Positions 1 to 64,000 of a stretch of 64,000 nt of DNA are shown here, piece by piece; the first letter of the stretch is position 1, and each line of letters begins with the position of its first letter. The DNA comes from Desulfuromonas sp. (GTDB lineage Bacteria > Desulfobacterota > Desulfuromonadia > Desulfuromonadales > Geopsychrobacteraceae). A program made the position numbers and the translations under genes. Location: contig PKUC01000073.1 of NCBI GenBank assembly GCA_002868865.1, positions 1 through 64,000 on the forward strand, read 5' to 3'. The notes beneath the pieces were generated by a model. That model was not told the origin of the DNA. It worked only from the letters and a program-made list of their open reading frames with translations, and searched no databases.

Positions 1-480
1 GGCGACGCTCATCGAAGCAAACGATGTCAGAATCGTCAACGGTTCAAGGTCTTCAGCCGACAGTTCTCTGGGGACAAAATCGTTAAGATAGAGGATGCCA
101 ACGGTTTGATCATGCATTTTCAGTGGCACTGCAACAATCGACACGATCCCTTCGGCAATGACCGCGCGATTATTGATAGAGTCGAACTGCTTGGTGTCGG
201 GCACCAGAAAAGGCGCATCGTGGTCCAGAACCATCCGTGCCAGCGAGCCCTGTTCTAGGCTCCACTTTTTACGCGCGGAGAAGGATTCACTTAAACCGAC
301 GGCGGCATGCAGCTCCATGATCTGTTCGTCAGGATCGTAGAGAGCGATACTGCCTGCCGGCATATCGAGCAGATCCCGGGCGGTCTGCAGAATCGTCCGC
401 AGGACCTGATCAAGTTCAAGTGAAGACACGACGATGCGAGCAACATCGAAAAGTTCATGTAGACGCTGTGATTGACCCAT
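1..480 (-). CDS. GAF domain protein, partial (runs off window start)
   Basis: Minus-strand reading from ATG at 480: MGQSQRLHELFDVARIVVSSLELDQVLRTILQTARDLLDMPAGSIALYDPD..., open to base 1; GAF-like; SD-like AAGGGGGAAC upstream. Confidence 0.75.
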   Translation of the reverse strand, partial: MGQSQRLHELFDVARIVVSSLELDQVLRTILQTARDLLDMPAGSIALYDPDEQIMELHAAVGLSESFSARKKWSLEQGSLARMVLDHDAPFLVPDTKQFDSINNRAVIAEGIVSIVAVPLKMHDQTVGILYLNDFVPRELSAEDLEPLTILTSFASMSVA

Positions 481-624
481 AAAAGGTTCCCCCTTACACC
501 TTAATGCGAGCATTTCACGGGTTTTCTATATCCCAGAAAGGAAGCAAACTATAGCCGAACTTGTTGTTGCACAGCAAGAGAATTACACAGAAAATATCGT
601 CCAATATTTTTCATCAGCAACCCC

Positions 625-653
625 TTGACAGACACCAGATATAGTGCTCTATT
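625..653 (+). promoter_or_regulatory. sigma70-like promoter of nrdJ
   Basis: TTGACA at 625-630, 17 bp spacer, TCTATT at 648-653. Confidence 0.5.
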
Positions 654-678
654 TTTGCGGTCCAACAAAATGTAGTGG
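632..678 (+). promoter_or_regulatory. tandem NrdR-box-like sites
   Basis: ACACCAGATATAGTGC (632-647) and CAACAAAATGTAGTGG (663-678) resemble the NrdR consensus ACACWATATMTWGTGT; starts 31 bp apart. Confidence 0.55.
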
Positions 679-739
679 CATGGCCACATATCACCCCAGT
701 TCACATTTTATGAACAACCATTTACACGGAGGCTGTTTC

Positions 740-2965
740 ATGCCCGAAACAAAACAGAACACCCGGCTGCCGCTGTCCAAAAATGCTCGGACTGTTTTAG
801 CCAAACGCTACCTGAAGCGCGATGTGCAAGGGATCCCTCTCGAATCTCCCGAGGATATGTTTTTCCGCGTTGCTGAAACCATCGCCGGCGCTGAACCGAA
901 GAACAAAGGAAAAAAAACAAATTTTGCCGATGATTATTATCGGATCATGACCGAACTCGACTTTCTCCCTAACTCTCCCACCCTGATGAACGCTGGTCGT
1001 GAGTTAGGACAACTGTCTGCCTGCTTTGTTCTGCCGGTAGGCGATTCGATGGAAAGCATCTTCGAGGCGATCAAGAACACCGCGCTGATCCACAAAAGCG
1101 GTGGTGGCACCGGATTTTCTTTCTCGCGGATCCGCCCCGCCAACGACGAGGTTCAGTCGACCAGCGGCGTCTCATCGGGACCCCTCTCCTTCATGTCGGT
1201 GTTTGATGCCGCCACCGAAACCATCAAGCAGGGCGGCACCCGCCGCGGTGCCAATATGGGCATCCTGCGCATCGACCATCCCGATATCATGGACTTCATC
1301 ATGGCCAAGCGGGATCAGACCGTACTGACCAACTTCAACATCTCGGTCGGTATGACTGAAGCCTTTATGGAGGCAGTCGAGAAAGGCGCCGATTACGACA
1401 TCATCAATCCCCGCAGTGGCAAGGTGGTCAAACAACTGAACGCCACCAAAGTGTTCAACCAGATCATCGATATGGCCTGGACCAATGGCGAACCGGGAAT
1501 CATCTTCCTTGACCGCCTCAACCGTGACAATCCCACTCCACATATCGGCGAGATCGAAAGCACCAACCCTTGTGGAGAACAGCCACTGCTGCCCTATGAG
1601 TCGTGCAACCTCGGTTCTCTTAACCTCGCCAACATGGTCAAAGACGATGACGTCGATTGGGACCGGCTCGGCGATACCGTCCAGCTTGCGACCCGTTTTC
1701 TGGACAACGTTATCGAGGCCAACAAATATCCCCTTCCCGAAATCGATGAAATGACCCGTGCCAACCGTAAAATCGGCCTGGGAGTCATGGGCTGGGCCGA
1801 TATGCTGATCCTGCTGGGCATCCCCTACAACAGCAAAGAGGCTATCGAACTGGGCGAAAAGGTCATGGCCTTCATCAATGATATTTCTCACCAGCAGTCG
1901 ATCGAATTGGCCAAAGAGCGTGGTGCGTTCCCCAACTTCAAGGGAAGCAGCTACGACCAACCGGACGCTAAACAGATCCGTAACGCGACCTGTACCACCA
2001 TCGCCCCCACCGGAACGATCTCGATCATCGCCAACTGTTCCAGCGGAGTCGAACCTCTGTTTGCAGTGTCCTATGTGCGCCAGGTCCTCGATAACAACAA
2101 ACTGATCGAAGTCCATCGGCTGTTTGAAAAAATTGCTAAAGAACGGGGCTTTTACAGCGAAGAGTTAATGCAGGAGATCGCCGAAAAAGGGACCGTTCAA
2201 GGCATCGACGCGATCCCGGCCGATGTCCGTCGCATCTTCGTCACCTCTCACGACATCACCCCGGAAGACCATGTGTTGATGCAGGCCGCTTTTCAGCGCC
2301 ACACCGACAATGCGGTCTCCAAAACGGTCAACTTCTGCAACAACGCCACCCGTGAAGATGTTTCCAAGGTCTATCGTCTGGCTTACCAGCAGGGGTGTAA
2401 GGGGGTTACGATCTATCGCGACGGCTCACGGGATATGCAGGTGCTTTCGGTCGCCAAAAAAGAAGACGATACAAAAACCGAAGACACCATTCCGATGGAA
2501 TCCAAAAAGCCGACCCGCAAGCGCGAACGGCCCCGGGCGCTGACCGGATCGACCTATCAGATGGAAACCGGTTGCGGTCCGCTTTACGTCACCATCAATC
2601 AAGACGACAAGGGCCTGTTTGAGTTGTTCACCACCATGGGCAAGGCAGGTGGTTGCGCGGCCTCGCAATGCGAAGCAATCGGGCGCCTTGTGTCTCTCGC
2701 GTGGCGTAGCGGCGTTCAGGCCCGTCAGGCGGTCAAGCAGATGATCGGCATCACCTGCCACAAACCAGCCGGCTTTGGAGAAAACCGGGTGACCTCCTGC
2801 TCCGACGCAGTGGCAAAAGCGATCGAAATGCACATGTCCAAAGACGGTGAGGCGCCGGTCCCCTTCGTCAGCAACGGCGGTGCCTGCCCCGAATGCGGCG
2901 GCCCCGTCGAGCATGAAGGCGGTTGCTGCGTCTGTCACGCCTGCGGTTATAGTGAGTGTGCCTAG
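740..2965 (+). CDS. nrdJ: Vitamin B12-dependent ribonucleotide reductase
   Basis: MPETKQNTRLPLSKNARTVLAKRYLKRD...NPCGEQPLLPYESCNLGSLNL...; C-terminal Cys-rich CPECGGPVEHEGGCCVCHACGYSEC; GGAGG SD before ATG 740; stop TAG. Confidence 0.95.
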   Translation: MPETKQNTRLPLSKNARTVLAKRYLKRDVQGIPLESPEDMFFRVAETIAGAEPKNKGKKTNFADDYYRIMTELDFLPNSPTLMNAGRELGQLSACFVLPVGDSMESIFEAIKNTALIHKSGGGTGFSFSRIRPANDEVQSTSGVSSGPLSFMSVFDAATETIKQGGTRRGANMGILRIDHPDIMDFIMAKRDQTVLTNFNISVGMTEAFMEAVEKGADYDIINPRSGKVVKQLNATKVFNQIIDMAWTNGEPGIIFLDRLNRDNPTPHIGEIESTNPCGEQPLLPYESCNLGSLNLANMVKDDDVDWDRLGDTVQLATRFLDNVIEANKYPLPEIDEMTRANRKIGLGVMGWADMLILLGIPYNSKEAIELGEKVMAFINDISHQQSIELAKERGAFPNFKGSSYDQPDAKQIRNATCTTIAPTGTISIIANCSSGVEPLFAVSYVRQVLDNNKLIEVHRLFEKIAKERGFYSEELMQEIAEKGTVQGIDAIPADVRRIFVTSHDITPEDHVLMQAAFQRHTDNAVSKTVNFCNNATREDVSKVYRLAYQQGCKGVTIYRDGSRDMQVLSVAKKEDDTKTEDTIPMESKKPTRKRERPRALTGSTYQMETGCGPLYVTINQDDKGLFELFTTMGKAGGCAASQCEAIGRLVSLAWRSGVQARQAVKQMIGITCHKPAGFGENRVTSCSDAVAKAIEMHMSKDGEAPVPFVSNGGACPECGGPVEHEGGCCVCHACGYSECA

Positions 2966-3016
2966 GATCAAATAGAGAAAATAATCAGATCAGTCAGAAA
3001 ACCCGACTGAGAAAAT

Positions 3017-3066
3017 AACAACACAGGGGACAGCAGATATTTCTTCTCGCTGTCCCCTGTGTTGTT
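3017..3066. terminator. Perfect 18-bp stem between convergent genes
   Basis: AACAACACAGGGGACAGC (3017-3034) and exact reverse complement GCTGTCCCCTGTGTTGTT (3049-3066), 14-nt loop. Confidence 0.6.
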
Positions 3067-3074
3067 GAGCTCGA

Positions 3075-4199
3075 TCAAATCGATTCTGTTGACACAATCT
3101 CAATCACCGTAATCTCCGGCGGTGAAAAAATCCGCATTGGCGGCCCCCAGGTGCCGGTTCCGCGACTGGTGTAAAGGTGAGCCCCACCCTCCAGCGTGTA
3201 CAAGCCGTCCTGCATCGGAAAGCGCAGTCCCGTCAGCAGATTGAACGGGAAAATCTGGCCTCGGTGCGAATGCCCCGACAACTGCAGATCGAAGCGCCCC
3301 TTTGCTTCGTCCGATATCAACGGTCGATGTTTCAAAAAGACCGTAAAGCGGTCCGAAGCGCCGGACAATGCCGCACCATCATCCGACACTCCCTGCCGTG
3401 CCGGATCATCGACCCCCGCCAATCGCAGCACCTCTCCGACAGCAACTGCCTCGTTACGCAAGATCCGAAAACCGCTCTTTTTCAGAAAATCGATCGACTG
3501 CCCCAATCCGGCATAATATTCATGGTTACCGAGAACGGCGAACTTGCCCAAGGGGGGATCGAGTTGATTCCAGATCGACGACAGCTCCTCCAGGTGATTA
3601 ATCTGAGCATCGACGATATCGCCGGTGGCGACCAGTAGATCAGGTCGCAGTTCGCGCAGTCGATTCACCACCGGCGTCAGCGCTTCGTCACGATGGATCA
3701 ACCCCAGGTGCATGTCCGACACCTGCGCAATCCGTATCGGGGTGCTGTCGGCTGGCAATTTATCACTGACAATTCTGACCTGCTCAATCTGCAGGGTATT
3801 GGCTTCATACAGACCGTAAAAACAGGCCCCCAGCACAATAACTCCGGCCAGAAAAGCCGTCACCCCGCCGCGAATCGACAGATCGACACTCAATACGTCC
3901 AAACGAGAGATGACTGCGGCAAACAGCTCCCAGATCCCGAGCAGAACAAACAGACTGAAGGCGACGAATACCACCCCCATCCAACTGTAGCTAACCCAGG
4001 CCAGCGCGCGGGCCAGATTTTCGTACTCTGCACGCTCACTTAACCGCACCAGCAGCGGCGCAAAGATCATCAAGGCCATCCATACCCAGGTCAGGGTGGG
4101 CAACGCCGGGTGCCCTTTGAGCAGCGGATGAGCTCCCCAGAAGACCAGAACATGCATGGCAGAATAGATCGACAGAAAAATAAGCAGAAACAGAGTCAT
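3075..4199 (-). CDS. Membrane-associated metallophosphoesterase
   Basis: N-terminal TM helices, then IAQVSDMHLG...ATGDIVDA...LGNHEYY...LSGHSHRGQ calcineurin-like motifs. Confidence 0.9.
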   Translation of the reverse strand: MTLFLLIFLSIYSAMHVLVFWGAHPLLKGHPALPTLTWVWMALMIFAPLLVRLSERAEYENLARALAWVSYSWMGVVFVAFSLFVLLGIWELFAAVISRLDVLSVDLSIRGGVTAFLAGVIVLGACFYGLYEANTLQIEQVRIVSDKLPADSTPIRIAQVSDMHLGLIHRDEALTPVVNRLRELRPDLLVATGDIVDAQINHLEELSSIWNQLDPPLGKFAVLGNHEYYAGLGQSIDFLKKSGFRILRNEAVAVGEVLRLAGVDDPARQGVSDDGAALSGASDRFTVFLKHRPLISDEAKGRFDLQLSGHSHRGQIFPFNLLTGLRFPMQDGLYTLEGGAHLYTSRGTGTWGPPMRIFSPPEITVIEIVSTESI

Positions 4200-4309
4200 C
4201 GATTCACTTTCTCCGAAAAAGACCAGACAGAGAGACTGGAGACAATCGGCAACAGATGTGCTATAAAATCAGCTCTTTCAAAGCATACTAACAGAAAAGG
4301 ATGACCACC

Positions 4310-4648
4310 ATGAGCACCTTCCCCCCCTGCCCCGAATGTTCCTCCGCATACACCTACGAAGACCGCGGCCTGCTGGTCTGCCCGGAGTGCGCTCACGAAT
4401 GGACCGCCGCAGAGGCTGAAGCAGATGAATCAGATCCGGTTTTTCGGGATGCCCACGGTAATATTTTAGAAGATGGGGATACCGTCACGGTGATCAAGGA
4501 CCTGAAGATCAAGGGATCTTCCTCTGTGGTCAAGGTCGGAACCCGCGTCAGAAACATCCGTTTAACAGAAGGTGATCACGATATCGACTGTAAAATTGAT
4601 GGCATTGGTGCCATGAAGTTAAAGTCCGAATTTGTAAAAAAAGCATGA
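4310..4648 (+). CDS. PhnA/YjdM family zinc-ribbon protein
   Basis: [31 protein letters not shown]...[25 protein letters not shown]. Confidence 0.85.
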
Positions 4649-4732
4649 TTGTTGAAATATCATTTATTTTTTTCAGTCTAAAGACTTAAAGCAATAGTAA
4701 GATATATTTAACTTCAGCCCGAAAGGAAGACG

Positions 4733-5194
4733 TTGACTATGAATTATGTGATGAAGCAGGAAAATGGTTTTACTTTAATTGAGCTCATAATAGTAATCGT
4801 TGTTCTGGGAATTATGTCCGCAGTTGCTATCCCTAAATTTATAGATCTCCAAGATGACGCAACTGAAGCCACAGCTGAAGGCATTGTCGGTGCCATTAAC
4901 GGAAGTGCTGAATTAGTTCGTGGTGCCGCTTTGGTTCGGGGTGTTGCATCTGCTGGAGGAAATGTTTTAGTCAGTGGCTCAAATGTGACAGTTGTTGCAG
5001 GTGGATATCCTGCCGCTACTGCTGCCGGTATTGGTAGTGCAGTTAAAATAGATTCTGATTGGTCCGGAGCGGTTGATACAACTACCTACGTCTATCAAAA
5101 TGCCTCTGGCAACTGTACCGTGCGATATTCAGTTGTCGCAGATGCAACAAATCCAAGCTTTTCCACAGCAATCGATGCAGGCTGTAAAAAATAG
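4733..5194 (+). CDS. Type IV pilin / MSHA-like prepilin
   Basis: Class III signal/methylation motif GFTLIELIIVIVVLGIMSAVAIPKF; two Cys near the C-terminus. Start may be 4739 or later. Confidence 0.85.
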   Translation: MTMNYVMKQENGFTLIELIIVIVVLGIMSAVAIPKFIDLQDDATEATAEGIVGAINGSAELVRGAALVRGVASAGGNVLVSGSNVTVVAGGYPAATAAGIGSAVKIDSDWSGAVDTTTYVYQNASGNCTVRYSVVADATNPSFSTAIDAGCKK

Positions 5195-5228
5195 CAGCAG
5201 TGATTGAACTTAAGGACTGGGTATTGCT

Positions 5229-5582
5229 GTGAATAAAGATTCTAAGGACATCCAGCAGCATCCATTATCGACGCAGCCTGACACGATGATCTGGGACACA
5301 CTCTGTCATCGCTGTGGTGAGTGTTGTTTTGAAAAGATCATCGACAAACGTGGCCGGATCATTACGACGCAAATTCCCTGCCGCTTTCTTGATATTCACA
5401 GCAGGCTGTGTCGGGTTTATCATCAACGCACCCGTCTCGAAGAGGACTGTATTCGGCTCACTCCAGACAATATAGATGAGCTCATATGGTTGCCAGAAAC
5501 CTGCGGCTACGTTCAGTTTCTACAAAAAAACAGCCTAGCTCCGTCAAATAACTGCCCACAGCAGCCAAACAGCCGAAAATGA
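5229..5582 (+). CDS. YcgN/YkgJ-type cysteine-cluster protein
   Basis: CHRCGECCFEKI...PCRFLDIHSRLCRVYHQR...DCIRLTPDNIDELIWLPETCGY. Confidence 0.75.
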   Translation: MNKDSKDIQQHPLSTQPDTMIWDTLCHRCGECCFEKIIDKRGRIITTQIPCRFLDIHSRLCRVYHQRTRLEEDCIRLTPDNIDELIWLPETCGYVQFLQKNSLAPSNNCPQQPNSRK

Positions 5583-5683
5583 GCCCTGATTGCCAACTTA
5601 AAATCCACACACCATCATGTCATGCGGCCGCGGCAGCTTATTTTCCGAGCAAAATTCTCAATAATGGATGTCACAAAAAAAGC

Positions 5684-5699
5684 TGGCATGCCCTATGCT
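5684..5699 (+). promoter_or_regulatory. sigma54-like promoter
   Basis: TGGCATGCCCTATGCT: GG-N10-GC spacing and near match to TGGCACG-N4-TTGCW. Confidence 0.45.
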
Positions 5700-5725
5700 A
5701 ATACATACCAGTACGCAAAACCTTG

Positions 5726-5766
5726 ACCCCGGTGCCTTTCCCCCTCCTAGGCCCGGGGTATTTTTT
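5726..5766 (+). terminator. Rho-independent terminator-like hairpin
   Basis: ACCCCGG...CCGGGGT with inner GCC/GGC, then ATTTTTT; loop contains CCCCCTCCT. Confidence 0.6.
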
Positions 5767-5794
5767 ATCCCCCATTCAATCGACCGCAGAAACG

Positions 5795-8131
5795 TCAGCA
5801 TGCCTTAGGCGGAACGCTGTGACCGGCGATTACGGCCTGACCCAGCGACAGCCCTCCATCGTTGGGAGGGACTTGTCGGTGGACCAGTACTCGAAAGTCG
5901 TCTGCACGAAGTAGATTTAAGGTCCGCTCCGTCAGATAGCGGTTCTGAAACACCCCACCCGACAGAGCGACAGGAACAGGACCATACGTCTTACGCAGTA
6001 GACGACAAACCTGAGCGATCATCGTTGCTAAACCGTTGTGAAACCGGGCGCTCACTATTGACGAGCTGATATTATTATTCAGATCCGAAACCAGTTCTCG
6101 GATCAGTGGATCCGCGTCGATTTTTAACCCGGCAGCGTATTTGACAACTGCAAATGGGTAGCCCTCGAAATGCTCAGCGTCATCGGGCAGGGCCATTTCC
6201 AGGGCGAGGGCGGCCTGACCTTCGTAACTGACCTTAGCGCGCAAACCCGCCAGCGCAGCAACGGCATCGAACAGACGCCCACAACTCGACGTCAGTGGCG
6301 CATTGATCCCGCGCTTGACCATCTGCCTGAGCAGTTGGAGTTCGCTGCTCCGATTAGCAAAACAGGACATCTTCGGAAGAGAGTCATCGCCGTACGTCTT
6401 GATCAGATAGCTGGCAGCCATCCGCCACGGCTCTTTGACCGCAGCATCCCCGCCCGGCAGGGCCACAGGATCAAAGTGCGCAACCCGCTCGAACTCCCGG
6501 TAGTCGCCGAGCAGAAACTCTCCCCCCCAGAGCGTGTCGTCGATCCCATAGCCGGCTCCATCAAAGACAACCCCCAAGGCCAGTTCATCAACCCCGTTAT
6601 CGACCATACAACTGACCAGATGTGCGTGATGATGCTGGACGGACACCGATCGTCCATCCAGAGCTATTGCAGATCGGCTTGAGACAAAATCGGGATGAAG
6701 ATCATGAGCGATGATTGAGGGAGGACTGTCCAGCAGGTTCTGCAGATCTGTGATGGCTTGATGTTGCGCGTCGAGAGCATCCCGATTCTTCAGATCCCCA
6801 AGATGATGGCTGATAAAGGCGCAATCGGATCGGGTCAGACAGATGGTGTTTTTCAGCTCGGCCCCAAGCGCCAGCACTGCTGGCTGCCCACTCGCAAGCC
6901 GGATAGAGCGCGGTACATATCCACGCGACCGGCGCAGAACAAGGGGCTGCTGGTCGATTACCCGCACGATGGAATCTTCAGTCCTGCGCTGGATCCGGCG
7001 GTTATGGGACAGGTAGCCGTCCGCGATACCGTCCAAACGATTCAAAGCCTGTTGATCGTCAAAGGCAATCGGTTCGTCACTGCGGTTTCCGCTGGTCATC
7101 ACCAGTGCAGAGAAGTCCTGCAACAGCAGGCTATGGAGAGGGGTATACGGCAGCATGACGCCCCAGAAGGTGTTCCCCGGAGCGACCGATTCTGCGATAC
7201 CCGCTTCAGCACGACGCGCAAGCAGAACGATGGGGCGCTCCACGCCACACAGCAAGCGTTCTTCCAGAGGAGAGAGCCGTGCGATCTGTTCGATCGCAGT
7301 GAGATCGGAGACCATCAACGCGAACGGCTTCTCATCCCGGTGTTTGCGCTGGCGCAGACGCACGACAGCGGCGGCATCGGTCGCATCAACGGCGAGATGA
7401 TAGCCGCCAAGCCCCTTGATAGCGACAATGCCCCCCTGCCCCAGCATTTTGACTGCTTCACGCAAAGGGTCAACGCCACCGACCACACGGCCCCGGGCAT
7501 CCGAAAAGGAGAGGACGGGGCCACAGACGGGACAGGCGTTAGGCTGAGCGTGAAAGCGGCGCGAAAGAGGGTCGTGATACTCTTTCAAACAGGAGGGACA
7601 CATGGGAAACTCGGCCATGGTGGTAGCAGACCGGTCATAGGGAACCCCGGTAACAATGCTGTAGCGCGGGCCACAATTGGTGCAGTTGATAAAGGGATAG
7701 GCAAAGCGCCGATCGGTCACAGCACTCATTTCCGCGAGACAGTCTTTGCAGCTTGCGGCATCGGGAGCGATCTGCGTTTCTCCACGGGTAGATTCGGTGC
7801 TGGCGACAATCGTAAAATCGGAAAAACCGAGCGGGGCGACAGAAACAACAGCAACACGGCTGATCAGTGCCAGAGGTGGTGCTTCGGATTCAAGTGCAGC
7901 AACGAAGGCTTCAGCGCCCACGACATCGCCCTCAACGTGAATCAGAACCCCCTGTGAATCATTGAGGACCGTACCTGACAGGCCATATTCCGTTGCCAGG
8001 CGATAAACAAACGGCCGAAAGCCGACCCCCTGGACAATCCCTTCAACCCTAACGTTCCAGACAACTGAACGCAACCACTCCTCCTGACAAACAGATTTAC
8101 ATCTTTCTGCATGCACAAACGTTGTGGGCAA
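5795..8131 (-). CDS. hypF: Carbamoyltransferase HypF
   Basis: Acylphosphatase domain (RVEGIVQGVGFRPFVYRLA), Zn-finger CKDC...CTNCGPRYS and CPSC...CPVCGP, YrdC-like and Kae1-like domains. True start may be internal (about 8059, GTG). Confidence 0.93.
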   Translation of the reverse strand: MPTTFVHAERCKSVCQEEWLRSVVWNVRVEGIVQGVGFRPFVYRLATEYGLSGTVLNDSQGVLIHVEGDVVGAEAFVAALESEAPPLALISRVAVVSVAPLGFSDFTIVASTESTRGETQIAPDAASCKDCLAEMSAVTDRRFAYPFINCTNCGPRYSIVTGVPYDRSATTMAEFPMCPSCLKEYHDPLSRRFHAQPNACPVCGPVLSFSDARGRVVGGVDPLREAVKMLGQGGIVAIKGLGGYHLAVDATDAAAVVRLRQRKHRDEKPFALMVSDLTAIEQIARLSPLEERLLCGVERPIVLLARRAEAGIAESVAPGNTFWGVMLPYTPLHSLLLQDFSALVMTSGNRSDEPIAFDDQQALNRLDGIADGYLSHNRRIQRRTEDSIVRVIDQQPLVLRRSRGYVPRSIRLASGQPAVLALGAELKNTICLTRSDCAFISHHLGDLKNRDALDAQHQAITDLQNLLDSPPSIIAHDLHPDFVSSRSAIALDGRSVSVQHHHAHLVSCMVDNGVDELALGVVFDGAGYGIDDTLWGGEFLLGDYREFERVAHFDPVALPGGDAAVKEPWRMAASYLIKTYGDDSLPKMSCFANRSSELQLLRQMVKRGINAPLTSSCGRLFDAVAALAGLRAKVSYEGQAALALEMALPDDAEHFEGYPFAVVKYAAGLKIDADPLIRELVSDLNNNISSSIVSARFHNGLATMIAQVCRLLRKTYGPVPVALSGGVFQNRYLTERTLNLLRADDFRVLVHRQVPPNDGGLSLGQAVIAGHSVPPKAC

Positions 8132-8235
8132 CCGCTACCGGACTCACTTCATCTCTTGATCGAGCAACAGAATTTCAGTAGAGTCAGCGTTCATCACCCT
8201 GAACGCCCCCAAGAACAAATTTGAGCAGGCGACCG

Positions 8236-10321
<2,086 letters not shown>

Positions 10322-10341
10322 TCGAAAACCGACATAATTCA

Positions 10342-10384
10342 AAAAGGCAAGAGAGCGACAACTGTAGCTCCCTTGCCTTTTTTG
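10342..10384 (+). terminator. Rho-independent terminator of purB
   Basis: AAAGGCAAGAGAGC...GCTCCCTTGCCTTTTTTG hairpin with T-run. Confidence 0.8.
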
Positions 10385-10516
10385 TTTCATTTCATTGGCG
10401 ACTGATCTGGTCCGCCAACACGCTCAAACCTGTGCGACCCGCTTCGTTTCAGCAGACAACAACAATGGCCACATACCGAAAGCGAACGCCTATTCAGCTG
10501 GATCAGCGAATCAAAA

Positions 10517-10546
10517 CCCCCGTTTCGGCAGAAACCAAAACGGGGG
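10517..10546 (-). terminator. Terminator of the DASS transporter gene (minus strand)
   Basis: Minus strand CCCCCGTTTT...AAACGGGGG followed by TTTT. Confidence 0.65.
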
Positions 10547-10589
10547 CAGATGAGTTCAAGAGGTGAACGGGAGAAACTCAATCAGTGGA

Positions 10590-12335
10590 TTACTTGGCGA
10601 CTGCAACCCAAGCAGGAATGTCACCGATCACAACATCGAACACCGGGAAAACCAACACATAGGTAACAACAACAACCAGTGCAATCCCAAGAAGATTCAG
10701 GCCGAAACCGCTTTTGGCCATCTGCGGGATGGTGACATAACCCGAAGCGAAAACGATGGCATTCGGTGGGGTAGCAACAGGCAGCATGAAGGCACACGAC
10801 GCTGCTATGGCAGCCGGCACGATCAGCAGCAGCGGACTCTGTCCAAGACCGATGGCAACGGCGGAAAGAATCGGCATAACCATCGCTGAGGTCGCAGTAT
10901 TTGACGTTAACTCAGTCAAGAAGATGATGAGGGCCGTCACAGCTAAAATCAGCAGCAGAACCGGTGCTGTCTCAAGCAGACTCACTTGCGACCCGAGCCA
11001 TTCAGCCAGACCAGAGGCCTTGAAACCACCAGCCATCGACAAACCACCGCCAAAGAGAATCAAGACGCCCCAGGGCATTTTGGATGCCCAGTGCCAATCC
11101 ATAACGAACTCGTTTTTTTTCAAATTGATCGGAATCAGAAACAGGACCAGTGCACCGGTCATGGCAATAGCCGCATCGGTGACCAGTTGGGGATCCGGGA
11201 AGATAAATCCGAGCTTTTTCCGAAAAATCCAACCAAAAGCGGTCAAGGCAAAAACGGCAGCAGTCCAGCGTTCCCCTTTACTCATCACCCCCATTTCGCG
11301 CAGTTCCTGGTTGATCAGATCACGCCCACCGGGAACTTTCTCCAGTTTCATCGGGTTGGCAACTCGGGTCAGCCAGAGCCAGCAGATCGGTAGCATCACA
11401 GCAACTAAGGGCACACCAACTTTCATCCAATCGACAAAGGTAATCTCATAACCGTAAGTTTTCTGCAGATAACCAGCCAGAACGGTATTAGGTGGCGTAC
11501 CGATCAGGGTAGCGACACCTCCGATTGAGGCCGCATAGGCGATACCAAGCATCAGGTTGAGGCCGAATGCAAACTGCTCTGGAGAGAAATCGATTTTCTT
11601 ATCAAGTCCTTCCTTTTTTCCTTCATCGACAACGTGGCTAATAATGGCCAAGCCGATCGGCATCATCATAACTGTTGTCGCGGTATTTGAAACAAAGGCT
11701 GACAACGCGGCAGTCGCCATCATAAAACCGAAGATCAGGCGTCCTGGAGAAAATCCAACGGCCTTAACGATATTCATGGCAATCCGGCGGTGCAGATTCC
11801 ATCGCTGCATGGCAAGAGCGATAATAAAACCGCCCATAAAAAGGAAAATAAGGTGGCTAGCGTAAGGCGCAGTCGCCTTTTTGGTATGCATGATTCCCAA
11901 GAGGGGGAAGAGTGCGATCGGCAGCAAACTGGTTGCAGGAATCGGAATCGACTCACACATCCACCAGGTCGCCATCAACAGGGCCACAGCGGCCATCTTC
12001 TGGGCCACCGGCTCCATACCCGTTGGGGCAGGCATGGCCAGCATCAAAATAAACAACAGAGGGCCAAGCGCCAGACCGATCTTCTGCCGGCGGGTGTATT
12101 CACGCGGGTCTTCCTCGTTGACTCCACCGGGTGACGTTTTCAAGCGCTGGGTATGTTCTGCGGGGGCCTCATCCATCTCATCGGCCAGGTCAACATCTTT
12201 CTCCGTATTTTCGACAGAGGAAAAAGCCAAACCGTTTCTTCCCAACAAGCGTTTCATTGCCTTTGGTGTTACGGCAAACAGAGATTTTGTATCGTCGTGC
12301 ATATCCCAAAGTCGGTTCCAGACATCAGCAATCAT
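10590..12335 (-). CDS. DASS/SLC13 family Na+/dicarboxylate symporter
   Basis: Multi-TM; WWMCESIPIPATSLLPIALFPLLGI...SNTATTVMMMPIG...LTELTSNTATSAMVMPIL...PVATPPNAIVFASG. Start MIADVWNRLW with AGGATAA SD; ORF track opens at 12389. Confidence 0.9.
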   Translation of the reverse strand: MIADVWNRLWDMHDDTKSLFAVTPKAMKRLLGRNGLAFSSVENTEKDVDLADEMDEAPAEHTQRLKTSPGGVNEEDPREYTRRQKIGLALGPLLFILMLAMPAPTGMEPVAQKMAAVALLMATWWMCESIPIPATSLLPIALFPLLGIMHTKKATAPYASHLIFLFMGGFIIALAMQRWNLHRRIAMNIVKAVGFSPGRLIFGFMMATAALSAFVSNTATTVMMMPIGLAIISHVVDEGKKEGLDKKIDFSPEQFAFGLNLMLGIAYAASIGGVATLIGTPPNTVLAGYLQKTYGYEITFVDWMKVGVPLVAVMLPICWLWLTRVANPMKLEKVPGGRDLINQELREMGVMSKGERWTAAVFALTAFGWIFRKKLGFIFPDPQLVTDAAIAMTGALVLFLIPINLKKNEFVMDWHWASKMPWGVLILFGGGLSMAGGFKASGLAEWLGSQVSLLETAPVLLLILAVTALIIFLTELTSNTATSAMVMPILSAVAIGLGQSPLLLIVPAAIAASCAFMLPVATPPNAIVFASGYVTIPQMAKSGFGLNLLGIALVVVVTYVLVFPVFDVVIGDIPAWVAVAK

Positions 12336-12414
12336 AACAATTATCCTGAGTAATAAGTTTACGCTGACTACGCTCATAGCAGCAAACAACGGTGAGGAAA
12401 CGCTTTTTTAAAAA

Positions 12415-12430
12415 AGCAACATCAGTGCCA
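12415..12430 (-). promoter_or_regulatory. sigma54 -24/-12 promoter upstream of the DASS transporter
   Basis: Minus strand TGGCACTGATGTTGCT; near-perfect match to TGGCACG-N4-TTGCW. Confidence 0.8.
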
Positions 12431-12554
12431 AACAAAACAGGATTTCATTCTCAACACTTAACAACAAATAAACACTGTCATTTCAACCCGTTGTGCATAT
12501 GACAAAATAATCAGCTGCGAATATAAAATAAAATCCCTACACGCAAGAAAAAAA

Positions 12555-12593
12555 GTCGAACAAAACGGCCAATTTCGGCCCATTTTGTTCGAC
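12555..12593 (-). terminator. Rho-independent terminator of the kinase/regulator operon
   Basis: 11-bp arms GTCGAACAAAA/TTTTGTTCGAC with inner GGCC/GGCC; minus-strand T-run (TTTTTTT) immediately 3'. Confidence 0.8.
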
Positions 12594-12634
12594 ATTTGCC
12601 TTTCGACTACCATTCACGAAGCGAGCTTAAATTC

Positions 12635-14002
12635 CTAACCCGACAGGTCATACTTTTCCAGCTTGTAGCGCAGTGTCCCGCGCGGCACGTTAAGGATCCG
12701 TGCGGTTTTGGCCACGTTGCCCCCGGTAATGCGAAACGCTTTTTCCACCAGATTCTTTTCCACGAGGCCAACTACGTCGTCGAGAACGATCCCTTCCGGC
12801 GGAATTTCAAAGCTGAACGGCACCTCGCTCTGTGGCTCTTCGCCCCAGATTTCCCGGGGGAGATGCTCCGGCTTGATCAGATCCACGTTATGCATAATGC
12901 AGATACGTTCCACAACGTTGCGCAATTCGCGGACATTGCCCGGCCAGTGGTAGCGGGACATCAGATCGAGGGCTTCTTTGCTGAAACCGGCCATCCGCTT
13001 GTTGAATTCACGACTGAACTGCAGAAGAAAATGCTCAAGCAGACAGGGAATATCATCGCGCCGATCACGCAGCGGCGGGATATGGATCGGAAAGACGTTA
13101 AGGCGATAGTAAAGGTCTTCGCGGAACTCTTTGCTTTCAATCGCATCTTTGAGTTCAGCGTTGGTCGCGGCAATGATGCGGACATTGATGTCGATATTAC
13201 GATTGCCCCCCAGACGCCGGATTTTGCGATCTTCTAAAACCCGCAGCAGCTTGACTTGAAGGTTCATGTCCATCTCGCCAATTTCGTCGAGAAAGATCGA
13301 CCCACTGTCGGATTCTTCAAACAGACCGAGCTTGCGATTTTTGGCATCGGTAAAGGCGCCCCGTTCATGACCGAACAGTTCACTTTCGAGCAGATTGAAC
13401 GGGAGAGAACCGCAGTTGATCTCGACAAAGGGCCGCTCGGCGCGTGGTGACAGGTTGTGGATCGCCTGGGCAACCAGTTCTTTACCCGTTCCACTCTCAC
13501 CTGTAATCAGGACCGTCGCAGTTTCGTGCTTAGCCACTTCTCGGACTTGATGAAAAATCTGCTTGAGCGCCGGGCTGACACCCACCATATTGAGATCGGA
13601 ACCGCCATCACGAGACAGACGCTTAACTTTGCGCCTCAGGCTCTGGGTTTCGAGCGCCAGCTTGACAATCAGGTGGATTGCATCGGCCTTAAACGGCTTT
13701 TTAATGTAATCATAGGCCCCGATCTTCAACGCTTCGACCGCACTTTCAACGGTGCCATAGCCGGTGATAATAATAACAAGGATCTCCGGATCGACCTCTT
13801 TGAGTGCTCTCAGGACATCGAGACCGCTCTGACTGCCGAGATTCAGGTCGAGCAAAACCAGCCCGATCTCTTCTTCGCTGACCAGTCGTACAGCGTCCTC
13901 GGGAGAATCAGTCGAAAGCGGGCGGTAGCCGTCATCGGCCAGGATACGTTCCAGGTTTTCCCGGATAAAGGCCTCGTCGTCGACAATCAGAATACGTTCC
14001 AT
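12635..14002 (-). CDS. NtrC-family sigma54-dependent response regulator
   Basis: Receiver MERILIVDDEAFIRENLERIL; AAA+ GESGTGKELVAQAIH, GAFTDA, FLDEIGEM; C-terminal Fis-type HTH. Confidence 0.95.
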   Translation of the reverse strand: MERILIVDDEAFIRENLERILADDGYRPLSTDSPEDAVRLVSEEEIGLVLLDLNLGSQSGLDVLRALKEVDPEILVIIITGYGTVESAVEALKIGAYDYIKKPFKADAIHLIVKLALETQSLRRKVKRLSRDGGSDLNMVGVSPALKQIFHQVREVAKHETATVLITGESGTGKELVAQAIHNLSPRAERPFVEINCGSLPFNLLESELFGHERGAFTDAKNRKLGLFEESDSGSIFLDEIGEMDMNLQVKLLRVLEDRKIRRLGGNRNIDINVRIIAATNAELKDAIESKEFREDLYYRLNVFPIHIPPLRDRRDDIPCLLEHFLLQFSREFNKRMAGFSKEALDLMSRYHWPGNVRELRNVVERICIMHNVDLIKPEHLPREIWGEEPQSEVPFSFEIPPEGIVLDDVVGLVEKNLVEKAFRITGGNVAKTARILNVPRGTLRYKLEKYDLSG

Positions 14003-14196
14003 AGGAAACCTCGGTCAGAGCAATAAGGGAAGAACATCGGTATCAGCACCCCGTAACTATAGCGATCGTCACCACCATAGCAAGGCAAAACGGCTAAAAG
14101 CCGACAGAAGCCCAAACGAGTGGCTATTTTCGGCCCAAACAAAGGAGTGCAATGCGGCGGAAAGTTGCCCATCCGCAAACAGGACAGGGACAAAGA

Positions 14197-16695
14197 TCAG
14201 GCGGGCGCGATAGGCAGGCTGACGGTAAAGCGGGCACCGGAACCAGGAATGTTTTCGACGCGAATCTGACCGCCATGGTCGGAGACAATATTGTGACTGA
14301 TGGCGAGACCAAGCCCTGTCCCCTGCCCCTTGTTGGTGTAAAACGGCTCAAACACTAGAGGGAGTTTTTCGGCGGCGATTCCCGCCCCCGAATCGCTGAC
14401 GGTGACATCCACCATTTCGGCGGTATGGCACACGGCGACGGACAACGTCCCCCCCTGTGGCATGGCATCGATGGCATTGGCGAACAGATTTAAAAAAACC
14501 TGCTTCAACCGGTCCGCATCGAGGGGCATCTGTGGCATCGATTCAGGAATCTTTACATCGAGTTGAATCCGACTCTTCTCACACTGACGGCGCACCAGAA
14601 ACAGTGAATCATGCAGGACAGTGCCGATCTGCCCCGCTTCTAACTTCAGATGCGACATCGTTGAAAAATGCAGCAACTCCCCCACCAGACCCTCGAGACG
14701 TTCTATCTCCTCGAGGGCGCGTCGAATCAGCTTCTGATCATTTTCCTGACCGAGCAAACGGTCGTGCAGCTCATCGAGCAGCAGACTGACGCCGGTCAGA
14801 GGATTCCGGATTTCATGGGCGATACCGGCCGACATCCGCCCCAATGAGGCGAGCCGATCCATCCGTGCGACCTGCTCACGCATACTGACCCGCTCCGTCA
14901 AGTCCTCAACCGTCAGCAACCAACCTGCGTGCTGGCGAAAACTCAGCGGAAACAGAGCCATCCGGAAGGTCAGTGTCCTGCCGTTACGATCCACCGGGAC
15001 ATACTTGCCCCACGAGGCGGATTGCATCTGCGAAAGCCCGTCGTGGAGGACAGTGGTCAACTCCGGCCATGCAATCAGAAGGTCCTGCCAGCGACAGACA
15101 CCGTCCGGTCGCTGAAGACCGAGAATGCGGCATGCGGGCCCATTGACCGATGTTACCTGACACTGGCTGTCGATGGTCAGGATACCGGTCTCGATGTTTT
15201 CAAAAACCGTATTTTTAAAGTTGCGTTCATGGATAATTTCGTGACGTGACCGCCTGAGGGCCTGCAGGGTCTGCACAAGGCGCCTCCGGCGGCGATTTAA
15301 CTCATTAACCATCTCGTTGAAGGAACGCGCCAGCACCCCGACCTCATCGTGCGAACTGACAATTACCTGGGTCGAAGTGCCACCCCTCTGCATCTGCCGC
15401 GTCCCCTCAGTCAACAGCAGCAGAGGTCGTACGATACTGTTGGCGAGGTAATAAGCCGCCACAATCACGAAGAAAACCGTGATCGAAATGACCAGCCAGG
15501 ATTCACTCAGGTAGTTGCTGATCTCCTTGCGGATGATCGCCGCTGTATTGAGCGCTGGCAGATGGAAGTTCTCCACCTCTGCGCCGATGGTGATCCCGCC
15601 AAAAATACCGTAACGGGCATAGTCACCGCGATCATAAAAAATCGGCGCGTAGGCCATAATCTTTTGCGAACCACCGACATTGGTGGTATCGACAACACCC
15701 GAATCTCCACGACGAACTGCGTCAGCGACGCGCGGATAGTTCGGATGGATAAATCCCGCCTCAAACAGGTTGAAGGGAATCCGACCGGCGCGGATCTCAT
15801 CCTCTGAGGTCTGCGCCGAATAGGCGGGCACAAGCGTTCCGCTGCGATCATATCCGCGAATATCCCAATACTTGGGGTGCGCGATCATCCAGCCTTCATC
15901 GTCAAACATGAAGGCATAGTTGCCGCTCGTGTATGAAGGAAAAACAACGTATCTATCTTTATTGGGGGAGATATGCTGGGTGAACTCCATCAGATGCCGG
16001 TGATCCAGCGATAGCACGACAATCCCCTGAAGTTCTCCTGCGACATAGATCGCCTTGGAAAAACGGATAACGCCCCGATAGGGAGTGCCTTGCACGGCCT
16101 CCAGCGGTGTTTCAGCTCCCTGCAGCTGTTCGTTGCGACTGACGTACCAGCCCTGCAGGTGGGAGACAGCAATCTCACCTTCGGGGAGTGCGAGCGTTTT
16201 ATGAAAATAGTCCTCGTTCAGATAGGTGGTCTGGCGGGGTTCGGACACCTGACGCAGTTGCCGTGACGGGCGGCCATCGACAATACGGATCTGCTCACGA
16301 CCGTCGGCATCGACGAAGGACACTTCAGGATAGAGGAGGATGTTTTCCCGGACCTCTATCGGCGCATCGTTAGTGCCACGACGGTACCAGAGTTCACGGG
16401 CATGCTCCCAACAGAAATCGAGATAGGTCTGCTCATCGAGATTCAACAGTGACAGGTCGTGAAGGTCTCCCTCGACGGAAAACAGAAATTCACGCACATT
16501 GCGCGCCACCATATCCGCCCGTAGTTCCAGCGCTTCGGTGGCCTGAGCATCGAGAGCTTCCGTGGTACGCTGACGCAGCAGCTCTTCCACCAGACGCAGG
16601 CTGTGTTGCGAGTTGATCAGCAGAAGCAGAAGAGGTATCAGGGAGAGAAGAAGAAACGCTCCGAGGACCTTTTTGTGGAGAGTCAATCGCACCAT
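14197..16695 (-). CDS. Membrane sensor histidine kinase (Cache-like, HAMP, PAS, HisKA, HATPase)
   Basis: Two TM segments flanking a large periplasmic domain; [67 protein letters not shown]. Confidence 0.93.
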
Positions 16696-16844
16696 AGCGG
16701 TTGATTATAACGAAAGCCGACAAAGGGAGCAAAGAGAACTGAGAAAATAGCCCCCGTCCTGCCGCATTCCAACCTTTAGCGCGGACTGAATTTATATGCT
16801 AATCTACCGAGTGACAGTCTGCTATTTCAATGCGAGGGAATTTC

Positions 16845-18173
16845 ATGCCCGACACACTCCGACCGGCCCGTATCGGCTGGTGCCTCTACGACTGGGCAAA
16901 CTCGGCTTTTGCGACCGTTATTCTCGCCGCCGTCCTGCCGGTCTACTTTGTCTCTCTGGTTCCTGAATCGGGTGCCATCCTCACGCTCGGCAGCTGGCAG
17001 CATCAACTCCCAGCCAGTGCACTATGGGGGTACGCTGTTTCCGGTTCGATGCTGATCGTCGCGATCACGGCTCCCTGGCTCGGGACCCTGGCGGATACGC
17101 GCGGAAACCACAAGCAGCTGTTAATCGGTTTCTGCTTGTGCGGATCCTTTGCGACCAGCCTGCTTTACCTGCTTTCGCAGGGCGATTATCTGGCAGCCAT
17201 CGGCCTCTTCATCATCAGCAATATCGGCTTCAGCAGCGGCAACATCTTCTACAATTCTTACCTAACAGTGCTGGCCAGACCGGGCCAGACCGACCGCTTA
17301 TCTGCGCAGGGGTTCGCCACCGGCTACATCGGCGGAGGGGTCATGCTGCTGCTGGTCTTTGTGCTGATTCAATTTTCAGAACAGTTTGGTTTCAGCGACA
17401 GGGGTGCAGCAACGAGATTCGGTTTTCTGCTGACCGGCATCTGGTGGCTGCTGTTTGCCCTCCCCGCGTTCCTGTTTCTTCCCAATCCCACACCGCGTGG
17501 TCCCACAGAACAGGGTCCGTTCAGGACATATCTTCGTTCGTGCAGAGATATCATCCGCTATCGCGAGCTGTCACTGTTCTTGCTGGCCTTTCTGTTCTAC
17601 AACGACGGTATCCAAACCGTGATTGCTGTCTCTGCCATCTTTGCCAGAGAGGAACTCGGCCTGAGCCAGGGGAGTATTCTGGGATGCTTTCTGATGATTC
17701 AATTTATCGCCATGCCCGGCGCCCTGCTGTTTGGAAAACTGGCGGACCACTTCGGATCTAAAAGATCGATCATGATCAGCCTCGTGCTTTTCACTCTGGT
17801 ATGCGGGTACGCCTCCCTGATGCAAAGCCAGCTGGAGTTCTGGATACTTGGCGCCGTTATCGCACTGGTTCTGGGCGGAAGCCAGGCGATCAGCCGTTCA
17901 CTTTTTGCCAGCATGGTCCCCTCGGACAGGAGAGCAGAGTTCTTTGGGTTCTATGCCATAAGCTCGCGGTTTGCAGCGATCTTCGGCCCCTTAACCTTCG
18001 CGCTGGTCATAGACTGGACGGGCTCAGCCCGTGGAGCAATTCTTGTTCTGACAATCTTTTTTGTCATCGGCGGCACACTCCTGCTGCGGGTCGATGTCGC
18101 AAAAGGACGAAGAATCGCGACAAAGGAGCACCCCAAGAAACAGCACCAAACAGCAAACGGCCCAACCTGCTGA
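16845..18173 (+). CDS. UMF1-family MFS transporter
   Basis: RIGWCLYDWANSAFATVILAAVLPVYF...GNIFYNSYLTVLA...GGSQAISRSLFASMVPSDRRAEFFGFY. Confidence 0.88.
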   Translation: MPDTLRPARIGWCLYDWANSAFATVILAAVLPVYFVSLVPESGAILTLGSWQHQLPASALWGYAVSGSMLIVAITAPWLGTLADTRGNHKQLLIGFCLCGSFATSLLYLLSQGDYLAAIGLFIISNIGFSSGNIFYNSYLTVLARPGQTDRLSAQGFATGYIGGGVMLLLVFVLIQFSEQFGFSDRGAATRFGFLLTGIWWLLFALPAFLFLPNPTPRGPTEQGPFRTYLRSCRDIIRYRELSLFLLAFLFYNDGIQTVIAVSAIFAREELGLSQGSILGCFLMIQFIAMPGALLFGKLADHFGSKRSIMISLVLFTLVCGYASLMQSQLEFWILGAVIALVLGGSQAISRSLFASMVPSDRRAEFFGFYAISSRFAAIFGPLTFALVIDWTGSARGAILVLTIFFVIGGTLLLRVDVAKGRRIATKEHPKKQHQTANGPTC

Positions 18174-18191
18174 ACAGGCGGACCGTTTGCT
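18152..18191. terminator. Hairpin between convergent UMF1 and ispB-like genes
   Basis: AGCAAACGG...CCGTTTGCT, inner CCTG/CAGG; overlaps the 3' end of the MFS gene. Confidence 0.55.
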
Positions 18192-18220
18192 ATTGAAACT
18201 ATGATTTATACCCTGCGTCG

Positions 18221-19204
18221 TTAGAAGGTTCGTGCGACCACATAATCGGCAAGGTCACACAGGGCCTCTTTGGTCGTGCTGTCCGGGAAAATCTGCAGCA
18301 GACGCTTGGCCGCAGCGACGCGCTCCACGGCGATATCACGGGTATATTCGATCCCCCCTGTATCAGCGATCAACCCGCAGACGGTATCCAGATCATCTTC
18401 AGAAATCTCCTCCAGTTCGATAATCCGCGCCACCTCTTTTTTCTGCTGAACACTGGCCTGCTGATAGGCATGAATTAACGGCAGAGTCATCTTGCCCTCG
18501 GCCAGATCGTGACCACGAACCTTGCCGAACTGCTGTTCTTCGGCAACGTAATCGAGAGCGTCATCCATCAGTTGAAATGCAGTACCGATCTCAAGACCGA
18601 ATTCGCGCATCGCCACAACCTGCTCCGGTGAAGAGTCGGCCAGCACAGCGCCAACCTCACAAGCGGCGGCGATCAGAATCGCGGTCTTGCTGCGGATAAC
18701 CGCCAGATAGCGGGTTTCATCAACTTCGAGATCGCAGGTATTCAGCAGCTGCTGTACCTCCCCTTCGGCCATGCGGGTGGTGGTTTCGGAGAGCAACTTC
18801 AGGACATCCAGATTGCCGCAGGCAACCATAATAGAAAAGGTCTTGGCCAGTAGAAAGTCACCGACCAAAACGGAGGTTTGATTGCCCCACACCGAATTGG
18901 CCGAACTGTTTCCACGGCGTAATTCTGCGCCATCGACCACATCATCATGCAGCAGAGTCGCGGTATGAATGAACTCGACGACACCGGCCAGTTCAACATG
19001 ATCCTGCCCGCGATAACCACACAGTCTGGCGGCAAGCAGCAGCAACATGGGGCGTATCCGTTTGCCGCCGCTGTCAAGCACATACTCAACAACCTGATTG
19101 ATCAGCGGAACATCGGAGCACAGGTTGTCCCTGAAACGCTCTTCGACCCGCGCCATATCGTCCTTTAACAGGTCGATTACTCTCTCCATCGGCAGAACCT
19201 GCAT
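18221..19204 (-). CDS. ispB: Polyprenyl (octaprenyl) diphosphate synthase
   Basis: GGKRIRPMLLLLAARL, LLHDDVVDGAELRRG, QLMDDALDY aspartate-rich motifs. Confidence 0.9.
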   Translation of the reverse strand: MQVLPMERVIDLLKDDMARVEERFRDNLCSDVPLINQVVEYVLDSGGKRIRPMLLLLAARLCGYRGQDHVELAGVVEFIHTATLLHDDVVDGAELRRGNSSANSVWGNQTSVLVGDFLLAKTFSIMVACGNLDVLKLLSETTTRMAEGEVQQLLNTCDLEVDETRYLAVIRSKTAILIAAACEVGAVLADSSPEQVVAMREFGLEIGTAFQLMDDALDYVAEEQQFGKVRGHDLAEGKMTLPLIHAYQQASVQQKKEVARIIELEEISEDDLDTVCGLIADTGGIEYTRDIAVERVAAAKRLLQIFPDSTTKEALCDLADYVVARTF

Positions 19205-19270
19205 CCTCTCTACGAAAAGGGCATTAAAAAAATACGAATGTGTAATTTTCGGTTATAATTTTCGTCGTTT

Positions 19271-19299
19271 ATAATAGAAATCGACCCGCTTTATGTCAA
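19271..19299 (-). promoter_or_regulatory. sigma70 promoter for the polyprenyl synthase gene
   Basis: Minus strand TTGACA-N17-TATTAT. Confidence 0.7.
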
Positions 19300-19356
19300 A
19301 GTTTTTCTCATACAATGAACGTTCTTCCGCTACACACCCACCAACTCATTTTTTTA

Positions 19357-19385
19357 TTGACTTTGTAATTTCAAGACCATAGAAT
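19357..19385 (+). promoter_or_regulatory. sigma70 promoter for the cco operon
   Basis: TTGACT (19357-19362)-N17-TAGAAT (19380-19385). Confidence 0.7.
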
Positions 19386-19457
19386 TTTTACCGTTTTTGT
19401 AATATTTAAAAAGTGACGTTCCAACACGCCACATGAAATCAACACCAAGGAGGTCAT

Positions 19458-20867
19458 ATGGAAAAACCGTCTTATAATACGGACATCGTCAGGAGCTTTG
19501 TCACCTGGAGCCTGGTCTGGGGTCTGGTGGCGGTTCTGGTCGGGGTCATCGTTTCGCTACAGATGGTCAATCCCGACCTGAACTTCGGCCCCTACCTGAC
19601 CTTCGGGCGACTGCGTCCTATCCACACCAACGCAGGCATCTACGGTTGGGGTGTGGGTACTATTTTCGCGACCTTTCTGTTTATGGTTCAGCGTCTCTGC
19701 AAACAACCGCTGTGGAGCGACAAACTGGCGAAATTTCAGCTGTGGTTTTTTAATGCGACCATCATCGCCTCGGCGGTGACACTGCTGCTCGGCTATACCA
19801 CGTCCAAGGAATACCATGAGATGGAATGGCCCATCGACGTCATGGTCGTAATCCTCTGGGTCGCCTTTGCTATCAACATCATCATGACCATCATCAAACG
19901 CAAAGACGAGCAGATGTACATCTCACTCTGGTACATGATGGCCGCCCTGATCGGGGTCGCAATCCTCTACCTGGTCAACGCCGCTGCCGTCCCGGCGTCA
20001 CTGTTCAAATCCTATTCAGCATATGCCGGTACCAACGATGCCAACGTGCACTGGTGGTTCGGACATAACGCGGTCGCCATGGCATTGACTGCTCCACCCC
20101 TGGCGATGTTCTACTACTTTCTGCCGAAATCGACCGGCGTACCGATCTACAGTCACCGCTTATCGATTATCGCTTTCTGGTCGCTGATCTTCATGTATCT
20201 GTGGACCGGTGCCCACCACCTGCTCTGGACCCCGGTACCGGACTGGATCCAGACCCTGGCAATGGCCTTTTCGGTGATGCTGATAGCGCCGAGCTGGGGC
20301 AGCGTCATTAACGGTTATCTGTCGATGAACGGCCAGTGGCATCAGATGAAGGAAAATTATCTGGTCAAATTTCTGATCCTCGGCATCACCTTTTACGGAC
20401 TGCAGACCCTGCAGGGGCCGATGCAGTCGATCAGATCCTTCTCCGCATTTATCCACTACACCGACTGGGTCCCGGCTCACATTCACATGGGGACCATGGG
20501 CTGGGTGTCGATGATCAGTTTCGCCAGCATCTATTTCCTTGCGCCGCGCATCTACGGCCGCGAAATCTACAGTATTCCCTTGGCCAACCTGCACTTCTGG
20601 CTTGCGCTGATCGGCCAACTGATCTGGTCGATCAGCCTCTGGGTCGCCGGTGTATTGCAGGCCGGGATGTGGAACGCCATGAACGACGATGGCAGTCTCA
20701 CCTACACATTTATGGAGACGATGGTGGAGATGTATCCCTACTGGTGGGCCCGTGTCATCGGCGGCGCCATCTACTTCGCCGGGATCCTGATCTTCGTCTA
20801 TAACCTGTATATGACAGTTCGCAAAAAAGAGACTATTCCTTCCACCACCGCTGAAGGGAGGGCATAA
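19458..20867 (+). CDS. ccoN: cbb3-type cytochrome c oxidase subunit I
   Basis: RPIHTNAGIYGWG, VHWWFGHNAVAMALT, HLLWTPVPDWIQ, IHYTDWVPAHIHMGTMGWV; AAGGAGG SD. Confidence 0.95.
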   Translation: MEKPSYNTDIVRSFVTWSLVWGLVAVLVGVIVSLQMVNPDLNFGPYLTFGRLRPIHTNAGIYGWGVGTIFATFLFMVQRLCKQPLWSDKLAKFQLWFFNATIIASAVTLLLGYTTSKEYHEMEWPIDVMVVILWVAFAINIIMTIIKRKDEQMYISLWYMMAALIGVAILYLVNAAAVPASLFKSYSAYAGTNDANVHWWFGHNAVAMALTAPPLAMFYYFLPKSTGVPIYSHRLSIIAFWSLIFMYLWTGAHHLLWTPVPDWIQTLAMAFSVMLIAPSWGSVINGYLSMNGQWHQMKENYLVKFLILGITFYGLQTLQGPMQSIRSFSAFIHYTDWVPAHIHMGTMGWVSMISFASIYFLAPRIYGREIYSIPLANLHFWLALIGQLIWSISLWVAGVLQAGMWNAMNDDGSLTYTFMETMVEMYPYWWARVIGGAIYFAGILIFVYNLYMTVRKKETIPSTTAEGRA

Positions 20868-20870
20868 GTC

Positions 20871-21728
20871 ATGCTGGAAAAGAAACCTGTACTGTTTATG
20901 ATTCTGGCAACCCTGGCTATCCTGGTCGGGACGGCCGTAACCATGGTTCTGCCCTTCGTCTGGGTCAACACCGCCGCGGACCGAATCGAGGGTGTGACCC
21001 CCTACACCCCGCTGCAGCAGGAAGGTCGCGACATCTACATTCGCGAAGGGTGCAACAACTGCCATACCCAGACCGTCCGCCCCCTGGTGGCCGAAGTGTT
21101 GCGCTATGGCGATTACTCAAAATCGGGTGAATTTGTTTACGATCGGCCCTTTTTATGGGGATCGAAACGCACCGGTCCCGATCTGGCGCGCCTCGGCGGC
21201 AAGTATCCCGACGCGTGGCACTACAAACATATGAAGTCACCCCGGTCTATGGTCCCCAAGACCAACATGCCGGACTATCCCTGGTTGAATGATAATCCAC
21301 TCGATCCCGACGTGATCAGAAACAAGATGGAAACCCTCGGCTTCCCTTACGATGACGAGCAGATCGCCGATTTGACCGGCAAAACAGAAATGGACGCGAT
21401 GGTTGCCTACCTGCAGAAGCTCGGCAGCGACATCCCCTGGCGCAAGGCTGCGGAAACCACCATCGTCGGTGACCTGACCAACCCTTTCCCCGGTGATGCC
21501 GCAGCGATCAGCGCTGGCCAAGCGATCTACGCCAGTAACTGTGCAGCCTGTCACGGAGATAACCGTGAAGGAATGATCGGCCCGGAGCTGACCGATATGG
21601 GGATGGAGGATGCTGAACTGTATCAGGTGCTGCACAACGGAATCCCCGATGGTGGCATGCCCGGCTTTTCCAACCTCGGTTCGACCAAGGTCTGGCAGCT
21701 GGTCAATTTCCTGAACAGTGGGCAATAA
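20871..21728 (+). CDS. ccoO: cbb3 oxidase subunit II (CcoO) with an extra C-terminal cytochrome c domain
   Basis: N-terminal TM and CNNCHTQTVRPL...GPDLARLGGKYPDAWHYKHM (CcoO); second domain ISAGQAIYASNCAACHGDNREGMIGPELT. Confidence 0.92.
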   Translation: MLEKKPVLFMILATLAILVGTAVTMVLPFVWVNTAADRIEGVTPYTPLQQEGRDIYIREGCNNCHTQTVRPLVAEVLRYGDYSKSGEFVYDRPFLWGSKRTGPDLARLGGKYPDAWHYKHMKSPRSMVPKTNMPDYPWLNDNPLDPDVIRNKMETLGFPYDDEQIADLTGKTEMDAMVAYLQKLGSDIPWRKAAETTIVGDLTNPFPGDAAAISAGQAIYASNCAACHGDNREGMIGPELTDMGMEDAELYQVLHNGIPDGGMPGFSNLGSTKVWQLVNFLNSGQ

Positions 21729-21732
21729 TCCG

Positions 21733-21873
21733 ATGGATTGGGCATCCATACTCTATCTCGGAGTGACCTTCGGCCTGTTCGCCGTCTTTGCGCTGATCGT
21801 GGTACGCACCTACAACAAAAAGAGCAAAGACCGCAACGAATCGGCCAAATACAGGATGCTGGACGACGATTAA
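21733..21873 (+). CDS. ccoQ: CcoQ-like small membrane protein (46 aa)
   Basis: My translation: MDWASILYLGVTFGLFAVFALIVVRTYNKKSKDRNESAKYRMLDDD*; sits between ccoO and ccoP. Confidence 0.75.
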   Translation: MDWASILYLGVTFGLFAVFALIVVRTYNKKSKDRNESAKYRMLDDD

Positions 21874-21918
21874 CCTTGCGCCGATCTGCAACAGAGCGCC
21901 CTTGGAGGATTTACACAT

Positions 21919-22380
21919 ATGAGCGACAAGCACCAACAAGACCATGCTGACGGTATCGCCGAAGCGGGAAAACCGGCACCCGGCTACTTTTATGTTCTTT
22001 ACTTCGGCCTGATCATCTGGGGCATTATCTTTATCGCCTACTTTCTCCTGAGCGGCTGGAGTTCTGATGCCGAATTCCAACAAAAAATGGCCGCCCACAC
22101 CGGACAACCGGTTGAAACGTCGTCTGCCGCACCGGCCGCGGTGCCACAATCCTCTCCCGGACAGACTCTTTATGCAGACAACTGTTCAGGATGCCACGGC
22201 GCTGATGCCACCGGCGGATTTGGTACCGATCTGACAGCTGCCACCTACCAGTACGGAAAAACAGCAGAACAGGTGCGGGAAAGCATCACCGCAGGACGGG
22301 GAGATTCGATGCCCCCCTTCGACGGCCAGTTCTCTGAAAATGAGCTCGCCGCCCTCGTCGATTTTCTGCTGGCCCTTTAA
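21919..22380 (+). CDS. ccoP: CcoP-like subunit with one heme c motif
   Basis: One TM helix (YVLYFGLIIWGIIFIAYFLL) plus one CSGCH domain (LYADNCSGCHGADATGGFGTDLT). Confidence 0.85.
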   Translation: MSDKHQQDHADGIAEAGKPAPGYFYVLYFGLIIWGIIFIAYFLLSGWSSDAEFQQKMAAHTGQPVETSSAAPAAVPQSSPGQTLYADNCSGCHGADATGGFGTDLTAATYQYGKTAEQVRESITAGRGDSMPPFDGQFSENELAALVDFLLAL

Positions 22381-22443
22381 CCTTCAGGATCCGGGGCAGG
22401 CGTTCTGAATGATCGGCGCCTGCCCTACTCCTCTATCGATCAT

Positions 22444-23706
22444 ATGACCGATTCACCATTCAGGCTCTCACTCCTTGCACCGTGGAGACGCTCTTTTCAG
22501 GGGCTCTGCACCGTGCTGATCCTGCTGACCCCCTGGATCAGTGTTGAGGGAGTCGGCCTGCTGCGGATCGACCTCGCCAGCCTGACCATCCACTTCGGCG
22601 GCCAGATCCTGCGCATCGAAGAGCTCTACCTGCTGCTGATCTTCAGCCTGCTGTTCGGGGTCGCTTTTCTTCTGATCACCATGGTGTTCGGCCGTGTCTG
22701 GTGCGGCTGGGCCTGTCCACAGACCACCCTGACAGATCTGGCCGACGGATTCTGTCAGCTCGTTGGGCTCACTAACGAACGTAACCGCCTGCAGGGCACA
22801 CTCGTCAGAAAGCTGTTGGCGCACCTATTTTTTCTGCTGCTCGCCCTGCTGGTCGGAGCCAATCTGGTGTGGTACTTCGTCCCGCCTCAGCGCTTTTTTT
22901 CCGAGCTCTTGCAGGGCACACTGCATACGGGTGCGGGGATCAGCTGGGCCAGTATCACCCTCATCGTTTATCTCGATCTGGCGTTGATCAGACGGCTGAT
23001 GTGCAGCGATTTCTGCCCCTACGGTCGCTTTCAAACCGCGCTGGCAGACGAGGGCACACTGACCCTCCATCTACCGGTCGAAGAATCGTACCGTTGCATC
23101 GAGTGCAATTCGTGCGTCAACGTCTGCCCCATGAGCATCGATATCCGTGAAGGGTTTCAGATCGAATGCATCAATTGTGGGCGCTGCCTGGATGCCTGCC
23201 GTAAAATCATGGCTCCGGGCAAACAACCGGGCCTGATTTACTACCATTTCGGCACTGAAGGCCACGGAGTCCGCGCCCTGTTCAACCCGCGCACCCTGCT
23301 CCTTGGTCTGGTGACGATTGTTTTAACCGTAACACTGCTCTATTCCGTATCCCACCGGCAGACGGTCTCACTGAAGGTATCTGTATCGCATCTGGTGGCC
23401 GCCAGGATTCTTCCCGATGGTCAGCTGGCGACATTTTTCAACACCTGGGTCAATAACCGGTCGGCTGAACCGGCCTCCTATCGCCTGATCGCTCGAACCA
23501 CACCGGAACACTCCCCCCTGACCCTGCGCGGCCAGTCCCTTGAGTTAAACCTGAAACCGGGAGAAAACCAGAAACTCGATGTGGTCCTCCTCTCCGAAAA
23601 CAACCCGAATGGGGTCGATGTTGAATTTGTACTGATCGACAACAGCAACCAGGCAACAGCCTTGACCGCAGCACGGGTCACTCCGGTGGATAGGAGCAGC
23701 AACTGA
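22444..23706 (+). CDS. ccoG: Cytochrome c oxidase accessory protein CcoG/FixG
   Basis: GRVWCGWACPQTTLTDL, CIECNSCVNVCPMSIDIREGFQIECINCGRCLDAC ferredoxin motifs; Ig-like C-terminal domain. Confidence 0.95.
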   Translation: MTDSPFRLSLLAPWRRSFQGLCTVLILLTPWISVEGVGLLRIDLASLTIHFGGQILRIEELYLLLIFSLLFGVAFLLITMVFGRVWCGWACPQTTLTDLADGFCQLVGLTNERNRLQGTLVRKLLAHLFFLLLALLVGANLVWYFVPPQRFFSELLQGTLHTGAGISWASITLIVYLDLALIRRLMCSDFCPYGRFQTALADEGTLTLHLPVEESYRCIECNSCVNVCPMSIDIREGFQIECINCGRCLDACRKIMAPGKQPGLIYYHFGTEGHGVRALFNPRTLLLGLVTIVLTVTLLYSVSHRQTVSLKVSVSHLVAARILPDGQLATFFNTWVNNRSAEPASYRLIARTTPEHSPLTLRGQSLELNLKPGENQKLDVVLLSENNPNGVDVEFVLIDNSNQATALTAARVTPVDRSSN

Positions 23707-23707
23707 T

Positions 23708-24163
23708 ATGGCCAGAGCGCAGACAAGTATCTACAAACCGCTGATCTTTATCCTGCTGCTCAGTTTCCTCGCGTTTTCGGCCTGGTCAGCATGGCAGGCC
23801 AGCCATCTCGGCAGTCAGGTTACCGATCGCGATTACTACAGCAAGGGGCTGAAATACAACACCACGCTGGTTGAAAAACGGGCCGCAGAAGTCCTAGGCT
23901 GGACCGTCACCCCGCAGATTGATCAGCGTACCCTGACACTCGCACTGCACGACACACACCGGGACCCGGTTTCGGGAGCGCAGGTCGAAATCAGTTTTTA
24001 TCATCCCACTCTGCCCGAAGATGCCATATTTCCCCTCTCTGAAGTTGCGGCAGGACGCTATCAGCTCGACCTCCCCGCTGATCTGTCGGGCTCAGTACGC
24101 GCCGCGGTCCGCTTTGAACGGGACCAGGCCCGCCTTACCCGCCAGATGCAGATCAATTTCTGA
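23708..24163 (+). CDS. ccoH: FixH/CcoH family protein
   Basis: N-terminal TM, VTDRDYYSKGLKYNTTLVEKRAAE; position between ccoG and ccoI. Confidence 0.85.
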   Translation: MARAQTSIYKPLIFILLLSFLAFSAWSAWQASHLGSQVTDRDYYSKGLKYNTTLVEKRAAEVLGWTVTPQIDQRTLTLALHDTHRDPVSGAQVEISFYHPTLPEDAIFPLSEVAAGRYQLDLPADLSGSVRAAVRFERDQARLTRQMQINF

Positions 24164-24166
24164 TCG

Positions 24167-26569
24167 ATGACAGATAACGATCTCTGCATTCACTGCGATC
24201 TGCCGATCCCGCCCAAAGATCTGGTGGTCGAACAAGAAAATGATCATCAGCTCAGATTCTGCTGTCATGGCTGCCGTGGAGCCTATCTGATTATTCGCGG
24301 AGCGGGGCTCGACACCTTCTACCGCCGCAAAGATCGCCAGGCAGGAACCCTGAAAGAAGCCTACGATACCCGCTTTGACGATGAATACCTGCAGCGGTTT
24401 ATTCGCCCCCATGGCGACCAGGCCGAAATCAGCCTGATCGTTGATGGCATCCGCTGCGCCAGTTGCATCTGGCTGATCGAGCACCTGCTCGGCCCAAGTC
24501 ATGGTATCGAGACCGTCAAGGTCAACTTCGCCACCCACCGAGTACTGATCCGCTTTAAACCAGAGAGGATCACTCCGGCGGAAATCTGTCGGCAGATCTC
24601 GAACATCGGCTACCTACCCCGCCCTTTCAACCTCGATGAACTGCAGCGCTCTTCGGATCAGGAGAGACGCAACCTGATGTACAGGTTCGGGACCGCGGCG
24701 TTTCTATCGATGCAGTTGATGGGCTTTTCGCTGGCTCTCTATGGCGGATATTTTCGAGGAATCGATCCGACAACCCGTCAACTGCTGCAGATTTTCGCCG
24801 CCATCGTCACCACACCGGTGGTGCTTTATTCCGGCTACCCCTTTCTCCGCGGTGCCTATCACAGCGTACGCAACCGCATGCCCAATATGGATCTGCTGAT
24901 TGCTCTCGGCAGTCTCTCTGCCTACGGTTACAGCCTCTACGCCCTAACTATTGATGCAGAAGTCTATTTTGATACAGCGGCAATGATCATCACCCTGATA
25001 CTGGCGGGTCGTCTGTTTGAAAGTGGTGCCCGCCGAAAAGCTGCAGCCGGCGTTGATAAACTCCTGCAACTGGCCCCGGCCCGCGCAACCCTGATCGGCC
25101 CATCCGGGACGGCTGAGACGGTGGACAGCCATCAGCTTCAGGTCGGTGACCAGATCAAGGTCTCTGCGGGAGAACGCTTTGCCACCGATGGTCGCATCGT
25201 CTCTGGCAGAACGGAAATAGATGAGGCCGCAGTCACCGGAGAGCCGCTTCCAGTAACCCGGGAGCCGGGCAGCTTTGTCAGTGCGGGAACATTAAACATA
25301 ACCGGAAGTCTTACTGTCGAAGTCACTGCAATTGCGGCACATTCGTTCATCGCCAAGGTTGCTGAGATGGTCGAGCAGGCGCAGGCGCGGAAAGCGCCGG
25401 TACAGGGTCTGGCCGACCGCGTAGCCACCCTGTTTATTCCCTTTGTGATTCTGATTGCCCTGGCAACCTACCTGTTCTGGTTAGGGCATCCGGATGCATT
25501 GATGCATGCCATTACCGTGCTGGTCGTTGCCTGTCCCTGCGCCTTGGGTCTGGCGACACCGACTGCTGTAATGGTCGCAACCGGCCGCGCTGCGGAATCC
25601 GGAATCCTGTTTCGCGGTGGCGATGTCCTTGAGTCCTGCGCCACGATCACGACTGTGGCCTTCGATAAAACCGGAACCTTAACCAGCGGTAAGCCCGCCG
25701 TCGTTGATATGCTGCCGCATGACTGTCAGCCGAATGAACTGCTGAGCATTGCTGCCACGGCTGAATCGACCAGCGCACATCCCCTGGCTATCGGCATTCT
25801 CGCCGAAGCACAACGACGAAATATCCCTTTCAGACAAGACACTACCAGTACAACGTACCCCGGACGCGGGATCAAAACGAAGCTTCCAGACTCGACCCTG
25901 CTGGCTGGAAGCTGTCGTTTTCTGACCGATGAGGGGATCAAGGTACCGCAGAGCTGTAATGTATCGAACAGCGAAGTCCATCTGGCCGAACAGGGACATT
26001 ATCGCGGGGCCATCAAACTGAATGATCAGCTGAGAGCCGAAGCGCCTCACCTGCTGAAAACGCTTCATAGATGCAGCATCACAACCCTGCTCCTCACCGG
26101 AGACCATCCCAACAACGCTGAAGCCATCGCCAATCAGCTCCATATCGAACAGTGGCATGCCGAGTTGACCCCACAAGAGAAAGCACAACAGATCGAAGAA
26201 CTCATCCGGCAAGGTGAATCGGTGATGATGGTAGGCGACGGGATCAATGACGCACCAAGCCTCACGGCGGCTACCGTCGGCTGTGCACTGGCCGGCAGCA
26301 CCGATATCGCCGTGGAGAGCGCAGATCTGATCCTGTCACGTCCCGATCTGAATAGCATCGCCTTCGCATTGCAGATCGGCCGCAGCAGCCTGAAAATCAT
26401 CCGTCAAAACCTGATCTGGGCGTTTACCTATAACCTGGTGGCCATTCCCCTCGCCGCAAGTGGTAAACTGCTACCCGCCTACGGAGCCGCAGCGATGGCG
26501 ATCAGCTCTATCTGCGTGGTCACCAACTCCCTGCGCCTTAAAAACCTCAAGGACTCAACGGCATGCTGA
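24167..26569 (+). CDS. ccoI: Cu-translocating P-type ATPase CcoI/FixI
   Basis: CIHCDLPIPPKDL...FCCHGCRGAY; HMA-like CASCIWLIEHLL; CPCALGLATP; DKTGTLTSGKP; GDGINDAPSL. Confidence 0.95.
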   Translation: MTDNDLCIHCDLPIPPKDLVVEQENDHQLRFCCHGCRGAYLIIRGAGLDTFYRRKDRQAGTLKEAYDTRFDDEYLQRFIRPHGDQAEISLIVDGIRCASCIWLIEHLLGPSHGIETVKVNFATHRVLIRFKPERITPAEICRQISNIGYLPRPFNLDELQRSSDQERRNLMYRFGTAAFLSMQLMGFSLALYGGYFRGIDPTTRQLLQIFAAIVTTPVVLYSGYPFLRGAYHSVRNRMPNMDLLIALGSLSAYGYSLYALTIDAEVYFDTAAMIITLILAGRLFESGARRKAAAGVDKLLQLAPARATLIGPSGTAETVDSHQLQVGDQIKVSAGERFATDGRIVSGRTEIDEAAVTGEPLPVTREPGSFVSAGTLNITGSLTVEVTAIAAHSFIAKVAEMVEQAQARKAPVQGLADRVATLFIPFVILIALATYLFWLGHPDALMHAITVLVVACPCALGLATPTAVMVATGRAAESGILFRGGDVLESCATITTVAFDKTGTLTSGKPAVVDMLPHDCQPNELLSIAATAESTSAHPLAIGILAEAQRRNIPFRQDTTSTTYPGRGIKTKLPDSTLLAGSCRFLTDEGIKVPQSCNVSNSEVHLAEQGHYRGAIKLNDQLRAEAPHLLKTLHRCSITTLLLTGDHPNNAEAIANQLHIEQWHAELTPQEKAQQIEELIRQGESVMMVGDGINDAPSLTAATVGCALAGSTDIAVESADLILSRPDLNSIAFALQIGRSSLKIIRQNLIWAFTYNLVAIPLAASGKLLPAYGAAAMAISSICVVTNSLRLKNLKDSTAC

Positions 26570-26715
26570 CATCTATTCTGTTGCTGATTTTTCTGTCGTT
26601 CTGTATAGGCACCGGGGTGTGGCTGTTTTTTCTCTACTCGGTCAAAAGGGGGGAGTTTGACGACATCGAAGGGCCCAAGTACCGGATGATGGATGACGAG
26701 GACGAAGAACAGTGA
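26563..26715 (+). CDS. ccoS: CcoS-like cbb3 oxidase maturation protein (50 aa)
   Basis: My translation: MLTSILLLIFLSFCIGTGVWLFFLYSVKRGEFDDIEGPKYRMMDDEDEEQ*; overlaps the ccoI stop. Confidence 0.88.
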   Translation: MLTSILLLIFLSFCIGTGVWLFFLYSVKRGEFDDIEGPKYRMMDDEDEEQ

Positions 26716-27380
26716 TCGACCCGTTAATCAGTCTGGCCTTCATCACCGGTTTTGCCGGTTCGGCGCACTGTATCGGCATGTGTGGTGGTGTGGTGACGGC
26801 CCTCTCGCTCAGTGAAGATGGACGCCGTGGCGGGTTGCTGTTTCACCTGCTATACAACATCGGGCGGACCCTGACCTATGGACTGATCGGCTTCGGGGTG
26901 GGCTGGCTCGGCTCTGCCATGGCCTATCGACAGTCGTTTCAGGAGATCACCCACTGGATACTGCTGGGCACCGACCTGTTGATTATCCTCGTTGGCCTCG
27001 GCAGCGCCGGTCTGTTCCAGAAGATAAATATCATGTCCCTTGAGGTTGCGACACCGGTCCACATGATGGTGCGGTCGGTTAAAGGCCTGCACCGTTTCCC
27101 CCCCGCCCTTTCGGCTCTGCCGCTGGGAGTGATCTTTGGATTTTTGCCCTGCGGATTTCTCTACGCCATGGCCATGACGGCAGCACAGAGCGCCGATCCC
27201 TTTCTCGGCGCATGGATCATGATCGTCTTCGGTCTTGGCACTATGCCGGCCCTGTTTCTGATCGGCAGCGCAGCGCAGTGGTTTAGTTCACAGCGCCGCT
27301 GGATGCTGCAACTGGCAGGATTTCTTGTTGCGCTCATGGGTGGCTACAACCTGAGTCGTCACCTGAATCTATTTTTTTGA
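26712..27380 (+). CDS. Sulfite exporter TauE/SafE-type membrane protein (cbb3-associated)
   Basis: GTG start overlapping ccoS stop; FITGFAGSAHCIGMCGGVVTALSL; FGFLPCGFLYAM. Confidence 0.85.
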   Translation: MIDPLISLAFITGFAGSAHCIGMCGGVVTALSLSEDGRRGGLLFHLLYNIGRTLTYGLIGFGVGWLGSAMAYRQSFQEITHWILLGTDLLIILVGLGSAGLFQKINIMSLEVATPVHMMVRSVKGLHRFPPALSALPLGVIFGFLPCGFLYAMAMTAAQSADPFLGAWIMIVFGLGTMPALFLIGSAAQWFSSQRRWMLQLAGFLVALMGGYNLSRHLNLFF

Positions 27381-28286
27381 AGGTGCTGCGTTCTCTGACA
27401 GCACCGGCACAAAGCGTGAGGTGTCCAGATCCCACGCGTACCCACCTGCCTCCCATATCGCCTCAATCTGATCCCACTCCCGATGCATTTCTTCTGAACC
27501 GTCCAGCCAGTCGGATACGTTGAGGATCTCCAGATCGTCGATCACCCCATCACCGTTGTCATCCACCCAATGTCGCCGAACAACAGTCATTGGTGCCATT
27601 GAATCGATCACTGCAGAGCTGCGTTGGTTCTGAGCATGAACAATCAACTCACCGGAGATCACCACCTGCGTTGCGGGCTCCAGATCCGCGGAGAGGTCGA
27701 CAAGATAGCTGATACCAATCCTGTTTTGGGGCTTGCGCATCATCCAGCGCGCCACACCCTCTTCAGAATTCCAACTGGACACCGCCGGAACTGCATTGAC
27801 CAGCCTGACTCCTCTTGGCAAAACTTCCTTGATGATAGCTCCGGTCAAGGGCTGCTCGACAGACACATCCAGACGAACCAGTACGCGGCTACCGGGGGCT
27901 GCATTGTGTGGCACCGTTCGCTGTGCATGCATCCCTACCATCACATCTTCCGTGGACAAAAACCACCATGCGGCACCGCTTGCAATAACGAACAGAAGAA
28001 ACAGCAAAACCCATCGGTGGCTTATAGGTCGCGGCGCTGCGCATGGTACCGGCGAATCTTCCTCGGCGGTAACGATATCGGTCAGATCGACATCGAGGGC
28101 CTCCGCGAGTTTAACCGCGTTGTCGCGGCGCATCGACGGATAGCGCCTGTTCTCCCACCGCGAAACCGTGTCAGTGGTCACACCGACAACTTTGGCGACA
28201 TACAGTTGGGTCAGCTGTTTCTGTTCTCTGATGCGGCGGATCGACCGGCCATCAACAGCAACAGAAGGTGACTCGGTTTGGCTCAT
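27369..28286 (-). CDS. Membrane-anchored XRE-family regulator with extracytoplasmic domain and EF-hand-like loop
   Basis: SIRRIREQKQLTQLYVAKVVGVTTDTVSRWENRR HTH; TM RWVLLFLLFVIASGAAWWFL; C-terminal DDNGDGVIDDLE. Start at MSQTESPS. Confidence 0.8.
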   Translation of the reverse strand: MSQTESPSVAVDGRSIRRIREQKQLTQLYVAKVVGVTTDTVSRWENRRYPSMRRDNAVKLAEALDVDLTDIVTAEEDSPVPCAAPRPISHRWVLLFLLFVIASGAAWWFLSTEDVMVGMHAQRTVPHNAAPGSRVLVRLDVSVEQPLTGAIIKEVLPRGVRLVNAVPAVSSWNSEEGVARWMMRKPQNRIGISYLVDLSADLEPATQVVISGELIVHAQNQRSSAVIDSMAPMTVVRRHWVDDNGDGVIDDLEILNVSDWLDGSEEMHREWDQIEAIWEAGGYAWDLDTSRFVPVLSENAAPSKK

Positions 28287-28414
28287 AGTGCATCCATGAT
28301 AGAGAGGACAATCGAGGCCATAAGCAGTGGCCATCGAAGAAATAGTGCGAATTCTTTCTCTCACAATAGCAATTTTACCATTTCATAACACCCTGAAAAC
28401 ACATAAACATCACC

Positions 28415-28444
28415 CGACATCGGGTCACATGTCGACAGATGTCG
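28415..28444. promoter_or_regulatory. Candidate operator with three half-sites
   Basis: CGACAT-N8-ATGTCG-N4-ATGTCG between divergent XRE regulator and cytochrome gene. Confidence 0.55.
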
Positions 28445-28530
28445 AATGAAATGACGCCACAGATATGAAAAGATTTCGATCAGAGTTGGAAGGGAGAACC
28501 CATCCACCATTTACAAAGGAGGAATCATCA

Positions 28531-28854
28531 ATGAAAAAGTTCACTGTGCTCTGCCTGACAATCGCCCTCACCAGCATTCTGATCACGACCGTTGTTGCCA
28601 ATCAAAACGGTCCAGCAGACATTACCCTGCAGGCCAGCATGGGTGATGTCTCCTTTGACCACGCGGCACACCAGCAGAGGATCACAGACTGTGCCAGCTG
28701 CCATCATCAGGGCGCCGCAACCGGGTGTCACAGCTGTCATGATGGCAACAGCGACGCACCGAAAGCTAAAAAGATTTTTCACGACAACTGCAAAGGCTGC
28801 CACAGCACAATGAAGGCCGGACCAGTAAAATGCCGAGATTGTCACCAGAAATAG
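28531..28854 (+). CDS. Cytochrome c3/c7-family small multiheme cytochrome (four CXXCH)
   Basis: Signal peptide MKKFTVLCLTIALTSILITTVVA; CASCH, CHSCH, CKGCH, CRDCH; GGAGG SD. Confidence 0.9.
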   Translation: MKKFTVLCLTIALTSILITTVVANQNGPADITLQASMGDVSFDHAAHQQRITDCASCHHQGAATGCHSCHDGNSDAPKAKKIFHDNCKGCHSTMKAGPVKCRDCHQK

Positions 28855-28884
28855 GACCACCTCTCCATCCGAACAGCTTCACCC

Positions 28885-28919
28885 AAGAGCTCCGTTATTG
28901 CTACGGGGCTCTTTTTTTA
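28885..28919 (+). terminator. Rho-independent terminator of the cytochrome gene
   Basis: AAGAGCTCCG...CGGGGCTCTTTTTTT. Confidence 0.8.
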
Positions 28920-29044
28920 GGAACAAAATCACCACAGAATCACTTGAAATTTCAGCGCGTATTGAGTTTAATGGCGAAGATGAGAAATTTATTAGACTTG
29001 AGTTGTAGATAGATCCACCAGGGAACAGGAAGGAAACACCCCTC

Positions 29045-30823
29045 ATGTCCTTTACCGGCAATCTTGAAGATCTCGCCATCGTTGATGTCGTACAACTTCT
29101 CCACACAACGAAAAAGTCCGGTACTCTCTGCGTCAGAGGAACCAGAGGACAGGGACAGCTTGTTTTTCAGGATGGTCTGATTATCAGCGCCAAGCATCCG
29201 GACAACAACCTGCGCACCGGTGATTATCTGGTGGCGATGAACTTCATCACCCAGGATGTTCTGAACGAAGCACTTGAAGTCCAGAAGAATGAGGGCAATC
29301 CGCTGATTGCCACCCTGATCGAACAGGGCAAGATAAACAAGGAAGAGGCTTACAAGGGACTGGAAACTCTCGTCGATATGACGGTTGTCGAAATGGTCCG
29401 CTGGACTCGCGGCACCTTTACTCTGGATGTCGACTCTGTCGAAGTACACGACGAGTTCACCTATTTTCCAGATAAGATGGTGCTCGACACGCAGATGGTG
29501 CTGATGGATGCCCTGCGTATCTATGATGAAAAAAATCGCGACGGTGAATTCGACGATGATCAGAACGCCGATACTGCGATCACACCACAGGCCACCTTCG
29601 ACCCACGCCAGGGGCAGGCCGAGATCTTCGTCACCGATGAGAAGACATCACCCGAAAAGACACCTGAATCTCAAGACTTAACGCTGGACGATCTGGGCCT
29701 GAGCGATTTCGACAGCGTCGAAAAACAGATTCCGGATGTGTTCACTCCGCTGGAAGCCGTTGACCCCAACGAAGGGCATCGCCGGGCGGTTCTGAACGCC
29801 CTGCCCGACGCATCCACCGAAACGCAGGAACAGCTGGTTCAATTCTTTGCTGAGAACGCCGCCCCCCAGAAGAATGTGATCGAAACAGAAAAGCCGTCAC
29901 GCACGATTGTTCTGCTCAGCCGATCCCCCCTGCTACAGTACGCGATTGAGTGCCTCTGCAGTCCGGGACAAACAAAAGTGCTCATCACAGAAGACGTACA
30001 GCAGAACGAGGACGCTGTCGATCAAAGCCTGACGCAGGGGCTTCCACCCCTCGTTGTGATCGATCGCGCCTGCGGCCTAACTGAAGCCGAGATTATTAGT
30101 ACTCAGCGAGTTCTTCTCAATCGTTTTCCCCAGCTCCCCATCATTCAGATTATCGCCCCCACAGACTATGCGCTGGGGCTCGACTCTCAGGTCAACGGGG
30201 TGTTTACCGTTCTGCAAAGACCGGTCAGTCAGGACGATTCAGCATCGTTCGCATCCGACTTCCAGACGGCGCTCACCACCCTGAAAATATGTATTGAGCG
30301 TGGTTTTTACCAGCAGCGCCAGCACAGCCTGGAGCTGCTCAGCCATTACGTCAGTACCATACAGAATCTCACCGAAGCCCGAGATATTTCCTACAGCCTG
30401 CTGCAGACGTTGGCCAAACGCTATGAACGCGTCTTGACCCTGATCCTTAACAAGTCTGAGCTCGTGGCGGAACGAAGTATCGGCATTTCCGCCAGCGCGG
30501 TTCAACAGCTGCGGATCCCTCTCGACAAGCCCTCTGTGTTCCGTGCTGTAGTCGATCAGGGAGATCCACTGCAGAGTATTCAGGTCACCGATGGAGTCCT
30601 GACCGAAGAACTCTATGCCGCAATCGGCATGCCCCATTGTCCGGACCATCTGCTGCTGCCGATCAAGAATCGTGGTCGGACGATAGCGCTGCTCTATGCA
30701 GATCACGGTTCACAAACAACGGAGCCGTTACCGATGCCGCAGCTGAACGTTCTTGCTAAGATAGCGAGTCTGGCACTGGAAAATTCCTTTTATCAGAAAC
30801 AGCTGGAAAAACTGAAACCCTGA
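29045..30823 (+). CDS. DUF4388 (PatA-N-like) protein with C-terminal GAF-like region
   Basis: SFTGNLEDLAIVDVVQLLHTTKKSGTLCVRGTRGQGQLVFQDGLIISA. Confidence 0.8.
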   Translation: MSFTGNLEDLAIVDVVQLLHTTKKSGTLCVRGTRGQGQLVFQDGLIISAKHPDNNLRTGDYLVAMNFITQDVLNEALEVQKNEGNPLIATLIEQGKINKEEAYKGLETLVDMTVVEMVRWTRGTFTLDVDSVEVHDEFTYFPDKMVLDTQMVLMDALRIYDEKNRDGEFDDDQNADTAITPQATFDPRQGQAEIFVTDEKTSPEKTPESQDLTLDDLGLSDFDSVEKQIPDVFTPLEAVDPNEGHRRAVLNALPDASTETQEQLVQFFAENAAPQKNVIETEKPSRTIVLLSRSPLLQYAIECLCSPGQTKVLITEDVQQNEDAVDQSLTQGLPPLVVIDRACGLTEAEIISTQRVLLNRFPQLPIIQIIAPTDYALGLDSQVNGVFTVLQRPVSQDDSASFASDFQTALTTLKICIERGFYQQRQHSLELLSHYVSTIQNLTEARDISYSLLQTLAKRYERVLTLILNKSELVAERSIGISASAVQQLRIPLDKPSVFRAVVDQGDPLQSIQVTDGVLTEELYAAIGMPHCPDHLLLPIKNRGRTIALLYADHGSQTTEPLPMPQLNVLAKIASLALENSFYQKQLEKLKP

Positions 30824-30863
30824 TATTTGTCATATCAACCGCTCATCAAGGGGCCATATCACA

Positions 30864-31931
30864 ATGGATGCAAAAACCTTCTCCCAAATCCTTTCCATCG
30901 CTTTTGATAAAAAAGTCTCCGATGTACATTTCGAGGTCGACAACCCGCCGTTCTTTCGCGGTCGTGGCCAGCTGCTGCGCTCAAAGCTCCCCAAGCTAAC
31001 CGGCGAGGACACCCGATTTATCGTCGAAAAGATCATGGAGCAGAACAACAAAGAGCTGTCGGCCAGTCTTAAAGAAGTCGATGCTGCCTACTCGATCCCC
31101 AGCGGTGGACGTTTCCGGGTCAGTATTTTCAAGCAGCGTGGAGAATTCGGGGTGGTGATGCGGGTCATTCCGCCATCCATCGGAACCTTTCAGGAGCTCA
31201 GACTCCCTCCCGTCCTTTCCGAGATCGTCAAGGCTCCCAACGGACTGATCCTGGTGACCGGTCCGACCGGCAACGGCAAATCGACCACGCTGGCTTCGAT
31301 GCTCCGCTATATCAACGAGCACTTCAACCACAACATCATCACCATCGAAGACCCCATCGAGTTTCTGTTTTCGTCAAACAAGAGCTGTATTATCCAGCGG
31401 GAAGTCGGAATCGACACCGACAACTTCAAAAACGCGCTACGCTCGGCCATGCGTATGGACCCCGACGTCATCATGGTCGGCGAGATGCGCGATACAGAAA
31501 CCATCGATGGCTGCATCAAGGCGGCCGAGACCGGGCACCTGGTGCTGTCCACCCTCCATACCCAGAACGCCTCCTCCACCATCAACCGTTTGGTCGGCAA
31601 TTTTCCTCCGGAATCGCAGGAGATCATCCGACAACGCCTCGCAGACATCCTTGTCGCCGTTGTGTCGCTGCGGCTGCTGAAAGATCGAACCGGGGAGCGG
31701 GTTATCCCTGTAGTCGAGGTTATGCGCGCAACCACGACCATTCAGGCCTGCATCCGCGAAGGAAATCTGGACGATATCGATCAGCACATCGAAAAAGGCG
31801 GCGAACAGTACCAGATGCAGTCTCTCGATCAACACCTGATCCAACTCTGCAAGCAGAAGATCATCACCATCGAAGACGCCAAGAGGGTATCACGCTCCAT
31901 GGACCTCGATCGGAAACTCACCTTCACCTGA
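30864..31931 (+). CDS. pilT: PilT-family twitching motility ATPase
   Basis: LILVTGPTGNGKSTTLASMLRYIN; TIEDPIEF; GEMRDTETI; GHLVLSTLHTQNASSTINRL. Confidence 0.9.
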   Translation: MDAKTFSQILSIAFDKKVSDVHFEVDNPPFFRGRGQLLRSKLPKLTGEDTRFIVEKIMEQNNKELSASLKEVDAAYSIPSGGRFRVSIFKQRGEFGVVMRVIPPSIGTFQELRLPPVLSEIVKAPNGLILVTGPTGNGKSTTLASMLRYINEHFNHNIITIEDPIEFLFSSNKSCIIQREVGIDTDNFKNALRSAMRMDPDVIMVGEMRDTETIDGCIKAAETGHLVLSTLHTQNASSTINRLVGNFPPESQEIIRQRLADILVAVVSLRLLKDRTGERVIPVVEVMRATTTIQACIREGNLDDIDQHIEKGGEQYQMQSLDQHLIQLCKQKIITIEDAKRVSRSMDLDRKLTFT

Positions 31932-31965
31932 GTTCATCGCGCACTCCATAGCACGCATCACGTAC

Positions 31966-32000
31966 GAAGGCCCGGGGTTAAGCCACAAACCCGGGCCTTC
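31966..32000. terminator. Strong hairpin between convergent pilT and the next gene
   Basis: GAAGGCCCGGGGTT...AACCCGGGCCTTC. Confidence 0.6.
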
Positions 32001-32034
32001 TGACAAACGTTTTATTTTTGATTAAACAATTTCC

Positions 32035-32424
32035 CTAACAGCCACATCCGCAATTGTGACAGACCACCTTATCGCTGCCATCAGGCTCTACGGTTTCAGG
32101 GGCGAAAACAACCCGATTAATCCCGCGACGCAGATCTTCAAGCAGATCGGCATTGGGGCTGCTGCCGATCACGTGCCCCAGACAGAGGTTCCCTAATCCA
32201 GCCGAAGGAAAACGCAGCCGGACCGAATTCAACACGTCGCCATACCCCTTGACAGTAATGACCGTCTCTTCCTTCCGGGAAACAAGGGTCACTCCAAAAC
32301 CGCTCAGCTCTTCGGTCATCTGCTGAAGAAATGCTTCCAGTTCGGCCGTCGGAAAACGGTACTGCCAGTCCACACGCTCTTGCTCGCGCTGATAAAACGC
32401 AATTGTCAGTGTCTTCTCTGCCAT
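32035..32424 (-). CDS. Conserved-looking small protein with C-terminal Cys cluster CHNCGCGC
   Basis: MAEKTLTIAFYQREQERVDW...VVCHNCGCGC*; start abuts the stop of the Sua5-family gene. Confidence 0.6.
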   Translation of the reverse strand: MAEKTLTIAFYQREQERVDWQYRFPTAELEAFLQQMTEELSGFGVTLVSRKEETVITVKGYGDVLNSVRLRFPSAGLGNLCLGHVIGSSPNADLLEDLRRGINRVVFAPETVEPDGSDKVVCHNCGCGC

Positions 32425-33041
32425 TATCGATCCTGATGAATCCACGAAGTATCGCCACACCCCTGCCGCAATATCTCTATCTCATCATCGATCAGACTGA
32501 TAACCGATGAGCCTTCGGCCAGAAGAATGCCACCATCGATAACCATATCGACCGACTTCCCCATCTCCTGATCAATATCGCGTGGATCCTGCGGGGTTTC
32601 ATCGCCGGACAGGTTGGCACTGGTCGTGACCAGCGGGTGCCCCAGTTCTTTGACAATCGCCTGTACAATCGCATTGTTGGGGATCCTCACCCCCACCGTT
32701 TTCTGATTGGTTGTCAGCGCATCGGGGACAATCCGGGTGGCGTCGAGGACAAAGGTATAGGGACCGGGCAGGTGACGCTTCATGATTTTAAAAGCGAAGT
32801 TACTCACCTGTGCGTAGTTGGAAATCTCCGCAAGATCGTTGCATATAAATGAGAACGGCTTGCGCTGATCGCGATGCTTGATCTGATAAATCTTTTTGAT
32901 CCCTTTGCGATTAAAGATATCGCAACCGAGCCCGTAGGTGGTATCCGTGGGGTAGACGATAACGCCACCATTTTTGAGGCAGTCAACCACCTGTTGAACA
33001 AGACGAGCCTGCGGATTTTCGGGATTGATCCGGACAAACAT
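32424..33041 (-). CDS. L-threonylcarbamoyladenylate synthase (Sua5/YciO/YrdC family)
   Basis: GGVIVYPTDTTYGLGCDIFNRKGIKKIYQIKHRDQRKPFSFIC; KTVGVRIPN; PLVTTSANLSGDE. Confidence 0.9.
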   Translation of the reverse strand: MFVRINPENPQARLVQQVVDCLKNGGVIVYPTDTTYGLGCDIFNRKGIKKIYQIKHRDQRKPFSFICNDLAEISNYAQVSNFAFKIMKRHLPGPYTFVLDATRIVPDALTTNQKTVGVRIPNNAIVQAIVKELGHPLVTTSANLSGDETPQDPRDIDQEMGKSVDMVIDGGILLAEGSSVISLIDDEIEILRQGCGDTSWIHQDR

Positions 33042-33057
33042 GCGACGCTCCCTTCTG

Positions 33058-33330
33058 CTACAGCAACATTTGAACACCGTCTACCAGACGCAGGTCGGCG
33101 TATATACTTTTGAGTTGATCATAGTTATGAACTGTGACCACGACAGAAACCGATTGATATGAGCCGGTTTTACTCGGCTTAACCTTGACCGCGTCGGCAG
33201 AAACCGGAAGAGACCGCTCGACGGCGGCTACCACCGCGTTGCGGAATTGTTCGCCGCCTGCCCCGACCACCTTGAACTGGTAATGGCAGGGAAATTCGAT
33301 CAAGGTTTCGGCTGAATGTTCTTTCTTCAT
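33058..33330 (-). CDS. DUF493 (YbeD-like) protein
   Basis: [29 protein letters not shown]...[39 protein letters not shown]. Confidence 0.85.
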
Positions 33331-33791
33331 GCTGTCTCCGTACCGATACCGGTATGACCAAAGCCTCCCGCACCGCGAGAGGTCTCATCCAGTTCGGTAA
33401 CCTCTTCAATCTCAGCCCGCGACACCGACGCCACCACCAGCTGTGCAATCCGATCACCGCGGGCCACGATAAAATCGTCTCCTCCATGGTTGATCAGGAT
33501 AATACCCAGCTCTCCACGATAGTCCGCATCGATCGTCCCCGGGGTATTCAGCAGGGTCACACCGTGCTTTATCGCCAGACCGGAGCGGGGTCGGACCTGA
33601 ATCTAGTAGCCCGACGGAATCGCCAGAGCGAAGCCGGTTGGAACCAGACACCGCTGCCCCGGTGACAACGTAACGGTCTGTTCAGGCAACGCATGGACAT
33701 CCATACCTGCCGACAGATCGGTCATGTAACGGGGCAAACAGGCGTCCGGATGCAGTTTCTTAATGCGAATGATCGGTTGTTGTTCCGACAT
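33327..33791 (-). pseudogene. dut: dUTPase gene interrupted by a single in-frame TAG
   Basis: Frame: MSEQQPIIRIKKLHPDACLPRYMTDLSAGMDVHA...[38 protein letters not shown]...RIAQLVV...[13 protein letters not shown] at 33603-33605; 15 codons separate it from the next GTG (33558-33560), same frame. Confidence 0.88.
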
Positions 33792-33806
33792 ATGATTCAC
33801 GTTCTC

Positions 33807-35075
33807 TTAGGACAACGTCAGGCAATCGGCGGGATAAGCTGCGGGGTCGAGACTGCCGATCATCTGCAGGTTGAGGTTTTCGTCGGTGAACAAACGGGAT
33901 GCCAGTTGCAGCATATCATCTTTTGTGACCATATCGATCTTTTCGATGAGCGCGCTGAGATCGTAATGTTTGCCCAGGAATATTTCACTTTTTGCCAGGC
34001 GGGACATCCGGTTGTCGGTACTTTCCAGCGACAGCAGCAACCCGCCCTTCAGCTGTTCCTTGGTCCGTTCAAGCTGGTCATCCGATATTAATTCATTTTT
34101 CAGAGTGCGCAGCTCTTTGAGGGTCATACTCAGCAGCTGTGGCACATCCTCTGCCGCAGTTCCACAGTATACGGTCAAAGCGCCTGCATCGGAATGATTA
34201 TTAAGATAACTGTAGATCGAATAGGCCAGACCGTGCTGCTCGCGGATTGTCTGAAACAGACGTGAGCTCATTCCGGCCCCGAGGACACTGTTCAGCAGGT
34301 TCATGGCATAGCGATCCGTCTCAACCTGTGAGACGCCCCGGCAACCAAGACAAAGATGAACCTGTTCGAGGTCCTTGCTGACAATACTCAGTTCAGATCG
34401 ATAATCGGGTGCCAGCTCACGCGTAACATGACTGCCTGCGGGAAGATCGTGAAAAGCCTTTTCGACACGGGAGACCAGATCCTGATGGTCCACATCCCCG
34501 GCAGCGCACACAATTAGATTCCGACCACAGTAATTATCACTCAAAAGGGTCAGAAGTTCATCGCGGCCAATACTATGGACGGTTTTCTGGCGGCCGATGA
34601 CTGATTGTCCCAGTGGATGGCCACGCCAGATCGATTCACTGTGCAGATCATGGATCAGATCGTCCGGTGAATCTTCAACCATGTGAAGTTCTTGAAGGAT
34701 AACCCTGCGCTCTTTTTCAATATCAACAGGATCGAGCCGGGAGTGCAAAAGGAGGTCGGAGAGGATATCGATGGCCTGGGGCAGTTTATCACCCAGGACT
34801 TTAGCGTAATAGCAGCTAAACTCCCGGTCGGTGAAGGCGTTGAGCACTCCACCGACCGAGTCTATTTCACGGGCAATATCCTGTGCGGAACGGGTTTCGG
34901 TTCCGCGAAACAACATATGTTCAAGAAAATGTGAAATTCCGCCCAGGGATGGAGATTCATACCGTGATCCGGCTTCCACCCAGAAGCCGACGCTGACAGA
35001 GTGCAGCGCCGGCATCCGTTCTGAAATAACCCGCAGACCATTGGGCAGAGTAGTTTTCTCAAACGTGGTCCGCAC
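33807..35075 (-). CDS. M16-family zinc peptidase (processing-protease-like)
   Basis: LPNGLRVISERMPALHSVSVGFWVEAGSRYE...GISHFLEHMLFRG (HXXEH); likely GTG start 35075 just after the pnp stop. Confidence 0.92.
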   Translation of the reverse strand: MRTTFEKTTLPNGLRVISERMPALHSVSVGFWVEAGSRYESPSLGGISHFLEHMLFRGTETRSAQDIAREIDSVGGVLNAFTDREFSCYYAKVLGDKLPQAIDILSDLLLHSRLDPVDIEKERRVILQELHMVEDSPDDLIHDLHSESIWRGHPLGQSVIGRQKTVHSIGRDELLTLLSDNYCGRNLIVCAAGDVDHQDLVSRVEKAFHDLPAGSHVTRELAPDYRSELSIVSKDLEQVHLCLGCRGVSQVETDRYAMNLLNSVLGAGMSSRLFQTIREQHGLAYSIYSYLNNHSDAGALTVYCGTAAEDVPQLLSMTLKELRTLKNELISDDQLERTKEQLKGGLLLSLESTDNRMSRLAKSEIFLGKHYDLSALIEKIDMVTKDDMLQLASRLFTDENLNLQMIGSLDPAAYPADCLTLS

Positions 35076-35079
35076 AGGC

Positions 35080-37179
35080 TTACTCGTCGTCAGGCAATGT
35101 CTGGCCGAGGGCCTCCTTGCGGGACAACTTGATCTTACCTTGGCGGTCAACACCGATACACTTGACCAGAACCTCGTCGCCCTCGTTGAGAACATCCGTC
35201 ACGTTGCGGACACGCTCTTTGGCCAGCTCGGAGACATGGACAAGACCGTCGGTGCCGGGGAAGATTTCAACAAACGCCCCGAACTCCATAATCTTTTTGA
35301 CTTTACCGTTATAGAGCTTACCGAATTCGGCTTCCTGGGTCAGATCACGAATCATCTTGATAGCCGCTTTGGCAGCTGCGCCGTCAGACGAAGCAATCTT
35401 GATGGTGCCATCATCCTCAATATCGATGGCACAGCCGGTCGCATCGATGATGCCACGGATGTTCTTACCACCTGACCCGATGACGGTACGTACCTGATCG
35501 GCCTTGACCTTGATGCTGGTGATCTGCGGTGCGTGCTCTGACAGTTCGGCACGGGGTGCATCGATCGCCTTTGCCATTTCACCGAGGATATGGATACGAC
35601 CTTCACGGGCCTGATCCAGCGCCTGGGTCATGATCTCCTTGGTCACACCGGTGATTTTGATATCCATCTGCAGTGCGGTAATACCGTTCGCAGATCCCGT
35701 CACCTTGAAGTCCATATCACCAAGGTGGTCTTCGTCACCGAGGATGTCGGACAGAACTGCAACATCGTCACCTTCCTTGATCAGACCCATGGCGATTCCG
35801 GCAATCGCTTCAGAAACCGGAACACCGGCATCCATCAACGACAGTGAGGCGCCGCAAACCGAAGCCATAGAGGAAGAACCGTTCGATTCCATAATGTCGG
35901 AGACAATACGGATGGTGTAAGGGAAGTCTTCATGCTTGGGCAGAATCTGTGCAGCACTCCGCTCTGCAAGCATGCCGTGACCGATCTCACGACGGCCGGG
36001 GAACAGGCGCATGCTGGTTTCACCAACGCAGAACGGCGGGAAGTTGTAGTGGAGCATGAATTTCTTGAACTCCATTCCCTGCACATTATCCATACGCTGT
36101 TCGTCGGTGCCGGTGCCGAGAGTCGCAGCAACCAGAGCCTGAGTTTCGCCACGGGTAAACAGGGCACTACCATGAGCACGCGGCAACACACCGATCTCGC
36201 AGCTGATCGGACGGACGGTTTTCATGTCGCGACCATCGATACGGATACGGTCAACAGCAACCATGCGACGGACTGTTTTCTTTTCAACAGACGCCAGAGC
36301 TGCCGATACTTCATCCTCGCGACCTTCGTAGACTTCCGCCAATTCTTCCTTAGCGGCAGTGCGGATATCGGCCAGAGCAGCGTAGCGCTCCTGCTTACTC
36401 TGAATTTTGACTGCCTCACTGACCTTGTCCTGCACCAGAGAGGTCACTTTGGCAACCAGCTCTTCGTCGACTTCAGGAACTTCAAATTCGCGCTTCTCTT
36501 TACCGACAAGCTTCGCCAGCTCTTCCTGAACTGCGATCAGTGGCTGCAGAGCTTCATGACCGAAGAAGATGGCATCAAGCATATCTGCTTCTGAGAGGAA
36601 GTTGGACTCACCCTCAACCATCATCACCGCATCTTTCGAACCGGAGATGACGATTTCGACATCGCTCTGTTCTCTTTGTTCATTGGTCGGGTTGGCGACA
36701 AACTCACCGTCGATGCGGCCAACACGAACTGCCGCGATGGGCCCCTCAAAGGGAATATCGGAAACAGCAACCGAAGCCGACGCCGCAACCATCGCCAGCG
36801 TGTCAGGATCGTTGATCATATCGGTGGAAATGACCGCAGGCATGATCTGGGTCTCGAACATGTATCCCTTGGGGAACAGCGGACGCATCGGACGGTCAAT
36901 CAAACGACAGATCAGGGTTTCGCGCTCTGTTGAACCGCGCTCACGACGGAAAAAAGAGCCCGGAATTTTACCAGCTGAATAAAACTTTTCTGCGTAGTTA
37001 ACGGTCAGGGGGAAAAAATCCTGCCCTTCGCGCATTTTTTTGGCGGAAACCACGGTACACATAACCTTGGTTTCGCCGTAGGTGACAACAACAGCGCCAT
37101 CGGCCTGTCGTGCCATCTTTCCGGTTTCAATCGTCAGGGGCTGACCATTGAAGTCAATCTCTACCTTGTGATAGGCCAT
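35080..37179 (-). CDS. pnp: Polyribonucleotide nucleotidyltransferase
   Basis: Two RNase PH-like domains, KH ([20 protein letters not shown]), S1 ([30 protein letters not shown]). Confidence 0.97.
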
Positions 37180-37235
37180 AATATCAATCTCCTCTTTGCG
37201 AAGTGGACGTTGATCGTCAACTTCATAAGCCTAAC

Positions 37236-37318
37236 AAAAAAAAATAGCTTGGAGGGTGGCCTGAGACAACACCTCGACAGTTGGTCGTGGTCCTCTCTCC
37301 GGACAGCCTCCAGAGCTA
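37236..37318 (-). terminator. Long hairpin plus 9-T run between rpsO and pnp
   Basis: Minus strand TAGCTCTGGAGG...CCCTCCAAGCTATTTTTTTTT. Confidence 0.65.
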
Positions 37319-37330
37319 TCATATAAAGAC

Positions 37331-37363
37331 AAAAGGCAGCATATCCCGTGAGGACATGCTGCC
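37331..37363 (-). terminator. rpsO terminator hairpin
   Basis: Minus strand GGCAGCAT...ATGCTGCC followed by TTTT. Confidence 0.7.
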
Positions 37364-37367
37364 CTGT

Positions 37368-37634
37368 CTACCTACGAATACCGAGAGCCTTAATGATGGT
37401 CCGATAGCGCTCGATGTCCTGCTTGATGAGATAATCGAGCAGACGACGACGCTGGCCGACCATTTTGAGCAGGCCGCGGCGTGAGTGGTGATCTTTTTTA
37501 TGAGTCTTGAAATGTTCCGTCAGGTAGGTGATCCGCTCAGACAGAAGAGCAATCTGTACCTCGGGAGAACCTGTGTCACCCTCATGGCGCTTATAATTCT
37601 CGATAATTTCCTGTTTACGTTCAGTTCCCAGCAA
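37368..37634 (-). CDS. rpsO: 30S ribosomal protein S15
   Basis: [58 protein letters not shown]. Confidence 0.97.
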
Positions 37635-37753
37635 CTGCTTTCTCCTTTTGTCTCACTCTAAAAGCCGGTTCGACCGGCTGGTTAATATCTTATCTCACAA
37701 AGCATGCTATTTAACACAATTAATTCACTCTGTAAAGCCATATTCACCGGTCC

Positions 37754-38662
37754 TCATGCCCCGTGAAAGACGCGAACGAGCTCAAAGTCTCCGGCCTTGT
37801 CAGAGCGTTCCTGCGGGACATAACGTGCCATGGCAATCAGCAGATCACCCTCCATTAGGCGAACCAGTCGATTCTCTTCTAAGGGGTGTTCGCACGTGAG
37901 TTCACCGGCTTCGGGAGAGATCCCGAACCGCAAACGCTGCGCAGCCCGGTCGGACAGGACGGCGGGCGGATAAAACGCCAGGGTTTCTTCGACAGACAAG
38001 AGCACATCGGTCGGATCAACCGTGCCATCCAGAAGAACCTCCAGTGGGGTGCATTGCTCAACCGCAAACGGCCCAGTCCGCAAGCGACGAAGACTGCTCA
38101 GATGGGCACCACAACCGATGGCCCGACCTAGATCTGCCGCAAGGGTGCGGATATAGGTTCCTTTAGAACAGTCCACCTCAATTTCCACAGACGGTAGCGT
38201 CACCGACAGGATCTGAAGACGGTCGATCTGCACGGTACGCGCTTCACGCTCAACGGTTTGGCCTTGCCTGGCCAACTTGTACAGCGGAACGCCATTCTGC
38301 TTCAGGGCAGAAAACATGGGGGGAGTTTGTTGGATTTCACCCTGGAAGTCGGGCAGGATATCGATCAGTTGCTCCGCCGCATCGGTCGGCACATCTGTTT
38401 CATCGACGACGGCACCTTCAGCGTCGAGGGTTTCGGTTTCGACCCCGAGATGCAGTGTCGCACGATAACTCTTGTCCGCAATCAACAGAAACTGCAGCGC
38501 TTTGGTCGCCTGTCCGACCGCGATCGGCAGGACCCCTGTCGCCATAGGATCGAGGGTCCCGGCGTGACCGACCTTGCGGGTATTGCAGATACGCCGGACC
38601 CGACTGACAACATCATGAGATGTCATCCCACACGGCTTGTCGATCAATAACAATCCGTGCAT
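37754..38662 (-). CDS. truB: tRNA pseudouridine(55) synthase
   Basis: MHGLLLIDKPCGMTSHDVVSRVRRI...KVGHAGTLDPMATGVLPIAVGQATK. Confidence 0.95.
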   Translation of the reverse strand: MHGLLLIDKPCGMTSHDVVSRVRRICNTRKVGHAGTLDPMATGVLPIAVGQATKALQFLLIADKSYRATLHLGVETETLDAEGAVVDETDVPTDAAEQLIDILPDFQGEIQQTPPMFSALKQNGVPLYKLARQGQTVEREARTVQIDRLQILSVTLPSVEIEVDCSKGTYIRTLAADLGRAIGCGAHLSSLRRLRTGPFAVEQCTPLEVLLDGTVDPTDVLLSVEETLAFYPPAVLSDRAAQRLRFGISPEAGELTCEHPLEENRLVRLMEGDLLIAMARYVPQERSDKAGDFELVRVFHGA

Positions 38663-39619
38663 CTAGTCCTGCTGCGCAAAGTAGTCTGCAAGAATGGTCG
38701 TCACCCGTTCACGGACCTGAGCCAACTCCCCGTCGAGAGTCACACCGGCCGCATTATGGTGTCCGCCACCACCCAGCTCACGGGAGATTTCACTGACATT
38801 AACCCGTCCGCGGGAACGGAACCCGACCTTGGTCTGGGTCGCACTGATCTGCCGACAGAAAACGGCAACCTCGACGCCGTTGACCGCACGGGGGTAATTG
38901 ATAAATCCGTCGGTGTCCTCGGCGGTCGCTCCGGCCTGTTCCAGCATTTCGGTGGACATACTGACCGATGCGTACCTGCCACAGACCGAGATATCGAGGG
39001 TGCGCAGCACCAGTGCCAGAAGCTTCATCCGCTGAGGGGTCTGACTTTCATAGATACGGCTGGCAATCTTCCAGGTATCGACCCCACGAGACACCAGTTC
39101 TCCAGCGACAGCGAACGCCTCGGGATTTGAATTCGAATAACGGAACGATCCGGTATCGGAAAGGATTGCGGTGTAGAGGGCCTCAGCAACCTGCTGCGAA
39201 AGCGGATGCTGACAGGCGCACAGCAGGCGATGGATCATCACTCCGGTGGCGCAGGCCTCGGTATCGAGGTAGCAGATATCGCCAAAGGACGAGTGGGGAT
39301 GATGGTCGATATTGACCAGGGTCTTCCAGCAGGCGTTTTCAGGCAATCCGGCCCGTTTCAGCTCACCAGAATCGAGGACAAAAGCAACATCGAAGCAGAT
39401 CTGCGAGGGAAGTTGAGAGACGACCTTTTCCGCACCGACCAAAAACTGAAACGCCTCAGGGACACCATCGACATTATAGGCGACAACGTCCTTGCCCATC
39501 TCCCGGAGGATCTCGGCAAGAGCAAGGGTCGATCCGGCAGCATCGCCATCGGGACCTGCGTGAGCGGCGATCAGAAAACTCTGCTTATCAGCTATCGTCT
39601 CGACTATCTGCTGAATCAT
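38663..39619 (-). CDS. DHH-family phosphoesterase (NrnA-like)
   Basis: HAGPDGDAAGSTLAL; NIDHHPHSSFG; GGGHHNAAGVTL; TAG stop abutting truB. Confidence 0.9.
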   Translation of the reverse strand: MIQQIVETIADKQSFLIAAHAGPDGDAAGSTLALAEILREMGKDVVAYNVDGVPEAFQFLVGAEKVVSQLPSQICFDVAFVLDSGELKRAGLPENACWKTLVNIDHHPHSSFGDICYLDTEACATGVMIHRLLCACQHPLSQQVAEALYTAILSDTGSFRYSNSNPEAFAVAGELVSRGVDTWKIASRIYESQTPQRMKLLALVLRTLDISVCGRYASVSMSTEMLEQAGATAEDTDGFINYPRAVNGVEVAVFCRQISATQTKVGFRSRGRVNVSEISRELGGGGHHNAAGVTLDGELAQVRERVTTILADYFAQQD

Positions 39620-39968
39620 CGATCAAATCGTCCTTGACCTGGCGTAAAAGCTCGTCGATCCGGCGCCCGGACTCGACAGCACGATCATATTCAAAACGGA
39701 TCTCGGGCATATGCCTCAAGCGTAACATCTGACCCAATTGCCGTTTTAACCACGCCACCGAACTGGCCAATCCAGCCTGCGCGGCGATCCGATCCTGTTC
39801 ATCACCGGTGACCGTATAGTAGACCCGGGCCAATCGGAGGTCTCTGGTGACATCGACTCCGGTCACGGTCACGAGCGCGACGCGGGGATCTTTGACCCCG
39901 TGCATCAGCATCTGTGAAATTTCCTGGTGCAGCTGCTCCGCTACACGCTCCGGCCTAAAACTGCTCAA
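39588..39968 (-). CDS. rbfA: 30S ribosome-binding factor A
   Basis: RPERVAEQLHQEISQMLMHGVKDPRVALVTVTGVDVTRDLRLARVYYTV. Confidence 0.93.
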   Translation of the reverse strand: MSSFRPERVAEQLHQEISQMLMHGVKDPRVALVTVTGVDVTRDLRLARVYYTVTGDEQDRIAAQAGLASSVAWLKRQLGQMLRLRHMPEIRFEYDRAVESGRRIDELLRQVKDDLIDDSADSRDDS

Positions 39969-39982
39969 AACGAGCCCTCATG

Positions 39983-40270
39983 CTAATAGTGGATAAATTC
40001 ACGTTCAGAGTCGATAATCGTTGCCAGTCCTCCACCATCAAGGTCATCCTCGAGGCGTTCGAACAAGCGGTGAACCAACCCTTCACTGCCGCTGACCACG
40101 CAGACACCAATCTGGACACGCTGGAGAAGATCCTGATCGCCGACCTCCGCCGCCGATACCGGATAACGGTTCCGAATGCGGGCCAGCACGCGCTTCACCA
40201 ACGAGCGTTTCTCCTTGAGGGATTGTGCACCCTCCAGCAGCAGGTCAAGGCGCAACACGCCAACAACCAT
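39983..40270 (-). CDS. DUF503/YlxP family protein
   Basis: MVVGVLRLDLLLEGAQSLKEKRSLVKRVLARIRNRYPVSAAEVGDQDL. Confidence 0.87.
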   Translation of the reverse strand: MVVGVLRLDLLLEGAQSLKEKRSLVKRVLARIRNRYPVSAAEVGDQDLLQRVQIGVCVVSGSEGLVHRLFERLEDDLDGGGLATIIDSEREFIHY

Positions 40271-40301
40271 CGGTTCCTCCACGGCAGGAGGGTTAAGCTA
40301 C

Positions 40302-43079
40302 TTACAGAGAGGTTTTAACCTCTTCCATCTCAAAGGCTTCGATCACATCGCCAACCTTGATGTCGTTGTACTTCTCAAGACTGATACCGCACTCGTAACC
40401 GATACTGACTTCCTTGACATCATCCTTGAAGCGCTTGAGGGAATCGAGTTTTCCTTCCCAGACAACATCGCTGTCACGGACGAGACGGACCTGAGAGTTA
40501 CGCAGCACTTTACCATCAACAACATAACATCCTGCAATTGTACCGATTTTTGAAACATGGAAGGTTTCGCGAACTTCAACCCGGCCGAGATCTTTTTCAC
40601 GGAGAGTCGGTGCCAGCAGGCCTTCCATCGCGTCGCGGATATCGTTGACAGCATCGTAGATGACGCTGTAGAGACGGATATCGACCCCTTCTGATTCGGC
40701 CAAAACCTTGGCCTTACTCTCAGGACGAACGTTAAATCCGAGAACGATCGCGTCGGAAGCAGCAGCAAGAGTAATGTCACTTTCGGACACACCACCGACT
40801 GCAGTATGGATAACCGTCAGGCGGCAGGCATCAGTGGACAGCTTCTCCAATGCTTCGCGGACCGCCTCAACAGAACCCTGAACGTCAGCCTTGACGATAA
40901 CCGACAGCTCTTCGACAACGCCTTCTTGCATCTTGGCAAACAGCTGGTCGAGAGAGACTTTGCTGTTTTTCGCCAAATCGATTTCACGCTGTTTCTGCTG
41001 ACGGTGCTGAGCGACCTCTTTAGCGGCCTTTTCAGATTCGACAGCGTGGAACAGGTCACCCGCATCAGGGACTCCGGCGATACCGGTCACCTCAACGGGG
41101 AACGATGGTCCCGCCTCTGTCACCGCGGCTCCAACCGCCGATGTCATCGAACGAACCCGACCGTAGTGCAGACCGGCAACGATCGAATCACCGATCTTCA
41201 GCGTGCCATCCTGAACCAGAACAGTCATCACCGGGCCACGCCCCTTATCGAGACGGGCTTCAACGATCGAACCCTTAGCCCGCTTGTTGGGATTGGCTTT
41301 CAACTCAAGAACTTCGGCCTGCAGCAGGATCATCTCCAAAAGAGTATCGAGGTTGGTGTGCGCCTTGGCTGACACCTCAACGAAAATCGTCTCACCACCC
41401 CAATCCTCGGGAATCAACTCATATTCGGTCAACTCCTGCTTGACGCGCTCGGGGTTTGAATCGGGTTTATCTATCTTGTTGATGGCGACAATGATCGGAA
41501 CACCCGCCGCTTTCGAGTGGTTAATCGCCTCTTTGGTCTGAGGCATGACACCATCGTCGGCTGCAACCACCAGGATAACGATATCGGTCACACCGGCACC
41601 ACGGGCACGCATGGCGGTAAAGGCCTCGTGGCCCGGGGTGTCGAGGAAGGTGATCTTGCGGCCATCCAGCTCGACATCGTATGCACCGATATGCTGGGTG
41701 ATTCCTCCGGCCTCGCCTTCGGTGACGTTCGCCTCACGGATTGCATCGAGCAGACTGGTTTTACCGTGGTCTACGTGACCCATAATGGTCACCACCGGCG
41801 GACGTCCCTCGAGGTCCTGTTCCGACTCCTGACTTTCCGCCTCGGGGACATGGGCAAGAATAGTCTCCTCATCGAAGGCGACATTTTCGACTTCGTAGTT
41901 GAAATCGGTTGCCAGCAATGCAGCCGTTTCGTAATCGAGGGGATGATTGATCGTCACCATCGTCCCCTGCCGCATCAGTTCGGCAATCAGCTCATTCGCC
42001 TTGACCCCCATCCGTTTGGCAAGCTCACCGACAGTGATCGAATCGCTGATCTTGATAACCCGCTTGATCGCCTTACTGATGGTAATCTCAGTCTTTTTGA
42101 TCTGCTTGTTCTGCTTGCCCTGCTTCTTTCTGCGCGGGCCACGACCGGGCTCAAAGACCTCGACCCGCCTACCGCGCCGCGACACCATCCCGTCACGCTC
42201 AGAGTTGCTGTCGTGGCTCCTGCTCCCCTTCTTCTTTTTCTTGTTGCGTCCCCCTTCCTTCTCGGGAAATGGTCCTTCAGGAACCATCTGGGGCGCAACG
42301 GTCGGGGCAGGACGCTTTCGAGCAGGACCGGCAGAGCCGGGACGATCTTGAGCTGGACGTGCCGGACGGCCGGGTCGATCCGGGCGGCCACTGCTTCGGC
42401 GCTGCTGGGTCGGTTCGGGCTTGGTGGTCGGCAGCTCGACCCGGCCAAGGATCTTGGCGCGGTTGGCGGTCGCCTTTGTAACCGGCTGAGCGGCTGTCTC
42501 CGTCTTAGCAGGTTCCTTTTCCGCCTGCTGTGGCTCCGGCTGGGATTCAGCGGGAGCTGCAGGTTCTGTGACTTCAGCGACAGGAGTTGCATCGACCGGC
42601 TTTTCGACGACAGCCTCGATAACGGGCTCCTCGACAGGTGTCGGCACGGCAACAGGTTCAGGCTGCACGGGTTCGACCGGCTCGGCAGGTGCCGCGTCGG
42701 TTTCAACTACGGGCTCGGGATCTTCAGCGACAGGAGCGCTCATCTCGACGACGTCTGCAGCGATCTCGGCGACAGGCTCTGCCTCATCCGGTTCTGGCGC
42801 GGGCTCTTCAACCGGAGTCTCTTCAGCGGCAGGTTCAGCCGCGGCAGGCTTGCGAACAATCGTCCTGCGACGACGGATCAGGCCGGGGTTGATACGTGCT
42901 TCTTCGATCTTCTCTTCGGTCGGCGTATTGAAGGACTTGAACGTCTGCAGATCCTCCTCGGTCAGAGAACTTGCATGTGACTTGACCGTAACCCCCGCTT
43001 CTTCGAGCTTGGCCAGCAGGTCTTTGTTTTCCAGACCCATCTCCTTCGCCAGTTCATATACCCGTACGTTGCCCATCAA
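40302..43079 (-). CDS. infB: Translation initiation factor IF-2
   Basis: IF2_N ([21 protein letters not shown]), Pro/Glu/Ala-rich linker, [33 protein letters not shown]. Confidence 0.97.
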
Positions 43080-43675
43080 TTCTCCCTTACCACGAGTGCT
43101 AATCTTTCCAGTTCGTCCTTCATCGTATCGGCCAGAGCACCGGCGGTGACAACCACTGCGCTGCGCTCACCTTTTCCCAGCAAGCGACCGATCCGACTTT
43201 TATCAAACAATGTATATGCCGGCACATTATGAGTCAGTGCGGCGGCACGTAATTTTTCTGCGATCCCCTCGGAGATGTCATCACTGACCATCAGCACACC
43301 GGAAGGCTTGCGCCCGCGGATACGGCCTAATGCGGCGCTCGTCCCAGACTCAACCTGTCCCGACTTGCGCGCCATCCCCAGCAGTGATTCTATCCGCAAT
43401 TCGATCTGATTCACAAGCTGAACAAGCAGATCCGCAGCATCGGGCAGATCAGCCTTGCCTCGGAAGCAGCGTTGAAATGCCTGTCGGGCGACAGCCGTAC
43501 TCAGACATTCTGCTGACAAACAGGTGTAGGCACCGCGCCCCGGCAGCTTGTGGCGATAATCGACCACAACACGCTGATCTGGTGCCAGAACGTATCGCAC
43601 CAGATCGGCCTGATCCGCAACCTTACGGCATGCGATGCAGGTCCGTTGCGGCTGTCTTCCCTGCGACTGTTTCAA
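43076..43675 (-). CDS. YlxR (DUF448) fused to an L7Ae/YlxQ-like domain
   Basis: [19 protein letters not shown]...[13 protein letters not shown], then [16 protein letters not shown]...[16 protein letters not shown]. Confidence 0.85.
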
Positions 43676-43677
43676 AC

Positions 43678-44868
43678 TTACTCCTGAGTGGGCTCAGCGT
43701 CTCCGCCAACAGCATCCGCGGCGGGCTGCTCAACCACTTCAGGTGTCTCGACCGGCTGTTCTACGGCGTTTTCTGTCCCCTCTTCGACGACATCAGCCTG
43801 CTCGGAGTCACTATTTGACTGCTCCTGCTCTTCCTCAAGAGCACGTGTTTCACTCTTGATGTCAATCTTCCAGCCGACCAACTTGGCGGCGAGGCGTACG
43901 TTCTGACCTTTTTTACCGATCGCCAACGACAGCTGATCATCAGGAACGATGATCTCCAGCGATTGATTCTCATCGTCGACGTACACACGTGACACCTCCG
44001 AAGGCGCCAGCGCCGAACAAGCAAAACGGGCGATATCGGGAGACCAGGGGATAATATCGATACGCTCGCCACGCAGCTCTGACACAACATTCTGTACCCG
44101 CGAGCCACGCATTCCGACACATGCACCGACCGGGTCAACATCGATATCATGCGAAACCACTGCGATTTTGGCACGACTGCCCGGCTCACGGACGGCCTCT
44201 TTGATCTCGACGATCCCTTCGGCAATCTCGGGAACCTCAGACTTGAACAGAGAGATCAACAGGCCAGGATGAGTCCGCGACAGGATGATCTGTGGCCCCT
44301 TGGCCGACATCTTCACATCAGAGATAAAGGCACGAACACGATCAGACTGGCGATAATTTTCGCGCGGCACTTGCTCACGGTTGGTCAACAGCGCTTCGGC
44401 GCGTCCAAGGTCAACAATCAGATCGCCACGCTCGTAACGACGGACAATACCATTAACAACTTCGCCGACACGGTCCTTAAACTCGTTGAAGATCCCTTCG
44501 CGCTCTGCTTCACGAACCTTCTGAATAATCACCTGCTTGGCCGTCTGCGCAGCGATCCGGCTGAAACTTCCAGCCTCAAGCATCATCCCCAAAGAATCGC
44601 CGATTTCTACATCGGGGTCGATCTCGCGCGCTTCTTCGATATCGATTTCCTTGTAGGAATCGACGACCTCATCGACAACAGTGACAAACTCGAAAACCTC
44701 TACCTCACCGATCTCGTCGTTGAAATGGGCTTCCAAATCCCGAGTATTGCGAAATTTCTTGTTGGCAGCAGACAGTACGGCTGATTCGAGAGCTTCGACC
44801 AGCACGTCACGATTGATCCCCTTGTCCTTAACCACCTGATCGATGATGTGATTCAGATTGCCCACCAT
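43678..44868 (-). CDS. nusA: Transcription termination/antitermination protein NusA
   Basis: [36 protein letters not shown]1 and KH domains; [22 protein letters not shown]. Confidence 0.96.
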
Positions 44869-44946
44869 CTTATCTACCCCTTTTGTAAGAAAATGACTCA
44901 CCGGCCGCGTGCCGGCTAAAATGGTCTTGACGATAAATCTGTTGGC

Positions 44947-45432
44947 TCAAAATTCAAATTCCAGGTTCGCTCTGTCGATCTGATTCAGAGAAAAACGAAC
45001 CTCGCCGCCCTTCTTATCGGTCTGACGGAGCAGGATCACGTCATCCTCAATCCCAACCAGTTCTCCGACAAAGGTTTTACGGGCGTAGCCGCGCTGATCA
45101 GGATCGCAGGACAGCAGGGTCTTGATCTTCGCAAGCTGACCGGCAAACCGCTCAAAGTCGGCGATTTTCTTCAATGGTCGTTCCAGCCCCGGCGATGACA
45201 CCTCCAGCTGATAGGCGGTATCGATCAGGTCTTCCACATCGAGCAGCGTTGAAAACTCACGGCTGGCCTCGGCACACTGGTCGAGATTGATACCACCGTC
45301 CTTATCGAGAAAAACACGCAGCACCCAGCCGTGACTTTCCCGCTGATACTCGAGGTCAACCAGTTCCAAACCGAGATCGGCAACAACAGGAGTCAGCAGG
45401 TCTTCGATCTTTTCTGAGAGCGTCGCCGCCAT
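44947..45432 (-). CDS. rimP: Ribosome maturation factor RimP
   Basis: LGLELVDLEYQRESHGWVLRVFLDKDGGINLDQCAEASREFSTLLDVED...YQLEVSSPGLERPLK. Confidence 0.94.
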   Translation of the reverse strand: MAATLSEKIEDLLTPVVADLGLELVDLEYQRESHGWVLRVFLDKDGGINLDQCAEASREFSTLLDVEDLIDTAYQLEVSSPGLERPLKKIADFERFAGQLAKIKTLLSCDPDQRGYARKTFVGELVGIEDDVILLRQTDKKGGEVRFSLNQIDRANLEFEF

Positions 45433-45453
45433 AACGTTCCTTCTTACAAACAA

Positions 45454-45480
45454 CAAAAAAAGTGAGCCACCGGGCTCACT
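45454..45480 (-). terminator. Rho-independent terminator upstream of rimP
   Basis: Minus strand AGTGAGCC-CGGT-GGCTCACTTTTTTT. Confidence 0.75.
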
Positions 45481-45579
45481 TTCTAAAAACATCCTAGAAA
45501 CGATTGTTATCTAGCACAAAGATTGTAACTATGACAAGAAAAAACCACAACAGCCATTGAAACAACCGATATCTCGCAC

Positions 45580-45951
45580 TCAGTAAAGGCGTCTGCCGAG
45601 CCTGGAGTGCTCATCGGCCTGTTTTTTCTTGAACAGACGTTGTGGCGTGTCCGGGTTCTCAAGATAACTGCGTGTCACCCGCAGAAATGCATCAACAAGT
45701 TCATCGACAACAGTCGCAATATGCTGCGTGGAAACCCCCATCCGTTCGAGGGTGCGCCGATAAAGAACGACCTCCCCCTTCTGAGCTGTCTGGTCAGCGA
45801 GGGAGGAGAAGAGCGCACAAGGGACAGTCCCTTCGACACAGATAGAGACACGATGGTAGTCGCCAAAATAGCGGTTGCTCTTATCGGTAAAGGTGAGAAC
45901 GAGACCATTATGCAAAGTAACCGTGCGAAACGGCTGCTCCTCAGCCATCAT
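45580..45951 (-). CDS. Conserved-looking hypothetical protein
   Basis: 123 aa ORF on operon strand; start overlaps the end of trmJ (ATGA-like). Confidence 0.6.
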   Translation of the reverse strand: MMAEEQPFRTVTLHNGLVLTFTDKSNRYFGDYHRVSICVEGTVPCALFSSLADQTAQKGEVVLYRRTLERMGVSTQHIATVVDELVDAFLRVTRSYLENPDTPQRLFKKKQADEHSRLGRRLY

Positions 45952-46697
45952 GCGTCACTATCCTGATCCTGATCCAAGCGACGCTGAATGGCATCGACCT
46001 GGCTCCACAATCCCTGCAGGATGCGGACTTCACGTTCATTCAGCCCCGCGCGGCCAAATATACGGCGAAAGGCACGCATGATATGATCCGGATTTTGTGG
46101 ATTGAGAAAGCCGACCTGCGTCAACGTCTCTTTCATGTGCTGATACATCCCTTCCAGATTTTCACCGGACGCAAGTTTTTTTCGGCCGTGCTCCAGGCCA
46201 GCCTGCTGCCCCTTCGCTTTGGCGATCTCATACAGACAGACCAACACCGCCTGGGCGAGATTCATCGACGGCAAACGTTCATCGGTGGGGATGGTGATAA
46301 ATCGCTGACAGAGGTCGAGCTCTGAGGTATGCAACCCCTTGTCCTCGCGACCGAACACCAGCGCCACCCGCCCTGCGGACGCTTCAGGCAGGAGTTGCTG
46401 TGCCGCCTCATCGGGGTGGATCATATCCTCTCGATATTTTCCGAAGCGGCGCGTGGTGCCGTAGCAGAGGCTGCAATCAGCAAGGGCTTCTTCCAGACTG
46501 GGATAGAGAACCGCATTTTCGAGCAATGTGGTGCCACTGACCGCCATCTGACGAGCCTCATGGACAAGGTGATCGGTCTGGGGATTGACCAGACGGAGGT
46601 CATCAAGGCCAAAATTCAACATCGCCCTGCAGACTGAACCGATATTTCGCGGCCCTTGAGGTTCGACCAGAACCACACAGATAGTATTAAGCGACAA
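45948..46697 (-). CDS. trmJ: SPOUT RNA methyltransferase (TrmJ/TrmH family)
   Basis: CVVLVEPQGPRNIGSVCRAMLNFGLDDLRLVNP...ALVFGREDKGL...NLAQAVLVCLYE; probable TTG start 46697 with GGGAG SD (ORF open from 46739). Confidence 0.85.
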   Translation of the reverse strand: MSLNTICVVLVEPQGPRNIGSVCRAMLNFGLDDLRLVNPQTDHLVHEARQMAVSGTTLLENAVLYPSLEEALADCSLCYGTTRRFGKYREDMIHPDEAAQQLLPEASAGRVALVFGREDKGLHTSELDLCQRFITIPTDERLPSMNLAQAVLVCLYEIAKAKGQQAGLEHGRKKLASGENLEGMYQHMKETLTQVGFLNPQNPDHIMRAFRRIFGRAGLNEREVRILQGLWSQVDAIQRRLDQDQDSDA

Positions 46698-46728
46698 AAA
46701 CTGTCTCCCTCTTGCGTCAAAGTTGTGC

Positions 46729-47508
46729 TTACCCCTCACCCAAATCTCCCAACTGATATTGCACCAGGGCTGCTCCGGTTATCGCCGCCGTCTCGGTACG
46801 GAGAAGTCTGGGACCCAACCCGACCGGCAACACACCAAGCTGGCGGGCCTGTTCAACCTCTCCGGTGGTAAAACCACCCTCAGGACCGACAATCAGTGCG
46901 ACCCGTTGTCCGCGAAATTTCTTAACAGTTTCATGGAATGCCCAACGATCCTGCCCTTCGTAGAGCAGCAGGGTCAATTCGGCCTGCGCCGCCTGCTGTA
47001 AACACGCGGACCAGTCCAACGTCGCTCCGAGCTCCGGTACGGTTGTGCGCCGGCATTGGCGCGCGGCCCGCAATAAAACATCGGGCCAGCGGTGGGACTT
47101 TTTCTGTCCGGCGTCCCGCTCCTGTTGGCTGATCGACCGCTGCGAGGTAAAGGGAACGATCCGGGCCACACCCAGCTCGGTCAGCTTCTGCAGGATCAAC
47201 TCAAACCGCTCCCGCTCAGGAATGGCCTGATACACCTCCAGATGTAGAAAACTCTCATTGTGAGAACAGGTGGCAAAAGGGATAAGGACGGCCCGATCCG
47301 TTTCGCAGGCCACCACGCGTGCGCGGTAGTTGCTCCCTTCCGGATCTGTCACAGTGAATATTTCCCCCGGCCGTGCCCGCCACACCTGCAACGGTCCGCA
47401 ATCCACTTCGTTAAGGATAAGCTCGGCATCGAGCTGTGGAACCACCGGCAAACGGATAACGCTGAGCGAACCGCCGCTATTGATACATGTGCGGGTTGAA
47501 TCCAGCAT
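46729..47508 (-). CDS. rsmE: 16S rRNA m3U1498 methyltransferase
   Basis: RIVPFTSQRSISQQ...ALIVGPEGGFTTGEVEQARQLGVLPVGLGPRLLRTETAAI. Confidence 0.9.
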   Translation of the reverse strand: MLDSTRTCINSGGSLSVIRLPVVPQLDAELILNEVDCGPLQVWRARPGEIFTVTDPEGSNYRARVVACETDRAVLIPFATCSHNESFLHLEVYQAIPERERFELILQKLTELGVARIVPFTSQRSISQQERDAGQKKSHRWPDVLLRAARQCRRTTVPELGATLDWSACLQQAAQAELTLLLYEGQDRWAFHETVKKFRGQRVALIVGPEGGFTTGEVEQARQLGVLPVGLGPRLLRTETAAITGAALVQYQLGDLGEG

Positions 47509-47896
47509 TGCGGTATTCCAGGAAACGGTGACGGGCCTTTTCGGCCAGAGCAGCATCGTAGGTTTCAGCAAAATCGATGACCTGAGAAAACTGACGAACA
47601 AAATCGAGAGAGCAGGATTGACCCATGATCAGAACCGTCGCGCCGTTGGAATTATGCTCGCCGGTGGCAATCACGATCGGTTCATCAAGACACTCCACCG
47701 AGCCGTTGTCATACGCGTGGGGAATGAACGATTTCTTGTCCCAGATCCACATGAAGCGGTCGAGGGTTACCGCTTGATTCTGGTCCTGCACAGTAATCAG
47801 TACTCTCTTCCCCTCTGCAAAAAAACGCTCCGCCAAGCGGCAGAGGTGTTTTGCCTTTTCCGCGCGTTCGAGTTCAATAAAACCGACCTGGGTCAT
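47477..47896 (-). CDS. holC: DNA polymerase III subunit chi-like (HolC family)
   Basis: VGFIELERAEKAKHLCRLAERFFAEGKRVLITVQDQNQAVTLDRFMWIWDKKSFIPHAYD. Confidence 0.65.
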   Translation of the reverse strand: MTQVGFIELERAEKAKHLCRLAERFFAEGKRVLITVQDQNQAVTLDRFMWIWDKKSFIPHAYDNGSVECLDEPIVIATGEHNSNGATVLIMGQSCSLDFVRQFSQVIDFAETYDAALAEKARHRFLEYRNAGFNPHMYQ

Positions 47897-47915
47897 ATAT
47901 AATTCCTGCTCGCAA

Positions 47916-49115
47916 CTAGTCTTTTTCGAGCAGACGAGGCAGGAGTTGAGCACCGGCAATCAGTGCATCTCCCTGTGCTGCTGCGCGTTCCGAATAGGAG
48001 CCATCATTTTCGCCCTTGTCATCGCGTGAATCGAAAAGAATGTACGGCACCGGATCAGACGTGTGGGTCTTTCTGGCTACCGGAGTGGGGTGATCGGGCA
48101 GCACCAGAATGCGACAATCACCGAGCGATTCGAGACTCTCAAAGACCGTACCGACGACCTCTCTGTCGAAGGCTTCGATCGCTTCAATCTTCTCCTTCAA
48201 CAGTCCGCCATGCGCCGCCTCATCCGGTGCCTCAACGTGAACGTAGACAAAGTCACGCTCCTTCAGAGATTCAAGAGCATATTCGGCCTTGCCGCGGTAG
48301 TTGGTATCGAGATATCCGGTCGCACCCGGCACCTCAACTATGTCCAATCCCGCGCAAATGCCGATCCCCTTGATGAGATCAACCGCGGAAATCACCGCAC
48401 CGGACAGGCCATACAGATCCTGATACGTCTGGATCTGCGGACGGCGCCCCTGCCCCCACAGCCAGATGGAATTGGCCGGAACTTCGCCACGCTCGGTTCG
48501 CTGATGATTGACCGGATGCATGTTCAGAATCATCTGCGCTGAATTAGTCAGATCCAGCAGCCGGTCGGCTCCGTCCCCGGTGGGCAGATGACCCTCGATA
48601 CTCTGAGCGCTGATATCGTGAGGGGGGACACAGGTCAGCTGATCACGACCGTTTCTCCACACCAGCAGATGACGATAGGAGACTCCGGGATAAAAGGAGA
48701 ATTCGTCATCGCCTAGTTCCTGTTGAAGCGTCTCGACCAATTGACGGGCGTCATCGGTCGAAATATGACCGGCGGAGAAATCTCCCATATAGAGTTTGCC
48801 ATAGTGCGCTTCGAGCCAGACCAGATTCAGCCGGAAGGAGACGTCATCAGGCCCCAGCTCGACCCCCATGCTGGCCGCTTCGAGGGGAGATCGGCCACTG
48901 TAATACCGGGCGGGATCGTAACCGAACACCGACAGGTTGGCCACATCGCTGCCCGGAGGATAACCTTCAGGCACGGTCGCCGCCAGGCCGATGGTGCCGC
49001 CCTGCGCCAGCCGATCCATATTCGGAGTTTTGGCGAATTCCAGGGGGGTTTTACCCTGCAGTTCGCTAAGAGGCTCATCCGCCATGCCATCACCTAACAG
49101 TACTATATACTTCAT
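47916..49115 (-). CDS. apgM: Cofactor-independent phosphoglycerate mutase, archaeal type
   Basis: MKYIVLLGDGMADEPLSELQGKTPLEFAKTPNMDRLAQGG...HVEAPDEAAHGG...VLPDHPTPV. Confidence 0.92.
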   Translation of the reverse strand: MKYIVLLGDGMADEPLSELQGKTPLEFAKTPNMDRLAQGGTIGLAATVPEGYPPGSDVANLSVFGYDPARYYSGRSPLEAASMGVELGPDDVSFRLNLVWLEAHYGKLYMGDFSAGHISTDDARQLVETLQQELGDDEFSFYPGVSYRHLLVWRNGRDQLTCVPPHDISAQSIEGHLPTGDGADRLLDLTNSAQMILNMHPVNHQRTERGEVPANSIWLWGQGRRPQIQTYQDLYGLSGAVISAVDLIKGIGICAGLDIVEVPGATGYLDTNYRGKAEYALESLKERDFVYVHVEAPDEAAHGGLLKEKIEAIEAFDREVVGTVFESLESLGDCRILVLPDHPTPVARKTHTSDPVPYILFDSRDDKGENDGSYSERAAAQGDALIAGAQLLPRLLEKD

Positions 49116-49141
49116 CGTTGCCCTCATTTGTTTGTCGCTCG

Positions 49142-50029
49142 TCAACCACGCGGGTGAAACTGCTGATGGATCTGCCGCAGACGCTCACGGATCACGTGGG
49201 TATAAATCTGTGTGGTTGAAATGTCAGCATGGCCCAGCATCGCCTGCACCGCCCGCAGGTCGGCACCATTTTCGAGCAGATGGGTCGCAAAAGAATGGCG
49301 CAGCATGTGCGGCGATATCGAGACCGTAATTCCGGCACTCAGCGCGTGGCGCTTGAGAATCTTCCAGAACCCCTGCCGGGTCAACCCCTTTCCACTGCGA
49401 TTCAAAAAAACTGTCTGTTCCCCTGAGTCTTTGCACAGGCCTGAACGCGCCGTCTGCAAATAGTCGGCTAGCGCAGCAAGAGCCTCATCTCCGAGAGGGA
49501 TCAGACGCTGCTTGCTGCCCTTACCGAAAGCACTTAAACAGCCCAGCTCCCAATTCAGATCAGATAGACGCAGGGAGATAAGTTCAGACACCCGCACCCC
49601 CGTGGCATAGAGGACTTCGAGCATTGCACGATCCCTCACCGCCAGCGGCGCGGGACCCTGCGGTGCAGCCAGCAGCTGCTCAACGTCCCCCTGTGACAGT
49701 AAGTGCGGCAGCGGACGCAGCATCCTCGGCGATTCGACCAACGTGGTCGGATCACCTTTGGTTATTTTTTCGCTCCGCAAAAAACGGTGGAACATCCGCA
49801 CCGCGCTCAGTACACGGGCGCGACTTCGAGCCGACAACCCCTGTGTTTTAAGCTGCGTTAAAAACAGCAGGACATCGCCTCGAGCCACGTTGTCGATATC
49901 ATCACGACCCACTGAGCGCAGATGAGACAGATAGCGTGCCAGATCGCGCCCATAGGCTTCAAGGGTGTTTTTAGACAGTCCCCGCTCGACCGTCAGATAG
50001 CTCATGAACAGATCGTGCAGATCATCCAC
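49142..50029 (-). CDS. xerD: Tyrosine recombinase XerD
   Basis: Catalytic R/H-R-H-Y: ATGVRVSEL, HMLRHSFATHLLENGADLRAVQAMLGHADISTTQIYTHV. Confidence 0.92.
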   Translation of the reverse strand: MDDLHDLFMSYLTVERGLSKNTLEAYGRDLARYLSHLRSVGRDDIDNVARGDVLLFLTQLKTQGLSARSRARVLSAVRMFHRFLRSEKITKGDPTTLVESPRMLRPLPHLLSQGDVEQLLAAPQGPAPLAVRDRAMLEVLYATGVRVSELISLRLSDLNWELGCLSAFGKGSKQRLIPLGDEALAALADYLQTARSGLCKDSGEQTVFLNRSGKGLTRQGFWKILKRHALSAGITVSISPHMLRHSFATHLLENGADLRAVQAMLGHADISTTQIYTHVIRERLRQIHQQFHPRG

Positions 50030-50033
50030 AACG

Positions 50034-52736
50034 TTAATCCGTTCCGTTGAGGCGGTTCAGCAGAACCTTGCGGACATCGTCGATCTTTTCCGGCTGCAAT
50101 ATTTTCTGACCAAAGATATCGTGCACATAGAACACGTCAGCGACCTGATCCACCTTAGTAGAAATTTTCGACACCGAGATATACAGGCCAAGACTGTTGA
50201 GGGCCTGGGTGATTTCATACAGCAACCCGACACGATCATGAGCAAACACATCGATCACCGAATACTGGTCCGAAACCTCGTTGTCGATCTCGACGCGGTT
50301 CGCCTGACGGGGTTTTTCACGCGCGACGAGATAGGTCGACTCCTGCCGTTTGGCCACCAGATCTTCAACATGCACCCGTCCTTCGATGACACCGACCAGG
50401 TCTTCTTCAACCCGCTTCCACTTCTGATCATTTTCAACCAGATCACCGGTGGTGCTGTTCACCTGCAGCACATCAAGAACAACACCATTGCGCCGGGTGT
50501 GAATCTGCGCCCCGAGAATATTGACAGAGTGGGCTGCCATGACACCGGTTATCAACGAAAACAAACCGGGCATATCGAGAGTCGAGAGCACAATCTCGGT
50601 GTAGGTCCCCTCCGGGTGCTGCTCGACCCGCATGGCCAGCGATTTTTTGCCGCGACTCAAAGAGAGCTGCAGGTGCTTGACAATCTCCCTGGAATGGTAA
50701 CTAAGGATATAGCGGGTACTGAGATTGCTGATCGCACGGGAAACACGACTTTCGGGGAATTCCTCGAGCAGAAGGCTTTTGACCTTACGCTTGCGATTGC
50801 GGACCCGTTCGGAGCGCTTCTCCAGATAGAAATCGCCCTTCTCAAGAAAGTCGAAGGTCTTTTCGTACAGCTCCTGCAGGAGCTGCCCCTTCCAGTTACT
50901 CCAGACATCGGGACCGACCGCGCGCACATCGGCAAAGGTCAGCAGGTAGAGCATCTGCAGGTTTTCACTCATCCCCATGGTGTCGGCGAACTGAGCGATC
51001 ATCTTCATGTCGTGCAGATCGCGCCGCTGGGAGATAAACACCATGTCAAGATGATGCTGTACCAGAAACTGCAGACGCTGGCTGTCTTCGCGATTGAGAC
51101 CGAGACGCCGGGCGATGGTCGGGATCATCGATGCGCCCTTGCTGCTGTGGTCCTTCCCTTCCCCCTTGCCGATATCGTGCAGCAGCACAGACAATAAAAG
51201 CAGCTCACGCTTTTCAACATCCCTGGCAATCTGCGTCAGCAGTGGAAATTCACTTTCATAGTGTCCATCCCAGAGTTTGCAGACCTCTTCGGCAGCAAAC
51301 AGGGAATGAATATCAACGGTATAGATATGGTACAGGTCGAACTGTACCTTGCAGAAGATCCGCTTAAACTCAGGAATAAAATGGTGTAGGACATGGAGAT
51401 GATGCATCTTGCGCAAGGTCCGACCAACCCCCTTGTGCCCCCGCAAAATCTTCATAAACGGTTCGGTCATAGCGCGGGAGCGACGTACCTTGTCGTTGAC
51501 CAGAGGCAGACAGGCGCGGATCTGTTCCTTCAGGGACATATTGAGACGGGCGTCGTGTTTCTGCGCAAGTGCAAACGCCTTCATGATCAGCGCCGGAGAC
51601 TCTTCGAGCAGCTGCGGGCGACCGATGCCAATTTCGCCGCGCAGGATATAGAAGCCATCCTCCAGCCCACGCCGCACAAAGAACCCGAGGACCCCGACCT
51701 GGGTCTCTTCGCGTTGGGTCGCCCTGACCACCAGAGTCGAGGCCAGATGCTCGATGCCGGTCGCGTGTGTGTAAAAATCCTGCATGAATTTTTCCACCGC
51801 CTGAGCCTTGCGATCTGAGGTGTAGCCAAGAAATTCAGCGATTTGCTTCTGCTGATCAAACAGAATCTGATCACTCTTGCGCGTCGACAGAAAATGGAGC
51901 TGATTACGGATTTTCCAGAGGTAGTCGAGCGCCTGACGGTATTCATCGGCCAGCTGATCGGTCAACACCCCCTTGATCACCAGGTCGCGTAGCGATGTCG
52001 CTTTGAATTTTACCCGGGCAATCCACAGTGCAGACTGCAGATCCCGCAGACCGCCCTCGCCTTCCTTGATATTCGGTTCGAGCATGAACACCGAGGAGCC
52101 GTACTTTTTCAAACGCTCGGCATTCTCCTGAAGTTTCCGCTGTATAAACTGCTGGGTATTGTTGTTCATCACCGGACGCCCGACCTTAAGCGTAAAATGC
52201 GCGTACGCCTGATCGGATCCGGCCAGAAAACGTGCATCAAGCAGGGATGTTCTCACCGTCAGATCCTGATCGGCGTTATCAAGGCAGTCTTTCGCAGAAC
52301 GGACACTGTAACCGACATCGAGCCCGAGATCCCACAGCAGGTACAACATCCGGTCAGAGAGCACCGCTGCCGCCTTACGACCAGGCTCGTCAAAGAAAAA
52401 CATCAAGTCAAGGTCGGAGCGGGGGTTCATCTCCTGCCGACCATACCCCCCAAGAGCAATCAGACAGCAGTTTTCCAGCGCAATTTCATCGAGATCAGCG
52501 CTCACAGCACGGTACAGAGTCTGGTTCAGGTTATCGTAAACGCGGGTCAGCGCGTCGACCACCCAAATCCCGGAGGCACCAGCCTCATGATGTTTCTGAA
52601 TACTGCGGTTGTGGTGCTCAAGGTAGCTTTTACACGCATTCAACAGGTCGGGACGCTGTTGCTCATACTTTGCGATCCCGTTGCACGCAAAATCGCCTTT
52701 AAGCTCATGGGGTTCAATCTGATAGGGATCATTCAT
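50034..52736 (-). CDS. glnD: [Protein-PII] uridylyltransferase/UR enzyme
   Basis: LGGYGRQEMNPRSDLDLMFF; HD domain LLHDIGKGEGKDHS; two C-terminal ACT-like regions. Confidence 0.96.
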   Translation of the reverse strand: MNDPYQIEPHELKGDFACNGIAKYEQQRPDLLNACKSYLEHHNRSIQKHHEAGASGIWVVDALTRVYDNLNQTLYRAVSADLDEIALENCCLIALGGYGRQEMNPRSDLDLMFFFDEPGRKAAAVLSDRMLYLLWDLGLDVGYSVRSAKDCLDNADQDLTVRTSLLDARFLAGSDQAYAHFTLKVGRPVMNNNTQQFIQRKLQENAERLKKYGSSVFMLEPNIKEGEGGLRDLQSALWIARVKFKATSLRDLVIKGVLTDQLADEYRQALDYLWKIRNQLHFLSTRKSDQILFDQQKQIAEFLGYTSDRKAQAVEKFMQDFYTHATGIEHLASTLVVRATQREETQVGVLGFFVRRGLEDGFYILRGEIGIGRPQLLEESPALIMKAFALAQKHDARLNMSLKEQIRACLPLVNDKVRRSRAMTEPFMKILRGHKGVGRTLRKMHHLHVLHHFIPEFKRIFCKVQFDLYHIYTVDIHSLFAAEEVCKLWDGHYESEFPLLTQIARDVEKRELLLLSVLLHDIGKGEGKDHSSKGASMIPTIARRLGLNREDSQRLQFLVQHHLDMVFISQRRDLHDMKMIAQFADTMGMSENLQMLYLLTFADVRAVGPDVWSNWKGQLLQELYEKTFDFLEKGDFYLEKRSERVRNRKRKVKSLLLEEFPESRVSRAISNLSTRYILSYHSREIVKHLQLSLSRGKKSLAMRVEQHPEGTYTEIVLSTLDMPGLFSLITGVMAAHSVNILGAQIHTRRNGVVLDVLQVNSTTGDLVENDQKWKRVEEDLVGVIEGRVHVEDLVAKRQESTYLVAREKPRQANRVEIDNEVSDQYSVIDVFAHDRVGLLYEITQALNSLGLYISVSKISTKVDQVADVFYVHDIFGQKILQPEKIDDVRKVLLNRLNGTD

Positions 52737-54436
52737 CGGTGGGCAACCTGTTCGAGGGTTTCCACATAGCGCTTGACCCCGGTGACGATAGCGTTGGCGA
52801 CCCGCTTCTGATACGCGCTGCTATTGAGACGTTTTTCCTCACGGCGGTTACTGATGAAGGCCGACTCCACCAGCACCGAGGGCATGGTTGCACCCAGCAG
52901 GACGTGAAACGGGCCCTGCCGAACCCCAAGATCACGGATATAGGAATAGTGCGGCTTTAATCCGCTGATCAGGGCTTGCTGGACTTCGGAAGCAAGTCGG
53001 CTCGACTCATTGATCTTGGCGTTGGCCATCAGATCAAACAGGATCGCTTCGAGATGTCCGACCTCTTCGAGTGAAGTGCCGTTCTCACGAGCCGCAACCG
53101 CGGCGGCCTGATTGTTTTTAGACAGGTTCAGAAAATAGGTTTCGACCCCGTAGGCCTTGCGACTGGCGCTGGCGTTGGCATGAAGGGAGATAAACAGATC
53201 CGCACCAACCTTATTCGCAAAAGCAGTTCGGTCGCGCAGCTTCAGGTATCGGTCATCAGTGCGGGTCAAACGGACCTCGCACTTAAGTTCCTTACGAAGT
53301 TTGTCCGCCAGGTATTTGGCCATCTTCAGAGTTATATTCTTCTCGAGAATTTTATTCGGTCCCACCGCCCCTGGATCTCTACCACCATGTCCGGCATCGA
53401 CAACAATCAGCTTGATCCCTTCGTTCTGCTGATGCTGAGGAATATGTAGCACCGGCAGATCGGAACTGGGCGCTTGCTCTAAGATGCCAGCGATAGAGTC
53501 GTCACGATGGTCGGGGAGAGACCGCATTTCAGGAGTTTTCCCCTTGGCAGCAGGCAGGCGCTTACCCTGAACATCGACGACAAGACGGTACGGATCCTCA
53601 AGAAAGAAAATCTTGTAATCACTCAGATCGTAGAGATCAAACACCACCCGTAACCGCTCCCCATCGAAGCGGCTGGTACGGATCTGCTGTAACAAACCGT
53701 CTTCGACGCTGATCTTGGCGGCAATCGAGGCGTTGGCCTCTGCCCCCCACAGATCAACATAAACCCGGGGCCGCTTGCCGCCCAACTGATTCGCCTGAAA
53801 GCGGACAGAATTGCTCAGATCGAGCACAGTCCGGGTCGAATCGGGACCACTCCAGTAGCGTATGTTCTGCAGAGTTGATGAATCATCGACCGGTTCGGTT
53901 TTAGGTGCAGCGACTTCAAGAGGGCCACCGAGGCGGGTCAATCGCTCGCGGGCACGGGCGTGCATATCGGCTGTCGGATAGTTGTCAACGATCGACTGAT
54001 AAAGCTGTCGGGCGGTGACTGTCTCAGCAAAAACGTCCTGGCTCAGTTCCGCCGCACGGAACAGGGCATCATCGGCTAAGTTGCTGCCGGGAAAGCGACT
54101 GGCAACGGCACGATAGGCCTCGCGGGCCCGACTGAAATCGTCTTTACTCCCCGACGCAAACGCCAATCCATGCCAGGTTTTGGCTTTTAAGAAGGTCACA
54201 TCATCTGCTGAATCTCCCAGACGAGTCGTCTCAATGCGCTCGAGCCGGTTGATGATTTTTTCCCAGTTGACCCTCTGGCGCTGCAGCTGAGCAGACTTGA
54301 CCAAAGTCTGATAATCTGCGCGGATCTGCTGATAGGTCTCTGCCGCACGGGCGATATCCACCGGGCTTGCTCCCCAGAGCAGCACAAGGCAGAGCACCAG
54401 AAGAATCTGTTTAAAAAAACGGTTCACAGCAGACAT
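52733..54436 (-). CDS. N-acetylmuramoyl-L-alanine amidase with TPR and AMIN domains
   Basis: [26 protein letters not shown]...[21 protein letters not shown]...[14 protein letters not shown]. Confidence 0.93.
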
Positions 54437-57036
54437 TTCAATTCGTCCAGAATATTGAGGGCCTCTACCGGCGTGGTCGCGCCGATGTCGATATCGGTAA
54501 GGCGGCGACGCAGTTCGTCCTCCTCACCCTGAAATAATGACATTTGCGGGTCTTTCGCTGTAACCGGTTGCCCTTTCCCCTGCCCCAGCCGGGGATCTCC
54601 CGTCGAGCTGAACTCACCTGCTTCCAGATTCCGCAGGATTTCTTTAGCCCGTTCGATCACCGCGCTCGGCAATCCGGCCAACCGCCCGACCTGGATTCCG
54701 TAGGAACGACTCGCGCCACCGGCGACGATTTTACGCAGGAAAATAATCTGATCGTTCCATTCCTTGACCGAAATATTATAATTTTTCACCCGCGCACGGG
54801 TCAACGCCAGATCGGTCAATTCATGATAATGGGTCGCAAACAGCGTCTTGGCGGCCACCTTCGAATTGTCATGGAGATATTCCGCCACCGCCCAGGCAAT
54901 ACTGACTCCATCGAAGGTCGAGGTCCCGCGACCGATTTCGTCGAGGATAATCAGGCTGCGCGCTGTAGCATGGTGAAGAATATTGGCGGTCTCGTTCATC
55001 TCCACCATAAAGGTCGACTGCCCTTTGGCGAGATTGTCACTGGCTCCAACCCGGGTAAAAATCCGATCGACGACGCCAACGTGGGCGTTGTCCGCGGGGA
55101 CAAAGCTCCCCATTTGCGCCATCAGCGTAATCAGGGCCACCTGCCTCATAAAGGTCGACTTACCGGCCATGTTGGGGCCGGTGATGATCAACAGCTGATT
55201 CCGTTCCGTATCGAGGACAACATCATTAGGCACAAACGGCTCATTGAGAGACATCCCTTCAACGACCGGGTGACGTCCGCCTTCGATCTTCAAAACTCCC
55301 GAATCATCGATCTTCGGTCTGACATAGTTGCGGTTATGAGCCAGATCCGCCAGCGCCAGCAGGACATCCAGAGTCGCTAGCGCGTCAGCTGTCGTCTGCA
55401 CCCGGGCACCTTCAGCCGCCACCTGATGGCGCACCTGCTGAAACAGGTTGTATTCCAGCTCGACCAGCCGTTCTTCCGCTCCGAGAACTTTCGATTCATA
55501 CTCCTTGAGGGTGGGAGTGATAAAACGTTCGGCATTGGCCAAGGTCTGCTTGCGCAGATAGTCCTCAGGGATACGATCTAGGTGGCGATTGGTGACTTCG
55601 ATAAAATAGCCGAACACCTTATTGTACTTGACCTTGAGCGTCTGAATGCCGGTCCGCTCCCGCTCTTCCTGTTCAAGACGGGCGATCCAGCCCTTCCCCT
55701 CCCGGCTGATGGTGCGCAGCTCATCGAGTTCTGCATTGTAACCATCGCGGATGATACCACCGTCGCGCAGCACAAATGGGGGATCGTCAACGATCGCGGA
55801 GCCGATCAGGGCGACCAGTTCTGGCAGCAGATCGATCCGCTGTCGTAAATCGGTCAGGAACGTGGCGCTGAAACTATTCAGCAGCTCATCAAGAGCGGGC
55901 AAACGTTGCAAAGACTGATGCAGCGCGACCAGATCTTTTCCGTTGGCGCTCGCCATCGAGATTTTGCCATTGAGGCGCTCGAGATCATAGACCCCGTCGA
56001 GGGCTTCACGCAGATCATCACGAACAAGACTCTGATCGAGCAGCTCGGCCACGGCGTCCTGCCGGGCGGTAATCAGCCCATCATCCACCAACGGATAGTG
56101 AATCCACTGGCGCAGCATCCGCCCACCCATGGCAGTAATTGTGCGGTCCAGAACGCCAAGCAAAGACCCTTTTTTACGTCCGTCCTGTAAGGTCGCAGTC
56201 AACTCCAGGTTGCGCCGGGTGGCTTCATCGAGCACCATGTGATGACGGATGTGATAGGTGACCGGCGGCCGCAGGTGGCAGAGGGACTCTTTCTGGGTCT
56301 GTTCCAGATAATAGAGCACCGCCGCAGCAGCCCGGATTGCCTGAGACAGGTCAGCACAACCGAACGCTTCGAGTGTGGAGACGGAAAAGAAACGGCAGAT
56401 CCGGTCACAAGCGGCGTCATCTTCGGTCACCCAGGCGGGCAGATGGTTCTGCATGACACCATCGAGCAGCGGATTTAATCGCCGGGCAAGATCAGCGCCT
56501 TCCTGCTCATCGCTGAGCAGAATCTCACGGGGGCGCAGTGAACCGATCTCACTTTCGACACCTTCAAAACCCTCAACCTGGGTCAGACGGAATTCTCCGG
56601 TACTGATATCGATGTGGGCAAGGCCGAACCCCGCGTCGTTGGTGGAGACGGCCATCAGATAATTGTTCTCTTTGGGCTCCAGCGTGTCGGTATCGGTCAC
56701 CAGTCCGGGCGTCACCACCCGCACAACCTCACGCTTGACGATCCCCTTGGTGGTCTTTGGATCTTCCACCTGTTCACAGATTGCGACCTTAAAGCCCTGT
56801 TCCACCAGCTTTGCAATGTACCCCTGACTGCTATGGTAGGGGATGCCACACAGTGGAATCGCATCCGCATCCCCCTTGTTACGCGAGGTCAGAGTAATAC
56901 CGAGCACCCGTGATGCGGTGACGGCGTCATCCATGAACATTTCGTAAAAGTCGCCGAGACGAAAGAACAGGATCGCGTCCTCATACGCCGATTTTATTTC
57001 CAGATACTGCCGCATCAGCGGCGTTGTTGCTGACAT
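54424..57036 (-). CDS. mutS: DNA mismatch repair protein MutS
   Basis: [70 protein letters not shown]. Confidence 0.97.
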
Positions 57037-57235
57037 GCTAAACCTTCAGAGTGCCGTAAGGATTGAGCGCTGGGGATGGAAAAATCACAGCGGTAAAAAT
57101 GAAGGGCATCCTAACAGACCAGCCGGACGATGTAAATAGATCGGGCCCTGTGCAGTGCTGCATCTGCGGCACTTTCATGCAACCGGACAGATAGACATTG
57201 ACCCGCGGTAAGCAATGGATTTAGAGTCGACCGCC

Positions 57236-58126
57236 ATGAACCCATCTACCGCACAATACAGGCTGCGCGGCACCCTGCTGGTCGCAACCGGAGTCTTCAT
57301 CATCAGCTTTGACGCGCTGCTGGTCCGTCTGGCGGCCGTCGACGGCTGGAACGTGTCTTTCTGGCGAGGCCTGTTCATGGCGCTCTCGATGTTGCCACTT
57401 CTCTGGCGACAACGCTCCCGGACCAAGCCCACGGGCAATAGTTATAGCGGACTCTGGTTGGCGGCCACGCTGATGACCTCCAGCACCCTGTGCCTTGTGC
57501 TAGCCTTTACCTTGACCAAGGCGGCAAATGCCGTCGTCATTCTCAGCGCTTCGCCTCTGTTTGCGGCGATCTTCAGCTCATTTTTTCTGAAAGAAATCTG
57601 CGCGCTCAAAACTTGGCTGGCGATTCTATCCTGCATCGGCGGAGTCGTGTGGGTTATGGCGGGATCTCTCGCTGGCGGTGGACTGCAGGGCGACATACTG
57701 GCGGCTGTCTCGGCACTCTGCATCGGCGGTTACTTCACGGTGTACCGCCACAACCCTTCCCTCTCGCCACCTTCCGTGATTCTGCGCTCCGGGGCATTGC
57801 TCGCGCTATTCTCCTGCTTTCTCGCAACCCCCTTTGCCCTGCCGCTGTCCACCTACGGCTGGCTGATGTTGGCCGGTCTGATCCAGATGCCGGCGGCATC
57901 GCTGTTGATGGCTGCCAGCGCACGATACCTGCCGGCCGCCGAGGTGAGTCTGTTTTTACTTCTAGAAACCGTCCTTGCACCCGTGTGGGTCTGGTGGATT
58001 TTCGGCGAACTGCCGCCCGAAACAACCCTGCTTGGCGGCGGATTGATTCTGGGCACGTTGATTCTTCACACGGTGACGGGACTGAAACTGGCAAAAAGAA
58101 GGGACAGGACAGACAATCCGGAATAA
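57236..58126 (+). CDS. DMT superfamily (EamA) transporter
   Basis: Ten predicted TM segments; SASPLFAAIFSSFFLKE; ETVLAPVWVWWIFGE. Confidence 0.88.
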   Translation: MNPSTAQYRLRGTLLVATGVFIISFDALLVRLAAVDGWNVSFWRGLFMALSMLPLLWRQRSRTKPTGNSYSGLWLAATLMTSSTLCLVLAFTLTKAANAVVILSASPLFAAIFSSFFLKEICALKTWLAILSCIGGVVWVMAGSLAGGGLQGDILAAVSALCIGGYFTVYRHNPSLSPPSVILRSGALLALFSCFLATPFALPLSTYGWLMLAGLIQMPAASLLMAASARYLPAAEVSLFLLLETVLAPVWVWWIFGELPPETTLLGGGLILGTLILHTVTGLKLAKRRDRTDNPE

Positions 58127-58139
58127 GGCAGGTCCGCGA

Positions 58140-59867
58140 TCAAATCGCCTGTGGCTGGCAAAAATCAACGATCTGCAGTTGAACACTGTCCCGACCCCGC
58201 CAGTGATTCATACCGACCCGAAACATCAGATCGACCGGTGAGACAAGCTCTGCTGTGCGGTCCGCCTGCCCAAACGCGATACAGGAAACCCGTGCGCCAC
58301 CCTGCTGCGCCTCAAAACGGAGGTGAGACGTTCCCACGGGGACAACATGATTGACCTGCACCTGCCGGGCGACAAAAACCGGCTGCGGATTGCCGGCGCC
58401 ATAGGGAGCGAGCATATCAAGGCTCCGCACCCGCTGCTCGGTAAGTAAATCAAGAGGAATATCGCCATCGAATGACATGGTCTTGACCATCGTATCTGCG
58501 GTCAGTTCCTGTCGAGCCACCATCTCGAACTGCTGACGGAACAGATCGATATACTCACGATCGATGGTCAATCCGGCGGCCATGGCATGTCCACCAAACC
58601 GATCGAGAGTCTCCTCACACCGTCCAAGTGCCTCAAACAGATTAAATCCGGCGATCGATCGGGCAGACCCCTTGCCACCTGAGCCCTCCAACGCAATCAG
58701 AACCACCGGCCGGTGAAAACGATCCACCAGACGGCTTGCGACAATGCCTATCACCCCGGGATGCCAGCGTTCATCAGCGAGCACCAGTGAATGACAGGCC
58801 GGAAGATCGAACCCTGCAGCGGCGCTGAGAGCCTGTTCAAGCACCTGTTTTTCGACCTGTTGACGTTCACAGTTCAGATCGTCTAAACACTGAGCCTGCT
58901 GAGCGGCTTGCCGGGGATCCCGGTTCAAGAGCAGATCGACACCAAGGGTCGCATCTTCGAGCCGTCCGGCAGCATTCAGGCGTGGCGCCAATTTAAAACC
59001 GACCGCGCCACTGCTGACCTGTTGTACGGCAGCAACAGCTTTTAAAGCCTGTATGCCGACGCGCTGTGCAGTATCGATGCGTTCGAGCCCGGCACGGACC
59101 AGAATGCGATTCACGCCCAGCAGCGGCACAATATCAGCGATCGTCCCCAGGGCGACGAGATCGAGCCCCTGACGCAAATCGGGTTCGGTCCTGTCGTTGA
59201 AGTAGCCGCTCTGCCGCAGGGTGCGGCGCAAGGCGATCAGAAGAAAGAACGCAACTCCGACACCGGAGAGATTTTTGTCGGGGAATGAACAATCAGAGCG
59301 GTGGGGATCGATCAGGGCGTAACAACGTGGAAGGATATCGCCAGGCTGATGGTGATCGACGACGATCAGGTCGAGCCCTAGCTCAGCCGCAAGAGCAGCT
59401 TCTTCCACAGCCGAAACCCCACAATCGACCGAAACCAGTACCCGGCAACCGGACTGGGCCGCAGCGCGGATCGCCTCAGCGGACAGGCCATAGCCGTCCT
59501 GTAACCGTCGTGGAATATGGAAATCGACCCGGCCGCCCATGCTTCGCAGCGATTCGACCAACAGGGTGCAGCCGGTAATGCCATCAACGTCAAAATCACC
59601 ATGAACCGAGATCGGTTCCTGTTGACGCAGGGCACGTTCAAGGCGTTGCGTTGCGGCCTCCATGTCGACAAGTTGGGCAGGATCGGGGAGCGCATTCAAG
59701 CCGGATGAGAGATAACTGCGAACCGATTCGGAGGTATCAAGTCCGCGGGACGTCAGCACCCTGGCGACGAGAGGGTCAACACCCAGGGTATTGACAATAT
59801 CGTGCAGGACCGATTCGTCAGCAGGGGCTGCACGCAGTTTCCAGCGGCGTGCCGGAGCAGCGCTCAT
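58140..59867 (-). CDS. recJ: Single-stranded-DNA exonuclease RecJ
   Basis: VHGDFDVDGITGCTLLVESL; VVDHHQPG; NAAGRLEDATLGVDLLL; GGHAMAAGLTI. Confidence 0.95.
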   Translation of the reverse strand: MSAAPARRWKLRAAPADESVLHDIVNTLGVDPLVARVLTSRGLDTSESVRSYLSSGLNALPDPAQLVDMEAATQRLERALRQQEPISVHGDFDVDGITGCTLLVESLRSMGGRVDFHIPRRLQDGYGLSAEAIRAAAQSGCRVLVSVDCGVSAVEEAALAAELGLDLIVVDHHQPGDILPRCYALIDPHRSDCSFPDKNLSGVGVAFFLLIALRRTLRQSGYFNDRTEPDLRQGLDLVALGTIADIVPLLGVNRILVRAGLERIDTAQRVGIQALKAVAAVQQVSSGAVGFKLAPRLNAAGRLEDATLGVDLLLNRDPRQAAQQAQCLDDLNCERQQVEKQVLEQALSAAAGFDLPACHSLVLADERWHPGVIGIVASRLVDRFHRPVVLIALEGSGGKGSARSIAGFNLFEALGRCEETLDRFGGHAMAAGLTIDREYIDLFRQQFEMVARQELTADTMVKTMSFDGDIPLDLLTEQRVRSLDMLAPYGAGNPQPVFVARQVQVNHVVPVGTSHLRFEAQQGGARVSCIAFGQADRTAELVSPVDLMFRVGMNHWRGRDSVQLQIVDFCQPQAI

Positions 59868-60715
59868 CTCAATCCCGGAGCCTTAACCGGTGTGCTGCGC
59901 ATGGGGCGGTAGACGATCTGTCCGCTCCAGAGGGAATGTCGACCATCAAACAACTTATTCTCAACCCGACTGGCGTCGGTGGTCCCCCAATAATTTTCAC
60001 GCAGGTCAACGGTATTGCGGACCCGTTCGCCCAGCCCGACATTATAGGCCCGATTATCGATAAAACTGTTGTTGGCGATGCGGTAGCGTCCCGAGGCATC
60101 GGCAATCACCAGACCCTGGTCGTTCTCGGTCATTTTGTTCTCGCAAATCACTGGCGAGCCGGACAGGAAATAGATCGCCGTGCCGTTCTCACGAAACAGA
60201 TTCCGTTCGATAAGCATTTCGGTATCATGAAAAAGAATGGCGACCTTGTTGTTCTGAAAACGGGAATATTCGACGGAAACCCAGGAGCGACAGGAATGCA
60301 ACGCATTCGTCGCCTGGCTGAATTCACAATAGGAAAAAGAGGCAGACCGTGCATCCTGAATCTTGATACCTCCCCAGCTGCCGGGTTGCGCATCGGGGTC
60401 AGCCGCCATAAAAACGATCGGCTTCTGAGGGGTTCCATGGGCAACGATTTTACCATGGACCAGCATACGGCTTCCTCTTAACTCATGAGGCTTGCGCGTC
60501 CCGGTAAGCGGTTCCGAGTGGGGTTCAAAAACAACCCGGGTTCCTGGCGCGATGGTCAACACCGCGTTCGGCGCGATGATCATTTCTCCGTGGACGTGAA
60601 CCTCGCCATGCCAGTAGATACTGCCACTGAGCACATTGGTATCAACCGGCGGCGCCAGACATCCCGTCAGTGCCAGCAGTACCCCTCCGAGTATCATTGC
60701 TATAAAGTATTTCAT
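59864..60715 (-). CDS. Right-handed parallel beta-helix lipoprotein
   Basis: Lipobox LALTGC; repeated beta-helix segments (RFQNNKVAILF, LFRENGTAIYF, NKMTENDQGLVI). Confidence 0.75.
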   Translation of the reverse strand: MKYFIAMILGGVLLALTGCLAPPVDTNVLSGSIYWHGEVHVHGEMIIAPNAVLTIAPGTRVVFEPHSEPLTGTRKPHELRGSRMLVHGKIVAHGTPQKPIVFMAADPDAQPGSWGGIKIQDARSASFSYCEFSQATNALHSCRSWVSVEYSRFQNNKVAILFHDTEMLIERNLFRENGTAIYFLSGSPVICENKMTENDQGLVIADASGRYRIANNSFIDNRAYNVGLGERVRNTVDLRENYWGTTDASRVENKLFDGRHSLWSGQIVYRPMRSTPVKAPGLR

Positions 60716-60760
60716 CGTTATCATCATCTCCCCCACACATTATCAATACATCCAAAATGA

Positions 60761-60786
60761 CAACAGGCCGGATAACCGGCCTGTTG
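60761..60786. terminator. Perfect 11-bp stem, 4-nt loop
   Basis: CAACAGGCCGG-ATAA-CCGGCCTGTTG between TPR gene and lipoprotein gene. Confidence 0.55.
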
Positions 60787-60806
60787 CTGTTTCACATTAT
60801 ATCAAT

Positions 60807-61382
60807 TTATTGAATTTTGCCCTGCGAATGCATCGCCTCCAGAGCCTGAACTTCGGCCTGAACCTGAGCGGTTCCGGGACCGGGCGGAGCGATCATCAGG
60901 TATTTTTTCCACACCTCGAGCCCCCGCGCCGGGTCTTTTTTGTCATACAGAAAAACAATCCCCAGATTGTAAAGTGACTGATGGTGGCGCGGATTCAATC
61001 TGTTCGCCGCTTCAAAATTGGCAATCGCCTTATCAAACTGCCCGAGACGCCGATACATCACCCCCTGATCGGTCAGCAGGTTCGGATCGTCGCCTCCGAG
61101 CGCCAGCGCCTTATCGTAAGCAGTAACCGCTTTAGCCGGTTGATCGGAATCGAAGTAATTGTGCCCCAGCTGTACCCAGGCATTGAGATTGTCCGGTTCC
61201 TGAGAGACGATCCGCTCCAGCATGACAATCTTCTGCTGAAAATCGACCGGAGGGGCCGCAGCTGGGTTTCCTGTGGTCACCGCGGTCGATGTCTCCTGAC
61301 GCATATTGGAGACGATCACTCCGATCAGCACACCGACGACCAGAACAACAACGAGAGCAAGAACGGTTTCTTTTTTCATCAT
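60807..61382 (-). CDS. Membrane-anchored tetratricopeptide repeat protein
   Basis: N-terminal TM; AWVQLGHNYFDSDQPAKAVTAYDKALALGG, YRRLGQFDKAIANFEAANRLNP. Confidence 0.85.
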   Translation of the reverse strand: MMKKETVLALVVVLVVGVLIGVIVSNMRQETSTAVTTGNPAAAPPVDFQQKIVMLERIVSQEPDNLNAWVQLGHNYFDSDQPAKAVTAYDKALALGGDDPNLLTDQGVMYRRLGQFDKAIANFEAANRLNPRHHQSLYNLGIVFLYDKKDPARGLEVWKKYLMIAPPGPGTAQVQAEVQALEAMHSQGKIQ

Positions 61383-61391
61383 CTCAACCTT

Positions 61392-62312
61392 TTACTCGGC
61401 CTGTTCTGTCAGGCTCGAGGACTTGCGCGATTCCCAGAAAATCAGAATCGGGCTGGCAACAAAGATGGACGAATAGGTTCCGATCAGCACACCGATCAAC
61501 ATGGCGAACGCAAAGTTGTGGATGACACCGCCACCGAGGACGAACAGTGCGATAACAACCAGCAGGGTCGTTCCCGACGTCAGCAGGGTTCGCGATAACG
61601 TATCGTTAATGCTGCGATTTACAATAAAGGAGAAACTTTCCTTATTGTACTTGGAAACATTCTCACGGATGCGGTCATAGACGATGATCGTATCGTTAAG
61701 AGAATAACCGATAATCGCAAGGAATGCGGCGATAATCGGCAGGTCTATCTCCTTACCGAACAGACTGAAAGCACCCAGGGTGATGGTCACGTCATGGACC
61801 AGCGCGATGATGGCACCTACCGCAAAGCGGAATTCAAAACGCCAGGAGATATACACCAGGATGCCGAGCATCGCATAGAGGATGGCCTTAACCCCCTTCG
61901 CCCGGAGATCCTTACCGACCTGCGGCCCAACCATCTCGACACGGCGGATATCGACCTGCTCAGCACCATAGGTAGTACTGAGGGCATCGCCTATTTCACG
62001 CGACAGCCCTTTCAATTCTCCGGAGCTGTTTTCGACCCGTACCAGAAATTCATTCTCATTGTCGCCGAACTGCTGGACGCTCATGCTGCCCAAATCGAGA
62101 CTCGTGAGTGCCGACTTTATCGTTGCGGCATCCGTCGATTCTGTAAACAACACCTGAACCAGGGTGCCACCAGAGAAGTCGATGCCGTAATCGGGACCGC
62201 CCTTGACGGTCAGTGACACCAGTCCGATGAGGATCAGAGCCGCCGACAGAATAATAGCCAGCTTCCGTTTGCCGACAAAATCAATATGTGTATCCGGTTT
62301 AATAATCTGCAT
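61392..62312 (-). CDS. secF: Protein translocase subunit SecF
   Basis: GPDYGIDFSGGTLVQV...SLNDTIIVYDRIREN...NDTLSRTLLTSGTTLL. Confidence 0.96.
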   Translation of the reverse strand: MQIIKPDTHIDFVGKRKLAIILSAALILIGLVSLTVKGGPDYGIDFSGGTLVQVLFTESTDAATIKSALTSLDLGSMSVQQFGDNENEFLVRVENSSGELKGLSREIGDALSTTYGAEQVDIRRVEMVGPQVGKDLRAKGVKAILYAMLGILVYISWRFEFRFAVGAIIALVHDVTITLGAFSLFGKEIDLPIIAAFLAIIGYSLNDTIIVYDRIRENVSKYNKESFSFIVNRSINDTLSRTLLTSGTTLLVVIALFVLGGGVIHNFAFAMLIGVLIGTYSSIFVASPILIFWESRKSSSLTEQAE

Positions 62313-62326
62313 TGCCGGAAATCTCC

Positions 62327-63922
62327 TTAAATGCTCAGCCGCTTAACAGTGCGGCTTTCCAGGAAAAAGTTGAAGATCACCCGCGACACGAAGATTGCGG
62401 TGAACAGAGATGCGATGATCCCGATCGACAGCGTTACGGCAAAACCCTTGACCGGGCCGGTACCGAACTGGAACAGAACCAGAGCCGCCAGCAGAGTCGT
62501 CAGGTTGGCGTCGATGATGGTCAAGAATGCCTTACTGTAGCCAACATCCAGAGCCAGTTTTGGTGTCTTGCCCAATCGCAGCTCTTCACGGATCCGCTCA
62601 AAGATCAGAACGTTGGCATCGACGGCCATACCAACGGTCAGGACGACCCCTGCCAGTCCCGGCAGAGTCAAGGTTGCGCCGAAAAGAGCCAGCATTGCAG
62701 AGATAAAGATCAGATTCAGCACCAGCGCCACGACAGCGACGATACCGGAAAAACGATAGTAAATGATCATTGCCGCAACCACCAAGATTGCACCAACGAT
62801 GATCGACTTGATTCCCTTGTTGATCGAATCGAGACCGAGGGACGGGCCGACAGTGCGGTTTTCCATGATCGAAACCGGAGCCGGCAGAGAACCGGCACGC
62901 AGCACAATCGCAAGGTCGGTCGCTTCTTGAGAGGTAAAGGATCCGGAAATCTGAGCACTGCCACCAGCGATCCGCTCACGAATCACAGGAGCAGAATAGA
63001 CCGTATCATCCAAAACGATCGCCATCCTCTTACCGACGTTTGCCGCAGTAATCTGATCAAAACGTTTCGCACCAACCGCGTTGAAATCGATCGCCACATA
63101 CGGCTCGTTAAAACGGGTGTCGATACGAACATTGGCATCCGCCAGCAGGTCGCCGGTCAGGGCCGTCTTATCATAAACAACGATCGGTGTTTCAGTGACC
63201 GCGCCGGTGCTGCGGTTGACGTTGTGTTCATAAAGAAGGCGTGTACCCGGCTGCAGGTTTCCGGCAATCGCTTCCTGAGGATCAGCGTCCTCAACGACCA
63301 TCTTGAATTCGAGACGAGCGGTTTTTCCCAGCAGAGCGATCGCACGATCTGGATCTTTAACACCGGGCAGCTGAATCAGAATACGGTTACCGCTCTGACG
63401 CTGCAAAGTCGGCTCACTGACACCGAACTGATCAACCCGGTTACGCATCGTCTCCAGCGCCTGACGTACAGCATAATCTCGGGTATTCTCAATCTCCACA
63501 TCACTTAAACGAAAGTGTTTTTCAATAAACCCGCCGCTGGCCGGAAAGGTTTCACTCTCCAGTGCAGGGAAATTCTCACCCATAAGACTGGCGACCTGGG
63601 AGGCTGCTTCGTCATCGTACACAATGACCACCAGACGATCACCCTGACGTCGCTCGATGCGCTTGTAGACCGTGTCTTTTTCGCGCAGCATCGTCTCGGT
63701 CTGATCGATCAGGGTATCGACGCGACTTTCAACCGCCTTGTCGACATCGACCGAAAGGACCAGGTGCATTCCGCCCTGAAGATCAAGGCCACGATGAATC
63801 GGATCGACGGTGTCGGTCCACCAACCGGGTAGATTGTCAGTAAAGGTCGGAGCCAGAGAGAACAGGGCCAGCAGCAGGCAGACGAAAACCAGCGCACCCC
63901 GGATTTTGATACTGTTCGACAT
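62327..63922 (-). CDS. secD: Protein translocase subunit SecD
   Basis: GLDLQGGMHLVLSVDVDKAV...LPGLAGVVLTVGMAVDANVLIFERIREELR. Confidence 0.97.
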   Translation of the reverse strand: MSNSIKIRGALVFVCLLLALFSLAPTFTDNLPGWWTDTVDPIHRGLDLQGGMHLVLSVDVDKAVESRVDTLIDQTETMLREKDTVYKRIERRQGDRLVVIVYDDEAASQVASLMGENFPALESETFPASGGFIEKHFRLSDVEIENTRDYAVRQALETMRNRVDQFGVSEPTLQRQSGNRILIQLPGVKDPDRAIALLGKTARLEFKMVVEDADPQEAIAGNLQPGTRLLYEHNVNRSTGAVTETPIVVYDKTALTGDLLADANVRIDTRFNEPYVAIDFNAVGAKRFDQITAANVGKRMAIVLDDTVYSAPVIRERIAGGSAQISGSFTSQEATDLAIVLRAGSLPAPVSIMENRTVGPSLGLDSINKGIKSIIVGAILVVAAMIIYYRFSGIVAVVALVLNLIFISAMLALFGATLTLPGLAGVVLTVGMAVDANVLIFERIREELRLGKTPKLALDVGYSKAFLTIIDANLTTLLAALVLFQFGTGPVKGFAVTLSIGIIASLFTAIFVSRVIFNFFLESRTVKRLSI

Positions 63923-63946
63923 GTCCGTCGTTTCTCCTTCTAAAAA

Positions 63947-64000
63947 TCAAGCAGACGTCACCGTCACTTGCGTTACTCGCTCACCGATATGCCGAACACC
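63947..64000 (-). CDS. 3' end of an upstream ORF (possibly yajC by synteny)
   Basis: Minus-strand ...GVRHIGERVTQVTVTSA* running off the window end; identity not established. Confidence 0.3.
   Translation of the reverse strand, partial: GVRHIGERVTQVTVTSA

Follow-up and report, generated by a model that had tools for sequence, protein, structure and literature searches.

A minus-strand gene in the DNA analysed here (64,000 nucleotides of a Desulfuromonas sp. contig, PKUC01000073.1; hereafter the window) very likely encodes a single-pass transmembrane one-component activator, which would act through a predicted operator on the divergently transcribed gene for a periplasmic c3/c7 cytochrome (Table 1). 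Comparison of related genomes established the pairing of the two genes, the operator, the co-occurrence of regulator and operator, a fixed promoter geometry and the conservation of a loop in the regulator; binding of the regulator to the operator, activation and what is sensed are what we infer from these sequences. The comparison supports the original prediction that the regulator is a transmembrane one-component protein tied to the cytochrome encoded divergently from it.

Table 1. Features of the regulator-cytochrome locus (window coordinates) and operator-preceded loci elsewhere
Feature	Position or loci	Strand	Basis or remark
Transmembrane XRE regulator CDS	27369..28286	-	305 aa + stop; ORF and orthologues
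Cytoplasmic HTH_3 DNA-binding domain	28077..28250	-	Residues ~13-70; profile match and alignment
Transmembrane helix	27954..28010	-	Residues 93-111; AF2 model and hydrophobicity
Periplasmic Ig-like beta-sandwich	27582..27932	-	Residues 119-235; AF2 pLDDT 91.3, Foldseek
EF-hand-like loop DDNGDGVIDDLE	27528..27563	-	Residues 242-253; conserved in 71/71, AF2 model
Predicted operator ACCCGACATCGGGTCACATGTCGACAGATGTCGAATGAAA	28412..28451	+	Motif PWM; sole such site found in genome
Operator half-sites CGACATC and GATGTC	28415-28421 and 28438-28443	+	Inverted
-35 slot ATGAAA, not TTGACA	28446..28451	+	Just 3' of right half-site; inferred
Extended -10 element TGA-AAAGAT	28466..28474	+	Fixed offset from operator
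Ribosome-binding site AAAGGAGG of cytochrome	28515..28522	+	Sequence
Exported tetraheme cytochrome, c3/c7 (Ppc-like) superfamily	28531..28854	+	107 aa, four CXXCH
His/Arg-rich protein loci	L191-L195, L197-L201, L204-L206, L210, L214, L226-L228, L231, L233		Operator upstream
Further operator-preceded exported proteins/lipoproteins	L220, L221 (G155, G156); L222, L223 (G125); L229 (G099)		Geobacteraceae-like and other genomes

The DNA-binding domain of the regulator is of the XRE type, matching HTH_3 at residues 16-70 with E = 2.5e-11 in a Pfam profile search with the window protein, and HTH_3 was likewise matched in all 71 members of the regulator family. A comparable predicted transmembrane helix is present in 71 of 71 orthologues, and lysine and arginine are more numerous on its NH2-terminal side in both the window protein and the 71 aligned orthologues. 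The minus-strand reading frame with its NH2-terminal XRE domain and single helix was thereby confirmed. Structure modelling of 27369-28286 with AF2 gave the order HTH, flexible linker, transmembrane helix (90-111), Ig-like sandwich and loop, the loop being followed by helices 251-261 and 267-280 and accompanied by two short strands. The HTH core LTQxYVxxVVGVTTDTxSRWENNRYP, with the recognition segment TTDTxSRWENNRYP, is near-invariant among the 71 orthologues. At its stop end the gene overlaps a DsbD_2 gene (26712-27380) tail to tail by 12 bp (27369-27380), as had been noted for this accessory gene. The connection with cbb3 respiration that had been drawn from the same neighbour did not hold beyond local synteny: cco/DsbD_2 genes lie beside the regulator in a minority of relatives, and the pairing with the cytochrome persists without them.

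With a predicted DNA-binding domain and at least one transmembrane region, the protein falls within the definition of the transmembrane transcription regulators, a class that includes ToxR, CadC and TcpP (PMC10269533). It resembles these proteins in being a predicted single-pass one-component membrane regulator, in which the DNA-binding domain is NH2-terminal and cytoplasmic and the putative sensor domain is periplasmic. The DNA-binding domain of ToxR and CadC is a winged helix, whereas that of the present regulator is XRE/HTH_3. Its sensor also differs from those of ToxR, CadC and TcpP in its Ig-like fold with an EF-hand-like loop, and further differences are the predicted target, a periplasmic shuttle cytochrome, the phylum-wide occurrence of the gene and the dedicated operator.

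Within the loop, positions 1 (D), 10 (D) and 12 (E) are identical in 71 of 71 orthologues, positions 3 and 5 are D or N in all 71, position 8 is I or V, and position 9 is D or E in 69, with free variation at positions 2, 6, 7 and 11, none of which is a ligand position. The canonical EF-hand/dockerin ligand positions (1, 3, 5, 9 and 12) are retained, as in the dockerin-like pattern DxNxDxxIDxxE, and such invariance of ligand positions next to variable non-ligand positions constitutes a metal-ligation signature that is unlikely to be due to chance. The loop thus probably holds Ca2+. Given that the profile search yielded no Pfam EF-hand or dockerin match in the window protein (EF-hand_5 was matched weakly in 15 of 71 relatives, with a best E of 0.015), we regard the loop as EF-hand-like, without the helix-loop-helix of a canonical EF hand; an entering helix before the loop was also not found in the AF2 model. 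The textbook EF-hand or dockerin loop originally proposed therefore stands as regards its 12 residues and conserved ligands, but not as a canonical EF hand.

Whether Ca2+ is itself the signal is a separate matter. It may be, although a structural role for the ion appears at least equally likely from the sequence. We lean towards a loop that serves as a structural Ca2+ clamp, with the signal being, for example, cytochrome or heme load, redox state, copper or envelope stress, a reading that is compatible with activation and competes with Ca2+ sensing only. Dockerin-like loops are frequently structural, the targets examined look exported, and the Ig-like domain distantly resembles the fold of Cu-binding YcnI, its best Foldseek match (TM-score of ~0.6 over YcnI, 13% identity). 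Because Foldseek returned generic Ig-like sandwiches only, the ligand of the regulator cannot be named.

The divergent partner had been described as an exported cytochrome with four CXXCH motifs. The motifs were confirmed. The start is almost certainly 28531 and not 28465; the ribosome-binding site is followed by MKKFTVLCLTIALTSILITTVVA, and the longer frame would run over the predicted -10 hexamer (28469-28474). The gene pair proved strongly conserved in relatives, so that the absence of a conserved neighbourhood, which would have spoken against the original prediction, was not observed. Of the 95 regulator loci offering 700 nt or more of sequence, 79 have a divergent gene for a small exported cytochrome with three or four hemes. 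Outside the class, a divergent cytochrome with three or four hemes is encoded at 11 or more of the 18 loci that could be read. An extra histidine after heme I (CHH) is present in 46 of 46 four-heme partners versus 0 of 37 three-heme partners, a split by heme number that fits c3-type and c7-type proteins occupying one syntenic position. Across regulator loci L044-L143, c7-like cytochromes with three hemes and c3-like ones with four hemes and CHH interchange under the same operator. Downstream of the cytochrome, the window (29045-31931) encodes a DUF4388/GAF-like protein and a PilT-like T2SSE ATPase; no homologues of either were present in 40 longer relative loci, and both lie outside the conserved pair.

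The window cytochrome, with four CXXCH motifs and CHH at heme I, has the tetraheme c3 trait and belongs to the same superfamily as the triheme PpcA-E c7 proteins of Geobacter and tetraheme c3. It scores below the cut-off of the curated c3 model TmcA NF045722 (45.7 versus 114 bits) and, with four hemes and 65 bits, differs from the PpcA-E proteins in falling outside the c7 PpcA family NF043011, which is defined by three hemes and a score over 120 bits. Partner cytochromes in the Geobacteraceae-like family f24, which we infer to be Geobacteraceae, usually exceed that cut-off (for example 163.1 bits for G135:C1:1160779, which adjoins the regulator), and the nearest PDB entry to one that we examined was PpcB/PpcA. 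By sequence, the f24 partner is a PpcA/PpcB-type cytochrome c7. In f24 the c7 gene is followed by a helicase-like ORF, an order that may be equivalent to the G. sulfurreducens transcript in which ppcB (GSU0364) is given as co-transcribed with GSU0363 (PMC1829397). This ppcB gene, whose RpoD (sigma-70) promoter has been mapped by primer extension (PMC2725144), is likely the counterpart of the regulator-linked c7 gene. Cytochromes of the c7 type are also common in family f25, which has no regulator, so the regulator is not required for c7 cytochromes.

The intergenic region between regulator and cytochrome in the window contains the predicted operator CCCGACATC-N16-GATGTCtgATG, an instance of a ~40-bp element common to the intergenic regions, CCCGACATCggGyGryATTnnnnyCGATGTCtgATG. 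Of 83 cytochrome-linked loci, 82 had an operator scoring above 20 bits with a position weight matrix (PWM), the weakest accepted site reaching 20.9 bits. Only one of the 18 loci that lack the cytochrome had such an operator, and this locus stops at a contig edge; mononucleotide shuffles reached a maximum of 2.9 bits. The PWM was trained on the same cytochrome-linked loci, and independent tests of the operator consequently weigh more. In the window genome there is one perfect site, which shows one mismatch when scanned on the opposite strand, and the rest have three; the pattern gave 15 matches, compared with 9 for a reversed control pattern.

Alignment of 82 cis promoters on the operator revealed an extended -10 element (TGnTAnnnT) whose hexamer begins 16 nt past the 44-column motif, the key positions being G in 69, A in 73 and T in 61 of the 82. 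At 40 second operator sites upstream of other genes, to which a few genomes contribute two, TA occurs at the identical offset in 36, compared with a background of 4.7%. The fixed distance between operator and -10 places the half-sites near -41 and -63, and fixed spacing together with a promoter lacking a -35 element is as class II/I activation predicts. Repression of the cytochrome gene, or dual regulation, from the same operator is unlikely: the operator adjoins the -35 slot and many XRE proteins are repressors, but the operator-to--10 distance is constant at unrelated promoters although repressors need no fixed spacing, there is no TTGACA in the -35 slot, and the operator lies upstream of -35 and not over -10.

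A small exported His/Arg-rich protein (~100-165 residues, often with an aromatic COOH-terminal residue) is encoded downstream of approximately 20 trans sites, the operator lying ~65-115 bp upstream of the start. A profile search assigned the His/Arg-rich proteins examined to no family above cut-off, and no homologue of one of them, used as a query, was found in the window genome, where the regulon appears from sequence to consist of the cytochrome alone. A few trans sites lie ahead of genes for other exported proteins or lipoproteins, and the regulon therefore looks envelope-directed. With regard to the regulator's own gene, a conserved TGTTTAC...TCTGCTAGACTC is present on the regulator strand at loci L044-L074, within the first ~80 nt upstream of the start, and is retained even at loci without the cytochrome; it is probably the extended -10 promoter of the regulator gene itself. 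At L049 and L072, three separate single half-sites (CCCGACA/CGACAT) lie upstream of the regulator with the full operator missing, possibly reflecting autoregulation.

Among 200 genomes of the class, 96 had both regulator and site, 11 the regulator only, one the site only and 92 neither (Fisher 4e-43, a value inflated by relatedness given that the co-occurrence is phylogenetically structured). At least 4 of the 11 regulator-only genomes (G045, G065, G087 and G098) do carry a PWM-detectable site that the filtered scan missed; some genomes, such as G090 and G097, have a regulator with neither an adjacent cytochrome nor a detectable site. The site-only case (G018:C104:17874-17911) is from a draft genome that is 93% complete, and its regulator is probably on a missing contig. 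Outside the class, the class-trained operator model matched in 5 of 20 genomes with the regulator versus 0 of 12 without it, and mostly fails there although the cytochrome is often present. It is improbable, though co-occurrence alone cannot assign the factor and the site could in principle be owned by one that the same lineages have lost, that the operator belongs to another regulator and the one described here merely travels with the locus. In eight genomes in which the regulator does not adjoin the cytochrome (G013, G017, G050, G051, G056, G067, G072 and G078), the displaced Ppc-like cytochrome genes have the operator upstream, so that the site tracks the cytochrome in trans; operator and regulator are jointly absent from several lineages, their joint presence dividing along genus lines within families f23 and f24; and the genome scan found no operator in regulator-less genomes with many c7 genes.

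A RodZ-like cytoskeletal adaptor without a DNA role, which shares the gross layout of HTH, transmembrane helix and periplasmic beta domain, is scarcely credible, as all 71 members match HTH_3 and only 4 match the RodZ domain HTH_25, weakly, conservation within the protein peaks at the recognition helix, a matching operator co-occurs, and a genuine RodZ is encoded separately in the window genome (HTH_25 E = 1.6e-18, 287-residue ORF, L211), by which RodZ identity was ruled out.

For the transmembrane activator, we propose that the cytoplasmic HTH, probably as a dimer, would bind the inverted half-sites CGACATC and GATGTC, ~23 bp apart centre to centre, and from these positions (~-63 and ~-41) of a sigma-70 promoter with an extended -10 and no -35 would recruit RNA polymerase to the divergent gene, so that the small periplasmic cytochrome of the c3/c7 type is expressed. 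The small exported His/Arg-rich protein would be a further target in many relatives. The periplasmic Ig-like domain, with its probably Ca2+-holding EF-hand-like loop, would receive a signal from the envelope or periplasm.

The regulator was matched in 83 of 98 relatives, mostly at full length with 36-51% identity and nearly always in single copy, in ~107 of 200 genomes of the class (one of 108 matches listed being HTH-only) and, in a phylum sample of 394 genomes, in 30 that belong to other classes. Nearly every genome of the order has it, as a single copy; it is common in the class as a whole, occurs elsewhere in the phylum and, among the 200 class genomes, is absent from the whole families f4, f22 and f25. 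An exact-peptide scan of genome contigs for close relatives gave matches confined to the HTH region, and a plasmid search gave none. A full-text literature search, with subscription journals largely outside its coverage, found no description of regulator or operator, and both appear to be undescribed so far; it also yielded no G. sulfurreducens locus tag for the regulator (GSU0613, GSU1759 and GSU0366 were considered) and no dedicated regulator of a Ppc-type shuttle.

In bacteria that reduce metals or produce current, electrons leaving the inner membrane are carried by Ppc-type cytochromes to the conduits of the outer membrane. Nine cytochrome families are universally conserved in Geobacter, and PpcA/B alone among them includes a member on which wild-type Fe(III) reduction is known to depend (PMC2825233). 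A candidate regulator, an exact predicted binding site and a small regulon are now proposed for this shuttle in culturable relatives, whereby its control becomes directly testable. The transmembrane regulators would also gain an XRE-type form bearing a Ca2+-type loop. We consider it somewhat more probable than the reverse that the level of the periplasmic c3/c7 shuttle, including a cytochrome of the PpcB type in Geobacteraceae-like genomes, is set directly by an XRE activator that is anchored in the membrane, occurs phylum-wide and has a Ca2+-loaded Ig-like sensor, with small exported His/Arg-rich proteins belonging to its regulon; if so, the state of the envelope would be coupled to the capacity for periplasmic electron transfer.
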